This document shows positions 1 through 64,000 of a stretch of DNA of 64,000 nt, in pieces. The stretch covers positions 54,324,373 through 54,388,372 of the forward strand of contig OX638369.1 of NCBI GenBank assembly GCA_951812925.1, given 5' to 3'. A program made the translations under genes and the position numbers. The first letter of the stretch is position 1; each line of letters starts with the position of its first letter. A model generated the notes under the pieces. The model was not told the DNA's origin. It did no database searches and saw nothing but the letters and a program-made list of their open reading frames with translations. This DNA is from Calliopum simillimum. Taxonomy: Eukaryota > Arthropoda > Insecta > Diptera > Lauxaniidae.

Positions 1-397
1 CAAAAGAACTACGCCGAAAAGGTCTTTAACTCTCTCAATAAAGAAGTCAGGTGTTCGTGCAGACAAGACAAAAAAAGAATGTACAACGACCTCTCGAGCG
101 AAGCCGAAAGCGCTGCTAATGCTCAAAATCTCAGGCAGCTTTATGATATCACCCGCAGACTATCTGGCAGAAAACACCAATAGAATCGCCCTATTAAAGA
201 CAAAAACGGAAATCTCTTAACATCTGCGGACGACCCACTAAGCAGATGGAATGAGTATTTTTGTGACATACTGAATCCCATGTCTACCACATTCCCGCAA
301 CCAGAATTACTAACTACAACTACCGCAGTGACTCAACGTAGTAGTTGAATACAAACGCAACCGCCTACAATCGATGAAATAGTGAAAGCTTTCCAAA
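1..397 (+). pseudogene. RTE/CR1-like retrotransposon ORF2 fragment (linker before the RT domain)
   Basis: Frame 1 reads as the stretch between endonuclease and reverse transcriptase of an RTE-like non-LTR element, with phrases such as LRQLYDITRRLSGR and PIKDKNGNLLTSADD followed by RWNEYF. There are in-frame stops at 181-183 and near 346. The similarity breaks after PTIDEIVKAFQ at about 397, where the LOA ORF1 frame begins. The 5' side leaves the window. A 3' fragment of the same general type lies at 18215-19181, so the two may flank the LOA insertion, although roughly 150 residues of the RT between them are missing. The assignment rests on remembered family phrases, not on a search. Confidence 0.6.
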
Positions 398-440
398 GAG
401 ACTGGCTGAAGCCAAACTAGTAGAGGCTCTAATTTCACGC

Positions 441-944
441 ATGCAGACCCAATTGGACAAACCAATGCCCTCATTTGATGGAGCAGGGTGGTTCAATGGC
501 GTCAAAGTAATCGCGTGTAGAGATCAGCTCTCTCTGGAATGGTGTTCCGAGACAGTCAAGTCCCTTACAGGCCTCTGGGAAGGGGCTGCAATTGAAATTG
601 TAGATAGGAGTAAGATTCCATCTACCCCCAAAGCCAAGGTTTCCCTTCCACATAAAATGGAGGCAAATCTGGCCTTGGAGATTCTACAACGGCAACATCC
701 GGATATACCTTCGAAAGATTGGAAGGTACTCAAGACAATTGAGTCAACAGGACCTGGGACGGGTCAGGTCCTCATCCTTCAAATTAATAAGGAGGGGGAG
801 GACCTGCCCTATCCCAGGTTTGGAGGAATGGCATGGGCAATGGCTTGTGTATACCTCCGATTGAAGAAGCGTAGTCCTAAGGATGAAAATATAAATACGC
901 TGGAATCTGATGAAATAGAGCAGCAGCAACTAGCGTCTCTTTAA
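441..944 (+). pseudogene. LOA-type ORF1 fragment, DUF4780-like domain
   Basis: An open frame of 167 codons from the first ATG. The same frame is open back to about 399 (RLAEAKLVEALISR), so the element was truncated inside ORF1 and this ATG is unlikely to be the original start. FDGAGWFNGVKVIACRD and LSLEWCSETV followed by LTGLWEGA resemble the RNA-binding DUF4780 domain typical of LOA/Bilbo ORF1 proteins. The N-terminal part is missing. It ends TAA 30 bp before the ORF2 frame. Probably non-functional. Recognition is from memory of the family. Confidence 0.65.
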
Positions 945-973
945 ATGAAGCAATAGACACTTCGGCGGATAGT

Positions 974-1507
974 TTGAACTCTAGGTTGAGCAGAAGAATG
1001 GGCCACGTGATGAGATTTCTGCAAATAAATCTGCATCACAGTAGTTCAGCTTCAGCTGTGCGGCTTAAAACCCTTGATGAGGGGTCTTTTAACGTGTCGT
1101 TCATCCAAGAACCATGGATTTCACCTAATGGTGACATTAAGAGCTTGGCGTCACTGTACTACAACTTATTTTACTCTCTAAACGAAGGTAAGAGACGTTC
1201 GGCCATTCTAGCTAAAAAGAGCCTCAACATCCATCTTAAACCTAATTTTAGCAGCAATGATATGACCACGATCATATCAAAAGATGAAAGAAATAAATCT
1301 CTGTTTATTGCCTCGGCGTATATGGCCCATGGCGACGACGCCCCATCTGCTGACCTCCGGAACCTTATCCAAGCAGCAGAAACCGCAAAACACAACATTG
1401 TGATAGGTGCTGATGCAAACGCACATAACACCCTTTGGGGGAGTAGCGATACCAACAGCAGAGGTGAGTCTCTCCTCAACTATTTAAATACTACTAATTT
1501 ATGTATA
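974..1507 (+). pseudogene. LOA ORF2, apurinic-type endonuclease domain, first part
   Basis: An endonuclease/exonuclease/phosphatase fold that nicks target DNA to prime reverse transcription. Visible blocks are RFLQINLHHSSSAS (strand with metal-site Asn), FIQEPWI (catalytic Glu), ASAYMAHGDD and VIGADANAHNTLWGS (Asp/Asn block). The methionine at about 1008 is the better start. Codons run intact to ATA 1505-1507, where element X begins; the apparent continuation to 1570 is transposon sequence. The domain resumes at 15356 with GNRGIEPTFVG and SFSDHKYI (the final catalytic Asp-His). Confidence 0.8.
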
Positions 1508-1753
1508 CACGGAGAGAATTTTGAGCTGAAAACAATCGTAGGTCAAAATGACCCACATGTGACGTGCTAGAGAAAAACGGCGAGGCACGGGTATTTCCTT
1601 CTAATGCCTTCTTTAAGAATTTTTTGGATTTTCTAATCTCTTTTACAAAAAGTTTCAAATTTTCGAACAGTTTATTACAAAAAAACGGAAAAATGGGGAA
1701 AAACGTATTTTGGTAACTTATCAATGAATTGTATACAACTTTTGCATTTTTCC

Positions 1754-1769
1754 ATCGATTTTCTTAAAT
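1754..1769. repeat. Target-site duplication, left, of the hammerhead array
   Basis: ATCGATTTTCTTAAAT, identical to 5459-5474. The paralogous empty site at about 27013-27028 has one such stretch (2 differences), so this is a true duplication made on insertion. Confidence 0.88.
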
Positions 1770-1940
1770 TTAAGAATTTTTTAAGTGTGTTACTTAATGA
1801 CATTTTATATTGAAAATTGATTTTATTTTAATTGAACTTTTAGTCATATATTTGCAAAGATCGATTTACATATAAATCTATCAATGCATTTTCTAACACA
1901 TAATTATGACAAATCAAGGAACGGATTAAAAAACACGGCT

Positions 1941-1987
1941 ATAGTGACATATGTTTCGTCTTTCGCCACAAAGACTCATCAGACTAT
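1941..1987 (-). ncRNA. Hammerhead ribozyme, inverted copy
   Basis: The reverse complement shows the same core as the plus copies: ATAGT stem I strand, CTGATGA, stem II GTCTTT/AAAGAC, GAA, stem III ACATATGT, cleavage-site C, and closing strand ACTAT. All core residues are kept. Confidence 0.9.
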
Positions 1988-2080
1988 TTTTGTTGTGATT
2001 ATAATTATATTTATTTTACTAAATTAATTATAATTGAAAAATTGCAAGTTTGAAAACTTTTTGTGTTTTTGGCCTGGGCG

Positions 2081-2134
2081 TGAGTTGAACCAAGGAACTC
2101 GCGGTCGGTAGCAGAAGTCGTTACCACTGCACCA
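2081..2134 (-). promoter_or_regulatory. tRNA-like Pol III A and B boxes, inverted copy
   Basis: On the minus strand the A box is TGGTGCAGTGG (2124-2134) and the B box GGTTCAACTCA (2081-2091), with the same spacing as in the direct units. Confidence 0.65.
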
Positions 2135-2424
2135 GCCTTGCCCGGCTGCGAAGCCGACTTTTGCCAGTTTTGTTTGTGTGTTAATACGTATTGATATATC
2201 ATAATTGTTGTTTTGTGTTATTTATTTACTAGGCAAAAAATGCTTAGAATCGTTCATGCAATACGTGAGATTTTTTTGGATCTTTTTTGGAAACGTTTTT
2301 TTTTTTGAATAATTTTTGAAATTTAAAGAATTTTTAAGTGTGTTACTTTATGACATTTATATATTGAAAATTGATTTTTTAATTGAACTTTTAGTCAAAA
2401 GTCGGCTTCGCAGCCGGGCAAGGC

Positions 2425-2478
2425 TGGTGCAGTGGTAACGACTTCTGCTACCAACCTGGAGGTTCTTGGTTCAATTCC
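2425..2478 (+). promoter_or_regulatory. tRNA-like Pol III internal promoter, unit 1
   Basis: A box TGGTGCAGTGG (2425-2435) fits TRGYNNARNNG exactly. B box GGTTCAATTCC (2468-2478) differs once from GGTTCGANTCC. The flanks GCCGGGC and GCCCAGGC can pair like a weak acceptor stem. No proper anticodon arm is visible, so this is a tRNA-derived promoter and not a tRNA gene. Confidence 0.7.
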
Positions 2479-2571
2479 CGCCCAGGCCAAAAACACAAAA
2501 AGTTTTCAAACTTGCAATTTTTCAATTATAATTAATTTAGTAAAATAAATATAATTATAATTACAACAAAA

Positions 2572-2618
2572 ATAGTCTGATGAGTCTTTGTGGCGAAAGA
2601 CGAAACATATGTCACTAT
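2572..2618 (+). ncRNA. Hammerhead ribozyme, unit 1 (type I)
   Basis: Stem I strand ATAGT; core CTGATGA; stem II GTCTTT, loop GTGGCG, AAAGAC; core GAA; stem III ACATATGT; cleavage-site C at 2613; stem I return strand ACTAT. Every invariant core base is present, so self-cleavage after 2613 is expected. Stem III has only 2-3 bp in a monomer, but ACATATGT is its own reverse complement and gives 8 bp in a dimer. Confidence 0.92.
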
Positions 2619-2966
2619 AGCCGTGTTTTTAATCCGTTCCTTGATTTGTCATAATTATGTGTTAGAAAATGCATTGATAGATTTATATGTAAGTCGATCT
2701 TTGCAAATATATGACTAAAAGTTCAATTAAAAAATCAATTTTCTATATATAAAATGTCATTAAGTTACACACTTAAAAATTCTTAAAGTTATTTGGGAGA
2801 ACACGCCCTGATAAGGTGGAAACACCTGCAATCGGTATTGAATTTGTTCCAAAGGAACAACTATACCAAATATCAATAAATAACACAAAACAACAATTAT
2901 GATATATCAATACGTATTAACACACAAGCAAAACTGGCAAAAGTCGGCTTCGCAGCCGGGCAAGGC

Positions 2967-3020
2967 TGGTGCAGTGGTAGCGACTTCTGCTACCAACCGC
3001 GAGTTCCTTGGTTCGACTCA
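2967..3020 (+). promoter_or_regulatory. tRNA-like A/B boxes, unit 2
   Basis: A box TGGTGCAGTGG (2967-2977); B box GGTTCGACTCA (3010-3020), one mismatch to consensus. Confidence 0.7.
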
Positions 3021-3114
3021 CGCCCAGGCCAAAAAACACAAAAAGTTTTCAAACTTGCAATTTTTCAATTATAATTAATTTAGTAAAATAAATATAATTA
3101 TAATTACAACAAAA

Positions 3115-3161
3115 ATAGTCTGATGAGTCTTTGTGGCGAAAGACGAAACATATGTCACTAT
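3115..3161 (+). ncRNA. Hammerhead ribozyme, unit 2
   Basis: Identical to the unit 1 ribozyme; predicted cleavage after 3156. Confidence 0.92.
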
Positions 3162-3509
3162 AGCCGTGTTTTTAATCCGTTCCTTGATTTGTCATAATTA
3201 TGTGTTAGAAAATGCATTGATAGATTTATATGTAAGTCGATCTTTGCAAATATATGACTAAAAGTTCAATTAAAAAATCAATTTTCTATATATAAAATGT
3301 CATTAAGTTACACACTTAAAAATTCTTAAAGTTATTTGGGAGAACACGCCCTGATAAGGTGGAAACACCTGCAATCGGTATTGAATTTGTTCCAAAGGAA
3401 CAACTATACCAAATATCAATAAATAACACAAAACAACAATTATGATATATCAATACGTATTAACACACAAGCAAAACTGGCAAAAGTCGGCTTCGCAGCC
3501 GGGCAAGGC

Positions 3510-3563
3510 TGGTGCAGTGGTAGCGACTTCTGCTACCAACCGCGAGTTCCTTGGTTCGACTCA
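3510..3563 (+). promoter_or_regulatory. tRNA-like A/B boxes, unit 3
   Basis: A box 3510-3520 and B box 3553-3563, same sequences as unit 2. Confidence 0.7.
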
Positions 3564-3657
3564 CGCCCAGGCCAAAAAACACAAAAAGTTTTCAAACTTG
3601 CAATTTTTCAATTATAATTAATTTAGTAAAATAAATATAATTATAATTACAACAAAA

Positions 3658-3704
3658 ATAGTCTGATGAGTCTTTGTGGCGAAAGACGAAACATATGTCA
3701 CTAT
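3658..3704 (+). ncRNA. Hammerhead ribozyme, unit 3
   Basis: Identical to the unit 1 ribozyme; predicted cleavage after 3699. Confidence 0.92.
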
Positions 3705-4052
3705 AGCCGTGTTTTTAATCCGTTCCTTGATTTGTCATAATTATGTGTTAGAAAATGCATTGATAGATTTATATGTAAGTCGATCTTTGCAAATATATGA
3801 CTAAAAGTTCAATTAAAAAATCAATTTTCTATATATAAAATGTCATTAAGTTACACACTTAAAAATTCTTAAAGTTATTTGGGAGAACACGCCCTGATAA
3901 GGTGGAAACACCTGCAATCGGTATTGAATTTGTTCCAAAGGAACAACTATACCAAATATCAATAAATAACACAAAACAACAATTATGATATATCAATACG
4001 TATTAACACACAAGCAAAACTGGCAAAAGTCGGCTTCGCAGCCGGGCAAGGC

Positions 4053-4106
4053 TGGTGCAGTGGTAGCGACTTCTGCTACCAACCGCGAGTTCCTTGGTTC
4101 GACTCA
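4053..4106 (+). promoter_or_regulatory. tRNA-like A/B boxes, unit 4
   Basis: A box 4053-4063 and B box 4096-4106, same sequences as unit 2. Confidence 0.7.
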
Positions 4107-4200
4107 CGCCCAGGCCAAAAAACACAAAAAGTTTTCAAACTTGCAATTTTTCAATTATAATTAATTTAGTAAAATAAATATAATTATAATTACAACAAAA

Positions 4201-4247
4201 ATAGTCTGATGAGTCTTTGTGGCGAAAGACGAAACATATGTCACTAT
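4201..4247 (+). ncRNA. Hammerhead ribozyme, unit 4
   Basis: Identical to the unit 1 ribozyme; predicted cleavage after 4242. Confidence 0.92.
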
Positions 4248-4595
4248 AGCCGTGTTTTTAATCCGTTCCTTGATTTGTCATAATTATGTGTTAGAAAATG
4301 CATTGATAGATTTATATGTAAGTCGATCTTTGCAAATATATGACTAAAAGTTCAATTAAAAAATCAATTTTCTATATATAAAATGTCATTAAGTTACACA
4401 CTTAAAAATTCTTAAAGTTATTTGGGAGAACACGCCCTGATAAGGTGGAAACACCTGCAATCGGTATTGAATTTGTTCCAAAGGAACAACTATACCAAAT
4501 ATCAATAAATAACACAAAACAACAATTATGATATATCAATACGTATTAACACACAAGCAAAACTGGCAAAAGTCGGCTTCGCAGCCGGGCAAGGC

Positions 4596-4649
4596 TGGTG
4601 CAGTGGTAGCGACTTCTGCTACCAACCGCGAGTTCCTTGGTTCGACTCA
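4596..4649 (+). promoter_or_regulatory. tRNA-like A/B boxes, unit 5
   Basis: A box 4596-4606 and B box 4639-4649, same sequences as unit 2. Confidence 0.7.
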
Positions 4650-4743
4650 CGCCCAGGCCAAAAAACACAAAAAGTTTTCAAACTTGCAATTTTTCAATTA
4701 TAATTAATTTAGTAAAATAAATATAATTATAATTACAACAAAA

Positions 4744-4790
4744 ATAGTCTGATGAGTCTTTGTGGCGAAAGACGAAACATATGTCACTAT
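4744..4790 (+). ncRNA. Hammerhead ribozyme, unit 5
   Basis: Identical to the unit 1 ribozyme; predicted cleavage after 4785. Confidence 0.92.
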
Positions 4791-5145
4791 AGCCGTGTTT
4801 TTAATCCGTTCCTTGATTTGTCATAATTATGTGTTAGAAAATGCATTGATAGATTTATATGTAAGTCGATCTTTGCAAATATATGACTAAAAGTTCAATT
4901 AAAATAAAATCAATTTTCAATATAAAATGTCATTAAGTAACACACTTAAAAAATTCTTAAAGTTATTTGGGAGAACACGCCCTGATAAGGTGGAAACACC
5001 TGCAATCGGTATTGAATTTGTTCCAAAGGAACAACTATACCAAATATCAATAAATAACACAAAAAAAACAACAATTATGATATATCAATACGTATTAACA
5101 CACAAATAAAACTGGCAAAAAGTCGGCTTCGCAGCCGGGCAAGGC

Positions 5146-5199
5146 TGGTGCAGTGGTAACGACTTCTGCTACCAACCTGGAGATCCTTGGTTCGTCTCC
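5146..5199 (+). promoter_or_regulatory. tRNA-like A/B boxes, terminal unit
   Basis: A box TGGTGCAGTGG (5146-5156); B box GGTTCGTCTCC (5189-5199), one mismatch to consensus. This unit has other differences from the internal ones. Confidence 0.7.
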
Positions 5200-5292
5200 C
5201 GCCCAGACCAAAAACACAAAAAGTTTTCAAACTTGCAATTTTTCAATTATAATTAATTTAGTAAAATAAATATAATTATAATTACAACAAAA

Positions 5293-5339
5293 ATAGTCTG
5301 ATGAGTCTTTGTGGCGAAAGACGAAACATATGTCACTAT
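5293..5339 (+). ncRNA. Hammerhead ribozyme, terminal unit
   Basis: Core and stems identical to the other copies; predicted cleavage after 5334. It is followed by the 3' tail ending AAGTTCAATTAAAATAAA at the insertion edge. Confidence 0.92.
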
Positions 5340-5458
5340 AGCCGTGTTTTTAATCCGTTCCTTGATTTGTCATAATTATGTGTTAGAAAAATGCATTGAT
5401 AGATTTATATGTAAATCGATCTTTGCAAATATATGACTAAAAGTTCAATTAAAATAAA

Positions 5459-5474
5459 ATCGATTTTCTTAAAT
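5459..5474. repeat. Target-site duplication, right, of the hammerhead array
   Basis: ATCGATTTTCTTAAAT, identical to 1754-1769; family A continues directly after it. Confidence 0.88.
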
Positions 5475-7160
5475 GATATCTTATTTCCTTCACAAATGTA
5501 TTGATCCAAAAAAACAAAATATTCTAAAAAAGTTATTTCTTCTTGCATAAATTTGAAGTTGATTTTCATTTTTTCTTAATTTTTTCGAAAACAAAAAAAT
5601 GTTTTTTTAGAAATCAATTTATTTCGCCGAAACTAACAAACCAACCAAAGAGTAGAGTGAATATCATATGTAGGTAAATTAATTACCTTTAATATGACAT
5701 ATAATACGTTTAAACAAAAACATTGGTTCTTGAGATATTTGTATTTAAGTTGAACCATCTTTTTTTTTTGGTCCAAAAACCGAAAATGACCGATATCTCG
5801 AAAACGATACGAAATAAAAAAAAAAAATAATGCGATTTTCGGAATCAGCAGCCTATTTTACATATAAAATGAATAATGGCATTCACTGGGAATTTTGGCT
5901 GTAAACTAGTGTTATTTATCAAAAAAGTGAATATGCCTATTTGAGCTCAATTCAATTCAATTTGGGATTGTTCATCAAAAATTTATTAAACTCAAGTATG
6001 ATAATTTTATATTGAACTAATTAAACAGTCATTTTTGCAATTTTTCAACAACAGACGCAAGCTAGTGTTAACATGGAAATTGATTACATATGTTTCGGCT
6101 ACTTCCACATACATATTTATATATTTTTCATATATAAACATTAGGCTGACCCAAAAAAACTAAAGGTGTTCCGATTTTAGGTGCTCAGCACTCAAAATGT
6201 TCGGTAGGGTCTAGAAACTACGTATGTAAATTTTGGTAAAAAAATATTGAGATTTAGCACTCGCGCAAGCTCAATAAGTAGCGCTGCCTTGATCGTACGA
6301 GAATGGGTTCTTACTTTATGCTTTTGAGGTCGCTGAAGACAATGGCATTGCCAGTTTTTGGAAAAGATTCCAAGATTTCAAGATATTTAAGATATCTCTC
6401 GAAAAAAAAATTGAGATTTTTGTTAGATTAAATTGCCATTAATCGTAGGAACACTTTTTATTTTTTTTTCTCGGACACTAGCCTTGTAGCCTAGATTAAG
6501 ACGATTAAAATGAGTGGTCGCACAATACTTTTTGACAAAATCTTCTCGAGATATCGGCCACAGACTGAACCGCCGTCCTGCCGAATTATTGTTCATCACA
6601 AATCACTGGAGATATCTGCTGATTTTACGCTATTATTGTATCATTGGTTTTTGAGATCCTACCTTGTACTTTCGATGTCGCTGGAGATGCTGGAACATTT
6701 ATTTTCACGATAAAATGCAAATGTTTCAACAAATTCAAGATATACTTACCTATGCTAAATTCGAATATTAGTATGGTATCGGTCCGATGGTTCGATGAAT
6801 ATTAAAAAAGGCGAAGGTTTTTCTTATCGGGCAAACTAGAAAGTAAATGGTCATCAAATAATCAGAATTCAATTTATTGATTGCTTCAGAGATCTGCTTT
6901 TTAGTACAATCAGGCAATATTTTACGATTACAGTCAACGCACAGTGCTGTCACCCCATACAAATGAACGGCATTTTTACAGTTTTGGTCCGATTATTATG
7001 AAATTTACCATACTAATGTATTTTTTCAATCTATTTTCAAAAATGCAATTAATTTTTATGTGCAACAAACCAAAAAAAAAGTTATTTAAGTAAATAAAAC
7101 AATGGAAGTTGGCAGCATAAAATGTTTGTGCATACTTGTAGGCTTTATGAAAACTACGTA

Positions 7161-8397
7161 GGGGAGGGGGGGGCTAGTGTGGACAATTTTTATATAATTA
7201 CAAAAATATATATGTAAATATATCATTTTTGTAATAAAGTAATTTTTAGCGATTACTTATATCTCTTGCCTCCATAATTGCATCAATAGTTATGATTTTT
7301 TATTTTCATAAATGCACTATTTAATTATTTTAAAAAGTGCTTACATTTGTCCACACTAGCCCCTTATACGGGGCTAGTGTGGACAACCATTGATTAAACT
7401 GGGGGCTAGTGTGGACACCATAAGAAACTTGATAATTCATACAAAAACGTTAAGAAAGAGTTCAGATACATGTTTATTCAAGAAAATAATGATGTAATAC
7501 ATATAATAATACAAATAAAAAATTAACTGCTATCCCATGTTGTGTTTGGAGAAATTTATATCAAACTTCATATAACTTGCTGAACGAGATGTTCCCGGCA
7601 GTTGTTGTGCTTGTGGCAGCTTTGCCACTATTTCATTTCGGTGAATTTGGCTGGTATCCGGTATATCGGGATACGTGAATCTATCGTTCTTTCTTTTTAG
7701 AAACGTAATGTCGAAATCTTGAGAACCGTTTATCGTGACAATTTGGCCAATATAAAATACTTTTCGTCCATGTTGTTTCAAACTTCATATAACTTGCTGA
7801 TCGCGATGTTTCAGACAGTTGTTGTGGTTGTGGCAGCTTCGCCACTATTTCATTTCGGTAAATTTCGCTGGTATCCGGTAAATCGGGATACGTGAATCTG
7901 TCGTTCTTTCTTTTTAGTAACGTACTTTCTTGGAACGGCTTTTAGAAATGGTCTGACGATTTCTGGAGTCATTTCAGCTGCTGCGGACATGTCCACACTA
8001 GCCCCATTGCAGTTGTCCACACTAGCCCTTTCATGTCTTTTTAAACAAAAATATATTTTTTTTAATCTTACGGTAAAGTTCATCAAAAATAATTTCCATG
8101 GTTTAAATAAACACTATTTTAAGTTGTATTATCTATTAACACTACAGCAGAAGAATAATTAGTTTAAAAGTATCACTGAAATTACGAAACAACAAAAAAA
8201 TTACTTTTTGCTGCATAAAACACGTTCGGTCAAGTTATCATGGAAAGCTGAACTGTCAATAAATGAATTTTTTTTTGGTGGTGCAGAGTGCAAATACCAA
8301 CTTGAAAAATATAAAACAGAAACAAAAAATTCAAAACGGCGCGAGAATTTGAATTTGTCCACACTAGCCCCCAGTCCACACTAGCCCCCCCCTCCCC
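7161..8397 (-). mobile_element. Tigger/pogo-like DNA transposon relic 1, with eight CTAGTGTGGACA motifs
   Basis: Inverted ends GGGGAGGGGGGGGCTAGTGT... with TA outside both (7159-7160, 8398-8399). A 16-bp motif GGGGCTAGTGTGGACA, or its complement, occurs about eight times: 7169, 7370 and 7402 (+), and 7348, 7990, 8014, 8356 and 8373 (-), probably transposase-binding sites. The minus strand keeps a Tigger-type transposase C-terminus. A block of about 145 bp is repeated (about 7543-7690 and 7780-7925). Confidence 0.75.
7530..7781 (-). pseudogene. Tigger-type transposase C-terminal remnant
   Basis: An open frame of 83 codons on the minus strand with KVFYIGQIVTI, ITFLKRKNDRFTYPDIPD and SASYMKFDINFS, the usual tail of insect Tigger/jerky-like transposases (DDE superfamily). 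The HTH and the catalytic DDE core are not in this frame. A diverged duplicate of the same tail, with in-frame breaks, covers about 7780-8030 and includes EMTPEIVRPF. Not functional. Confidence 0.6.
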
Positions 8398-8699
8398 TAC
8401 ATTAGAATAAATAAATAATAAATAGTTGAATAAATAAATCTTTACACTTTCTTATTAACTGATAAACTGATTCACTTTTTGTAGCGCTAAGCGCTGAAAG
8501 CCAAAAATTTCTTTTAATTTCATATTTACATATATTTGCACGCAACGACTCACAATAAACAATTAACAGTAACGTCAAGCACATTAAGTTAAAGCATGTA
8601 AAAGTATGCTACAAAATAATGCACAAATTTAAAATGTAAATGCCACAAAATCACTGATTTTTACGTAAAAACGGTATATTCAGATTTATATATAAAGCA

Positions 8700-9120
8700 A
8701 ACGGGGAAAAACGGGGTTGTGAATTTTCTCTATCTTAAAATATCATGCCTGTTCTATCTTTACGTTCTTGGGCAATGCCCGCAAGTCCCGTCTTTTTCTT
8801 TTCTGCTCTAAACAAATTTTGCATTTTCCGGTTTTTAATGTTTGAAAATTTTTTCATATAAATTCTAAAATAACTTTAATTTGGCTCAATAAATTTGCAT
8901 AAAAAAAATGTTAAAAATAAATTGGTATGTTGTCTTCTGTTTGCTTTTTATTTTATAAGAATTGCTTCTGTGGCTTAGGAGCAGTAATTATTTCTAAAAA
9001 GTGCTGCGATTAGGAAATTTTCGTAGTTGATTTTTTTTTCGAAAAAAAGTTTGACTTTAAATAGCTGTGAAACTTACAAATCAATTTTGTTTTCAAAAAT
9101 ATTGAGGGGATTTCTTAATT
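8700..9120. other. Non-coding AT-rich stretch inside the foldback element
   Basis: No gene, tRNA or long repeat was recognised; only homopolymer runs. Confidence 0.4.
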
Positions 9121-9123
9121 GGA

Positions 9124-9804
9124 CTATTTGCAGTAGGATGACATTAAAAAAAAATTAAATTTACACAAAAATTTTTTACGCAAATGCCTTCTATCGCAGC
9201 ACTGTGCAACGCTCTGAACTAAATTCTGGTACTGACTTTCTTCTTTTACTCGACCTTTATTACAATTTTCCGCCAAAGCCACTGCTCTCTCGGCAATATC
9301 GTTCGTCACTTTCAATCCTTGAACCTTCGTCATCGCCTCTTTGTACGTTTCATCCCGCATCCATAACGAGGGATGTTTTTTTAGGAACTCAACAGAAATT
9401 TTGTATGTGGAAAAAAATTTCCTGGTCTCTTCTGTAACAAAATTGTGTATTCTCATGTTTTCTATCCCCTCCTCTGATATTTTCACTTTCAGATGCTGAT
9501 GTACGCTACTTTTCTTGTTCAGAGCCTTTACCATCAGCTTCTTTTGTTGCACATTGATCCGGGTACCAAAGAAAGCTAGCCCAACCAAGACTTCGTTGAG
9601 GTACCATGTATGACCAGAGAACGTGCGGAATGCTATCTCCGATACTTCCGGGTTAATTTTTCGATATGCGCTAATATCTTGCAGCAGCTGTAAGTCATTT
9701 GTGGGAGCCTGTGTTGGCAATTCACAAGTGAACCAATATTGAATATAAACTTTCTCCACAAATACAGCCAAAATTCTAAGGGCCCATAATTCAGAGAGAG
9801 ACAA
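9124..9804 (-). pseudogene. Fragment of an arthropod transposon-linked ORF family (NDxAERG type), C-terminal part
   Basis: An open frame of 226 codons on the minus strand. SEIAFRTFSGHTWYLNEVLV and VTNDIAERAVALAE match phrases of a protein family found in many copies in insect and cnidarian genomes, with no defined function known to me. The last 20 residues look like read-through into non-coding DNA. The frame follows the 9806-10387 frame on the same strand after a stop, so the two may be one broken gene. A piece that would normally precede this one lies on the other strand at 10450-10680, so the gene has been rearranged. Confidence 0.5.
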
Positions 9805-9805
9805 T

Positions 9806-10387
9806 TCAAAATGATCGGTCTAGCGTACTTGCCACAATGCCTTGAATAAAATTGCGATGAGTATATGTGGGACTTTTCTTCTCTGGTGGTTGATAATCAT
9901 CATTATTGGCATCTTCTTCATCGCAGAGATCATCTTCAGAATCTGTCTCGAAACTGACCGTCGGAAAATGGTCAGAACTTACAATTGATTGAGGAAGTGG
10001 GTTCCCAAGGAATCTATCTGGGCCAGCTCGGAGAACAAAGAAGTCAAACAGGTTTTCAACAAAACCATTCCTTCTCTGCACATCTGTCAGGTTTTGGCGG
10101 TACCGAGATTTCTTAAGCGATACGTACTCGTCGTATAGATTCTTTAGCTTTCGTACAATATTGCGTTTTTCTATTGGTTGTCCAAAAAAAAGATCCCATG
10201 TTGTCAATAATTCACTCGCAATGGCATTGGCACTTATTGCAGTGGTCTCCTCGAGAACTATATGGCGATACAAAAGGCCTTGGAGTACCGTTTTATTTGT
10301 AGGCTCGCCGAAATTAGAGCAGTCGAAGACAATGGAGTCGAGTAACCAATAGTTAAAATTTTCTTCTATATTTCTCAATAACTCCAT
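9806..10387 (-). pseudogene. Fragment of a transposon-linked ORF, N-terminal part
   Basis: An open frame of 193 codons from an ATG on the minus strand. It has an acidic patch (FETDSEDDLCDEEDANNDDY) and a Lys/Arg-rich helical stretch (KRNIVRKLKNLYDEYVSLKK), a layout seen in mobile-element ORFs just before the conserved core. It ends one codon before the 9124-9804 frame. No catalytic motif is visible. It may instead be an independent gene relic. Confidence 0.4.
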
Positions 10388-10449
10388 TATAAATTAAATA
10401 CACGTTTCGAAAATAGATGTAAAAGGCTTGGCCTGCCATAAAAACAAAA

Positions 10450-10680
10450 TTGGAGTCATCTGCAGTGGAAAATAGAAAAATTTGGGAGATATTGGCACCA
10501 TTCCAGAAGAAAACCGCGATGGTCATCAAACACTTGCTCCAGATGAATCATGCGCGGAAAAATTATGTCGAAGTTTTAGAGCTAGTTCTGCTTTTCATTG
10601 GAAATCCCACTAGGGAAATTTATCATAGGAATATCTTGAATGTGTTGAAACATTTGGGAAGATCCATATTAAACCAACCA
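10450..10680 (+). pseudogene. Piece of the same ORF family on the opposite strand
   Basis: Reads KKTAMVIKHLLQ then NYVEVLELVLLFIGNPTREIY, a block that in this ORF family stands before the SGHxWYL block found at 9124-9804 on the minus strand. The frame then runs into the inverted-repeat arm. This shows an internal inversion or a second copy. Confidence 0.45.
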
Positions 10681-12660
10681 AAGAGTCAACCCTCACCTTC
10701 TCCGAACTTAATGAAAGTTGGTATATTTGTTCAATATCATCAAACTAATACTTGTGCAAAATTTTGGATTCCAAACTGAAGTGGTTCTTAAAATACGAGG
10801 TCGTAAAGTTCAAAAAAGTATCAAAAAACTGTTAAACTGACTAACATTAAAAAGCTGTAACTTGGCAACCAATAAACATATATCTAAAAAAGAAAAACAA
10901 AATCAAAGGTAATTGCATGGGCTTTAAAATGTTTAAAAAAAATTTTATTTTTGTGAAGGTCAAAGGTCATATTTTCAGCATCAAAAAGTTCCAAATCGAA
11001 TATCTCAAAAAACGACATTTTAAAATTTTTTAAAAAAATATATGTCAAAGACCAGTTTATCATCTATATTTACTGCAAATTTGAAGGTGAAGCTCTTTTT
11101 GGTTTTGTAATTATAATTAAAATAAGACACAAATATCGAAAAAAATAATATATATTTGTAGATTTTTTCAATAAAAAAATTCATTTGACGCTGAATATGC
11201 CTTGTTTTTAAGCGTGTCTTTTTCAACAACGCTACAGCTGCGGAATTTTTGAGTTTCAGGTATTGGTTGTAAGCTATAAAAGCGTTTTCTAGAAACTTTT
11301 CTTCTTCATTGAAATCTTTTTAAGTTAAATATTTGAAAATGCAGTTAACAAGATTTTGACTGCACCAATCAAACGACTGATGAGGAACTTTTATCACATT
11401 CTTTCATTGCGAAGCAACAAACAAAATTTTTAAGTGATAAAAAAGTATGTCTTGGTAAAAATGAATTTTTGGCCGTATGCTATTTTTCAGAAAATGTTTA
11501 ATTTTTGGTTCAAGACTGCATACAAAATTTTCATTGGAACAACATTCAGGCCACCCTATACCCCATTACACTTTACTATAAACAAGATGAAAAAGTGGAA
11601 AGTACAAATTTTATTGCGATATCAGATTGCCTCAACTCTTTTGCAGTGCACTTATTTCATAAACATATGATACAATTTTTGACACAGAAATTTGGTTCTG
11701 TTCCAGAAAAAGTTATTTATTTTTTTGACGGTTCCGCCGCACAATTCAAAAATAAAAAAAAAAACAAGAAGATTTTGGCAGTCCAGCCGAGTAACATTTC
11801 TTTGCTTCTAGCCATGGAAAAAGTGCGAGAGACGGCCTTGGAGGCACAGTTAAAAGAGAATCGCGAAGAGCAAGCACTCAACGGCTGGATAATCAAATAA
11901 CAACACCTCCTCAGTTGTTTGTTTGGTGCAGTTAAAAAGTTATTAACTGCATTTTCAAATATTTAACTAAAAAAGATTTCATTGAAGAAGAAAAGTTTCT
12001 AGAAAACGCTTTTATAGCTTACAGCTTTAGTGTTATTGAAAAGACACGCTTAAATTCAAGGCATACTCAGCGTCTAATGAATTTTTTTATTGAAAAAATC
12101 TACAAATAAATATTATTTTTTTTCAATATTTGTGTCTTATTTTATTTATAATTACAAGACCAGAAAGAGCTTCACCTTAAAATTTACAGTAAGTATAGAT
12201 GATAAATTGGTCTTTGACATATATTTTTTAAAAAATTTTAAAATGTCGTTTTTTGAGATATTCGATTTGGAACTTTTTGATGCTGAAAATATGACCTTTG
12301 ACCTTCACAAAAATACAATTTTTTTTAAACATTTTAAAGCCCATGCAATTACCTTTGATCCTGTTTTTCTTTTTTAGATATATGTTTATTGGTTGCCAAG
12401 TTACAGCCTTTTAATGTTAGTCAGTTTAACAGTTTTTTGATACTTTTTTGAACTTTACGACCTCGTATTTTAGGAACCACTTCAGTTTGGAATCCAAAAT
12501 TTTGCACAAGTATTAGTTTGATGATATTGAACAACTGTACCAACTTTCATGAAGTTCGGAGATGGTAAGGGTTGAAAATCAAAATTTTTTGGTTGATTTG
12601 ATATGGATCTTCCCATTTGCATTTTATCGTGAAAATAAATGTTCCAGCATCTCCAGCGAC
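10620..12660. repeat. Large interrupted palindrome inside the foldback element
   Basis: About 10640-11420 is the inverted copy of about 11900-12610, visible for example as GTGCAAAATTTTGGATTCCA against its complement near 12485, and as TTCTAGAAAACGC near 11990 against its complement near 11285. The spacer of about 480 bp holds a transposase-like fragment. Confidence 0.75.
11505..11900 (+). pseudogene. Transposase-like fragment with a DGSAAQFKNK block
   Basis: The frame shows NFHWNNIQATLYPITLYYKQ, AVHLFHKHMIQFLTQ and YFFDGSAAQFKNKK, characteristic of an arthropod DDE-like transposase family (usual form SDGxxAQFKN, the Asp being a probable catalytic residue; here FDG). The adjacent 19939-21878 element carries a downstream block of what looks like the same family (HGKGPVDDIGG). 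It is truncated at both ends and bracketed by the palindrome arms. Confidence 0.5.
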
Positions 12661-12745
12661 ATCGAAAGTACAAGGTAGGATCTCAAAAACCAATGATACA
12701 ATAATAGCGTAAAATCAGCAGATATCTCCAGTGACTTGTAATGAA

Positions 12746-14150
12746 CAAGTACCTGGAGACCGATCCCTGCTCGGTCAACAATCTGATTTTATTATTTTAG
12801 TCAATGTTTTTATTCATAGCTATTTCAAAATCCTGCAGGTGTAATGAAAGTTCAGCAATGGAGACGGATTCAGCGTCAAAAAGTACATAAAGCTGCATAT
12901 AAGAATTAAAAAGTTCATTCGAATGTTTTTTTGTACCAGAGTTATTAACCAAAATTTTTATTTTGATAAAAAGTGGACGTGGCAACTATTGAACAAAGCC
13001 TACTTTTCGTTATGCTTTAGATACTCCTGATCCAGATCCGCATACCAAATTTCATCAAAATAAGTTGTATCTTTTGCTAGAAATAGCATTTAATGTGTTT
13101 TATTTGTATGCGAGGTTCCACGCACACCGGCGATATTTTGCCCACTTTTAGGTCATAGGTGCCTAATAGCAAGTAGACATCCTACAGTTAAATTCAGAAA
13201 GATAGCTTTAGTAGTTTTGTTCTTATAGCGTATTATATTTTTTGTGGGCGGTGCCACGCCCTTCAACGTATTTTCCTAATATAACGTTATATCACATATT
13301 AATCCTTGTTTGCAGTGGTAACATCTCCTAAATTATCATTAAAATTGTTGGAGTCGTTTTCGAGTAATATTCAATTAAAATTTTCAATGGTCAAAAAGGG
13401 GGCGTGGCACTTCTTCGATATCGCCCACTTTTCGGTTATGAAAAGGAATTGATAAGCAGTACCTACATACCAAATTTCATTAAAATATCTTGGAAAATTT
13501 GCGAGACATAGCATTTTAGGTATTTTTCATGTATGGGAGGTTCCACGCGCAACTGCGATATTTTGCCCACTTTTAGATCAGAGATGTCCTATAGCAATTA
13601 GGCTCCTCACAGTTAATTTCAGAATGTTTGCTTTATTAGTTTTCTTTTTATACCGTTTTATATTTTTGTGGGCGGTGCCACGCCCTTCAACGAGTTTTCC
13701 CAATATAACGGTGTATCACATAATAATCTTCGTTTGTAAAGGTAACTTCTCCTAAATTTTCATTAAAATTGTTGGAGTCGTTTTCGAGTAATATTGAATT
13801 AAAATTTTCAAGGGCCGAAAAGTGGGCGTGGCACTTCTTCGATCCCGCCCACTTTTTGTCTTTTACGAGGTATAATTAAGCCGTACCCGTTCACCAAATT
13901 CAATCCAAATAACTTGAATAGTTTGCGAGTTATGACTAAATCAATTTTAAAATTTAGGGCAGTGCCACGCCCCCTGGTGAGCATTTACGAAGTTCAAACC
14001 TAGCTCATTCTTCATTGTATGCTAATTTCTGACACTGTTCCAAGTTTCATTAAAATCGATGCATCCGTTCTCGAGGAAAATTTGGGCACATATATATTTA
14101 TAAATATATAAATTTATAAACATACAATTTTATCTCGTATAAGAAGAGAA
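12746..14150 (+). repeat. Family B repeat, copy 1, with internal ~420-bp tandem repeats
   Basis: Begins AGTACCTGGAGACCGATCCC, the same terminus as the copies at 48895 (inverted) and 60940. It interrupts the foldback arm at GATGAAC/ATAATTCGG. The body is about two and a half degenerate units of about 420 bp, each with GGGCGGTGCCACGCCC-like boxes. Non-coding. Confidence 0.7.
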
Positions 14151-14325
14151 GATAATTCGGCAGGACGGCGGTTCAGTCTGTGGCCGATATCTCGAGAAGA
14201 TTTTGTCAAAAAGTATTGTGCGACCACTCATTTTAATCGTCTCAATCTAGGCTACAAGGCTAGTGTCCGAGAAAAAAAAATAAAAAGTGTTCCTACGATT
14301 AATGGCAATTTAATCTAACAACTAG

Positions 14326-14534
14326 TAAGGGTGTAAAATTTGGCCTGGCCAAACATTAAATACCCTACACTGCAGTATTTTTCAAATTTTGCTCATATGG
14401 GAGTTGCTACGCCCTCTTGTCCGAGGTCACCCAGTTTTTGTTCAGCGCTTGCATTTATAGTTTTTAGTGTCTGAGTGACAAACTTTTTCAGTAAAGCGTT
14501 TTGAAGCTTTTGCTTATGTGGGAGGTACCACGCC
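14326..14534 (+). repeat. Family C repeat fragment
   Basis: CTAGTAAGGGTGTAAAATTTG onward matches 27968 onward, where the family C copy is longer. It sits between two segments of the foldback right arm. Confidence 0.65.
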
Positions 14535-14689
14535 CCCTCGCGCTACTTATTGAGCTTGCGCGAGTGCTAAATCTCAATATTTTTTTACCAAAATTTACAT
14601 ACGTAGTTTCTTGACCCTACCGAACATTTTGAGTGCTGAGCACCTAAAATCGGAATACCTTTAGTTTTTTTGGGTCAGCCTAATAAGCA

Positions 14690-15353
14690 TGTATATAGCC
14701 TCATCAGATCAGTTTTAGTTAAATCTTGCCAGAAACCGTACTCGAACGCGTGAATCCGGTTTCTAATGAAAGAAACGCGGTGCTTAAGCTTTATTAAACT
14801 CATTTGTGCTTAAACTCAGCCCTTTTATACATGTTTATAAAAAAAAATATTCCCATTTGTTCTTAATAATATCTTATTTATCAAAATATGAATAGGACCA
14901 TTTTTGCCAAAATCAAGAAATATCATTTCATTTTCAAAAATCAATGTACCAAAATGTCCAAAGACATCTCAGTACATCGTTACATCCCATTATGGGATGT
15001 CAGTAGTATTTACTCTATTATAAATACCCAATTCGACTGTCGAGCAGGAATTATTTAAGCAGTAGATGACATAGTCATATTGAAAATCATAAACACACAG
15101 AATAAACAAAAAGAGCTTGAATTAAGCGAAAAATGGGCTTATTTTTCTTTTTATGATAAACAAGTACAAAATGGCATGCATTGAGTACAATTGGTCTTAA
15201 TTATCAAAATTTATACTATGCCCAAATTTGAGCTTGAATTGCGAACAAGTTGGGCGTATTTTGGGATGATTTTATGCTTTATTGGGCTTAATTCTGAATA
15301 TTTATTTTAAGAACGATTTGAGTTAGATTTTAGAAAATTTTTTTCTCTCCGTG
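14690..15353. other. Right end of element X, non-coding
   Basis: AT-rich, with short repeats of GGGCTTAATT-like words; no coding signal was seen. It ends with the inverted CTCTCCGTG terminus. Confidence 0.5.
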
Positions 15354-15355
15354 TA

Positions 15356-15808
15356 GGTAACCGCGGTATTGAACCAACTTTTGTTGGTCCTTTAAGCCAA
15401 AACGTATTAGACTTGACCCTTTTCACTGAGAAGAACAACTTTAAGCCTGAAAACTGGCACATCCTCAATACGGCCTCTTTTTCTGACCACAAATACATCG
15501 TTTTTACAACAAATTTTTGATCAACTTCAAAAATTAAAAAAGTTATTCGAAACCCTAACAAAACTGATTGGGCGTTGCACAAAACAATAGTCTACAACAA
15601 GCTCGCTCGTATAAGCACTACTCAAGTTAATACTATACAACAGGCTGAGGAATTAAATGAAACTATTTCGGCCATTTTACTTAAAGCTTTTCATATTACT
15701 TGCCCAGTTAAATACTCTTGTAAAAAATCCCAACCACATTGGTGGAACAAGGAATTTGCTGAAAGAGAAAGAAAATATAATCTCTGTTCAAAAAAGCTCG
15801 CAAGCTAA
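15356..15808 (+). pseudogene. LOA ORF2, endonuclease end and linker
   Basis: In frame with 974-1507. GNRGIEPTFVGP, NVLDLTLF and ASFSDHKYIVF complete the endonuclease, including the final catalytic Asp-His in SDHKYI. A TGA codon at 15518-15520 interrupts the frame, which then continues open to 15808 through the linker (PHWWNKEFAERERK). Confidence 0.78.
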
Positions 15809-16023
15809 ATACTTACACCGCTTGGAGTAAATATAGGCTTGAGCTTAAGAAATTTAAAACTTTTCTGCGTAAAGCTAAATGTTTGAGCTGGCAAGAGCAG
15901 TGTACTAAAGTAGAAAGTACCACTGGAGCTGCCAGGCTACGCAAAATATAATCCAAAAAAGAAATTTCACATCCATTAATCCAAAAAGACAACGGGGAGT
16001 GGGTTGCAGATGAGCGAGAAACG

Positions 16024-16752
16024 GTGGAGGTTCTTTTGGTCTGTTTTGGCCCAAATGGTCTGTTTCCAGCCATGCTTCAGCATGCTGGTAAATGTTTTAC
16101 TGCAATCCTTATTACTCTCTTTGAAGGATGTATACCTACTCGTAAAAGTGGAAAATCCAGTCACGTCAAAGTCAAAGATTTTCGACCTAGCAGCCTAACT
16201 TCCTTCATTTTAAAAACTTTTGAAAGAATTCTTGATGCTTACATTAGAGATAAGTTGCCCATAAATGCTATCTCAAGCTGTCAACATGCTTACCAAAAAG
16301 GAAAATCCGTGGACATAGCCCTTCACTCTGTTGTTCAAGCTATAGAGAGTGCTCTACATTTTCAAGAATACACTCTGGCTGCTTTTTTGGACATAGAGGG
16401 CGCCTTCAATAATGTGAGCACCAATGCAATCTTGGAAGCTTTAACTAAAGCAGACGTCAACCTTTCGATTCGTGAATGGATTGAAACACTTTTAAGTAGT
16501 CATATAATTAAAGTGGAATGGGGGCTGAGTGTCTGCCTAAAGTATGCAACTAGAGGTACTCCACAAGGGGGTGTTTTGTCACCACTTCTGTGGATAATTG
16601 CTATCAACCCCATCTTGCATACACTTAATAAAAAGGGTGTCATAGTCGTAGCCTACGCTGATGACATTGTTATTCTAGTCAAAGGTAAATTTCTAGACAT
16701 AATGAGTGAACTTCTAGAAAGTGCTCTCGCAATAATAAGCAAATGGGCTTAA
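16024..16752 (+). pseudogene. LOA ORF2, reverse transcriptase domain
   Basis: Contains the RT blocks in order: DFRPSSLTSFILKTFER, CQHAYQKGKSVDIALH, AAFLDIEGAFNNV (first catalytic Asp), GTPQGGVLSPLLW, and AYADDIVIL (catalytic Asp pair, 16653-16664). A segment of about 100 residues usually found before GPNGLFPAML is missing. The frame is open from about 15950, so the first methionine is not meaningful. The catalytic residues are intact, but the reading frame around it is broken. Confidence 0.82.
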
Positions 16753-16780
16753 CGTTAACCCTTCAAAAACAGAACTGGTT

Positions 16781-17038
16781 TTGTTCACAAGGAAACACAA
16801 AATTCCTGTTTTTAGGAATATTTGTCTAGATAATATCAAAATACCTCTATCTAATGAAGCAAAATTCTTGGGAACAGTCTTAGACCGCAAACTAAACTGG
16901 AAACCTAATATAGAAAATCGTATAAAAAAGGCAAACGGCGCTTTCTTTGTATGTAAAAAATTCTACGGAATCACTTGGGGCTTTGACCCTAAAATCACCA
17001 TCTGGATCTACACTGCAATAGTTAGACTGGTGCCCTGA
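16781..17038 (+). pseudogene. LOA ORF2, RT thumb and connection
   Basis: Continues the RT after a frameshift at about 16752 (NVNPSKTELVLFTRK just before). AKFLGTVLDRKLNW is the typical post-YADD block. A stop at about 17036 and a deletion follow before the RNase H part. Confidence 0.75.
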
Positions 17039-17106
17039 GGTCTACCTCTTCAGAATCCTTAAACGCTATACCTTTTCTATTACCAATTGATCTCTTTGCC
17101 AAGGGA

Positions 17107-17685
17107 GTGGCTTACAATACTATACTTAGGCTTAAAGAATCGAGGGGCCTTAAGCTAAGGCCTTACGGACACAGTAACGTAGGTAATATTGAGAGTATTA
17201 CTACTGATTACATGATTCCTAAGCTTTCTATGGAGAAAAGATTTTTGGTCACATTCCCGTCTAGAGCATTCTGGAACACACGAGGTGAAGATCCAACCGA
17301 AGTAATAAACGTATACACAGATGGCTCTAAATCAGATAATGGGGTTGGAGTAGGTTTCTATGTCTCCAACTCACACGAAGAATACTCATTTAAATTGCCA
17401 GATGGGTGCAGCATTTTCCAAGCGGAAATTTTCGCGATTAACAAAGCGGTCGATTACCTTAACGAAAGTGTAAGCGAGATGGAAATTGCTCTATACGTCT
17501 ATAGTCAAGCTGCTTTAAAAGCTTTAAAATCAAACTTTATTAAATCAAAGACAGTTTTTGAATGTTTTACCGCTTTAACTTTCCTTAGTGAAAACAACCA
17601 GGTATCCCTTCAGTGGGTGCCGTCGCATTGCGAAATTTTAGGAAATGAAATGGCAGATCTATCAGCAAAAACGGGTGCTCTTTAA
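17107..17685 (+). pseudogene. LOA ORF2, RNase H domain with a lost catalytic Asp
   Basis: An RNase H fold: VYTDGSKSDNGVG (Asp 1), SIFQAEIFAI (Glu), then YVYSQAALKAL where the usual DSQ is YSQ (codon TAT at 17500-17502), and GNEMADLSA (last Asp). VPSHCEI replaces the usual VPGHxxI. The Asp to Tyr change alone would inactivate the nuclease. Confidence 0.8.
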
Positions 17686-17748
17686 GAAGATCAACACATT
17701 AAAATTCCAGCACCGCTTCAATATTTCTTTTCTTTATAGAACGCTCAA

Positions 17749-18180
17749 ATGTTCTCAGTAGCGAATAGACGCTGGAAACAATCCCACACTAGCGCTATAA
17801 CAAAGTATTTTTGGCCTTGTTTTCACAAAGCAGATTATTCCAAATATTTATTATCTCTAACGAGGAGTGAGTGCAGCCTGCTGACTAGAGTTGTGACTGG
17901 TCATTGTCTAATTGGTCATCATGCCTTTAGACTGGGCATAGTCTCCAACAACTGGTGCAGAAACTGTCACGAGCCTGAGGAAGAGGAAACAATTGAACAC
18001 CTTTTATGTCTTTGCCCTGCGCTTGTAAGAACTAGACTGAAATGCTTTGGTCAGCCGTTTTTTAATTCCTTAAAAGAACTCACTAAAATTCACCTAAGTG
18101 ACATTAAAAGATTCGCTTTGCTTACAGGATCCTTCAGTTTGGACAAACACCATATTGAAAGAACCATAGACGTTAATAAG
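17749..18180 (+). pseudogene. LOA ORF2, C-terminal Cys/His region
   Basis: RWKQSHTSAITKYFWP, LTRVVTGHCLIGHHAFRLGI and then NWCRNCHEPEEEETIEHLLC, a CxxC...H...C knuckle typical of the C-terminus of LOA/Jockey ORF2. After about 18180 the frame runs on into the next element. Confidence 0.75.
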
Positions 18181-18214
18181 AGAGTTTGTAGTATCACTAT
18201 GGACCCTTGCGACA

Positions 18215-19181
18215 GTGTCGAAAAATGTGTTACACAACGGGTTGTTGTCACCAACATTCGCCACTAATTCGGGCGTACGGCAGGGGTGTTTACTATCACC
18301 ATTTCTCTTCCTTATCGTTCTTGATGATATCCTAGATAAAGCTCTTAATAAGGCCAGAAGGGGTATCCAATGGAACTTTACCGAACATCTAGAAGATCTC
18401 GACTATGCTGACGACATTTGCCTCTTATCGTCCAAACACTCAGATATGCAAAGCAAAATTGAAGACCTTGTCTTGGAATCACAAAAGGCCGGTCCAAAAA
18501 TCAACGTATCCAAGACTAAAAGCATGAAGCTAAACGCAAGCAGGAATGACATAACGTTTAGATCAGGCAGTGATGACATCGAAAACGTCGATAGCTTCAC
18601 GTTATTTAGGCATCATTATCTCATGGTTGGTGGAGCAAAAGAAGATATCAACTCAAGAATAGCAAAAGCACAAGGCGCGTGTGCCCAACTGAACAAAATA
18701 TGGTCTTCTTCTGTTACATCCACCAAAATGAACGTGCGCATTTTTGATTTGAATGTGAAATTGGTTTTGTTATATGGGTGCGAAACATGGCTTGTTACTG
18801 AACAACTAACGAACAAGCTGCAAGTATTCGTCAACAAATGCTTAAGGCGAATACTAAAGGTTTGGTGGCCTCGAGCTATATCAAATGCCGAGCTACATCA
18901 AAAATGCAATCAGAAGACTATAGCAAATGAGGTAAGTCTGTGCAAATGGAGATGGATTGGTCACACTCTCTGGAAACCAAACAGCGAAGTTTGTCGCCAG
19001 ACTCTTGAGTGGAATCCACAATACAGTAGAGGACGGTGTGGACCCAAAACCAGCTAGAAAAGGTCGTCGGAAAAGGAAATACAAGAATTGGGAAAGTCGT
19101 GGCAAGAGATCAAAGTCATCGCTAGGGATCGCAACAAATGGAAACATCTCATATTGGCCATATGCTCCTCCTAGGCGTTAA
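18215..19181 (+). pseudogene. RTE/CR1-like retrotransposon 3' fragment (RT second half and tail)
   Basis: A frame from about 18215 with GVRQGCLLSPFLFLIVLDDIL, LDYADDICLLS (catalytic site), SKTKSMKLN, KLVLLYGCETWLV, and the typical tail LRRILKVWWPRAISN...KWRWIGHTLWKPN. After a frameshift near 19050 the end KWKHLILAICSS-like is readable to about 19180. The element ends in a TACATACATACA microsatellite (19191-19207). The first RT blocks are absent, so it is 5'-truncated or was cut by the LOA insertion. Not functional. Confidence 0.78.
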
Positions 19182-19236
19182 AGGAGAATATTTACATACA
19201 TACATACAATTAATAGATGGATTATGATAATTCTAT

Positions 19237-19242
19237 TTTATT
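19237..19242 (-). terminator. Poly(A) signal of astacin gene 1
   Basis: AATAAA on the minus strand about 60 bp after the stop codon, just before the RTE tail. Confidence 0.5.
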
Positions 19243-19302
19243 ACAGCATTAAAATTATGAGCAAAGAAAAATATTCTTTACAGATGTGAATTTACACAAA
19301 AA

Positions 19303-19761
19303 CTACTTTAAGGAACGCAGATTTTTGATTCTTCTTACCCCATCTTGGTCTCTATGATGTAAGCCCACGATTTCCATTAATACATGCAACAGTGATTTAT
19401 GTCCCTCTAAGCAAGTTGGCATTGCAACTTTAACAATTTTCCGACCAGGCCCTTGATAACCTAAGTCCGTTTCACATTTGCTCTCATCTTTCTCAAAAAA
19501 AATATAGGCTGTTTGGTCTGCGTTCGGCACAAATTTCACGCAAGTATTCAGTTGAAATTCACCAAAAAGATCTAAAATATCTTTTTTCCAATATTCTGCA
19601 AAACTTTTATCAAATTCATATGGTATAATGCCATTAGGCCAATACTTTAAATTTTTTTCAATTGGATCGTTGCCCCTTTTAGAGCTACGCAACTTAAATG
19701 AAGTTCTTTTACTTAACACAATGCCTAAGAGAAGGCAAAACACAATCCGCAGTGGAGACAT
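19303..19761 (-). CDS. Astacin-like protein 1, short, catalytically impaired
   Basis: 152 codons from ATG: signal peptide (MSPLRIVFCLLLGIVLS, about 1-17), a very short pro-part, then the astacin (M12A) N-terminal half: YWPNGIIPYEF 40-50, C74, C96, C117. The zinc site reads HVLMEIVGLHH (126-136) where HExxHxxGxxH is expected: His126, Gly133 and His136 remain, but Glu127 is Val and His130 is Glu. The protein stops 16 residues later, so the Met-turn and fourth Cys are missing. A GTAAGA donor-like site (19333-19338) follows codon 141 in phase 0, so an unseen 3' exon is possible, perhaps lost when the RTE landed downstream. TATA and promoter block match gene 2. Could be a secreted pseudoenzyme or a decaying gene. 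Confidence 0.75.
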   Translation of the reverse strand: MSPLRIVFCLLLGIVLSKRTSFKLRSSKRGNDPIEKNLKYWPNGIIPYEFDKSFAEYWKKDILDLFGEFQLNTCVKFVPNADQTAYIFFEKDESKCETDLGYQGPGRKIVKVAMPTCLEGHKSLLHVLMEIVGLHHRDQDGVRRIKNLRSLK

Positions 19762-19803
19762 AACTCTTTTCGAAATTTTTGCGATTTACAATAAAATAGC
19801 CGC

Positions 19804-19857
19804 ATTTATAGGGTAGTTAATTAGTTTCGATTCGATTTCGATTTGATAAGGAAAATT
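19804..19857 (-). promoter_or_regulatory. Promoter of astacin gene 1
   Basis: TATA-like CTATAAAT at 19804-19811, about 45 bp upstream of the ATG. Upstream, 19816-19857 holds an AT-rich palindromic-looking block (AAATCGAAATCGAATCGAAA on the minus strand) that is almost identical at 41046-41084 before gene 2. Confidence 0.65.
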
Positions 19858-19938
19858 TGTACACTGACTGAATTCCATTTCGCACAATTTTAAAATATTT
19901 GAAGATGCCGATAGCAGCGACAAAGGAATAACGGTTTT

Positions 19939-21878
19939 GGGTAATTCCATGTAAATGTGGACACGATATCAGAAAAACTTACCAATACTTTTCAACTTTC
20001 AACTATATCCAAATTAATGTTTAATTCAAGCATCATTGCTATCAAGCGCCAAATTTAAAATTTGACATTACAATTCATTAAAATCGAATGTTTTAAATAT
20101 TATGTATTGCATGTATATCAAAATTAAATAAAACTTATTTTTAAATCTTTAATTATCTGTGTTTCGTGTTTTGATTTGGTAAGCAAATTTCATTTATTTA
20201 AAATTACACAGTGTTTTTGTATTCAATGATGCATTGTTACAATAATTTTGAGAAAGTGAAGTGTTCAAAAATGCAGGAATAGAGTGCGCTTATTTTTCAA
20301 AACGCGAGTTACCAAATTTTACGTTTTTTTCTGGTATAGCAGGTATTTGCCGTTTAAATCAAATGAATGCTTGCATATTCTTTTTGTGTATCAATTTGCA
20401 CTGAACAACGGTAAAAACATTTTCAATTTGATTGAAGTAGTCTAGATTAATTGAGATTTATTTTAGTAACGCGAGTTACCGGTGACCTCATCGTCATAAT
20501 TCCACTCAAATTTCTCACAATTTTTATGAGTTTTCTATAGGCCTATTCTTTTTTTAAGGTTTGGGTCAAAATGCCGCTTTGATGCAGGTGGACTTCGCAT
20601 TGCTCAAGATGAAGTTCAGAGTTTTCACTTGGTACAGTAAGTCTCTTCACTGTTTCGCTTTGGTTGTTTGGGAAACAACATCCCATCTTCATTGTCTGAT
20701 GATCGCCATCAGGATAAAAAACAACTGTAATATATATAGATAGAGTCCTGAAGGAACTGCCAGTGGTATTAAATAAGTTCACATTTGATCTGATGGACCG
20801 GACCGTGCACGCAATTTATAAATAAATTTATAGCCAAGAGTATTACAATTCTGGAGCAGAGACACAAAGTACATTTAATTTGGAACTATTTCGCAACTTC
20901 TCATGGAAAGGGGCCTGTTGACGACATAGGCGGTTCTCTAAAAAGAACTGTTCGAAACAAAGTTTTGAAGAGAGAAGTAGTCGTCTTGAACGCTGAAAAG
21001 TTTGCCAATGCAGCGAAAGATTCTGTTGTTACTGTCATTAACTTTTCACTAACACAAATTGATGAAACTGCAAAAGAAATGAAACTAGACTCAATATTTT
21101 CTAAAGCTCCTGAAATCGTCGAAATAACAAAAAATCATGTACTTAATTTACTAGCAAAAATGATAAGCTGTAAATGACCCAAACATCAATCGAAGCAAAA
21201 GTGGGCATCAAATTAAAACGGACCGATTACGACTAAGTAAATCAGTTTGGTAGTGGAAGTAACAGTTCTAACGATGACATGCCATTATCTGCACTCAATT
21301 AATTACAATCGAGTTATATAAGACTTATGTATTCAATAAAACTTAAATTTTGTTTAATTTCAATTTTAGTCCTTAAAAGCCTAAAGTAAATTTTGATTTA
21401 TTTTTAATTTTTGTACATTAGAGTTAGAAGACGCTCCTTATTTTAATATAAAAATCGAAAGTAACGCGAGTTATCAATTTTTTGTAACGCGAGTTACCAT
21501 ACAGTTTTTGCATTATTTTAAAAAATACGAAATAAAATTGTTATTTCAAGTAAAGAAAAACTAATTTAGATCCTTCTGGTTCTATCAATGTCTAATTTAA
21601 AGAAATCTACCCACAAATTTCGCAGAAACTTGCGAAAGAAATTTACTCTCTAAACATGTTGTCCAAAAATGGTAACGCGAGTTACCAGCACAGTTTACTA
21701 TTTTACTGGATAAATATTACGTTATTACTGAAAATTAAAACTAATCTGTAACATGAACAATATTTTATGCTCATAAAGAAACCATTTTTATAAGTTAATC
21801 CAAAGGATGAGCTTCAAAAGCTGCTTTAAACTTTAAAAAAATGTTCTGTTTGTAACGCGAGTTACCATGGAATTACCC
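19939..21878 (+). mobile_element. DNA transposon with GGGTAATTCCATG ends and six AACGCGAGTTACC motifs
   Basis: Inverted ends GGGTAATTCCATG/CATGGAATTACCC with TTTT outside both (19935-19938, 21879-21882). The 13-bp word AACGCGAGTTACC occurs six times, always on the plus strand: 20301, 20468, 21463 (one change), 21486, 21674 and 21854, that is two on the left and four on the right. The centre holds a transposase remnant. The 4-bp duplication and GGG ends would suit the Sola superfamily, which is unproven. Confidence 0.72.
20852..21177 (+). pseudogene. Transposase remnant with an HGKGPVDDIGG block
   Basis: The frame reads IWNYFATSHGKGPVDDIGGS then LKRTVRNKVLKREVVVLNAEKFA and stops at 21177. The block SHGKGxxDxIGGxxKR is a landmark of an arthropod transposase-like family in which an SDGxxAQFKN block comes upstream; a diverged copy of that block is at 11505-11900. 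The first catalytic parts are missing or scrambled at 20540-20850. The apparent start at 20965 is a TTG inside the conserved frame and is not a real start. Confidence 0.55.
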
Positions 21879-21882
21879 TTTT

Positions 21883-23034
21883 AAGAAAATTGGGTTTTGC
21901 TGGCAATTGTGTTGAAACCCTATCCCTATGGAAAGAATGAAATAACACGGAATATACAATTTTTAAAATGGAATCTCATTACGGATATTGTCACGAAAAA
22001 GTTTTGGCATTGCATAAGGCTGACATCAATATTATACATCCAAGATCAGAAGTATAATGTTGAACTAATCTAGACATAATACTTATATTTTATCTAAGCA
22101 GCATCATCTTCATAGACGACAAGCATTTGGCATTCGGTGGTCAAAAGTTCATATCTTCTAAATGAAAGCAAAGTATGTAATTCGGTTTTTTGCAACCGAA
22201 ACAAATAACATGGACTTTTAATATGAGCCATCGTAATTATTGTGTACTAGTCTGTAAACATAAATTTTGAGGTATTACTTTATAAATGAATTTTCCACAT
22301 CTTCCCAGACATTTCACGGCAAAATTAAAATTTTTTTTTTGTTTTTTGGAACTTGATAATCAAAATATAAACCGAAATATAAACCTTTAATATGAGCCCT
22401 CGTAATTGATTTTGAGATTTTTCCTTATCACTTTGTGGGTGGGAAAAATTTTCATTTTTTGTTATATGATAGTCAAAAAAACCTGTATCTTTTAAAAGAA
22501 TGTAATGTAATGTAAAAAAAAAATATATCCTTTTTATAAAAGCCATCGTAGTAAATGTAAATGTGAACATTACAGGAAAATAAATGCACTTGGTCTATGG
22601 CAGTTCCACATTAAAATAATGCAGTTCATATTAAACCCCATCCATCTCAAATTTTTTCGAAATTTGCAATTGGGTTCTCAGATTTTTTTTTTTTTTTTGC
22701 AAGTTATGGGCTTCATAGTGTCAAAATAGTGTTTTTGCGAAAAATCGATGCAATTTTCTTTTCTAAATTCCGCCAAAAATAAATTTAAATTTTTTTTTTT
22801 TTCGGATTCTTGTAGAATTTTAAATGTTGTTTTGGTTTCCATTTTTAAAATTGGAAAATTTTGAAAATTTACAAAATGGCGGTCAGTTTTTGAAAAATTT
22901 TAACCATTTCGACCCGAAAAAAACTTTGGGTACACAATATTTGTGAAAGGTTAACCTTAGAAACTTAATTTAAGTTAAATGTTTGACCGTCTCTAAATTC
23001 AAATTTTCTCCGCCAGAGGCGCTTCCGGTCTATA
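21883..23034. other. Intergenic, no gene seen
   Basis: AT-rich with repeated degenerate words (AATATGAGCCNTCGTAATT near 22220 and 22390, with AAGCCATCGTA near 22540), suggesting an old repeat. No coding signal. Confidence 0.4.
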
Positions 23035-23044
23035 TTCCCAATAG

Positions 23045-23585
23045 GTGCCGTGACATAATCCCCACGGACATAATCCCCATTCACGATATGGGGATTATGT
23101 CCGCAAGTAATTCGGACATAAACCCCATTTTTTCAATGGGGATTATGTCCGCAAGTGTTTCGGACATAATCCCCAGGAAAAAACGGACATAGTCCCCATA
23201 ACGGCCGCGAATCAGTCTTTAATATATCCAACACCTAGTTTGCTAGCCACAGTAATTTTTCATAAGAGTAGGGGTAAGTGGGCGGCCTGCGGCCGCAGCT
23301 CAGAATTTAAAACTCCCAAAAATCCAACACCGGCTTCGCGGCGGCCTTCGGCCGCGGATCAGTCCATAACATCCAACACTATATAAATTTTTTAAATGGA
23401 TTATTGCAAAAATTTTGTTCAATCTTAATTAAATTTTTCGGACATAACCCCCATTGGGATTATGTCCGAAAAATTTGCGGACATAACCCCCATGGCCAAA
23501 ATGGGGTTTATGACCTAAAAATTTTCGGACATAATCCCCATTTACGAAATGGGGATTATGTCCGTTGGGATTATGTCCGGTAACC
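23045..23585. mobile_element. Mutator-like MITE with clustered GGACATAATCCCCA words
   Basis: A 10-bp direct repeat TTCCCAATAG flanks it exactly (23035-23044, 23586-23595). The ends are inverted: GACATAATCCCCACGGACAT at the left and the matching complement at the right. The word GGACATAATCCCCA, or its complement, recurs about ten times in both orientations. It is non-coding. A 9-10 bp duplication is typical of Mutator-type (MULE) elements. Confidence 0.75.
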
Positions 23586-23979
23586 TTCCCAATAGATGTT
23601 TTTGATTTGAATTTTTGGGATATAATTACGGTGACCAACCGTCCTGTATTTCCGGGGACAGTTCTGTATTTCGGCTATATGTCCTAGGAATTTATTTGAG
23701 AAATACGGGACATACAAATGTTCTGTATTTTATTTTGTGTCCCCTATTTGTCCCGTATTTGCGAAGTACATTTTTTTTTTAATTATGTTGCATATTGTCA
23801 AACTAAATCGTTAATTTCTTAAGTCTCAATCAGATTTTTCAAAATTTTTGGGTGACAAAAAACTTAGTTTGTCTAAATTCGATGTATTTTTTTTTTCTGT
23901 AACTAGTACCTGGCTAAAAATTTCTCAAGTGAGCCTTCTAAGACTATAAACTTAAAAATGGCTTTATTAAAAATAATTT

Positions 23980-24630
23980 TTGATTTTGAAAAATAATTTT
24001 TTTAGAATATTTAGCATAGACTAGCAAATAAAATTGTATGTTTCTTTTTGCACCAAAGTTTTTCATTTATTATGGAAAATCCCTATTTTAAATAGATAAA
24101 TAGAAATTTAGGCAACTACTCCGCCTCTGAGAAAATTATAAAAAATATACGCGCACTCTCTACATATCTAGAAACTTTATCCCAGAAAATATAGGGTAAT
24201 CGATATCGGTTCAAAAGTTATTAACAATATAGTGACGCCCTGCAAGTTTTTTTAGAAGTAGAGAAAAGCAAGGCATGTTTCGAAATTGTGTGAATTTTTC
24301 TAGAATTTTTGGACCTTTTTAATTTTTTGACCAATTTTTGAAAAATTATAAAATGTCTCAGAAAATTCTGAAAAAAATGTTTCTACTTCTGAAAAACAAC
24401 TTGCATGGCGTCACTATATTGTTAATAACTTTTGAACCAATATCGATTACCCTATATTTTCTGGAATAAAGTTTCTAGATATGTAGAGAGTGCGCGTATA
24501 TTTTTTATAATTTTCTTAGAGGCGGAGAAGTTGCTTTAATTTCGATTTATTTATTTAAAATAGGGATTTTCAATAATGAATGAAATACCATATTATTTCC
24601 TGGTCTATGCTTATTATTTAAACAAAAACA
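23980..24630. repeat. Palindromic repeat (hairpin)
   Basis: About 24065-24252 is the inverted complement of about 24398-24585 (TACGCGCACTCTCTACATAT against its complement near 24490), and weaker pairing extends outward. The spacer is about 145 bp. Non-coding; probably a MITE. Confidence 0.75.
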
Positions 24631-24782
24631 AATTTTTCATATACTTATCTTTACTAGCTGGTACAAAAAAAAAAAATATCTCTTATCTCTTCAGCACATT
24701 AGTTTTTTTTTTTTTTTCACTTTGAAACTTGTTTTCCAAATTCACGATTTAGTTCATTTGAATTCTTTTATTTGAATATATA

Positions 24783-25982
24783 GGGGAAGAGTACCGCCAG
24801 CGGGCGGGGTTCGGGTGTGGACACCCTCCCGTAACTTTTGACAGAAAACAAATGCAGCTGTTCTGACAAATGTTAAGCGCGTGTTGTGACAGCACGAAGT
24901 TTTTGTGCATTTACCGGAGCGAATAGACACATTTGGTTTGTGCTGAGAAGAAAATAATTTTTGAATAAGTGAAAGTCAACACAAAAGTTTTTTTCAATCA
25001 TTTTGCAAGTGCGATAAATCGAAGTGAATCAATCGAAAAGCTGAATGCAATCTATATTTATGCAGTAAATTTATTATATTTTGTGATTCAAAACCGTATT
25101 CAACCAAAATATTCACACAACACAATTTGCTCATTGCTTTTCAAAGTGGCTATCAAAGTCGAGTATGGGCCCCGAAGTCGTCCGGGTGTGGGCACCCCTC
25201 TTTTTTTATTTAAAGCGTGTGTTTTACTGAAATATCATTGTGGATGCCAACGTTACTAATCTTAATGGTATTCTAATGCCATTTTACGCTTTTTTAGTGG
25301 AAAGGAAAGAACCAATAGGCTCTTTAAAGAAATCTAAGAAAAAGAAATATTTTAATTAAGTGTGGGTGTTGAGGTGGCATAACACTTTGCAAAAAATCTC
25401 GGTATTGAGTTTCCAGCCAAGTAGACCGAGAAGCAGATGGCGGGCATGGATTGGTACAAAAAAAATCATGCTTGACAAAAGAGCAATGCCAACAAGGGCC
25501 AGAGATTACGTCAACTAGCTAGCTTGATTTGCAAAAAAATTTATCCGTCATCAGCCGAAGATAATCAAGTCTGGTTTTGGGGCAACAGGTATGATGCCAG
25601 TCGATCCAGACGTTTTCAGTGACGCTGATTTTGTTAAAGCCGTTGAACAGAATTTGTTAAATTTATGTTAGTCAATGTCACCGAAATAAGTTAGTTTTGC
25701 TTTCTTCTCCATTTGATTGCTTTAAATTTCATATTTTCCCATTTTTAGCCGCTTTCCTAAGGGTGCCCACAACCGGACCTAAAATTTTTTTTTGTCAAAA
25801 ATTATCAATTCACTATTTTTTTGGTATAATTTTTCCAACTAACGAAATCAATTTACTTTCTTCACCAATAGTTAGCTAAGGTCTTTAGCTTTCCATTGAC
25901 ACTTATATGTCTGCATAATATACATGTGGTCAAAAGTTATGAGTCGAAAACAAAACGGTGCCCACACCCGATACCCTACCCC
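24783..25982 (+). mobile_element. Tigger/pogo-like transposon relic 2
   Basis: Ends GGGGAAGAGTACC and the matching complement GATACCCTACCCC, with TA outside both (24781-24782, 25983-25984). CGGGTGTGGGCACC-like words recur near 24808, 25180, 25762 and 25957. The middle keeps a CENP-B/Tc5-type HTH trace (IEFPAK, then EKQMAGMDWYKK, near 25405-25480) and a transposase C-terminal trace (TGMMPVDPDVFSDADF, near 25590-25650); the DDE core between them is deleted. Confidence 0.78.
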
Positions 25983-25984
25983 TA

Positions 25985-26555
25985 CTGAAGACTATTTTAA
26001 TTTTTCGTTACTTAATACTCGCACTAAGAAAATTTGTTTATAAAAAATGCATTATTATTATTGTTCTTAGTAATAAACATTGTAATTATCGGGCAATAAA
26101 TATTGTTTTAATTTTTAAAATCACGAAGAAAATCGTACCTTTGGGCACCTCGTAAGTAGGTATACTTTTGTGCTGTAAATGAGCTTACATTTAGAGGTAA
26201 AAATCTTTTGTTTGTGCTCATCAGTCATTGTTTGCCTAGAAATTTATTTGTCCCCGATTTTGCTCACAAAGGCATGGTCACCGTAGATATAATGTCCTTA
26301 GAGTGGTTATAAGAAAAAACAGTGGTTGCTAAAAATTTCATTAATATTATTAATTCATTCAATTTAGGTGACGTTAATAACTGAGTTATGTATTTATTCA
26401 AAAATTATTGGTTTGAAAGGATTAAAAGTTGATTTTCTCAAAAGAATATTTTTTTTCTTTAAGTAATTTTTTTTTTTTTACAAAAAGGTGAATGAAAAAC
26501 AAACGTTTTCAGAAAGGATTATTTTTCACGACAATTAAACCAAAATACACACAAA
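25985..26555. other. Intergenic, no gene seen
   Basis: AT-rich; no recognisable coding or RNA gene. Confidence 0.4.
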
Positions 26556-26559
26556 TACT

Positions 26560-27470
26560 ATGAATTACACTATGCAACAAATTAGTAAAAAAATTTTCCC
26601 CAGGGAATGCCATTATTCATTTTATATGCAAAATGGGCTGCTGATTCCGAAAATCTAATATTCCTCGTAATATCCTGCATAAGTATACTGAACATATAAT
26701 ACACCTCAAATGTAAGGATCACATGTATAGTTAAATTCATCGATTTAACACAAGAATGCGCTATTTTTGTATTTTTCATGTACAGTGGATTAAAAAACTT
26801 CAAAAATCGATTAAAAAAAAATCTAACGTGCTGGAGAAAAACGACGAGACACGGGTATTTTTTTTAACGCCTGCTTTAAGAATTTTTTGGATTTTCTCAT
26901 GTGTTTTACAAAAAGTTTTAATTATCGAACAGTTTATTACAAAAAAACGAAAAAAATTGGGAAAAACGCATTTTGGTAACTTTTCAATGAACTGTATACA
27001 ATTTTTGCATTTTTCCATCGATTTTTTTAAGTGGTATCTTATTTTCTTCACAAATATATAGTCTATGATACAAAAAAAAAAAAATTATAAAAAAGTTATT
27101 TCTTCTTGTATAAATCAGCAGTTGATTTTGATTTTTTGTTAATTTTTTCGAAAAAAAAAATGTTTTTTTTTAGAAATCAATTTATTTCGCCGAAACTAAC
27201 AAACCAACTAAAAAAATGATGTGAATATCATTTGTAGGTAATTTAATTACCTTTAATATGAGATACAATACGTTTGAATACAAACATTGGTTCTTGAGAT
27301 ATTTGTATTTAAATGGAACTATCTTTTTTTTTTGGTCCGAAAACCGAAAATGACCGATATCTCGAAAACGACACGAAAAAAATAATGCGATTTTCGGAAT
27401 CAACAGCCCATTTTACATATGAAATAGATAGTGGCATTCACTGGGAGATTTGGCTGTTGCATAGTGTTAT
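26560..27470. repeat. Family A repeat, full copy (reference for the empty site)
   Basis: Ends are inverted repeats of about 90-100 bp: 26565-26660 pairs with 27380-27470 (ACACTATGCAACA and complement). The internal part 26822-27470 is collinear with 1562-1769 plus 5459-5955 and lacks the hammerhead array. Non-coding. Confidence 0.78.
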
Positions 27471-27471
27471 T

Positions 27472-27771
27472 AGCGCAAGCTCTGAGCAAAAACTGGGTGA
27501 AATTAGACAAGACGGCGTGGCAAATGCAAAATGCTATACTGAAAGAGTTTTTTGAGATAATTCAACTTAATATCACTTAAATACTAAGAACTGTAAATGT
27601 ACGCTCTGAGCTAAAACTAGATGAACTCGGACAAGAGGGCGTGGCGCTTCCCATATAAGCAAAATTTTCAAAATACTGCAGTGTATGGCATTTAAAGGTT
27701 ACACCCTTACTAGTTTTTATTGAAAAACTCTTAAAAGGTCGGTGTCGTAGCCTTTGGCAGGCGTCCTTTAA
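27472..27771 (-). repeat. Family C fragment, inverted
   Basis: Contains GGGCGTGGCGCTTCCCATAT and AGCAAAATTTTCAAAATACTG in the orientation opposite to 27968 onward. It adjoins the Harbinger-type end at 27775. Confidence 0.5.
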
Positions 27772-29065
27772 TAAGGGGCTGTTCATAAATTACGTCATAC
27801 TTTAAGGGAATGGAGGGTGTTTAGAAATTTGTGACAAGGTATGACAGAGGGGCGTCTGGAAGTTTTGGAAAATGTGAAAGTTTCGAAATTTTCAATCATA
27901 TTTTGTACACAAAAACAAACAAGATTGAGACAAAATAGAGTGTGTAAGTAAACCTTAAATTAAAAAAAAACTAGTAAGGGTGTTACCTTTGGCCTGGCCA
28001 AACATTAAATACCCTACACAGCAGTATTTTGAAAATTTTGCTAATATGGGAGGTGCCACGCCCTCCGAATTCAACCAGTTTTTCTCAGAGTTTGCATTTA
28101 TAGTTCTTAGTATTTAAGTGAAATATGGTTGGATTATCTAAAAAAATGTTTTCAGAATAGCGTTTTGAAGCTTTTGCTTATATGGGAGGAGCCACGCCCT
28201 CTTGTCCGATTTTGTCCAGTTTTTGCTTAAAGCTTGCATTTATAGTTTTTAGTGTCCGAGTCATATCTAGTTCGATTATCTCAAAAAACGCTTTCTGTAC
28301 AGCGTTTTGAAGCTTTTGCTTATATGAGAGGTGCCACGCCCTCTTGTCCGAATTCGACCAGTTTTTTGTCAGAGCTTGCGCTGACAATTCGTAGTATTTA
28401 TGTGTATTTTGGTTGCGTTGTTGAGCAAAATACTCAAAAATTTGCATTTTGAAGATATTTTTTGTATGGGCGGTAGGCGTGTCCGTTGACGGATTTCGCT
28501 CATTTTCAATCCCCGGAGCTAACTTTGACGACGGAGGCTGTGTACCAAATTTCGTTGAATTATCTTGCTTAGTTTTCCCAAAAAATGTATTTCCACACAC
28601 AGCCGTTACCCAGCCAGCCAGCCACCCAGCCAGCCAGACAGACGGACATGGCTATATCGACTCAGGAGGTGACGCTGATCAAGAATATACAGTTGCGGTC
28701 AACTAATTAGCAACGCAGCGGTGTATTACATTTATTTGTCAATATATCATAATTTTCTGAAGAAACTTTAAAAACTTTACATCGATTGATGGTCTTACAA
28801 TAATTATTTGTTAAGTACACTTCACTTTATGCAAAAGGAAGCCCCTACTATTTTGTTTTTTAGTATATTGAGTAAGGATTAATAATCCTCTCGGTCATAT
28901 AATTAACAACCCTTTGTTTATTTTTAATCAATGCAACTTTTTATTTAAAAAATATTTAATATTTTGTTGCAAGACCATTATTTCTCATAACTGCTTCACA
29001 CCTACGAGCCATTGACTCCACTAATTTTTGGCGCACAGCATTTGGAATGGCTTCCCGTTCCATCT

Positions 29066-29338
29066 TTACTTTTGCAAATAACTCCAAGAAATTTCCAACT
29101 TTATGCTACTGAACTTTTTTTTTAATTGCTCCCAGAGGTTCTCGATGGGATTGAGGTCTAAGCTGCAGGAAGGTCGATCCAATAGTGGGATGTAATTTTC
29201 CTCCATACACCGTTTTTTTAACCGCTCGGTATGCTTCGAATCGTTATCTTGCTGCAGGATCCAAGACAGTGGCATGCTTTCATCACAGTATGGAACCATT
29301 ACATCATTAAGGATAGAAATATACTGGTGGTGATCCAT
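29066..29338 (-). pseudogene. Inverted duplicate of the Tc1 transposase C-terminal half
   Basis: An open frame of 90 codons on the minus strand: QQDNDSKHTERL and LDLNPIENLWEQLKK. It mirrors 29659-29927 with a few differences. It is part of the long inverted repeat and not a separate gene. Confidence 0.8.
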
Positions 29339-29352
29339 ATGGCCCTCAATCT

Positions 29353-29927
29353 TTGCAATGGGACCAACACCAGAACGAAGAATCTTCTATTAGAAGTGAA
29401 CAGAAAGAAAAGGTTACAGTTCGCCGGAAATATAGGCACTGGTTAGTAAAAGAATGGAAAAAAGTCCTTTTTTCGGATGAAACCAAAATAAATAGAGTTT
29501 CGTCTGATGGTAAAACCTACTTCCGTCGTCTTATACTAAAGAAATTTAACCCAAAATACACACATCCTACACTGAAGTATAGTGATGGAAATATTATGAT
29601 CTGGGGATCCATGTCATAGCGCGGTGTTGGTCCCATTGCAAAGATTGAGGGCCATATGGATCACCACCAGTATATTTCTATCCTTAATGATGTAATGGTT
29701 CCATTCTGTGATGAAAGCATGCCACTGTCTTGGATCTTGCAGTAAGATAACGATCCGAAGCATACCGAGCGGTTAACAAAACGGTGTATGGAGGAAAATT
29801 ACATCCCACTATTGGATCGGCCTTCATGCAGCTTAGACCTCAATCCCATCGAGAACCTCTGGGAGCAATTAAAAAAAAAGTTCAGTTGCTTTAAGTTGGA
29901 AATTTCTTGGAGTTATTTGCAAAAGTA
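29353..29927 (+). pseudogene. Tc1-type transposase, catalytic part, broken
   Basis: KKVLFSDETKINRVSSDGK (first catalytic Asp), SDGNIMIWGSMS, a stop at 29617-29619, then MDHHQYISILND, SWILQ, a stop at 29743-29745, DNDPKHTERL (second Asp) and LDLNPIENLWEQLKK (third acidic residue). The HTH region is missing. The inverted duplicate 29066-29338 (minus strand) encodes the same C-terminal half without the second stop. Confidence 0.82.
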
Positions 29928-30534
29928 AAGATCGAACGGGAAGCCATTCCAAATGCTGTGCGCCAAAAATTAGTGGATTCAATGGCTCGTAGGTGTGAAG
30001 CAGTTATGAGAAATAATGGTTTTGCTACGAAATATTAAATGTTTTTCAAATAAAAAGTTGCTTTAATTATAAATAAACAAAGCGTTGTTAATTATATGAC
30101 CGAGAGGATTATTAATCCTTACACAATATACTAAAAAACAAAATAGTAGGGGCTTCCTTCTGCATAAAGTGAAGTGTACTTAACAAATAATTATTGTAAG
30201 ACCATCAATCGATGTAAAGTTTTTAAAGTTTCTTCAGAAAATTATGATATATTGACAAATAAATGTAATACACCGCTGCGTTGCTAATTAGTTGACCGCA
30301 ACTGTATATACTTTTCCATATCTGCCACGCCTCCTTCTTTGCGTTACAAACGGAAGGACAAAGTGAATATACCCTGGGTGTAGGGTATAAAAAAATCGTT
30401 CAATTAATTTAAAGGTATAAGTGGTCAGAGTGTGATGTCACACTCAATGAAAATGTGACATAGTGTGACATGGGGGAAGTTAGGGGTTCGAAAATCGTGA
30501 AACTCGTGTGACATAATTTATGAACAGCCCCTAA

Positions 30535-30860
30535 GGGATGATATGGAAGTTCGAAACAAGTCATACAACCAGAGATTTTTTGCGACCATCAAGACTTTTG
30601 TAGATTAAATTCAACAAGTTTTAAAAAAAATGTGATATTACGCATTACAAGATTGAGTCGAAATACTGTAACTTTCACTCATCAAAAAAAATACGTTTCA
30701 TTACTTAATTCAAAATAATCACATAATCTACAATATTCTCAATTGAAATGTACATTAAAGCAAAAATTCATGCTGCTCTATAAAATATAATCTCCAACAA
30801 TAACAATATGCAAATTTAATAAATTGACTTTCATATATGTGTGACCGCGTAGTGGAAAAG
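30535..30860 (+). repeat. Duplicated 5' flank of astacin gene 3
   Basis: Collinear with about 44765-45170: TCATACAACCAGAGA, then CAATATTCTCAATTGAAA, GCTGCTCTATAAAATATA and AATATGCAAATTTAATAAA occur in the same order. It continues at 32555 after an insertion of about 1.7 kb, marking an old tandem duplication of the gene. Confidence 0.72.
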
Positions 30861-31045
30861 GGACCTTATCTTCACAAAATCCATTTACATTTTCTAAAAA
30901 TACATGCAATTTTGAATAAAATGACACCTCGATCACTGGAAAATTTCCAAAATTGACTGAGTTCTGGCATTGTGAAATCGTAAAATAAAAAACTCAAGTT
31001 TGTAGATATCGAAGTTCAAAGTTTCTCAATTATCAATTTTTACAT

Positions 31046-31627
31046 CAAGGGTGTCAGCGTTTTCAAATCACTGAGCCAAGCGTATGCAGCGCAGTCAGCG
31101 CAAAATGTTCGCTTTTACAACAACTTAAAATTCGAATTTACAACAACAATAATATTTCAACAATTTTCAAAATTTCTAAGGAATAGGACACACACAAAAA
31201 GTAGGGGTATTCACGAGTTGATGCGCAATGCTCTTGCGTCGTGCGGCTTGCGAAAGTTTGACATTTGTAAAACAACAAACACATTGCCGAAAATTTCGCA
31301 CTACTTCTGCAATTTCTCAAGATGGAAACATTCACATTGAACGTTCAGGCGTTAGTGCGTAGAAGACTTGCATTTTCGCAACTGCGCATCAACTCATTAA
31401 TACCCATATTGTTTGTTGTTTTTTGATGCGACGTAGTCGTTGTTATTGTTTTATGTTGGTTCGAGTTCGATTTTGTGTGTAAGCAAAAAAAGCAACAAAA
31501 ACGCGAACTTTTGACGATCGTGAAAAAAAACAACAAAAATTATTTCTGTGATTGTTGTTGTACAGAAACATTGATGTTGTTGGTCGAGCCAAAATTGACT
31601 CACTTTTGTTCTACGCTGACACCCTTG
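31046..31627. mobile_element. hAT-like MITE
   Basis: 15-bp perfect inverted ends CAAGGGTGTCAGCGT/ACGCTGACACCCTTG. The 8-bp flanks TTTTACAT and TTTTACAG differ once, as expected for a hAT target duplication. 582 bp, non-coding. Confidence 0.7.
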
Positions 31628-31787
31628 TTTTACAGTGTAGAGGTATGGTAAGACAGCTTTTATTGGTAATTGTAAATTGATAATCGACCTCAGATCAGTT
31701 GAAAATGTTCGGAACATGTCTAAGCACTAAATTCCACCTTAAGCTAAAAACCGGTTAAATTGACCCTATCTCTTGTTTTTAGTTGTA

Positions 31788-32526
31788 GGGTAGAACGGGG
31801 TTAAACAACCACTTTTGTGTTTGGCACTCTGTAAAAACTTTGTTTATGATAATAATTTGAAAATTTAAACTGTTCCTGGTTCGTTGAACTTTTTGTTACA
31901 AAATTCATCCGAAAATTTTTTATCAAACTCGCATTGTTTATCCGGTATTTGCATTTGAACAAAAAGTGTGAAATGGTTGCTTTACCCCACCAGGTGGGTA
32001 AAACTTTCTCTTGAGCTTCATTAATCGCTGGCGTCACTTTCCTCAACGTATACTTCTTTTCTTGGACGACCTCTTTTGGAGCAACGAGTATTGTTTTTGG
32101 CTGCCGTGCCTTGGTTTTTTTGCTCGGAAAATTTCTTTAGCATCTTTTTTTCCGACCTTACCGTGGTCGCCAATGCCTTTTTCTCCTTCTGATTATTTAA
32201 CCCCACGCGCTTTTGTTTATTTCAAGGCGAACAACTTTTTAACCAATTTAAATTTTGTAAAACCCATTACTGATTTGGATTCAGCATGTAATTCTGCTCT
32301 TAGAAAACACTTACCTTTCTTTCTGCACTTCACTGATTTGTGGAGTTTTGAACTTCTTTCGTCAGAACTCAGGTTATAACACACGTGCGGTAGTGGAACC
32401 TTTTGCCAAAGTTGCGTTGTATTGATCACTAACTACTGTACCAACGTTCGTTCGATTCGACTTTATTAAAAAAAATTAGAGGCAATTGGTTGTTTAACCC
32501 CGTGGCGATTTAACCCCGTTCTACCC
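31788..32526 (-). mobile_element. Tigger/pogo-like transposon relic 3
   Basis: Ends GGGTAGAACGGGGTTAAA and complement, TA outside both (31786-31787, 32527-32528). The right end has the box twice (near 32490 and 32509). The minus strand 32021-32206 has a Lys-rich tail ending KRGRPRKEVYVEESDASD, like the AT-hook-like tail of Tigger transposases. It lies inside the duplicated astacin flank. Confidence 0.68.
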
Positions 32527-32554
32527 TACTGCAAAATTTTGTGAGTCCCTTTTC

Positions 32555-32820
32555 TACAGTTAAATTCTTATCACCACCATGAACATTCAGTTAAACTTCT
32601 TGGCTCATCTTTACTATAAAAAGACCAAAAGTTTCTGCGTAAATCAGTGAAACTTTGCAGACACAAAACAAAAATTCTTCTTTCAGTCATGATGATATCG
32701 TGACTTCTGCAGATAATCTTCCAAATGCTAAAGATAACACCTTCATAAGTTATTAAACATTTATTCTCGACGTGCCATGCGTGGGCATGATTCCTTAAAC
32801 TTTTTGACACTTTCATTTAA
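32555..32820 (+). pseudogene. Truncated astacin gene 3 duplicate: promoter and start only
   Basis: CTACAGTTAAATTCTTATCA, CACCACCATGAA, TATAAAA (32615-32621), AAGACCAAAAGTTT, TCAGT initiator (32644-32648) and CTTTCAGTCATG (ATG 32689-32691) repeat the gene 3 promoter at 45205-45327. After the ATG the frame stops at the fifth codon. AATCTTCCAAATGCTAAAGA may match the gene 3 pro-peptide region near 45550, which would imply an internal deletion of about 200 bp. Nothing of the peptidase domain remains. Confidence 0.75.
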
Positions 32821-32890
32821 GTTCTCCCCCACTTGACTGCTATGGTATACAAATTATGATAAAAAAAATAAGTTTACTTTTGAAATATAT

Positions 32891-34980
32891 GGGTGATTCT
32901 CAGATAACTGTACTTTTTGTGTCCTCTGGAGATTTCACCTATACAGTAGGCTTTTTTTTCACAAAAAATTACGCTATAAGTTAGAAACTATGTTTTTCTA
33001 ATAGAGCGGATCAATTTTACCACCAAATAATTATTGGTCTATTGTGAAAGTTTGCAAATATACCCCAAATGTCACAAACGTGGCATGTCCTACCCCTACT
33101 TTTTATACACAAAACGATGAAAAACGACCAAAAAACGGAAATAGAACAGAAAACAAGTTACTACACATATTAAGTAAATACTTAAGGCTACAATATTCTG
33201 AGCTCATCTGCAGTTTTAAACAATTTTTAGAGGGCACAATTTCGAATTGAAAACTGTCCCCTAGTTTTGGAAAAAAAAAATTTCTTAAAAGTATTATGCT
33301 ACTACTGCATGGTACTACTGTTTCAGTCAATAGATTGCAATACACATGCATTAATTCTGATCACTATCCATCACCCAAACGTCATCATGTCCGAACGCGT
33401 CCAAAACGAAATCTGTTTGCGTTTTATAGGGCAGTTTATAAACAAAAGCAGTTTTTTAAAAAAATTATGGTCACAAACGTGGCACTCGGCATTCCCAGGT
33501 AGTACATTTTATTTTATGCATGAAACAATTTTTTTGTTGAATTTGCATACATGACACTAAATTCTTTTGCAAAAATCTTGAACTCAAACGCGTGCTTTAC
33601 AAAGAGCGATAAACTACAAAAATGTCACAAACGTGGCGCATCAAAAATGTCACAAACGTGGCACTTTTTATCAGTTTGCAAAAAAACATATTTTCATATA
33701 AAATTGAGTATACAGATGTTTAGCTGAAGGCTATTAATTATGTTTTTAATGCAAAAATTTTTCTACACCATCAGAATCCTGAGTTATCCTTGCTCAAAAG
33801 TGAAAAAATCACTGTTTTGACATCTACTTAAAGCTATAGAACAAAAACAACAACAAGTAAAATAAATTTTTGTCAATGGATTCAGACAGCCAAATTTATT
33901 GTCAACAAGACATAATTTACCGTTTTTCAATTGGATTCTTAGCTTCCGAGTTATAAGCGTTTAAATTAAGGACATCTTTCGATAACATACAAAGGATTTT
34001 TCGAGACCGAAAAGTTACAAAAAATCAAGTTTTATTATTTTTGTCAATAACATATTTAATTACAAAAATTTCGTGACTTTGCAGACCATAATCGCATGAA
34101 AAATGGCAGCTCTATTTTAGATTTAGTGACTAAGCCTACTAAACTACTACTTTGCAAATTCACAGAATCAAAATTTCATCTGTTCATTCACTAAATCTAC
34201 AATAGAGCCTTATTTTTCATCCGATTTTAGTCTGCAAGGGCTTAACATTTTCGTGATAAAATATATTTCTGGTAAAAATAATAAAACTTACCATTTTTGT
34301 TAATTTTTCGGTCCTTTGTGTGTTATTGAGAGGTATCCTTTTTTTAAAGGATTATAACTCGGAAACTGGGAATCCAATTGAAAAACGGTAAATTTTGTCT
34401 TGTTGATAATAAATTCGGCTGTCTGAATCCATTGACAAAAATTAATTTTACTTATTGCTGTTTTAGTTAAGTAGATGTCAAAACTGTGATTTTTTCACTT
34501 TTGAGCAAGGATAACTAAGGATACTGATGTAATAGAAAAAAATCAAGATCAGATTCGTAATAAGGAGATCCTAATCCATCATAAACGGCTATTAAAATAG
34601 AGGACAGGGAACCATAGTTGATCTTTAGGGCAGTAGGGTATAAAAAAAATGGACCACCGGAGACATGACACTGTTGCAAAATTAGTCTTGAAGTGTAAAT
34701 TTGTCATTATATGCAATATATCATCAAAACGCTTCAAAACCATAATTTTTCCATACTGTGGCTAAAATGTCACAAACGTGGCAATTTGGTCACAAACGTG
34801 GCAGCAAAATTTCTTAATTTCGACCTCAAAGCCGTAAATTCACACTTGTTGTTGATCTACTTAAAAGGTGAGTTTTAGGAGTGTGTTAACACAAGATAGC
34901 ATGAAGAAACTTGCAAAAATCCAAAAAAAATATCTGCCAATTTTACAACTCGAAAAAGCACAGTTATCTAAGAATCACCC
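32891..34980. mobile_element. DNA transposon with GGGTGATTCT ends and six GTCACAAACGTGGCA motifs
   Basis: Inverted ends GGGTGATTCTCAGATAACTG and complement (28 bp with few changes), flanked by ATAT or ATATAT on both sides. GTCACAAACGTGGCA occurs six times, always plus: 33071, 33470, 33624, 33649, 34769 and 34789. Inside is a palindrome, about 33780-33990 with about 34305-34515. Non-coding. The design (GGGT end, 4-bp-type flank, six unidirectional motifs split 4/2) mirrors the 19939-21878 element. Confidence 0.72.
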
Positions 34981-34999
34981 ATATATTAAAAATATGAAT

Positions 35000-35110
35000 T
35001 TTTTTTTAATCCGTTTCTCAATATGTTATAATTATGTTTTACAAAATGGATTGAAAGATTTATATGAAAATCGATCTTTGCAAATATATGACTAAAAGTT
35101 CAATTAAAAA
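35000..35110 (+). mobile_element. 5'-truncated relic of the hammerhead-array element
   Basis: Aligns with 5345-5455: TTTTTTAATCCGTTTC..., then TTTATATGAAAATCGATCTT and TGCAAATATATGACTAAAAG followed by TTCAATTAAAA. It ends at nearly the same place as the right end of the big array. The ribozyme and tRNA-like parts are absent. Confidence 0.72.
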
Positions 35111-35121
35111 TGAATTTTCAT

Positions 35122-35266
35122 TATATGTGATCTGGTCTATGAAAAGGGTGCTTAGGTGTCAAAAAAAAAAATTCCAATTTTTTGCCGATTCACATAAATT
35201 AACCTTTAAAAGTTGTTTTCCTGCTGTTTTCACGAAAGTCCCCTTTTCATAGACCAGATCACATAT
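35122..35266. mobile_element. Short MITE with 27-bp inverted ends
   Basis: Ends begin TATATGTGATCTGGTCTATG and the complement is perfect over 27 bp (35122-35148, 35240-35266). The interior is about 90 bp and non-coding. Confidence 0.7.
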
Positions 35267-35658
35267 ACAAATACATAAAAATTTTGTATATAGTACTGTT
35301 TACTGCGAAAATTTACATAACATTTCCAGTTCAGCGTCCACAGCTACTTTCACACAAGTTTCCAGGTACAGACTACTTAATTAAGTGGTTCAGCCCAAGT
35401 CTATTTTGAAGTGCTGATTAAATTTACATTTGCTTGTCATATGCATATGATAGATCCGACCCATAAATACGAGCATTGCAAGAGAGTGCCACACACTTGA
35501 CAAAATATGACCTATGTATATGTTTATCGCGTAAAGTTTGAACCTGTGGCATATAATTTTCCAGATATATTTGTATAAATTCATAGCGACTATATTGCTG
35601 TGACTCAGTTGGTATTAATTATCTCTCAATTCTATACAATTTATGGTTTTATTTAAAA

Positions 35659-36024
35659 TTAATCAAGTGTTTCGTTGTGTTTTGTGAAATCTATTACTTT
35701 AATCTTAGCATGTTCTTCATCCTTTGAATCAAAATTAAATTTTAGCAGGAACTTACTAGTTTTTAACCCAAAACGTACACTTGTATCCGTGTCATTAGGA
35801 CATTCGGTAACATTCGCTTGAATATTTTCAGCAATATAAGGCATATTTATATTATTTTTAGTTTCACTATCAAATTTAATATTCGAACTATTCGATTTAG
35901 TACTTTCAATTGTATTTGTACGCGTTCTGTTTTTGGTACATTTATAAAAATAATTGATTTTATCCAAATCTCCTTTAGAGAAGCCAACACGCTGACCCAT
36001 CAAATGAGCTTCTGTAGAGTTGGT
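35659..36024 (-). CDS. Astacin-like protein 2, exon 2 (domain end and 92-residue tail)
   Basis: The minus-strand acceptor TTTCAG precedes ACC AAC. The first residues TNSTEAHLMGQRVGFSKGDL match exon 2 of gene 3 (RNTKEAKLMGQRSGFSQGDV) with the same phase-0 boundary, so the two introns are homologous. The domain ends at KINYFYKC; C228 of the joined numbering is the fourth conserved Cys. A tail of about 92 residues follows, rich in Asn, Ser, Thr and Lys, with at least four N-glycosylation sequons (NSS, NVT, NDT, NET). Gene 3 stops three codons after the same Cys region and has no such tail. Confidence 0.82.
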   Translation of the reverse strand, partial: TNSTEAHLMGQRVGFSKGDLDKINYFYKCTKNRTRTNTIESTKSNSSNIKFDSETKNNINMPYIAENIQANVTECPNDTDTSVRFGLKTSKFLLKFNFDSKDEEHAKIKVIDFTKHNETLD

Positions 36025-36609
36025 CTGAAATAACAAAAAAAATGCATATATATTTTATATATTAAGTAGTCACATAGATATATAAAAATATATTGCAACC
36101 GCAGCATGCGGAATAATCGGTACTTTGTAAAATCTGCTCTTGGATTGGTTTTAGAGAGCGTTAGCGCAAAACTGATCTGCATAAAATCGCAAATAACTCT
36201 ACTCAACACTACCGCTTTCGGTCACGCCCCCCTTCAAAAAAGCAAAAAAAAATTCAATATTTTTTTTTTTTTTTTTCACTTATATATTTATATAAACTTT
36301 AAAGATATCCCGAAAGCACCACCTCTCACTACTTAAAACAAAAGTTAGTAGTCCCTATTAGAAGAATACCCACAAAAAATTTCATCCGTGATACTATGAA
36401 AATCAACATTCACTTGTATTGTAGAATATGAAATGAAATTTTCTGAGCGACAAAATTGTGGAGCACTTTTTTTTTGTAAGAGTAAGCGTTAGCGAGATAC
36501 TAATTTTCTCGACCTTTGTGTCTGAATAACTTTTTGTACGACAGTGAAATTGGTCTCGAATTTTAGGGCATACTTTGAAACTACAAAATAAACCGACTAA
36601 AAGAAAAAA

Positions 36610-37000
36610 AAAACTAGTAATAATTCGTAGTATTTATGTGTATTATGGTTGAATTGTCATGAAAAATACTCCTAAAGTCGCATTTAAAACATACTTTTTG
36701 TATGGGCGGTAGGCGTGTCCGTTAACCGATTTCTGTAATTTTCAATCCCATGAGCTAACTTTGACAACGAAGGCAGGGCATTCAATTTCTTTAATTTATA
36801 ATGCTCAGTTTTCTCGTAAAAAATATTTCCACGCACCCAGTCAGCCTGTCAGCCATCCTGCCAGACAGACGGATATAGCTTTATCGACTCAGGAGGTGAC
36901 GCTGATCAAAAATATATATACTTTTCTATATCTGCCACGCCTCCTTCTCTGCGTTACAAACGGAATTATAAAGTGAATATACCCTGGATGTAGGGTATAA
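36610..37000 (+). repeat. Family C repeat, 3' part
   Basis: Collinear with 28388-28690 plus 30305-30392 and uninterrupted, so it shows the empty site of the Tc1 insertion (GATCAAAAATATATATAC). Confidence 0.75.
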
Positions 37001-38104
37001 TTATGGATTTTATATGTTGGATCTGAAAGTCCAATTTCACTGGACCATATCTCCTAAGCTACAAAAACACTTTCTATAGGAAAATTTTTGAATTACAAAA
37101 TTGTGCGATAAATTTTTTTTGTAGACTTCACCGTTAGCGAGATATTTGCAAAAAACGGTTTTCCTCGACCTTTTGCAGTCGATGTCATACGAAGGCACCA
37201 CCTCTCACGATTTCATCAGAACAAAAGTTCATACCTACTATTGAAAGAACACCCACAAAAAAATTCTGCTTTGATACTAGATACTACGAGGAGAGTCAGC
37301 CAAGCACTAGGTCCTAGTCCATAATACTGGCAGGTGAAAAAAAAAAATGTTTTGCCAAAACAAAAGTTGTTGCCAAAGGTCATATCTATTAAATCAATAA
37401 AATTTACGTTTTTCAAAAAGTCTCATTTTGGCACCTTGCTAAATATATTTCAAAAGTTCTGAAACATAAATGAAAATTTCTCAAATATAAATGAAAACTT
37501 CTGAAATTTACTTAAAAAAGGTGTAGTTGTGGTTTTAATCCGACGATATAACAAAATTTTTCTTTATGAGGTCTGGCATCCAAGCCATAATTTTTCTTAA
37601 GTGCAGATCACGAATTTTTCAGGCAAATGGCACTCATCCAGGCAGTAGTGTAGTATACTTTCTAACTTTTCCAATTGTACCATAGCTTCCCGAGATATCT
37701 TCCATTGAAATAAATGTGTTGCAACTCCATATTAATGACTTAATTATGTGTGGAATTAAGATATGTACTTTTCTAGTGGACGACATCTCGGAAAGTAATG
37801 ATGCAATTTGAAAAGTAGAAGGGTAGGAAGATCACATCCATTCGGTGCAGTTGACAAAAGTAAACTACTCTACTCCGTGGATATGCGGCATATGTCTGTA
37901 AGTACCGTTTCTTGAACTTTAAATAAAGGATTATTCGGATCACAGAACAAATAAAAGTTATCAAGATTTCTATCAAACATTTTTTTTTTCTCAATTTGTT
38001 GCACTGTTAATTAACATCATATCGGAATCACTTCTCAGTAAAACAAATTGGATCCGATTGGCTTATTGAAATACAAATCCGGTTCTATTTGTTTTATCGA
38101 AATG

Positions 38105-39997
38105 CACGGTGCTCAAACGACAGATTTAAATAAAATTTAAAATTACCAATTTTTTTTTTTTTATTTTATATTATTAGTAGGTTAATTTCATGAAGAACAG
38201 TGCAAATTTCAAAATAATATATGGAGCACTTTTCAAAAAATTGAAAAAATTCGATATCCCATATAAAATACAAAAAATTAAGAAAAAAAAAAACAGAACA
38301 AACAAATATAAAAATAGGTACATTAAATGTATTTTGCAATGGTGAATACGAATCCGAAGCCTAAACAAGGAAAAAAGACCTTTTTTGCTATATTTTGAAG
38401 TTATATAACTAGAATATAGAACATTCATACGCAAAATCTGATACAGTATCTCAAAGTTTTGATCTTTTTCTTTAAAACGTCACACTATGGTTTTTTTTGG
38501 ACTAAAAAGTGCCCACAAAAATAATTCACTACAAGGACCCTTTTTTTTAAAAAAAATCAAATGCAAAATTAAAGGTTATATATTGAGCTATCTGAAAAGA
38601 TGCCCGCTTTTTCTAGCATTTGATCCACAAATTAGGGACAGAGGTCGAAATCTCATAAATTTTGAAAAAAACGGTTTTTCTGTTTAAAAATGTTAGTCGC
38701 ATTAAACGCAGGAGTGATATATGATTAAATTTATATGCATTCAATGAAATACAGCAAGAAAAAATTAATTCATTATAAAAATGGGCGGTGCCACGCCCCA
38801 AAAACAAATTCCTGATATCTCCGAAACTATTAGACGCAGATGGATAAGACTCAGTATGTTTGTAATAAGCACAGAGAGAAATAATGTATATTAAAAAAGT
38901 GGGCGGTGCCACGCCCCAAAAATATAAAACACACCATATCTTCGAAACTGTTTGACCCATGTGGATGAAATTCGGTTTATATACTAGAGTCATCAAGACA
39001 AATAATGTCTGCTGAAAAAATATGTGGAGCCACGCCCATAGGCAAAGCTACATGAATGAACTTGTTTCCTTTAGAACAGAGTGGCAATTAATAAGGATAT
39101 GTTCATTGTTGGTTGTGGTACCGCCCTTTTTTTCAGCAAATATTATTTGACTTACTAATTTTTATATATAAACCGAAATTCATTGCTGTAGCTCAGATAG
39201 TTTCGGAGATATGATAAATTTTATATTTGTAGGGCGTGGCACCGCCCACTTTTTTAGTGGATATTATTTCTCTCTGTACCTGTTATAAATATACCGAATC
39301 TTATCTATCTGCGTCCAATAGTTTCGGAGATATGACGCATATGACGAATTTGTTTATGGGGCGTGGCACCGCCCATTTTCACTTTGAGTTGATTTCATCT
39401 TAATTGATTTGATTGAATGCATATAATATAATAAATGACGCGTCATTTAAATTATGTCAATAGCTTGATGTTTCTTCGAAATATCGTAGACTAAAATAAT
39501 GAAAATATATGTTTTGTGCACTTTTTTAACTTTTTAGGTTAGGATATCTCCGAGAAAAATAAAGGTATCGACATAATTAAAATTAGGTTTTAAAGAAAAA
39601 GATTAAAACTTAAAGATATTGCATCGAATTTTACATATAAATGTTCTGTATTCAAGTTCTGTAGTTTCAAAATATAGCAAAAACGGTATTTTTTCCTTGT
39701 TTAAGCTAAGATATCTCAAAAACCGTATGAGATACAGCGATTCTAATGCCAGATTCGAATTCACCGTTGCAAAATACATTAAATGTAACTATTTTTATAT
39801 TTGTTTGTTCTTTTTTTTTTTCTTAGTTTTTTGTATTTTATATGGGATATCGAATTTTTCCAATTTTTTGAAAAGTGCTCCATATATTATTTTGAAATTT
39901 GCACTGTTCTTCATGAAATTAACCTACTAACAATATAAAATCAACAAAAAAATTGGTAATTTGAAATTTTATTTAAATCTGTCGTTTGAACACCGTG
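38105..39997. mobile_element. 1.9-kb palindromic transposon with CACGGTG ends (Chapaev- or Transib-like)
   Basis: Ends CACGGTGCTCAAACGACAGA and near-complement at 39997; AATG flanks both sides (38101-38104, 39998-40001). About 38105-39080 pairs with about 39095-39997 over nearly the whole length. Inner pairs of GGGCGGTGCCACGCCCC boxes face each other. No transposase. CAC ends with a 4-bp duplication suit Chapaev; the heptamer-like CACGGTG end also recalls Transib, but that makes 5-bp duplications. Confidence 0.68.
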
Positions 39998-40391
39998 AAT
40001 GGAGAACATCTTAAAATTTATTTAACTCGGTATCCGATGTGAATTGGATTTCAGAAAGTGGCTGTATTTGACAATTCAAAACTTAAAAATACTTAAAATA
40101 AGAAGATCAGGATGATTTCAAGGGGATCAGTTGAGAACCACTGGTCTCACCTTTAAGTTTTTGATGTCAAAATAAGCTGTATTGTACTGCATATTGTATC
40201 ATGTCAATAGCAAGGAATAAAAATTGCATAGTCCGACCCCATATATTTAATATCAAAAGTTTGGAATTTGTGGAGTAGTGTAATCGATCGTATGCTGAAA
40301 TAGCTTAACACTTGCGTCCCATTTCACATGACTTGCTTTCAGAAAAACTGATATAAAACTGTTATATAGCGAATGCGATATTTTGATTTAC

Positions 40392-40988
40392 CTTATCCAC
40401 AATAGTTGCATTACCATTTACTGTAAAGGCATATGGTCTCTGATGCGTAACACTTCCAAAATCATAGGGCAGTGTGTTTGGCAACTGCTTTAGTGACTTA
40501 TCGAACATTTTGTACGCCTTGGGTATAACATTGTCGAAGACCACTTTAATATACTTATCACGATCAAAACGATTACTTTCTTCGTGAAAACCCAGCATTT
40601 GCATTAGTACATATATAATTTTGCCATTTTGTTTTAAGCAAGAGGGCGTAGCAAAACTCACAATGTTCCGACCACTTTGACGACCGTGCCTTGAACTACA
40701 GCCTCCTCTTCTTACTTTTTGTATAAAAATGAAATCGTCTTGTTCTACGTGCGGAACAAATGTTACACATGTTTTCAAACTGAATTCGTCAAATATTGCC
40801 AATATTTTTTCCTTATCATGCGGCTTAAAATTGTCATCAAATTCATATGGCACAATGTTATTAGGCCAATACTTTTCACTCTTATCATGTGGATCATCTC
40901 CCTTTAAAGGGCTACGCCACTCAAATGAATTCACTGTACTGAACGCAATGCCTATGAGTAGGCAAAATGGAAACCGTAGTGGAAACAT
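40392..40988 (-). CDS. Astacin-like protein 2, exon 1: zinc site destroyed
   Basis: 199 codons from ATG to the phase-0 donor. Signal peptide 1-21; almost no pro-peptide; astacin fold markers YWPNNIVPYEF (40-50), C74, C97, C117, FDRDKYIKVVFDNV (141-154). The zinc motif reads YVLMQMLGFHE (126-136): all three His ligands (Tyr126, Gln130, Glu136) and the catalytic Glu (Val127) are replaced. The Met-turn SxMHY is SVTHQ (179-183), so Met and the Tyr ligand are also gone. The Cys set and fold are kept and the frame is clean for 320 residues with exon 2, so this looks like a maintained secreted pseudo-peptidase, perhaps a seminal or salivary binding protein by analogy with small fly astacins. Gene 1 is its closest relative here. 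Confidence 0.85.
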
Positions 40989-41030
40989 GGATCTTTTTGA
41001 AAACTTTGCGATTTGCTATAAAATTGGCGC

Positions 41031-41084
41031 TTTTATAGAGTGACGAATTAGTTTCGATTCGATTTCGATTTGATAAGGAAAATT
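41031..41084 (-). promoter_or_regulatory. Promoter of astacin gene 2
   Basis: CTATAAAA at 41031-41038 (minus strand), about 45 bp before the ATG. The block 41046-41084 is nearly identical to 19816-19857 upstream of gene 1, so the two genes probably share expression. Confidence 0.68.
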
Positions 41085-41089
41085 AAGGG

Positions 41090-42268
41090 TTAAAAAAAAT
41101 GTATAATTTAGTTTTGGATACAGTGAAAAAAAAGAGGCAGAAATGAGATTTTTTCCGACGAAATCTCAAATTACTATGAACAATATGGTATAGTTCCAGG
41201 CCATCCAAAAAAAAAAAAAAAATTTATGGTCATTGTATCTTTCGTTTTCAAAAAAAAAAAAAAAATCATTTCAGAATAGAAAATACCCTAGCCTATAGCA
41301 AACTGTTTTTCCTGGTAACATGAAATTTTTAAACATTGTTGATAACCTCCTAAACAAGTCTTACGAACTGGATTATGACATAAAATCTCGACAAAATTGC
41401 GAATAGGCGGTGATTTTAGAGGCTTTTGCGATAATTTCCCCATGGCCCAGAAAATCGCAGCGATCCCATCTTCGCGAAAGTCCATTTTTTTTTTTTTTTT
41501 GCAGAATTATCTCCATATAAAAAAACCTGCATAAAAAGTAAAACAAACAAAAAAAAAAACTTTTCAATGTATTTTGCTATGCTGAATTTGAATCTGGCCT
41601 CGGAATTACTTTATCGCATACGGTTTTTGAGATATCTTAACCTTAAATTGCAAAAAAATACGATTATTTCCAGTTTTTTGAAGCTACAGAACTAGATAAC
41701 ATAATGTTCACGCGCAAAATTCGTTAAAGTAATTGTAAGTTCTAATCTTTTTCTTCAAAACCTTATTTAAATGATTTCAATATCTCTTTTTTACTTGGAG
41801 ATATTCCAACCTAATAAGTTAAAAAAGAGCAAAAAATACGTTTTTTCTTTATTTCAGTCAATCCAAAAATCCTGAAAAAACTCACACGTATTTTTTAGAC
41901 AATTCTAAGCATTTTTTTCCCTATACACTTTTTTCATTAGATGAAATCGATTTTGGGATGCGAATGTTATCTATATCTCCAAAAAAAAGTTTTAAATTTT
42001 TAAACTCCAAAATTTTTGTAAAAAAATAGTCTTTATTTCTAAAGCATCCTTGGGTATCCATTTTGTAATGAAAAAAGTAATGATCAAAAAACATGTTTTT
42101 TTAGCCATGATGGGCCTTCTGTAGAATCAAAAGTGCTCCATTGGTTTTTCTCGGAATGAAAAAAAAAAAAAATTATGCATATATCGTTTTTAAGGGTCCT
42201 TCTAACTTTTGAGTCGGTTTGGGTATGATTTTATTTTGCTTCATACAAAATCGAACCGGTCTAATATA
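41090..42268. other. AT-rich, repeat-derived, no gene
   Basis: Long A or T runs. The stretch 41560-41830 (CGGTTTTTGAGATATCTTAA and neighbours) is a diverged relative of the arms of the 38105-39997 palindrome. Confidence 0.45.
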
Positions 42269-42270
42269 TA

Positions 42271-43802
42271 GGGGAACTGATGCTATTGTGGTATACCTAA
42301 TGTTTGCGTGGAATTTGAAAGATAACCGTTAGATCAAATTCAGCCAAATTTTTTTTTATGCTGATCATTGAAGTATTGGCTACAGACTATTTTTCAGTAA
42401 AATGTGTGCATTTTCATTAAAAAAAAGTTATTGAGCAAAATCTGAAAAATGTAAAAAAGCTGTTTTCAAAAAGTTCGCAAGTAATGTGGTATATCCTACT
42501 CTGAACTGACTATGGCAAAGGCAAACTAGTTAAGGTGTTGTCTTTCGGAAAGTCCATGGAGAAAAATCCTCAGAAAACGCAAAAAATGCAAATGATTTAA
42601 AAAACTTAATTCCTTCCGAATTATTAAAGGGTTTTGATCAAGCTGATATTTTTAACGCCGACAAAAGTGGATTGTGCTTTACATACTATGTCCAGAAGAG
42701 GTGATGGCCTTAAAGGTTTTAAATAGCCAAAATCACGTCCGTCGCTTTTTTTATTTCTAATGCCACTGGAAATTATAAAAAAATTTATAAATTTGACCCT
42801 GAATAACTTTCTATACGCACACAATGACAAAACTGTCCCAACATATTTCTATAGAAGTAACCGTTAGCGAGATATTTGCAAACAAACTGATTTTCGCAAC
42901 CTTTTCAGGCCGGTCATGTGCTAAGGCTGCCGATTCAGCACAGCAGACTGATGAACTCGTGGTAAACATATCCAAAGCTATCGATTCCCATATATATTTC
43001 CATTACAATTAGTTTTTCCAAATTAATATGCTCAGCTATGAGTCTACTACGCACATACCCGAATTTTGTATTAATTTTCTTTATTTTATTTTCAGGTGAA
43101 TTGAAGTTTCCTTTATGTACCTAATGCACTTTTTAATGTACAATATACATAAATTTTTTTGTATTCAATATCTCCTTATGGAGCTTATGACTTAAAGAAA
43201 TTCTTAATGCTTTGAACATTTAAATCAAAACTAAAATCGCCGAATGTTATTTTTTTTTTGCTTAATTGACTCACTCGATCAGTTATCCGGGATTCTCTTA
43301 ATTGATCAGTCGGATCAATTAAGCAGGCCCCGCTTAATTGATTCCCCGGTTAATTGAACCGAAAAGTTTGCATTTTTCATCAAGTCAATTAAACGGGGTC
43401 TACCACATTAGCGAAGCCCGACTATACCACACTGGCCAATTTTTAGAAATTACAAAATTGTAAAAATTAAATTGGAAACTTTGTGAATTTACAAAGTTAA
43501 ACACTTACTTCGCAATATTTTTCACTTACCTTAATTGAAAATAAATTGAACTTCACCAAAAAGCACATTTTCTTTACAAAATTTTTTCCAAAAAATGCGC
43601 AAAATTACATCGACCACAAGCGATTTACGTTTCGTTCAACTGACATGAGAAAAATTTTGTTTGGTTCATGGCAGCAACACATCCCTGGTTTTTCATGTTT
43701 TCTGACAGGATAAAAGCAGTGACGTTCGCAGTTTCTTTCCCAAATCGGAGATATGCGACCATACCACATTGAAAAACTATACCACAATAGCATCAGTGCC
43801 CC
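42271..43802 (+). mobile_element. Tigger/pogo-like transposon relic 4
   Basis: Ends GGGG(A/C)ACTGATGCTATTGTG with TA outside both (42269-42270, 43803-43804). GTGGTAT words recur internally. The plus strand keeps LLKGFDQADIFNADKSGLCF (about 42620-42680), the first DDE block of Tigger transposases with the usual NADETG altered to NADKSG. A palindrome-rich segment (TTAATTGATCAGTCGGATCAAT...) lies near 43290. Confidence 0.78.
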
Positions 43803-43804
43803 TA

Positions 43805-44760
43805 CGTATGAAAGAGCGTAGCATATAAAAAAAAGTATTTGTGTGTGAAAAAAGCATAAAAAAGTATGTAAATTAAGGTGGTTGTTATATGCAAGGTCAT
43901 GATGGATGGTCGTTAATCAGTTCTAAATTTCGAATATGAATTTCCCTGATTTTTTCCAATTTTTATGTTGAGCCTATTGGGCCCTAATTAGCCTATTGGG
44001 AAATGTGTCCGTCTGCATGTTGAAATTACGATTACGCTCAAACGAATAAAGCTACATACATAAATGCATAAAATTTGGCACAAACAATAGTCCATAGTCT
44101 GATTGGGACCAAAAATGGGCGTAATCGATTAATGTTCACTACTTAACCCCATACATTCTGGGCCCATAACACGAAAATGAGTTTTCCCGCCATTTTATTT
44201 ATTTTTATTTTACCCATACCTAAATCTTATCCTAAATAAGTTGTTTTAAGTAGTAAAAGGTTCAATCTATTGAAAAACGATGAGATCTGGCATTCGTTTC
44301 GAACAATTTAGGGTTTAAAAATAGCAATGAAAATTGGTTTGGGCAGTGCCCATAACATAATTCTAAGGTTAATGTAAAGTCCTTGAGTGGAATTTTCAAG
44401 GCAGTAAAGGACGGAGTAGACTAAAATGTACATGGAAAGATTATTGGGCAAGGAAATCCAAGGAAGTCGTAAAGTCGAAGAAGATGAGTAACTCATGCAC
44501 TCATGTAACTGTTATGCACCCAATTGGAGTAGATTTCTACGAGAGGTCTACGTTAAGGTGGTCTACTTTTTAGATATGAATGGAGACTTTAAAATCTGAA
44601 TAGCTTTTTTGCGAATCGTCCATAGCCGTAGTTCGTAGAAGAGGTGGGCAGGGTTACAAAGTCGAACAAAACTGATTAAGGTGAGCGGAGGGACTTTTTC
44701 AGACATCCAGTTTTTTTTTTATTTGAACAACCATAAAAATGTGGTTGTCATAGTTTTAGT
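43805..44760. other. Intergenic, no gene seen
   Basis: AT-rich; no coding signal. Confidence 0.4.
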
Positions 44761-45264
44761 AGATGTTTTTATAGGAATTCAGAACAATTCATACAACCAG
44801 AGACAGAATAAAATTTTTGGCGACGATCAAGAATTTTGTAACTTTACTTCGACATGCTTAACAAAAAACTGTGATAAAGCTTTCACAATTTGAAATTAAA
44901 TATTAAGTTCCTTATCTTCCGAACAACTTAATTCAAAAGAAACAACATAATTAGTCACAAAAATTTGGGAAAGCCCTATCTACTTTATTTAAATTTATAA
45001 AATTCTGTTTCTAAAATGAGACGACCCAAAAATTTACCCACCCAATATTCTCAATTGAAACATGCATTAAAGCATAAATTTAGGCTGCTCTATAAAATAT
45101 ACAATTCCAACAATAATAGTTAATATGCAAATTTAATAAAGTTAATATTGACTTATATGCAGATAGCAATTAAATGACAAAAAAAAAAAAAAGACAATTC
45201 TACAGTTAAATTCTTATCACCACCATGAAGGTTCAGTGAAACGCCTTGGCTGAATCATTTTTGC

Positions 45265-45298
45265 TATAAAAAGACCAAAAGTTTATGCGGAAATCAGT
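45265..45298 (+). promoter_or_regulatory. Core promoter of astacin gene 3: TATA plus TCAGT initiator
   Basis: TATAAAA at 45265-45271 and arthropod initiator TCAGT at 45294-45298, about 30 bp apart, 27 bp before the ATG. The same set is kept in the broken duplicate at 32615-32648. Confidence 0.75.
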
Positions 45299-45324
45299 GA
45301 AACTTTGAAAGTTCTTCTTCAGTC

Positions 45325-46137
45325 ATGTTTGCGCTGCAGCTTGTGTTATTCGGCTTCTTTGTAGGCTTTCAATTCAAAATCATCGCGTCCCACACAGAAC
45401 ATGAAGGAACCCCAACGGTTAGTGCACCAAATGACGTTTTAAATTTAACAAGTTTTGGTAGAGCACTATTTGGACAGCCTGATTTTTCAATTATCGATCG
45501 CATGATCAGTGCTTATGATAAGCTTCCAACAACAACAACAAATAGCGATGACTTCCCCAATGCTGAAGAGTTGGGTACCTACTTTGAGGGTGATTTACTC
45601 ATACCGGAGGAAAACGATGACATTTTACGTAATGGTATGCTCGCACAAAGCTCTCGCTGGCCCGGTGGCATAGTACCATATGAAATACGTGGTGGTTTTG
45701 CGCCCAATGAACTTTCGGTCATTTCTTATGCCTTTTCTCAGTATAAGGCAAGGACTTGCATACAATTTCGGCCACGCACAAACGAACGCGATTATATTTC
45801 TATTGAGAATAATAAAACCGGTTGTTGGTCAAGCATCGGACGTTTGGGTGGTCGGCAAGTGGTCAATTTGCAAGCGCCCTATTGCTTTCGTAAATATGGC
45901 ACGACCATACATGAATTGGCGCATGTGCTAGGATTTCTGCACGAACAAAGTCGTTATGAACGAGATTCGTACGTCAGTGTACAAGCGGACAATGTTTTAC
46001 CAGGAATGATGCAAAATTTTGGTAAGTCAACATCAGCTGTGTCTTATGGTTATGGTGTACCTTATGATTATGCCAGCGTTATGCATTATTCGCCGACAAG
46101 CTTTTCGAAAAATAGCAAACCAACCTTGGTTGCATTG
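45325..46137 (+). CDS. Astacin metallopeptidase 3, exon 1 (intact zinc site)
   Basis: 271 codons. Signal peptide 1-21; pro-peptide of about 85 residues with the FEGD motif (87-90), whose Asp can bind the zinc and keep the zymogen silent; the mature domain starts near RWPGGIVPYE (111-120). The zinc site HELAHVLGFLHE is complete: His196, Glu197, His200, Gly203, His206. Met-turn SVMHY 251-255. Cys145, 167 and 187 are here and the fourth is in exon 2. The exon ends in phase 0 at GTAAGT. Reading on past the donor gives a false 303-residue protein. Likely a secreted digestive, seminal or haemolymph peptidase. Confidence 0.9.
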
Positions 46138-46211
46138 GTAAGTGAGAGAGAGTGCATTTTCTGGAGGAGGAGGATGATAAGAGATATTCATTTTGCTTAT
46201 TGTCTTTATAG
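46138..46211 (+). other. Intron of astacin gene 3 (74 bp)
   Basis: GTAAGT donor, TTTATAG acceptor, phase 0. Supported by the conserved astacin end that appears right after it and by the same boundary in gene 2. Confidence 0.88.
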
Positions 46212-46307
46212 CGCAATACCAAAGAGGCTAAATTGATGGGACAACGTAGTGGATTTTCTCAAGGTGATGTGGATAAAATTAATTCAATGTATGGTTGCAA
46301 GAAATGA
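46212..46307 (+). CDS. Astacin metallopeptidase 3, exon 2
   Basis: 31 codons plus TGA: RNTKEAKLMGQRSGFSQGDV then DKINSMYGCKK, the standard astacin domain end with the last conserved Cys. The total protein is 302 residues. Confidence 0.88.
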   Translation, partial: RNTKEAKLMGQRSGFSQGDVDKINSMYGCKK

Positions 46308-46354
46308 GCAAATTGCTAGTGGTCTTTCCGATACAACAATTATTAATATTTTTA

Positions 46355-46360
46355 AATAAA
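46355..46360 (+). terminator. Poly(A) signal of astacin gene 3
   Basis: AATAAA 48 bp after the stop codon. Confidence 0.7.
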
Positions 46361-46639
46361 GTCTATCGATTGGTAATAACTTTACTTTGAGTTTTTATAT
46401 AAAAACAATCATAAGTTAAAATTTTTCAAGTCGGAACAGTAAAAACCAACTTGATCACTAGACCGGTCCAAAGTGTGAAAAACAAAAATTTACTTGGAAT
46501 TGAGTATGAATTTGAATATGAAAAAAATTTGTGTTTTAAAATTTATGATCATAAACTCTTCAAAATTCGAAAAAAAAAGTTTAACATGAGCAAGTTCTAG
46601 CAAGGTCTATCTCATTGTCTTGTGAATATCGTCAGAAAA

Positions 46640-49392
46640 CGTCTTAAATCTCCAAATATTTTAGATTTTAAAGCCAGTTTTGGAAAGTATTACCTAAAAA
46701 ATAGGTATTTAGCATCACTAGCCAAAACTGGCCTTAACCTTTTCAGGACTCTACGCAAATGGGAGCTTATGCAATCAATTAAAATATTTATAATGGTCTA
46801 TTGGGCGTCTAAAAAACATATTTAAAAATAACAATAACACATATTATCTGGGACATATGTGTCCCTATGGTCGTTAAGGTAGATTTTTGCCCCATAAATT
46901 TTTATATGGGGGTTATGTTGCCCTTTTTTAAAGGCTGATTACTCTGAAAGTAAGGGTTAAATTAGGAAAGTTCAAAGGTATAGTTTGATAAGTAAGATTA
47001 GGGCTATTCGACGCTATCAAAAAAATGTAATCACACCAACTCTTGGGACTAGACCGTAAGATTGAAAACTGCGCTTTCCGCAACTTTAAACGAGGATATA
47101 TGGCCTCGGGTTCGAATTCATTACATTAGTCTACAAAAACGTTCATTAAATTTTTTTATATTGAGTACCTGGGAAATTGATACAATAGTTATACAAAAGG
47201 GAATTAAAAATTTACCATTTACAAACATAGGGACACCAGTGTACCTTTTTGATAATTACGATTTATCAAAATACACAACATAAATAACTGTTTGATAAAC
47301 GTATAGAACAACAATTTATTAACCTGGCATTGTTTCACACTATAAGATGAGAAACACTTTTATGCCTATAAACCCGTTTGTAAAAAATATGAAACTGTCA
47401 CTTTAGAGTGACCATAGGACCAACTTATGGTTTTTTCAGAAAAAACATAAATTAAATATACTTTTACAAACTGATAAATATCAAATGACTTACATCGGTT
47501 CATTACTTACACAAATTACTTATGTATATTACTTATATTTTAAAGCTTCACGTTGAACTTAACTTCAACTAAAAGTTTTAAGCCCACGCCAAAACTAAAT
47601 TTTTTGGTAATAATTCCTTGTAACAGACAAAAAGTGGGCGGGATCGAAAAAGTTCCACGCCCACTTTTCAGTCCTTGAAAATTTTGATTCAATATTACTC
47701 GAAAACGACTCCAACAATTTTTATGAAAATTTAGGAGATATTACCTCTGAAAACAAGGATTTATATGTGACACGCCGTTATATTGGGAAAACTCGTTGGA
47801 GGGCGTGGCACCGCCCACAAAAATATAAAACGGTATAAAAAGAAAACTAATAAAGCAAACATTCTGAAATTAACTGTGAGGAGCTTAATTGCAATACGGC
47901 ATCTCTGATTTGAAAGTGGGCGAAATGTCGCCATTGCGCGTGGAACCTCCCATTCAAGCAAAATACGTTAAATGCTATTTCTCGCAAATGTTACAAGATA
48001 TTTTGATGAAATTTAGTATGTAGGTACTACATATCAATGCCTTGTAATAACCGAAAAGTGGGCGGTATCGAAGAAGTGCCACGCCCCTTTTTTAACCATT
48101 GAAAATTTCAATTCAATATTTCTCGAAAACGACTTCAACAATTTTAATGAAAATTTTAAATATTTTTCCCCTGAAAACAAGTATTAATATGTGATATGCC
48201 GTTATATTTTGAAAACTCGTTGGAGGGTGTGGCACCGCCCACAAAAATTTAATACGATATAAAAAGAAAACTACTAAAGCAATCTTTCTGAATTTTACTG
48301 TAGGGAATCTTCTTTTTATGAGGCACCTACGAGGTGAAGGTGGGCAAAATATCGCAGGTGGGCGTGGAACCTCCCATACAAGTAAAACAAATTAAATGCT
48401 ATTTCTCGCAAATGGTACAACATATTTTGATAAAATTTGGTATGCGGATCTGGATCACGAGTATCTAAAGCTTAACGAAAAGTGGGCTTTGTTTAATAAT
48501 TGTCACGCCCACTTTTTACCAAAATAAAAATTTTAGTTAATAACTCATGCACAAAAAAAAATGGAATGAACTTTCCGAGGCATGATGATACGATATTTCA
48601 GCCCCCTTACAAGAGACGAAATATTTTGCGTGCGTGGCGTATCCTATTTATTTATTTTAGGTCATTCTATTTCTCTTAAAAAATTTTGAGTTCTTGATAT
48701 TTTTCTATACCATTCGATATTTTCCGAGTTTTTTCTTATTATTTTTCTTATCGGTTAATTTATCATTTTGAAAGCATTGGAGGTGAAAAGGTACGAGTTT
48801 CATAACAAAAAATAGCTATGAATAAAAACATCGACTAAAATAATAAGATCAGATTGTTGACCGAGTAGGGATCGGTCTCCAGGTACTTATTTATTATATT
48901 ACTTATATTTTAAAGCTTCAGGTTAAACTTAATTTCAATTAAAAGTCCACGCCAAAACCAAATTTGTAAATAGCAAGTTCTACTGGTGCGCCCTCTGTAT
49001 TATTATTTATTACCGTAAGCAGTGGTGGCGTTGATACAAAAAAACAGAATTTTCAAGTTTAGGAGCTTATAATTTCAACAATTTTAATAAAATGAATGGT
49101 TTTATTGCTCTAAACTTTTTGTGGGGGTTTCAGTTTTAATGTCATGTAATAAAATTTTTACGAAATATTTACAAATATTTTAAAATAATATTTTTGTAAA
49201 TGGGTTAAAGTCAGCTCAAGGGTGGGGTGACTTTAACCGAAAAATTTTATTCTTTGATTTTACATGCTATACCTTTACCGATGCAAAATTAGGGTATCAG
49301 GTTTTGTAAACTTAAGTTCTCTCAACAATTGGACACATACATATGTCCCTATGGTCTTCAAGGGGATAAAATCTAAAATATTTGGAGTTTAG
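46640..49392. repeat. Weak inverted-repeat frame around a family B copy
   Basis: CTCCAAATATTTTAGATTTTA at about 46650 is matched in inverse near 49370, and CATATGTGTCCCTATGGTC (about 46854) is matched near 49345 in the same sense. It may be an old composite element; its limits are unclear. No gene was seen. Confidence 0.35.
47600..48895 (-). repeat. Family B repeat, copy 2 (inverted)
   Basis: Ends at 48895 with the inverse of AGTACCTGGAGACCGATCCC. The body has GGGCGTGGCACCGCCCAC-like boxes in degenerate units of about 420 bp. A direct repeat of about 75 bp (TATATTACTTATATTTTAAA onward) flanks it at 47524 and 48904. Confidence 0.68.
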
Positions 49393-50241
49393 AAAGTTGT
49401 CGGCAACATTATTGAACAAATGTAAAATACTTAAATAAATAAATAAATTATTGAACAAATTTGAAAAGTCGTTAAGCCTCAAAGGTTAAAAAATTTTTAA
49501 ATTTTTCTTGAATTGTGACGATAGGCCCGCAGTCCCAAAGGTATGAGCATTTTTCTGAACGCGTTTTTTTTATTTGGCCCACAGGTCTAAAAAATCGCTT
49601 TTGAGCAAAATAAATAATTTGTATACAGTCAAATCGAATAAAATACTATGCCCTAAAGTTTCAATACGTTACTTGATGGCTGACCCGAAAGAATCTGTCA
49701 ATTTTGGTATTCGGATTTGGTAAAAAAAAATACTCCACTATCACCATGAATAAAGATTATGAGTGCCGCAACCTCTTTTTTCTACTATAGTCTACTACTA
49801 TTTTTCATCCATTTTATTTAAAATTAAAAACAAGAACACACAGTGAGTGCTCTTCTGGAATGAGAGTTGTTTAGCTTTTTCCAGCCTTCTCCAATTCAAG
49901 TGCTCTCACTGTTTATCATTTATTCCACTCGTATTTGTGCGATACTAAAGAATCTGAGTATATTTGCTTAGTCGTCATTTTGTCGCTCATAACATGTTAT
50001 GGTGCTCGACAATTTTTTAAGGGAGGGTACCATGAATAAAACATTAAATTATACAGAAAATTCGATGGACATAAGTACATACTATATATGATTTGTCTGC
50101 ATTTATTTAAGTTCTTAACTAAAAAATTTGGTTTCTGAAACTTTGAAAGCAACATATCTAGGAGTTACATGCTAACTTATAACCGCCCTGAGGGGGTTGA
50201 AAGTTAATTTTTTATGAAAATTAAAAATGTTAGCAATTTTA

Positions 50242-50540
50242 GGGTCTTTTTGGCCCCTTTTTCGAAAAACTGGGCTAAAATGGGTTAATGTGTTCCACAA
50301 AAAAATTCCAAGAAAAAATTTCACTAGGAGTCACAGAAGACACAAAATTCTTAAAACTTACGAATAATGCGTAAAAGGTTATCGACTTATCGAATTTTTG
50401 TGTTCCTTATTTCATTACATTTTTTTACGTTATATTTTTAAACATTTTTTTGTCTTTTGCAACTACTAGTGAAATTTTCTGTAGGATATTTGTGTAGAGC
50501 ACTTTAACCCATTTTAACCCAGTTTTTGGAAAAAGGACCC
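50242..50540. mobile_element. Palindromic MITE of about 300 bp
   Basis: GGGTC...TTTTTCGAAAAACTGGGCTAA followed by AATGGGTTAA is mirrored by TTAACCCATTTTAACCCAGT near 50510. Pairing also continues inside (TTCACTAGGAGTC against AACTACTAGTGAA). Non-coding. Confidence 0.6.
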
Positions 50541-50781
50541 ATAAAAACAGGATATAATGGGCTAAGATGTTTTAGAAAATTGTTTGCTGCGTGATTTCAT
50601 GATGACCTTGGAACAACAAGTTTTATGGTTAGGTTGCGAGGGCAACGTCAGCATATATGCAAGCCAACTTTCACTAAGACCATTCTGCTGGTCCATTGTG
50701 ATCCCTCTTTAAATACGGTACATAGTTCTATGATACATATACAAATAATTTATACAAATCATCAATCTTATTGAAGTTTAT

Positions 50782-51060
50782 TCATTGGTTGTTGGCTACT
50801 TTTCGTGTTCTCTGTTCCCATTTTGATGCCTTGATGTATTTCAGGATCTTAGCGGAGTCTATCTCCATAAGTTCTCGCATATCCTGAAAAAAGAAGGATC
50901 CAAATATTTTAAATCTTGTTTTTGCAAGTACAGGGTACTGTTGACTATCCTCTTCCACGTCGCTGTCTCCACACCATCTACAAAGATCGTATGTCTCAAA
51001 CCCCATCTGTTCCAAGTGCCTGCATAGCGTATTATGCCCTGTAACTACTGCTATAAAAAC
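50782..51060 (-). pseudogene. LOA/Jockey-type ORF2 C-terminal fragment
   Basis: The minus-strand frame YDLCRWCGDSDVEEDSQQYP, then LAKTRFKIFGS and FFQDMRELMEIDSAKILKYI, has the CxxC part of the C-terminal knuckle and the helix typical of LOA/Jockey ORF2. The H...C half is lost. A small 5'-truncated insertion. Confidence 0.65.
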
Positions 51061-52470
51061 CTAACAAATGCACAAATTTTCGAATGTTTATACCAAGGGG
51101 AATTAAAAAATTAGTCTTGGTCTTGGTCACGATGATCATCAGGACCAAGACTGCTTTTCAGAAACGAATCATATACATATAACACAACTGTCTATCTATT
51201 TATCTTAAGATTTTGATTTAAGATAAACTTTAACCATGAATAAATCGGTATTTCAGATCAAAATAGCCTCTTAATTTTACTGCTATCCATCGAAAGTATA
51301 GGCAAGCAAAAATGACGTCATGAAAAACATTATTCTCTCTCTCTCTTATTCTCAATTTACGTTAACACAGGTGGTATTGACCGAATTAGTTAAATTTTTC
51401 CAATCCAAACAATTCAACATTTTCTCTGGATTTGACATACATAGATACATACAGACGTACGTACGTAAGAGTATGTACGTTTGCTTGCAGGTTCTAGTTG
51501 TCGTCAAAAACATTTATTACTAAAAATAGTTTAGAAATTAGCGTAGATACACTCATTCGAACATTCATACTATCTGAATAAAGTGCGCACTTTGAAACAT
51601 GAAATATCTTTGCATATTCTCTGGTTATGTAATCCCATTTTTTTACTCGACATCCGTGAGTTTACTTCCCCCATATAAGATTGAGTACCTAAATAAATAA
51701 AAACAAAAACAAAATACATATATCCTACATTTTACATAAAAACAACAAATGTTTGTGAACTTGAAAATTCATTAATGGAAAATCGAGTGAGAAGTTTTTT
51801 TTTTCTCAACTTTGCGGCATCTGTTAGATAACATGTTCTCTCTCGCTATTCCCTTTTTTTATTTTCAAGTGTTTCGCAATACATTTTTGTGAAAGAGAAA
51901 AATTCTTATCTGCAAATTTTTCTAATTTTGTTATGAAAAGATTTCATCGTAATAATACACTCAATTATCCAGAATTTATATGCCCCAAAATAATCTCTGA
52001 ATTTAAGTTGGTACGGTTATTAAGTGGATTTCGACCTGCTGATCTTAATCGCGCGTCAAGATAATGCTTCCATTTTCAGCAATCAGCTGCTAATTCAGCA
52101 GTATCGTGGTTGATTATGAAAATCGTTAACCCTCAAAGTTACTATACTTTTCTTTGACGTAAACCATAAATTTTATTTTAATACTTTTAGGTGAAAATGA
52201 GACTATCTATCCATAGTTTCTGCATTCAGAAAAACTTTGTATTTTTATTTCAAATACTCGAGCCTCATTTTTATCAAATAAAAAGTCGACATAGATGTGT
52301 CATACTTTGCAAAAAGATTCGCGGAAAACTTTTTCCTAAAATTTGCAATGTTTTTTAAGTTTACTTAAATCATTCACAGTGTTTAAATCAAAATTTCTTT
52401 CAAAACATTAAAACTTTTGAACATTCCGTTTAAATGATACACTTGTACCATAGACACTATTTTCGTCCAA
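51061..52470. other. Intergenic, no gene seen
   Basis: AT-rich with short simple repeats (CTCTCTCT near 51331, ACGTACGT near 51464). No coding or RNA gene recognised. Confidence 0.4.
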
Positions 52471-52477
52471 AGCTTAC

Positions 52478-52867
52478 TTAAGGCATGCCAAAATTTGAGT
52501 AAAATTTGGTTATATCACACGCAAATCTGTCTAATAACATTTTTGAACAAACATTTAAAATTTTACCCCGCTTTCTTCTAAGAAAGAAAGTACATATTTC
52601 TGACATTAGGGTCCAAGCCATGAGCTTGGAATTTGTTGAGCCATCTGGAATAAGACTCTCAGCATAGAGCTCTGTTTTATCACGGCCAGCGGGCTTAAAT
52701 TTCCAGCGATGGGCTAGGGCATCGATATCGAATTTAATGCTGGTCCAGGGTTTAACCCCAAAAGCGCGAAAATTATAGGCCCGTAAAGGCACGTAAGTCA
52801 CATGAAGGTTCAGAAGCAAAAATTTGAAAAAAAAATCTGTTCTTACATGGAGAAAAATCCACGTCAT
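52478..52867 (-). CDS. Unrecognised open frame, 129 codons
   Basis: An open frame on the minus strand in AT-rich DNA. The middle (about 52590-52800) is clearly more GC-rich and reads NFRAFGVKPWTSIKFDIDAL and then HRWKFKPAGRDKTELYAES, with a protein-like composition. The ends look like non-coding read-through. No domain, signal peptide or splice sites recognised. It may be a relic of a mobile element or of an exon. Confidence 0.3.
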   Translation of the reverse strand: MTWIFLHVRTDFFFKFLLLNLHVTYVPLRAYNFRAFGVKPWTSIKFDIDALAHRWKFKPAGRDKTELYAESLIPDGSTNSKLMAWTLMSEICTFFLRRKRGKILNVCSKMLLDRFACDITKFYSNFGMP

Positions 52868-53277
52868 ATTTTTTACTCTACTCGGGCAGTCAAAAAATTA
52901 AAGTAATCAATACTAAATTTCAAACATAAATTACCTTACGTATGAACTATTTGATGAGTCCGTAAAGTAATATTTACAAATAGAAAGTAGTTAAATAATA
53001 AAATAATATTTACTCCAAATTCCCTTCATTTGACTTTATGAAGAGTAAATTATACTCTCAAAAAAAAAAAAAAAAAAAATAAATGTGTGACCATTTTGAA
53101 TTTATAATTCTATGTAGTAAAAATTATTTTATTATTTTCACGCACAAAAATGAGTGTCATATTTGTAAATATTATAAAAATATAGAATCATTATGACTTT
53201 TATAACTTTAGTAACAATTTCTATTTTTAGAGAGGCATTTACTATATTAACAAATTTTATGCCTCTTCATCATATGC

Positions 53278-53345
53278 GCAAGTAGCGCAGGAGCTACCTA
53301 TCACATGGACGAGCCAGGGTTCCTATCCTAGTGCGGTCGGTTCAT
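53278..53345 (+). repeat. Possible tRNA-derived SINE head
   Basis: TAGCGCAGGAG fits the A box; GGTTCCTATCC, 37 bp on, is a B box with two mismatches; a T-rich stretch follows. It is too degenerate to be a tRNA gene. Confidence 0.35.
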
Positions 53346-53614
53346 TTTTTTATTTTTTTTTTTGTTTTTTTTTTAAATTTTTTCAAAAAAATTACTAACA
53401 GCATACATTCTGAATTGACTAAAACAGTAAGGTGAAATTTACTTCGGTGTGGAGTTGCACTATTCTGACTTGAAATTCTGGTAAAATTTATGAGAAATAA
53501 AGTAGCAACTACTTTTTTTTTCTCAGTGTAGGACTTATTCATTTTTGTTTTCACTTTTCCCAGGAAGTTAAAATCTGCAAGCAGGGGTGGAAGTCAGCTG
53601 TGTTGCAATGGTAA

Positions 53615-54748
53615 GGGGCTGTTCATAAATGATGTCACACGAGTTTCACGATTTTCGGACCCCCCATCTCCCCCATGTCACACTCTGTCACATTTTCCTT
53701 GACCCCCCTCCCTACTTGTGACATCACACTCTGACCTTTTATACCTTAAAATTAATCGAACGATTTTTTTTTTTTAATTTTAAGTTTACTAGAGTTCGCC
53801 TTGTGGCCGAAATTCGACCATTTCGATTTGACCATAAAATAAAGGAAAAAGCTTTTATCCCCTTCCTTGGTCGATAAAACACAAAAAGTTTTTAATATTC
53901 TTCCTTTGGGTTCGGGTTATATGCATCGGTGCAGCAGCTACGTTGCAATATCGTACTTTCCGTTTAGAGGCGTGTAACTCCTACTAAAGAGCAAACAGTT
54001 TTTGATATCTTTCTATACCAAAATTCATAAGAATCAATCATGCTAACGTGCTATATAGTGCTAACTCTATATCCATACCAAATTTCATAAAAATCGTATG
54101 CAGTATTTCCGCCATGAGAGCGTTTTTTCATTTAGGGACGTGGCACTGCCTACTGAAAACATAATGGTCATGTTATCGTTCCTTAGTGCCAATCCTATCT
54201 CCATACCAAATTTCGTTGAAATCGATGCAGCGGTTTAGCTGTAACAGCGTTTTTTTTCCATTTAAGGGCGTGGAACCGCCCACTGAAAAACATAATGGTC
54301 ATATTATCGTTCCTTGGTGCTAACCCTATCGCCATACAAAATTTCATTAAAATCGATGCAGCGGTTTAGCCGTTAGAGTGTTTTTTCCATCTAGGAGCGT
54401 GGCACCGCCCACTTAAAATATAGTCCTATGCACTGCTCCTCTTCACAACCTTTCCAACAAAAAAAAATCAAGCAAATCGGTTGAGATTTAGGTATAGAAA
54501 CAGGGACTGAACCGATTTCGTTTGCCTATTTATATATAGATTTACACATTCTATTTTCAACACGTCAACTGTTTTGCCTCAATCTTGTTTGTTTTTTGTG
54601 AACAAAATATGCTTGAAAATTTCGAAATTTTTTCGATTTGAATTGCGTGACATCACACTTTCCAAGACCCCTAGACCCCCCTCTGTCACACTTTGTCACA
54701 AATTTGTGAATCTCCCCTAAAAGTGTGACATAATTTATGAACAGCCCC
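53615..54748. mobile_element. PIF/Harbinger-like MITE, copy 2, with a nested tandem repeat
   Basis: Ends GGGGCTGTTCATAAATGATG and complement, TAA outside both (53612-53614, 54749-54751). About 53790-54540 is foreign to the family and contains about three units of about 125 bp (ATGGTCATRTTATCGTTCCT, GGGCGTGGMACCGCCCACT). Confidence 0.78.
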
Positions 54749-54751
54749 TAA

Positions 54752-56148
54752 TGACTCGCACAAAAGAATGAAAAATAAATAAAAAATTTATTTGTTTAAG
54801 CCATTTTTTACAATGTTAGAAATGGTACACGACTTTGAATTATACACCATTAGAAAGATATTTATGTGTAAATGTGCACAAAGTTAAAATTATTTTAATA
54901 TTTTGCCATTAAGCCAGGTAAAATTAAATGAATATTTTCCAATATGACTTCATGTTTTTTTTGTTTTCTTCTCGTTTCACATTTGTCATTGTACCAAGGA
55001 TGATAAATGAGCTTTTAAACTTTGTACAAAATAGCAAAAAAGTACTTACTTAAACTGTCCAAGAAGTACCAAAATTATTTGATACATTTGTGGTCAAATT
55101 TTGACCATTGGGCGATTCTAGTAGTGAAAAATAGTCAATAACTGTTCTCTAAGTGACTGATTTCCCTCGAAATGTTATTATATAGGTGTTAGCGCCACTA
55201 TTTTATTTATTAAAAATTAATCATATATCGTCACCTCAATACTACAATTATGTAACTCTCAATCATGATTTTTGGGATAAGTGGCCTTTGATTTTCATTC
55301 TGGTTTAGTGCACGTTTTGCTCCGATCAGAGTACTCTAAAGTAGAACCATTGCGTATTTACAAGAATACTTAAAACAAAACTATTTAGAAAAGTTTAAGA
55401 AATAAAAATTAACTGTAATCGGTTTTAATATTTCGGTTACAATATTTCGGTTACAATTGCGATTACGGTTCGAAAAACTGAACCGATTCTTTTGGATAAC
55501 GGTCACTGCTACGATAACGGTTATTACTCTTGCTCTTGCATGGGATGTGCCACTCTTGCCTGTTTGTATCATACGGTCATAAGTCTGCTGACATCCGAGA
55601 TGGGAGGGAGTCGGCAAAGTGGGTTTTTTTTTGGAACATGCTCCATCGCGGATGGGGAACTGAACCAATTTAAAATGCTATTTTTTTATATCTAGATACT
55701 TTCTGTGATTTTGCTCACATCGATTTGTAGGTAGGGATAAATGCATAAGTACACAGGTACAAAAGAAAAACATAACCAAATTGTTTCATCTATCGGAGTA
55801 ACTTGAACCCAATGGTAACGTTGAGAGTTAAAGCAAGAGCGAAGGTTAATATACAATGAAATACATTGCTCACGTTTTGTGCTATCTCTACTGGAATATT
55901 AGTCTGCTCGTACATTCATACTTACATAGTTAAGTGTGTGTATATACTTATGTACGAGAGTGTGAAGTAGGTTGAGTCGAAAAATACAATTTAACACTTA
56001 AGTTTTTATTGGGTTATTGTATAAATCCTATGCTTTCCCTAGAAGTTAAAGTAGCCCAAATTGTTTTCATATGAATTTGGATGATAATCATTTTGGAAAT
56101 AACGCTCAAAATTTGGGTTTTATTTAATTTTTTTTTTTTTTTGCGTTA
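54752..56148. other. Intergenic, no gene seen
   Basis: AT-rich, with CGGTTAC-type short repeats near 55420-55530. No coding signal. Confidence 0.4.
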
Positions 56149-57545
56149 TAGTACAGTCATTTGGTAGTTTTACCTGGAAAGTTTTGCGGGATTTCTGCAA
56201 ATGAGTTATTTTATAGATTTCGATGTGCTCTTTCAGAATTTCAACTTTGCTACCTCGTATCGTGTTCGCTCGAGCCGCCATATTGGAAAAATGGCGTCCA
56301 AAATCAGTTTTTTACAAATATCTCTTTAACGGTTATATTTAGAGAAAAATTTCTTAGGACAATGTTGTAGCTTATAAAATTTTCTATAAAAATGACCTTT
56401 GAATTGTTTTCGTACGACTTATAACTCAGGAGATATCTTTATTCAAAATTTTAGAAAAATTAGTAAATTGTGAATGCCACTTATGAGTAGGCACAGTGAT
56501 GTGTCAAGCTTATAATTACGATAACTTATGAACGGTGAGTCGCACTTTTAAAATAAAAACACTTATTTATAGGGAATAACTTGTTCTACAAGATACATAT
56601 TATTTTTTTTTCATATCACCTATAGTTAAGGAGATATTTTTTCCCACAAACCCAAAATTTTGAAAAAAAAACGTTTTTTCAAAATGGCTCCTAAACGGTT
56701 CGTCCTAGAAAAAAAATTGTCAATGCATTTGGTAGAACGTTCAATTTTCTATAAGAGTCTCTTCGAGCTGTTTTTTCGTCAGACTTACCCTTCATGAGAT
56801 ATCGCGTCTTGAAAATCATTCAAAATTGAATATTGTTCTATGCGCCCTACTATGTTCAATTTTGAATGATTTTCAAGTCGCGATATCTCATAAAGGGTAA
56901 GTCTGACGAAAAAACAGCTCGAAGAAACTCTTATAGGAAATTGAACGTTCTACCAAATGCATTGACAATTTTTTTTCTAGGACGAACCGTTTAGGAGCAA
57001 TTTTGAAAAAACGTTTTTTTTTCAAAATTTTAGGTTTGTGGGAAAAATATCTCCTTAACTATAGGTGATATGAAAAAAAAAAAATATGTAACTTGTAGAG
57101 CAAGTTAATCCCTATAAATAAATGTTTTTATTTTAAACGTGCAACTCACCGTTCATAAGTTATCGTAATTATAAGCTTGACACATCACTGTGCCTACTCA
57201 TAAGTGGCATTCACAATTTACTAATTTTTCTAAAATTTTGAATAAAGATATCTCCTGAGTTATAAGTCGTACGAAAACAATTCAGAGGTCATTTTTATAG
57301 AAAATTTTATAAGCTACAACATTGTCCTAAGAAATTTTTCTCTAAACGTAACCGTTAAAGAGATATTTGTAAAAAACTGATTTTGGACGCCATTTTTCCA
57401 ATATGGCGGCTCGAGCGAACACGATACGAGGTAGCAAAGTTGAAATTCTGAAAGAGCACATCGAAATCTATAAAATAACTCATTTGCAGAAATCCCGCAA
57501 AACTTTCCAGGTAACATCATTTTTTTCTCCCAAATGATTGTACTA
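56149..57545. repeat. Near-perfect 1.4-kb palindrome
   Basis: Arms of about 685 bp (56149-56834 and 56857-57545) around a spacer of about 22 bp. Both arms encode the same 68-69 residue frame on opposite strands, which only reflects the inverted repeat. Arm divergence is a few percent by eye. It probably is or was a foldback transposon with ends TAGTACA(G/A)TCATTTGG. Confidence 0.85.
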
Positions 57546-57574
57546 TTATTTCGTTTTTAAAAAATTAGTAAAAC

Positions 57575-57955
57575 GAAATTACGCCCAAAATAAAAACGAA
57601 ATAACACCCAAAGAATACGAAATAACGACCAAAATCGAAATAACGCCCAAAAACCTTTTCATATTAATTTGTGTGATAATAATATATTTTTAAAACGCCC
57701 AAAATTAAAAAAACGTAATAACTCCTAAATTATTTTCATATAAATTTGAGCGATAATCATTTTGAAAATAATGGCCAAATTTGTTTTTATGAAAATAATT
57801 GGTCGTTATTACGTTTTTTTAATTTTGGGCGTTGTTTTAAAAATATATTATTATCACACAAATTAATATGAAAAGGTTTTTAGGCGTTATTTCGATTTTG
57901 GCCGTTATTTCGTATTCTTTGGGTGTTATTTCGTTTTCATTTTGGGCGTTATTTC
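57575..57955. repeat. Second palindrome with CGAAATAACGCCCAAAA words
   Basis: About 57578-57735 pairs with about 57800-57955, centre near 57768. The words CGAAATAACGCCC and complements recur. It ends about 370 bp before the citrate carrier ATG. Confidence 0.75.
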
Positions 57956-58211
57956 GCTTTTTTGCCGTTATTTCCTTACGCCGTTATTAATTTCCTACCG
58001 CCAAATTCTAAAATTGGAAACTTTCTCTTGCCATTACACTAAACTTCCAAAAAAAAAAATCTGCTTTTCGACCCATCCCAATGTAGAGTGCTATGCTTTT
58101 GCCGTCATAAGAGCATTCGTCGTTGTTATTGTGTTTTTCTCTCCGCCAAAGTTAAAAAATAAAAAACAAAAAAGTTTCCAGTTTTATGTTCGATTGGAAT
58201 TTTGAGACAAC

Positions 58212-58216
58212 TCAGT
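58212..58216 (+). promoter_or_regulatory. Candidate initiator of the citrate carrier gene
   Basis: TCAGT, 111 bp before the ATG; no clear TATA at -30. A single short motif, so uncertain. Confidence 0.3.
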
Positions 58217-58326
58217 ATCGCGGTTTACTCGCGCAACGTCGTACGATTTGAACTTTTCCTCTTGCCACCGCGTCACCACGAATTTCTTTTCTTTTTATTT
58301 TTTGTACAAATTTTTTATAAAAACAA

Positions 58327-59289
58327 ATGGATCTATCGAAGTCATCAGCAAAATTTGTCAATCCATTCGGTAATCGCCCCTGGATGCGTAATCATGGCGC
58401 TGCAGCTGGGGCCGGTGGTGGTAACAAAGGCGTTAAAGGTATCATAGCTGGTGGCATAACCGGTGGCATAGAAATTTGTATCACCTTTCCCACCGAATTT
58501 GTGAAAACACAATTGCAGTTGGATGAAAAGGGTGTCAACAAAAAGTACGCTGGCATCAGCGATTGTGTCAAGAAAACCGTACAGAGTAGAGGATTCTTGG
58601 GACTGTATCGTGGTCTAAGCGTATTACTCTATGGCAGTATACCAAAGTCAGCAGTACGTTTTGGCGCCTTTGAATATTTTCGCGGTCATATGATCAATGA
58701 GAATGGACAGCTGAGTACTGGTGGGAAATTGCTGTGCGGTCTTTTGGCTGGCGTTAGTGAAGCAATTTTCGCTGTTACACCAATGGAAACGATTAAAGTG
58801 AAATTCATCAATGACCAACGTAGTGTTAATCCACAATATAAAGGTTTCGCTCATGGTGTCGGTACCATAGTACGGAATGAAGGCATAATGGGTGTTTACA
58901 AGGGTTTGACGCCCACGATTCTGAAGCAGGGCTCAAATCAAGCTATACGTTTCTTTGTAATGGAAACACTTAAAGACATGTACAAGGGAGATGATCCTAA
59001 TAAACCTGTTCCTAAATTACTTGTTGGTGCTTTCGGTGCTTTTGCCGGTGCTGCTTCCGTTTTTGGTAATACTCCATTGGATGTTGTGAAGACACGCATG
59101 CAGGGTCTAGAGGCTGCCAAATATAAATCAACTGTTGATTGTTTCATTCAAATTTGGAAGAAAGAAGGACCTGCAGCATTCTACAAGGGAACTGTACCAC
59201 GACTGGGTCGTGTATGCCTCGATGTAGCTATTACATTTATGATTTATGATTCATTCATGGATCTTTTTAATAAAGTATGGAAGGATTAG
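58327..59289 (+). CDS. sea: Mitochondrial tricarboxylate (citrate) carrier, SLC25A1 type
   Basis: 320 residues, full family length, single exon. It exchanges citrate for malate across the inner mitochondrial membrane and supplies cytosolic acetyl-CoA. Three carrier repeats with the signature Px[D/E]xx[K/R]: PTEFVK (55-60), PMETIK (152-157), PLDVVK (250-255), each followed by a G-rich aromatic helix ([57 protein letters not shown]). Residues such as [20 protein letters not shown] are almost diagnostic for the citrate carrier; the fly orthologue is scheggia. The start is chosen by the M-D-x-x-K like N-terminus and a good context (ACAAATGG). A single exon may mean a retrocopy or simple gene structure. 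Upstream lie two palindromes. Confidence 0.93.
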
Positions 59290-59779
59290 ACGATGACGAC
59301 GACGACGGACGAGACGAATAGTATAGTAGGCTTGTTTATTGTTAAAAAAAAAAACTTAATTTTTAAGCCAAACATTGTAAATTTTCAATACATCTATATG
59401 TAAGGCTATGTTTGTTTATATATTATGCAAAAAAATAGAAAACAAAAAATATATAATTATGTATTTAAGACTGCTGTTATGCAACGATCATGGTCAGAGC
59501 ATGATGACACAATTGTTGTTGCTTTCAACTTAAGATAGAAAACTGAGAGAGCGGGAGAGCATTTTCTATTGCATATGGAAAGCAAGAACAATTCTTGAGA
59601 CCGTGATTGTCTGCACAATAATGGTCTGCTTAATTCGGCCAAGCTGAAACAAAATATACCTACCATGCACTGTGTTAGAAATTACATAAAAAAGATCTGA
59701 TAAATCTGAAAATTTTATGCATTTATTAACTAAAAATCCAAATATGAAACTGTATTTTTACAATACATATCGTAGCAAC

Positions 59780-59785
59780 AATAAA
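59780..59785 (+). terminator. Possible poly(A) signal of the citrate carrier gene
   Basis: AATAAA about 490 bp after the stop; other A-rich hexamers are nearer but not canonical. Confidence 0.35.
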
Positions 59786-59789
59786 ATGT

Positions 59790-60930
59790 ATGTGAAAAAA
59801 TTAAAATTTTATCTATCTTCTATGGATTTTATAACACTTCGTCCTTAGAAAAACAGCTGGAGTAAAATATTTAATTTAACACATTTTTGACGATAAACAA
59901 CTTCTTGAAAATTAAATTAGATCAAAATTTTTAATTTGAATTCTTATGTGTAGTGGCATTTTATCACGCATTTAATTAGGAGAAGGTGGAGAATTGTGAG
60001 CCATGAAGAATCGTGAGACATTGCAATATTTCGGCAAGCTCAAACCTTTTTGCACTAACCATGAAAATTTCACTAAAATCGATAAAAAGTCGAGGAGCTA
60101 TGAATTTTCAAATATATGAGAATCCAAGAGTTGGATCGAAATTCCTATGGCCGCCATCTTGGAAATTTTCGGAACTACAGAAAATCATTTTACCACAGTT
60201 GTTTGCATGTCAAATACTAACTTTTCACCAATTTTCATTAAAATTGTCAACCCAAACCTCAATCGATTACGCAAAGATTGACTCATTAATAACAATTCCC
60301 TTCGTGTCGTCGCGTAATTCACAAATGTACCACGTGCTATATTAAGCCGTTACAAATACTGATGTTTCAACTACTTCCGATGATGCAGTTAAGGCGGTGG
60401 CTCACGATTCCCCATAATTTTTGGAAATCTCGAACACATTGATTTTTGCAAACAACCAAAACTTGAAAAAAGAAAACTAACAATAAAAAACTGTAATGGT
60501 CAAATTTTCGTTTTTCCACGTAGAATACCATACCCTATTAAAATTTGCAAACTTTCAGATATTTGTCAAAATAAATCGTGGCCCACAATGCTCTACCTTC
60601 AATTAAAAAGAACTTCATTTTTTTCGACAAAAATTTTAAAATCTTTTAGATAATTTTTCATACATAGATATACCTATCTAAAAGGTAGTTCTATGTATAT
60701 CAGTTATCGGCATTTCATAGCACAATTGTGCACTCAAACATCTATCTATCTCAATCGGTAGTGGCAGCTTCGTATCAAAGAGAGGACTTTTTGCGTATCT
60801 TTTCGTACAGGATAAAACGAGACAAACAAAAAAGAAGAGAAAATTTTTCCCAGCACCGATCTCAATCTATCCTTTTCTATCTGCTGTCTATCTTCACTCA
60901 AACATTAATTCTCTCGTAAATTTGCCGACC
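59790..60930. other. Intergenic, no gene seen
   Basis: AT-rich; a short inverted pair TACCTATCTAAAAGGTA near 60669. No coding signal. Confidence 0.4.
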
Positions 60931-60934
60931 ATTG

Positions 60935-61570
60935 TTCTATAAGTACCTGGAGACCGATCCCTGCTTGGTCAACAATCTGATCTTATTATTTTAGTCGACG
61001 TGTTTATTCATAGATATTTTAAGTGATGAAGTTCGTATCTTTTCACCTGCAATTTTTATGCTTTCAAAATGATAAATTAACCGATGAGAAAAATAATAAG
61101 AAAAAACTCGGAAAGTATCGAATTGTATAGGAAACAATAGAAATATGTTGTACCTTTTGCGAGAAATAGCATTTAATGTGATGTACTTATATTGGAGGTT
61201 CCACACACACCGGCGATACTTCGCCCACTTTCAGGTCGTATGTACCTAATAGCAAGTAGACCCCCTACAGTTAAATTAAGGAAGACTGCTTTAGTACTTT
61301 TCTTTTTATAGCGTATTATAATTTTGTGGGCGGTGCCAGGCCCTTCAACGAGTTTTCTCAACATAACGGCATATCTAATATTAATACTTGTTTTCAAGGG
61401 TAAAATCGTTTTCGAGTGATATTGAATCAAAATTTTCAATGGTTAAAAAAGGGGCATGGCACTTCTTTGATACCGCCCACTTTTCGTTTATCAGAAATAC
61501 TTTATAGCAATTAGGCTGCCCACGGTAAATTTCAGAATAATTGCTTTATGAGTTTTCTTTTCATACCGTA
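60935..61570 (+). repeat. Family B repeat, copy 3 (partial)
   Basis: Starts with AGTACCTGGAGACCGATCCC and has one full unit with GGGCGGTGCCAGGCCC. It ends abruptly near CATACCGTA. Confidence 0.68.
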
Positions 61571-61924
61571 CTAGCCCAGGAAAATTAGAATATTTCTGCG
61601 AAAAAATTCCAAGTGAATTTTTTTCACCGGAATTGTTTTTATTAAAGCATGATGAATAATGTGAAAAAAGTCCATTGAAGTCCATTGTACGCATAAAAAG
61701 TTATTCAGGCTCAAAGTTCGCTAAAATCAGTTTTTTGCAAATATCTCGCTAGCGGAAACATTTACAGAAAAATTTTTCTGCACAATTTTGTAACACAGGA
61801 AATTTCCTTTGTAAAGATATATAAAATGTTTTCGTGTAGCTTATACATAGTTTAGGAGATAACCAAATTTAAAAAGTTGTGTACAGTTTTTATATGTAAA
61901 TGCTACGTATAAGTTCATATTAAA

Positions 61925-62590
61925 ATATCTTACTTTTAAAATTGCGAATTATTCTATTTTTTGTTGTATAAATTTCCAGTTGATCTTGATTTTTCTTAAT
62001 TTTTCAAAAAAAAAAAATCTTTTTTTAAGAAATCAATTTATTTTTCCGAAACTAACTGCCATACCTAAATTGGAGCGTCAGCGTTATTTTACTGTCGAAA
62101 ATTTCTCATGTACATACAATTTGTATGGCGCATACCGAAATTGCCAACGCTCAACGCTGAGCTATTCGAATTTCCAATTTTGACAAAGCGTTATTTAGTG
62201 AAGTTAGCTGCAGAAAGGTATAAAAAGAAACAACAATATGATTTTGACAAACAAATGACTTCAACGCAACGCCCTTTATTTCGGTATGGCGCTTGACGCT
62301 TTTGTGTAACGTTAAATAACGCAACGCCTGACGCTCCAATTTAGGTATGGCAGTAACGAACCAATCAAAAAGTGATGTAAAAATTATTTATAGGTAATTT
62401 AATTAACTTTTATTTGACATATAGTACGTTTAAGCATGAATATTTGAACTTAAGTGAAACTATCTTTTTTTTTTGGTTCAAGAACCGAAAATGACCGAAA
62501 TCTCGAAAATGACGTGAAAGAAAAAAAAAATAAATTGATTTACGGAATCAACAGCTGAAATTCAAAGTTGATTTTGGCTGTAAACTAGAC
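61925..62590 (+). repeat. Family A repeat, copy 3, split by a MITE
   Basis: 61925-62056 and 62353-62590 are collinear with 27075-27460 of the full copy. The break falls at GAAACTAAC/AAACCAAC. Confidence 0.75.
62057..62352. mobile_element. MITE with TGCCATACCTAAATTGGAGC ends
   Basis: 296 bp; inverted ends match over about 25 bp (TGCCATACCTAAATTGGAGC plus GTCAG). Flanks CTAAC and GTAAC suggest a 5-bp duplication with one change. AACGC words are frequent inside. Non-coding. Confidence 0.75.
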
Positions 62591-62848
62591 AGACGGCAGC
62601 GCACATGCAGACGCAATAATGTGAAACTTTTTATTGCATGACTTAAGGCATTTTTTAAATACATATTTCAAAAACATTGACTAAAAGAAAATTTCCCAAT
62701 TCATGGTCCAAAAAATTCTAATAAGCTTTTCTGACTTCTTAACTCACTACAAATCTTGTTTTTTGATGTTTTAGAATTTTTTTGACAAATGCAATAAAAA
62801 GTTTTATATTATTGCTTCCGTAATGTGCATTAGAGCTACCGTCTGTCT
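62588..62848. mobile_element. Hairpin MITE with GACAGACGG ends
   Basis: GACAGACGG(C/T)AGC at both ends in inverse, plus CAATAATRTRAAACTTTTTA paired with its complement. About 260 bp, non-coding. Confidence 0.6.
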
Positions 62849-62899
62849 GGGGCATACGACTCTAAACTCCATCTCCTGTAAAATTTATCAAAATAGATA

Positions 62900-63290
62900 T
62901 ATCATATCTGCGGACTTTTGACAAAACAACCAAAGTCGAGATAAGACAATTTTCCAGGATTTTAGTCACATATATAAAATTTAAATACGCTTCTATTGGT
63001 ATAATCGCCATGTCTCTATAATTTCTTGTTCCATAGATATAAGGGTGTCACATAGTTCACGCAATATTTGAACTTAACGCCATTCGTGCGGTGAAGTGTT
63101 AGGAACCAAAAAAAAAAAATTTACAGCTGACACTTTAAGATTAGTAAAAATTTATGGAAAGAGGAGATTCAACGTTGCATCAACGAAATTGAGCCACATT
63201 ATTGAAAAGTAGTTAATCAGTTTTTAGGCTCTCCTGAAAAGTTGCCGATTTCGAGTCAGGTTGTTTTGTCAAAAGTCCACAGATATTTAT
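62900..63290. repeat. Inverted repeat around AAGTCCGCAGATA
   Basis: ATCTGCGGACTTTTGACAAA continuing ACAACC (62908-62933) is mirrored by GGTTGTTTTGTCAAAAGTCC continuing ACAGAT at about 63258-63284. Probably a small inverted-repeat element. Non-coding. Confidence 0.6.
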
Positions 63291-63496
63291 GTTGCCATCT
63301 TTTAACAGATTTATTTGCCATCTTTTTGCAGATTTAAGCAATGTAAATATAGCACGCTTGTAACAAATTGCATTATCTGGCAAGCCTATTCAAAATTATA
63401 TAAATGCATAATCTGGCAGCACTGCTCAACATAAGAAACGTGAACTACGTAATAAAGCAAACGTATTGTTAAATGTACCGTTGTTTTCTTTCTTAA

Positions 63497-63816
63497 AGCC
63501 AGTACACACTGTTGATCTGGTTCGTCAGTTTTACTCTTGCTTGTGTGTGTGGCCGCTCTTTTTCGTCAGTCTTCAGTCAACGGCCATATTTGTTTTTGAC
63601 TGACGGTGTGACGTCACGACTTAAATGGGTGTTTCAGCTTCAAGCATGAATGATAGTTTGACCGCTATGAACAATAATTCATAACTGATGAATTTTTAAC
63701 TAATGAGCCACGGGGTCGATTCTGCTTTAGTGAAAAGGCAAAGTGTAAAGAGTTTTTATCACTTCACAGTTTCACTTAACCAAAATTGGCCCCCTGATCG
63801 AAATTGGGTACTGGCT
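63497..63816. mobile_element. Short MITE at TTAA (piggyBac-like target)
   Basis: AGCCAGTAC and complement at the ends, TTAA exactly outside both (63493-63496, 63817-63820). Only 9-11 bp of the ends match, so the assignment to piggyBac rests mainly on the TTAA. Confidence 0.5.
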
Positions 63817-64000
63817 TTAATGTTGTGATATATTTTACAGTGGCCTGCCTAATCGTTTCGTTAATATTTTTTCAAATAAATTAATTACGTTTTTCCATAT
63901 ACATACATATTTAAAAAAGTAATCATACAGGCATGTGATGAAATCCGAGTGATTTCAATTATTTTTCATTTAGGAGGCTTTTTGATCAAAACGATGAGTC

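Follow-up and report, generated by a model that had tools for sequence, protein, structure and literature searches.

A hammerhead-bearing, retrozyme-like element of the fly Calliopum simillimum with the insertion signature of Penelope-like elements

Short tandem units, each combining a hammerhead ribozyme motif with the A and B boxes of a tRNA-type promoter, form an array in a 64,000-nt stretch of the genome of the lauxaniid fly Calliopum simillimum (GCA_951812925.1, contig OX638369.1; the whole stretch is referred to as the window). A sequence-only reading described the array as a retrozyme-like element that may be copied by a partner reverse transcriptase (RT). This raises the question of what inserts such an element, as the available parts of PMC7229834, PMC7761336 and PMC11722881 name Penelope-like elements (PLEs) or LINEs only as candidate movers of animal retrozymes. 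Our results support the earlier description and, through the structure of the insertions, indicate PLEs as the class of the partner. We propose, with a probability of roughly 0.75, that the element is a nonautonomous metazoan retrozyme that carries a tRNA-type promoter (A/B boxes) of its own and owes its insertion to the RT/GIY-YIG endonuclease of a PLE.

The window element (Table 1) contains seven identical 37-nt hammerhead cores, six on the plus and one on the minus strand, just as the sequence-only reading had them; its 543-bp unit is equally confirmed by the core spacing of 543, 543, 543, 543 and 549 bp. There is no difference among units 2, 3 and 4, whereas units 1, 5 and 6 diverge from unit 2 by 1.7-4.2%; the units of the array are thus mosaic and in part heterogeneous. 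With a GC content of 33% and a longest ATG-initiated ORF of 59 aa, the unit is non-coding; it contains no RT/GIY-YIG ORF and no LTR, PBS or PPT (the absence of the latter two being judged by reading only). The claimed 16-bp target site duplication around the whole array, ATCGATTTTCTTAAAT, is present on both sides and has no other match in the window (0.00 expected). The left part of the element is an inverted arm that meets the plus array head to head; the minus core had been noticed before, the inverted arm as the usual structure of these insertions had been missed.

Table 1. Features of the element in window coordinates; u denotes position in the reference unit (2934-3476)
Feature	Position	Strand	Basis or remark
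Left target duplication ATCGATTTTCTTAAAT	1754-1769	.	exact match search
Inverted arm, part 1	1770-2228	-	from long (T, u~398-401) end via hammerhead and tRNA-like part to u485
Hammerhead core of inverted arm	1946-1982	-	exact 37-nt core
A/B box pair of inverted arm	2081-2134	-	box pattern search
84 bp unmatched to unit, within inverted arm	2229-2312	.	unit comparison
Inverted arm, part 2	2313-2397	-	u~400 to u322; restarts near T site
Whole inverted arm	1770-2397	-	joined head to head to plus array
Direct arm, six units	2396-5458	+	from u5 in unit 1 to the short (S) end at u~350 in unit 6
A box and B box, unit 1	2425-2478	+	box pattern search
Other A/B box pairs	2967-3020, 3510-3563, 4053-4106, 4596-4649, 5146-5199	+	box pattern search
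Perfect 543-bp periodicity	2489-4904	+	2416 bp, 4.45 laps; variant sequence on both sides, same arm
Hammerhead core, unit 1	2577-2613	+	exact 37-nt core; predicted cut after 2613
Other plus cores	3120-3156, 3663-3699, 4206-4242, 4749-4785, 5298-5334	+	exact 37-nt core
S-to-T (tail) interval, u350-u397	3283-3330	+	AC-rich stem-loop u370-386
Structured region downstream of T, u401-480	3334-3413	+	folding; hairpins
Right target duplication ATCGATTTTCTTAAAT	5459-5474	.	exact match search
Whole array	1770-5458		seven cores

The hammerhead is of type I with intact core nucleotides, its stems I, II and III comprising 5, 6 and 2 bp by reading. A loose core pattern gives eight matches in the window (the seven cores, one of them twice) against 0.19 expected from 100 shuffles. 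In the covariance-model check suggested earlier, Rfam finds Hammerhead_3 at all seven core places with 22.7-24.2 bits, and no window match reaches the gathering score (48.5 for this model), which we ascribe to the poor fit of a type I fold with 2-bp stem III to that model. The 51-nt hammerhead region alone is no more stable than its shuffles (z -0.62), and in the predicted fold of the circular unit the hammerhead is not formed. A search of viral contigs with an exact hammerhead 30-mer gave 0 matches. Self-cleavage of the unit RNA and its circular form are proposed from the motif and the arrangement of the copies.

All seven unit copies contain, as claimed, an A and a B box with tRNA-like spacing and no more than one mismatch in either; such pairs occur nowhere else in the 64 kb, and 20 single-base shuffles gave two in total. 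As ARAGORN calls no tRNA in the window and none of the 11 Rfam rows up to E 10 belongs to a tRNA family, "tRNA-like" refers here to the promoter boxes only; the fold of this region is likewise no more stable than shuffles (z -0.35). Judged from the boxes, the element may be transcribed by Pol III. The further suggestion of transcription from each internal promoter across the entire array is open to doubt, as the sense-strand T-runs of each unit (4, 5, 5, 4) could halt Pol III.

Allowing up to three mismatches, the 37-nt core is present 2276 times in the genome (1150 plus, 1126 minus; control 0), dispersed over contigs C1-C6. Copies elsewhere without conserved ribozyme and boxes had been named in advance as evidence against a retrozyme-like element; as far as tested, the copies keep both, with 1478 of the 2276 cores exact and the boxes present in the majority sequence of sampled copies. 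A neighbouring 37-mer is exact in 1572 of 2957 cases, a comparison that uses one neighbour only and copies that are not independent. In the sampled loci described below the hammerhead seems much more strongly conserved than the remaining sequence; as an exact hammerhead match was the selection criterion for these loci, we set this observation aside in favor of the fairer genome-wide one.

The sample consists of 50 chromosome-1 windows, representing 49 insertions, most of them shorter than two units. Two arms with both outer ends assignable to one of two sites, S (u~350) or T (u~397), are present in 34 of the 49 (28 and 6 from two rounds of typing). All 34 are arranged head to head, and in each of them one outer end is S and the other T (two-sided binomial p = 1.2e-10 if the ends were independent). 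The remaining 15 comprise nine single-arm insertions, five two-arm insertions with one end off S/T and one fragment. The arms are joined at variable places, often with an overlap of a few bp and sometimes with extra letters. At least 10 bp are shared by 27 of 31 flank pairs, compared with 3.4% of 930 mismatched pairs, the other four sharing less; the duplications are AT-rich with a median of 13 bp. Between S and T lies a tail interval of about 47 nt with an AC-rich stem-loop (predicted pairing probability 0.62-0.91), and the structured region downstream of T has a z of -2.8 in unit 1 (window 2780-2880).

Eighteen further array loci are also of S/T type, as judged by reading match tables; array loci left untyped are C1:67888133, C2:73881711, C4:49814342, C1:73875249, C3:53426875, C2:67765868, C2:71023422, C1:74284286 and others with one arm only. 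The array loci also include exceptions: C4:72267696 is T/T with no visible duplication, C5:78315781 is S/S with no duplication, and C5:79896414 (L001) combines T with u277. A comparable combination, T with u302, is seen in L041; these last two both have a duplication. An apparent S/S locus, C3:61417597, is part of a larger palindrome and was left out.

Two adjacent RT start sites delimiting a tail, an inverted arm and a target duplication together make up the insertion signature of PLEs, and all are present in the element. According to the available parts of PMC11167929, the internal start of PLE RT is at two neighbouring sites that delimit the tail and lie in an AC-rich stem-loop, and PLEs cut and extend both strands at AT-rich DNA; the tail signature is called unique to PLEs by its authors. 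In the accessible part of PMC3846280, the tail is optional at one of two inverted pLTRs. The same genome contains at least 51 GIY-YIG places and two 841-aa open frames with GIY-YIG. In one C1 copy of an autonomous PLE, the long end is inverted, the 3' end is short, the tail measures about 31 nt and the duplication 14 bp; the retrozyme thus shares its tail signature with a PLE copy whose open frame spans 841 aa. This signature is carried by dozens of insertions (34 sampled, 18 from match tables and that of the window), and open PLE frames exist in the same genome, which bears on the mover of retrozymes. The element itself is no PLE; the resemblance concerns its insertion. When it was compared with eight PLE loci (L049-L056; L077 and L078 left out), the only shared sequence was a cousin of the element in the flank of L052 (79% over u58-218, hammerhead broken), and we therefore name the partner, probably one such PLE, at the level of class and not of family. 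Scanning the fetched loci with a regex for PLE RT motifs gave a single, chance-like match.

The proposed cycle would begin with RNA that arises at the internal promoter or through read-through transcription and whose multimers the hammerhead may cut into 543-nt units that close to circles. A PLE protein, suggested by the signature, would make cuts with a stagger of about 13 bp in DNA as AT-rich as the duplications found. Both cut ends could then prime reverse transcription inside the RNA, at S and T on either side of the AC-rich stem-loop, in agreement with the paired ends. The RT may run several laps, presumably on a circle, and may switch templates, as the identical laps and mosaic units of the window suggest; finally, two cDNAs would be joined head to head, at places that vary among the observed insertions. 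Identical units could also stem from later homogenization.

The S/T rule might reflect a concerted reaction, a reading we put forward tentatively: two RT subunits, acting on a single pair of RNA sites, would extend each target strand from a different tail start with retrozyme circles as template, and one insertion would record two convergent rolling reverse transcriptions. If so, this would be a retrozyme with both its Pol III-type promoter and the PLE machinery visible in its own sequence. The pairing predicts different start sites for the two strands, of which the in vitro study saw nothing in the part available (PMC11167929), and so bears on PLE insertion in general.

One alternative concerns origin and is compatible with the proposal of a PLE-inserted retrozyme. 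The region from ribozyme to T could be a solo pLTR, from a PLE family outside those read, that captured a tRNA promoter. Its end structure is the same as that of PLE pLTRs, HHR-like motifs are found in PLE flanks of this genome, and retrozymes have been proposed to be reduced PLEs (PMC11722881, available part). No pLTR match appears in the eight PLE loci, and a hammerhead search with alternative stem III finds 19 places, 18 of them retrozyme variants and one PLE-like (control 1); we regard this descent as conceivable, with the odds somewhat against it.

A second alternative keeps the PLE as inserting agent and replaces the ribozyme-made circle with a linear template, either a Pol III transcript or a read-through multimer; multimeric transcripts, or unequal exchange at a later time, would account for the tandem units, and the hammerhead would serve otherwise or be in the course of loss. 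One PLE studied in vitro uses unprocessed RNA, with no need for ribozyme cleavage (PMC11167929, available part), the window units are partly heterogeneous and mosaic, and in the predicted fold of the circle the ribozyme is hidden. Against this stand the exact laps over 2416 bp, the better preservation of the core than of the one neighbouring 37-mer, and the position of S and T downstream of the ribozyme cut: a linear monomer cut off at u223 would not provide them, a circle or uncut RNA could. On balance we consider a linear template rather less likely than not.

The element resembles tRNA-derived SINEs in its A and B boxes, its lack of coding capacity and its dispersal, and differs from them in its ribozyme, its arrays, its two defined outward ends, apparently in place of a single LINE-like 3' tail, and its lack of a tRNA fold or family match (ARAGORN, Rfam, folding). 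The view that a LINE mobilized such a SINE and that ordinary twin priming produced the inverted arm could draw on the boxes, on duplications in the LINE range, on LINE fragments near the window element and on A-runs at one end of a few copies (L011, L013, L061). Twin priming is expected to leave an inverted arm with a random outer end. The two fixed outer ends, one each in 34 of 34 typed two-arm insertions, lead us to reject it as very improbable, and a consistent poly-A end is lacking and six units lie in one arm of the window element. Still less credible is an ordinary satellite grown by unequal crossing-over with incidental ribozyme and boxes, which would fit the identical tandem units and is rejected on account of 2276 cores spread over C1-C6 in mostly less-than-two-unit insertions with fixed outer ends and their own duplication in 27 of 31, although such exchange may still add units later. 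A DNA transposon is rejected on the variable centre and unit number.

Among known systems, the element agrees with the metazoan non-LTR retrozymes of Cervera and de la Pena 2020 (PMC7229834) in the type I hammerhead, the short non-coding low-GC tandem repeats, the many dispersed copies and target duplications above 4 bp, and differs in its length, 543 nt against RNAs of about 170-400 nt, and in the paired S/T head-to-head ends, none being described in the part of that paper available. With PLEs of the Penelope/Poseidon clade, as far as the available sources describe them, it shares the head-to-head inverted arm, target duplications, AT-rich targets, a tail at one end (optional, ~31 nt in PLEs) and the minimal type I hammerhead (in the pLTR of PLEs); unlike them, it has a unit without RT/GIY-YIG ORF and a tail interval of ~47 nt. 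The schistosome Sm-alpha SINE-like repeat, from another host phylum, likewise combines a hammerhead and a Pol III-type promoter in a short repeat; we know of no S/T head-to-head insertion structure for it.

Inner ends were taken by hand from BLAST ends (84 ends, excluding the L022 minus end, L033, L048 and the window). Four of them fall at the predicted ribozyme 5' end (u223-225), with p = 0.0013 for that place alone and 0.4 when all places are scanned. Inner ends cluster near u6 (L009, L019, L066 and the window), an observation made post hoc.

The sequence between 1754 and 5474 of the window is a single insertion bounded by perfect 16-bp direct repeats (see table). The sequence-only reading, that of a retrozyme-like array combining hammerheads with a tRNA-like Pol III promoter, had counted seven cores, six of them plus and one minus. 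All of them were found, and the observation is real and not due to chance, the insertion holding more than was seen at that time. LINE fragments lie directly to its left (378-1567; DUF4780 and Exo_endo_phos_2) and further to its right (15952-19057; RVT_1, RNase H and DUF6451).

Features of the insertion and of its reference unit (u, position in the unit)
Feature	Position	Remark
Inverted arm	window 1770-2397	includes an 84-bp stretch without match to the unit
Direct arm	window 2396-5458	six units
Reference unit	window 2934-3476	543 bp, u1-u543
A box	u34	
B box	u77	
Hammerhead core	u187-223	predicted cut after u223
Structured region	u~400-480	z -2.8 in unit 1

The element belongs to a large family in the same assembly (G000; 690 Mb, 334 contigs). 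The full unit gave 201 matches from the scoring of 40 of 1627 candidates, those listed lying on contigs C1-C6. The hammerhead 37-mer is present genome-wide in 2276 copies with at most three mismatches, 1478 of them exact (copies of the motif, not loci), and its reversed control in none; the neighbouring 37-mer u241-277 has 2957 such copies, 1572 exact. The exact share is 65% for the ribozyme versus 53% for its neighbour, with z of 8.6 overstating the certainty since the copies are related.

Outer ends of the insertions were typed at two sites, S (around u350) and T (around u397). We took 50 windows (40 + 10) around exact hammerhead matches on C1, following the order of the listing from its start. 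By reading, these present 49 insertions: loci L037 and L038 are one retrozyme copy split by a later insert of about 5 kb, L043 is one copy interrupted (3264-5411) by a later insert of about 2.1 kb whose ends resemble inverted repeats, and L017 holds a local duplication, whose two copies count as one. Ends were taken from BLAST and typed after being seen (S, u340-368; T, u386-408); L065 was typed S with a BLAST end at u338, its last letters being u341-350. In all 34 two-arm insertions with both outer ends typed, one end was S and the other T. The other sampled insertions comprise nine with a single arm (L009, L015, L017, L020, L032, L047, L059, L062, L063), five two-arm insertions with one end off the ranges (L014, in which the left end, u384, falls just beyond T, L041, L046, L048, L060) and one fragment (L033). 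The T arm was on the left in 16 and on the right in 12 of the first 28 S/T insertions. Eighteen more array loci read S/T from match tables, in which others were untypable; three loci depart from this, C4:72267696 (T/T, without visible duplication), C5:78315781 (S/S, ends without duplication) and C5:79896414 (T/u277, 12-bp duplication). At G000:C3:61417537-61419930 the two flanks of a retrozyme locus are mutual inverted copies, forming a larger palindrome that is either natural or assembly-made.

Flanks share at least 10 bp (median 13) in 27 of 31 two-arm insertions, namely the 28 S/T insertions, L014, L041 and that of the window, against 3.4% of 930 mismatched flank pairs from different loci. 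Outside this controlled set, three further arrays have duplications of 12-13 bp, and 6 of ten later windows share at least 10 bp. Inner ends are scattered across the unit; by eye, arm junctions often overlap by a few bp and some carry extra letters. Of 84 inner ends, 4 fell at u223-225, where the 5' end left by the ribozyme is predicted and which had been named beforehand, versus 0.46 expected (p 0.0013; 0.008 for u222-226, 0.4 scan-wide). Inner arm ends at u5-6, noticed post hoc in L009, L019, L066 and the window, may mark where the primary transcript begins.

At all seven core places Hammerhead_3 matches lie below the Rfam threshold, none of the window hammerheads reaching the gathering score. 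Folded alone, neither the hammerhead region (z -0.62) nor the tRNA-like region (z -0.35) is better than shuffles; the circular unit is (z -4.9, 60 shuffles), in a predicted fold which hides the ribozyme. Transcription from the tRNA-like boxes, as proposed earlier, is plausible, while the accompanying long Pol III read-through of the array is argued against by T-runs of 4-5 in each unit. A short Pol III transcript or, alternatively, Pol II read-through is a possible RNA source. Because a T-run of 4 at u349-352 coincides with S, this site could alternatively be a Pol III end.

The predicted cut lies upstream of S by about 130 nt and of T by about 175 nt, so that a cleaved linear monomer is not usable as template from its 3' end. 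The template for reverse transcriptase would be a circle, or else uncut RNA, and repeated laps of one circle, combined with template switches, would produce tandem identical units. Perfect 543-bp periodicity extends over 2416 bp of the array with variant sequence on both sides in the same arm, the pattern expected of such laps and switches; later homogenisation is another possible origin of the identical units. The 84 bp without unit match (2229-2312) divide the inverted arm in two, and its second piece restarts near T, as though the template had switched to another RNA and back.

The outer ends recall Penelope-like elements (PLEs). In one PLE studied in vitro, according to passages of its report, reverse transcription starts internally at two adjacent sites, located within an AC-rich stem-loop and delimiting a genomic tail; cleavage and extension affect both strands of the target, and AT-rich DNA is favoured (PMC11167929). 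Inserts of rotifer PLEs are described, in an excerpt, as completed by an inverted pLTR, with an optional 31-bp tail at one of the inverted pLTRs and duplications of 8-10 bp (PMC3846280). The retrozyme likewise combines AT-rich duplications and an inverted arm with a tail that is confined to one end, and S and T enclose an AC-rich stem-loop (u370-386, pairing probability 0.62-0.91). The element is classed as inserted in PLE fashion and not itself a PLE. Judged by the features tested, it is a variant of the metazoan retrozymes that would work like one, and its circular RNA is predicted. Schistosome Sm-alpha offers a comparison system.

Animal retrozymes are introduced in one source, seen in part, as non-LTR elements of about 170-400 nt with type I hammerheads, PLEs being a strong candidate for moving them (PMC7229834); a section of a review has them seemingly without promoters and without a motif revealing their partner (PMC7761336), and LINEs or PLEs are still the candidates named in part of a 2024 review (PMC11722881). 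Among the listed titles and abstract openings of the open-licence literature, neither a tRNA-promoted retrozyme nor paired PLE ends in a retrozyme is reported. The element makes both the link between retrozymes and PLEs and the rule of two insertion sites directly testable, which gives it high interest.

In the same genome GIY-YIG matches occur at 51 or more places, and the open frames reach up to 841 aa; two frames near 612-622 aa on small contigs are, we guess, perhaps bacterial UvrC. Two copies of the 841-aa PLE, compared at their ends, are 99.5% alike over 629 bp. That on C1 has an inverted 5' arm with a long end, a 3' pLTR with a short end, a tail of about 31 nt and a 14-bp duplication; that on C5 has a long 3' end, and neither inverted arm nor duplication was found within the stretch read. 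By reading, the pLTR carries a motif resembling a hammerhead, in which stem II is preceded by one additional base. Eight PLE loci gave no match to the retrozyme except a cousin element in one flank (L052, G000:C118:46930-47994). This cousin follows a GIY-YIG frame and resembles the unit at 79% over u58-218; it has tRNA-like boxes, and its hammerhead is broken. Another of the eight loci, L056 (G000:C2:128913388-128914400), has a minimal hammerhead-like motif, CCTGATGAGGTCAACGATTTGTTGACGAAACGTCG, at about 499-535, downstream of its GIY-YIG frame. Opposite-orientation GIY-YIG pairs, as expected of head-to-head PLE copies, lie close together at C2:48387135/48387972, C2:128911501/128913193, C5:64069088/64071562 and C3:12136299/12136751 of G000.
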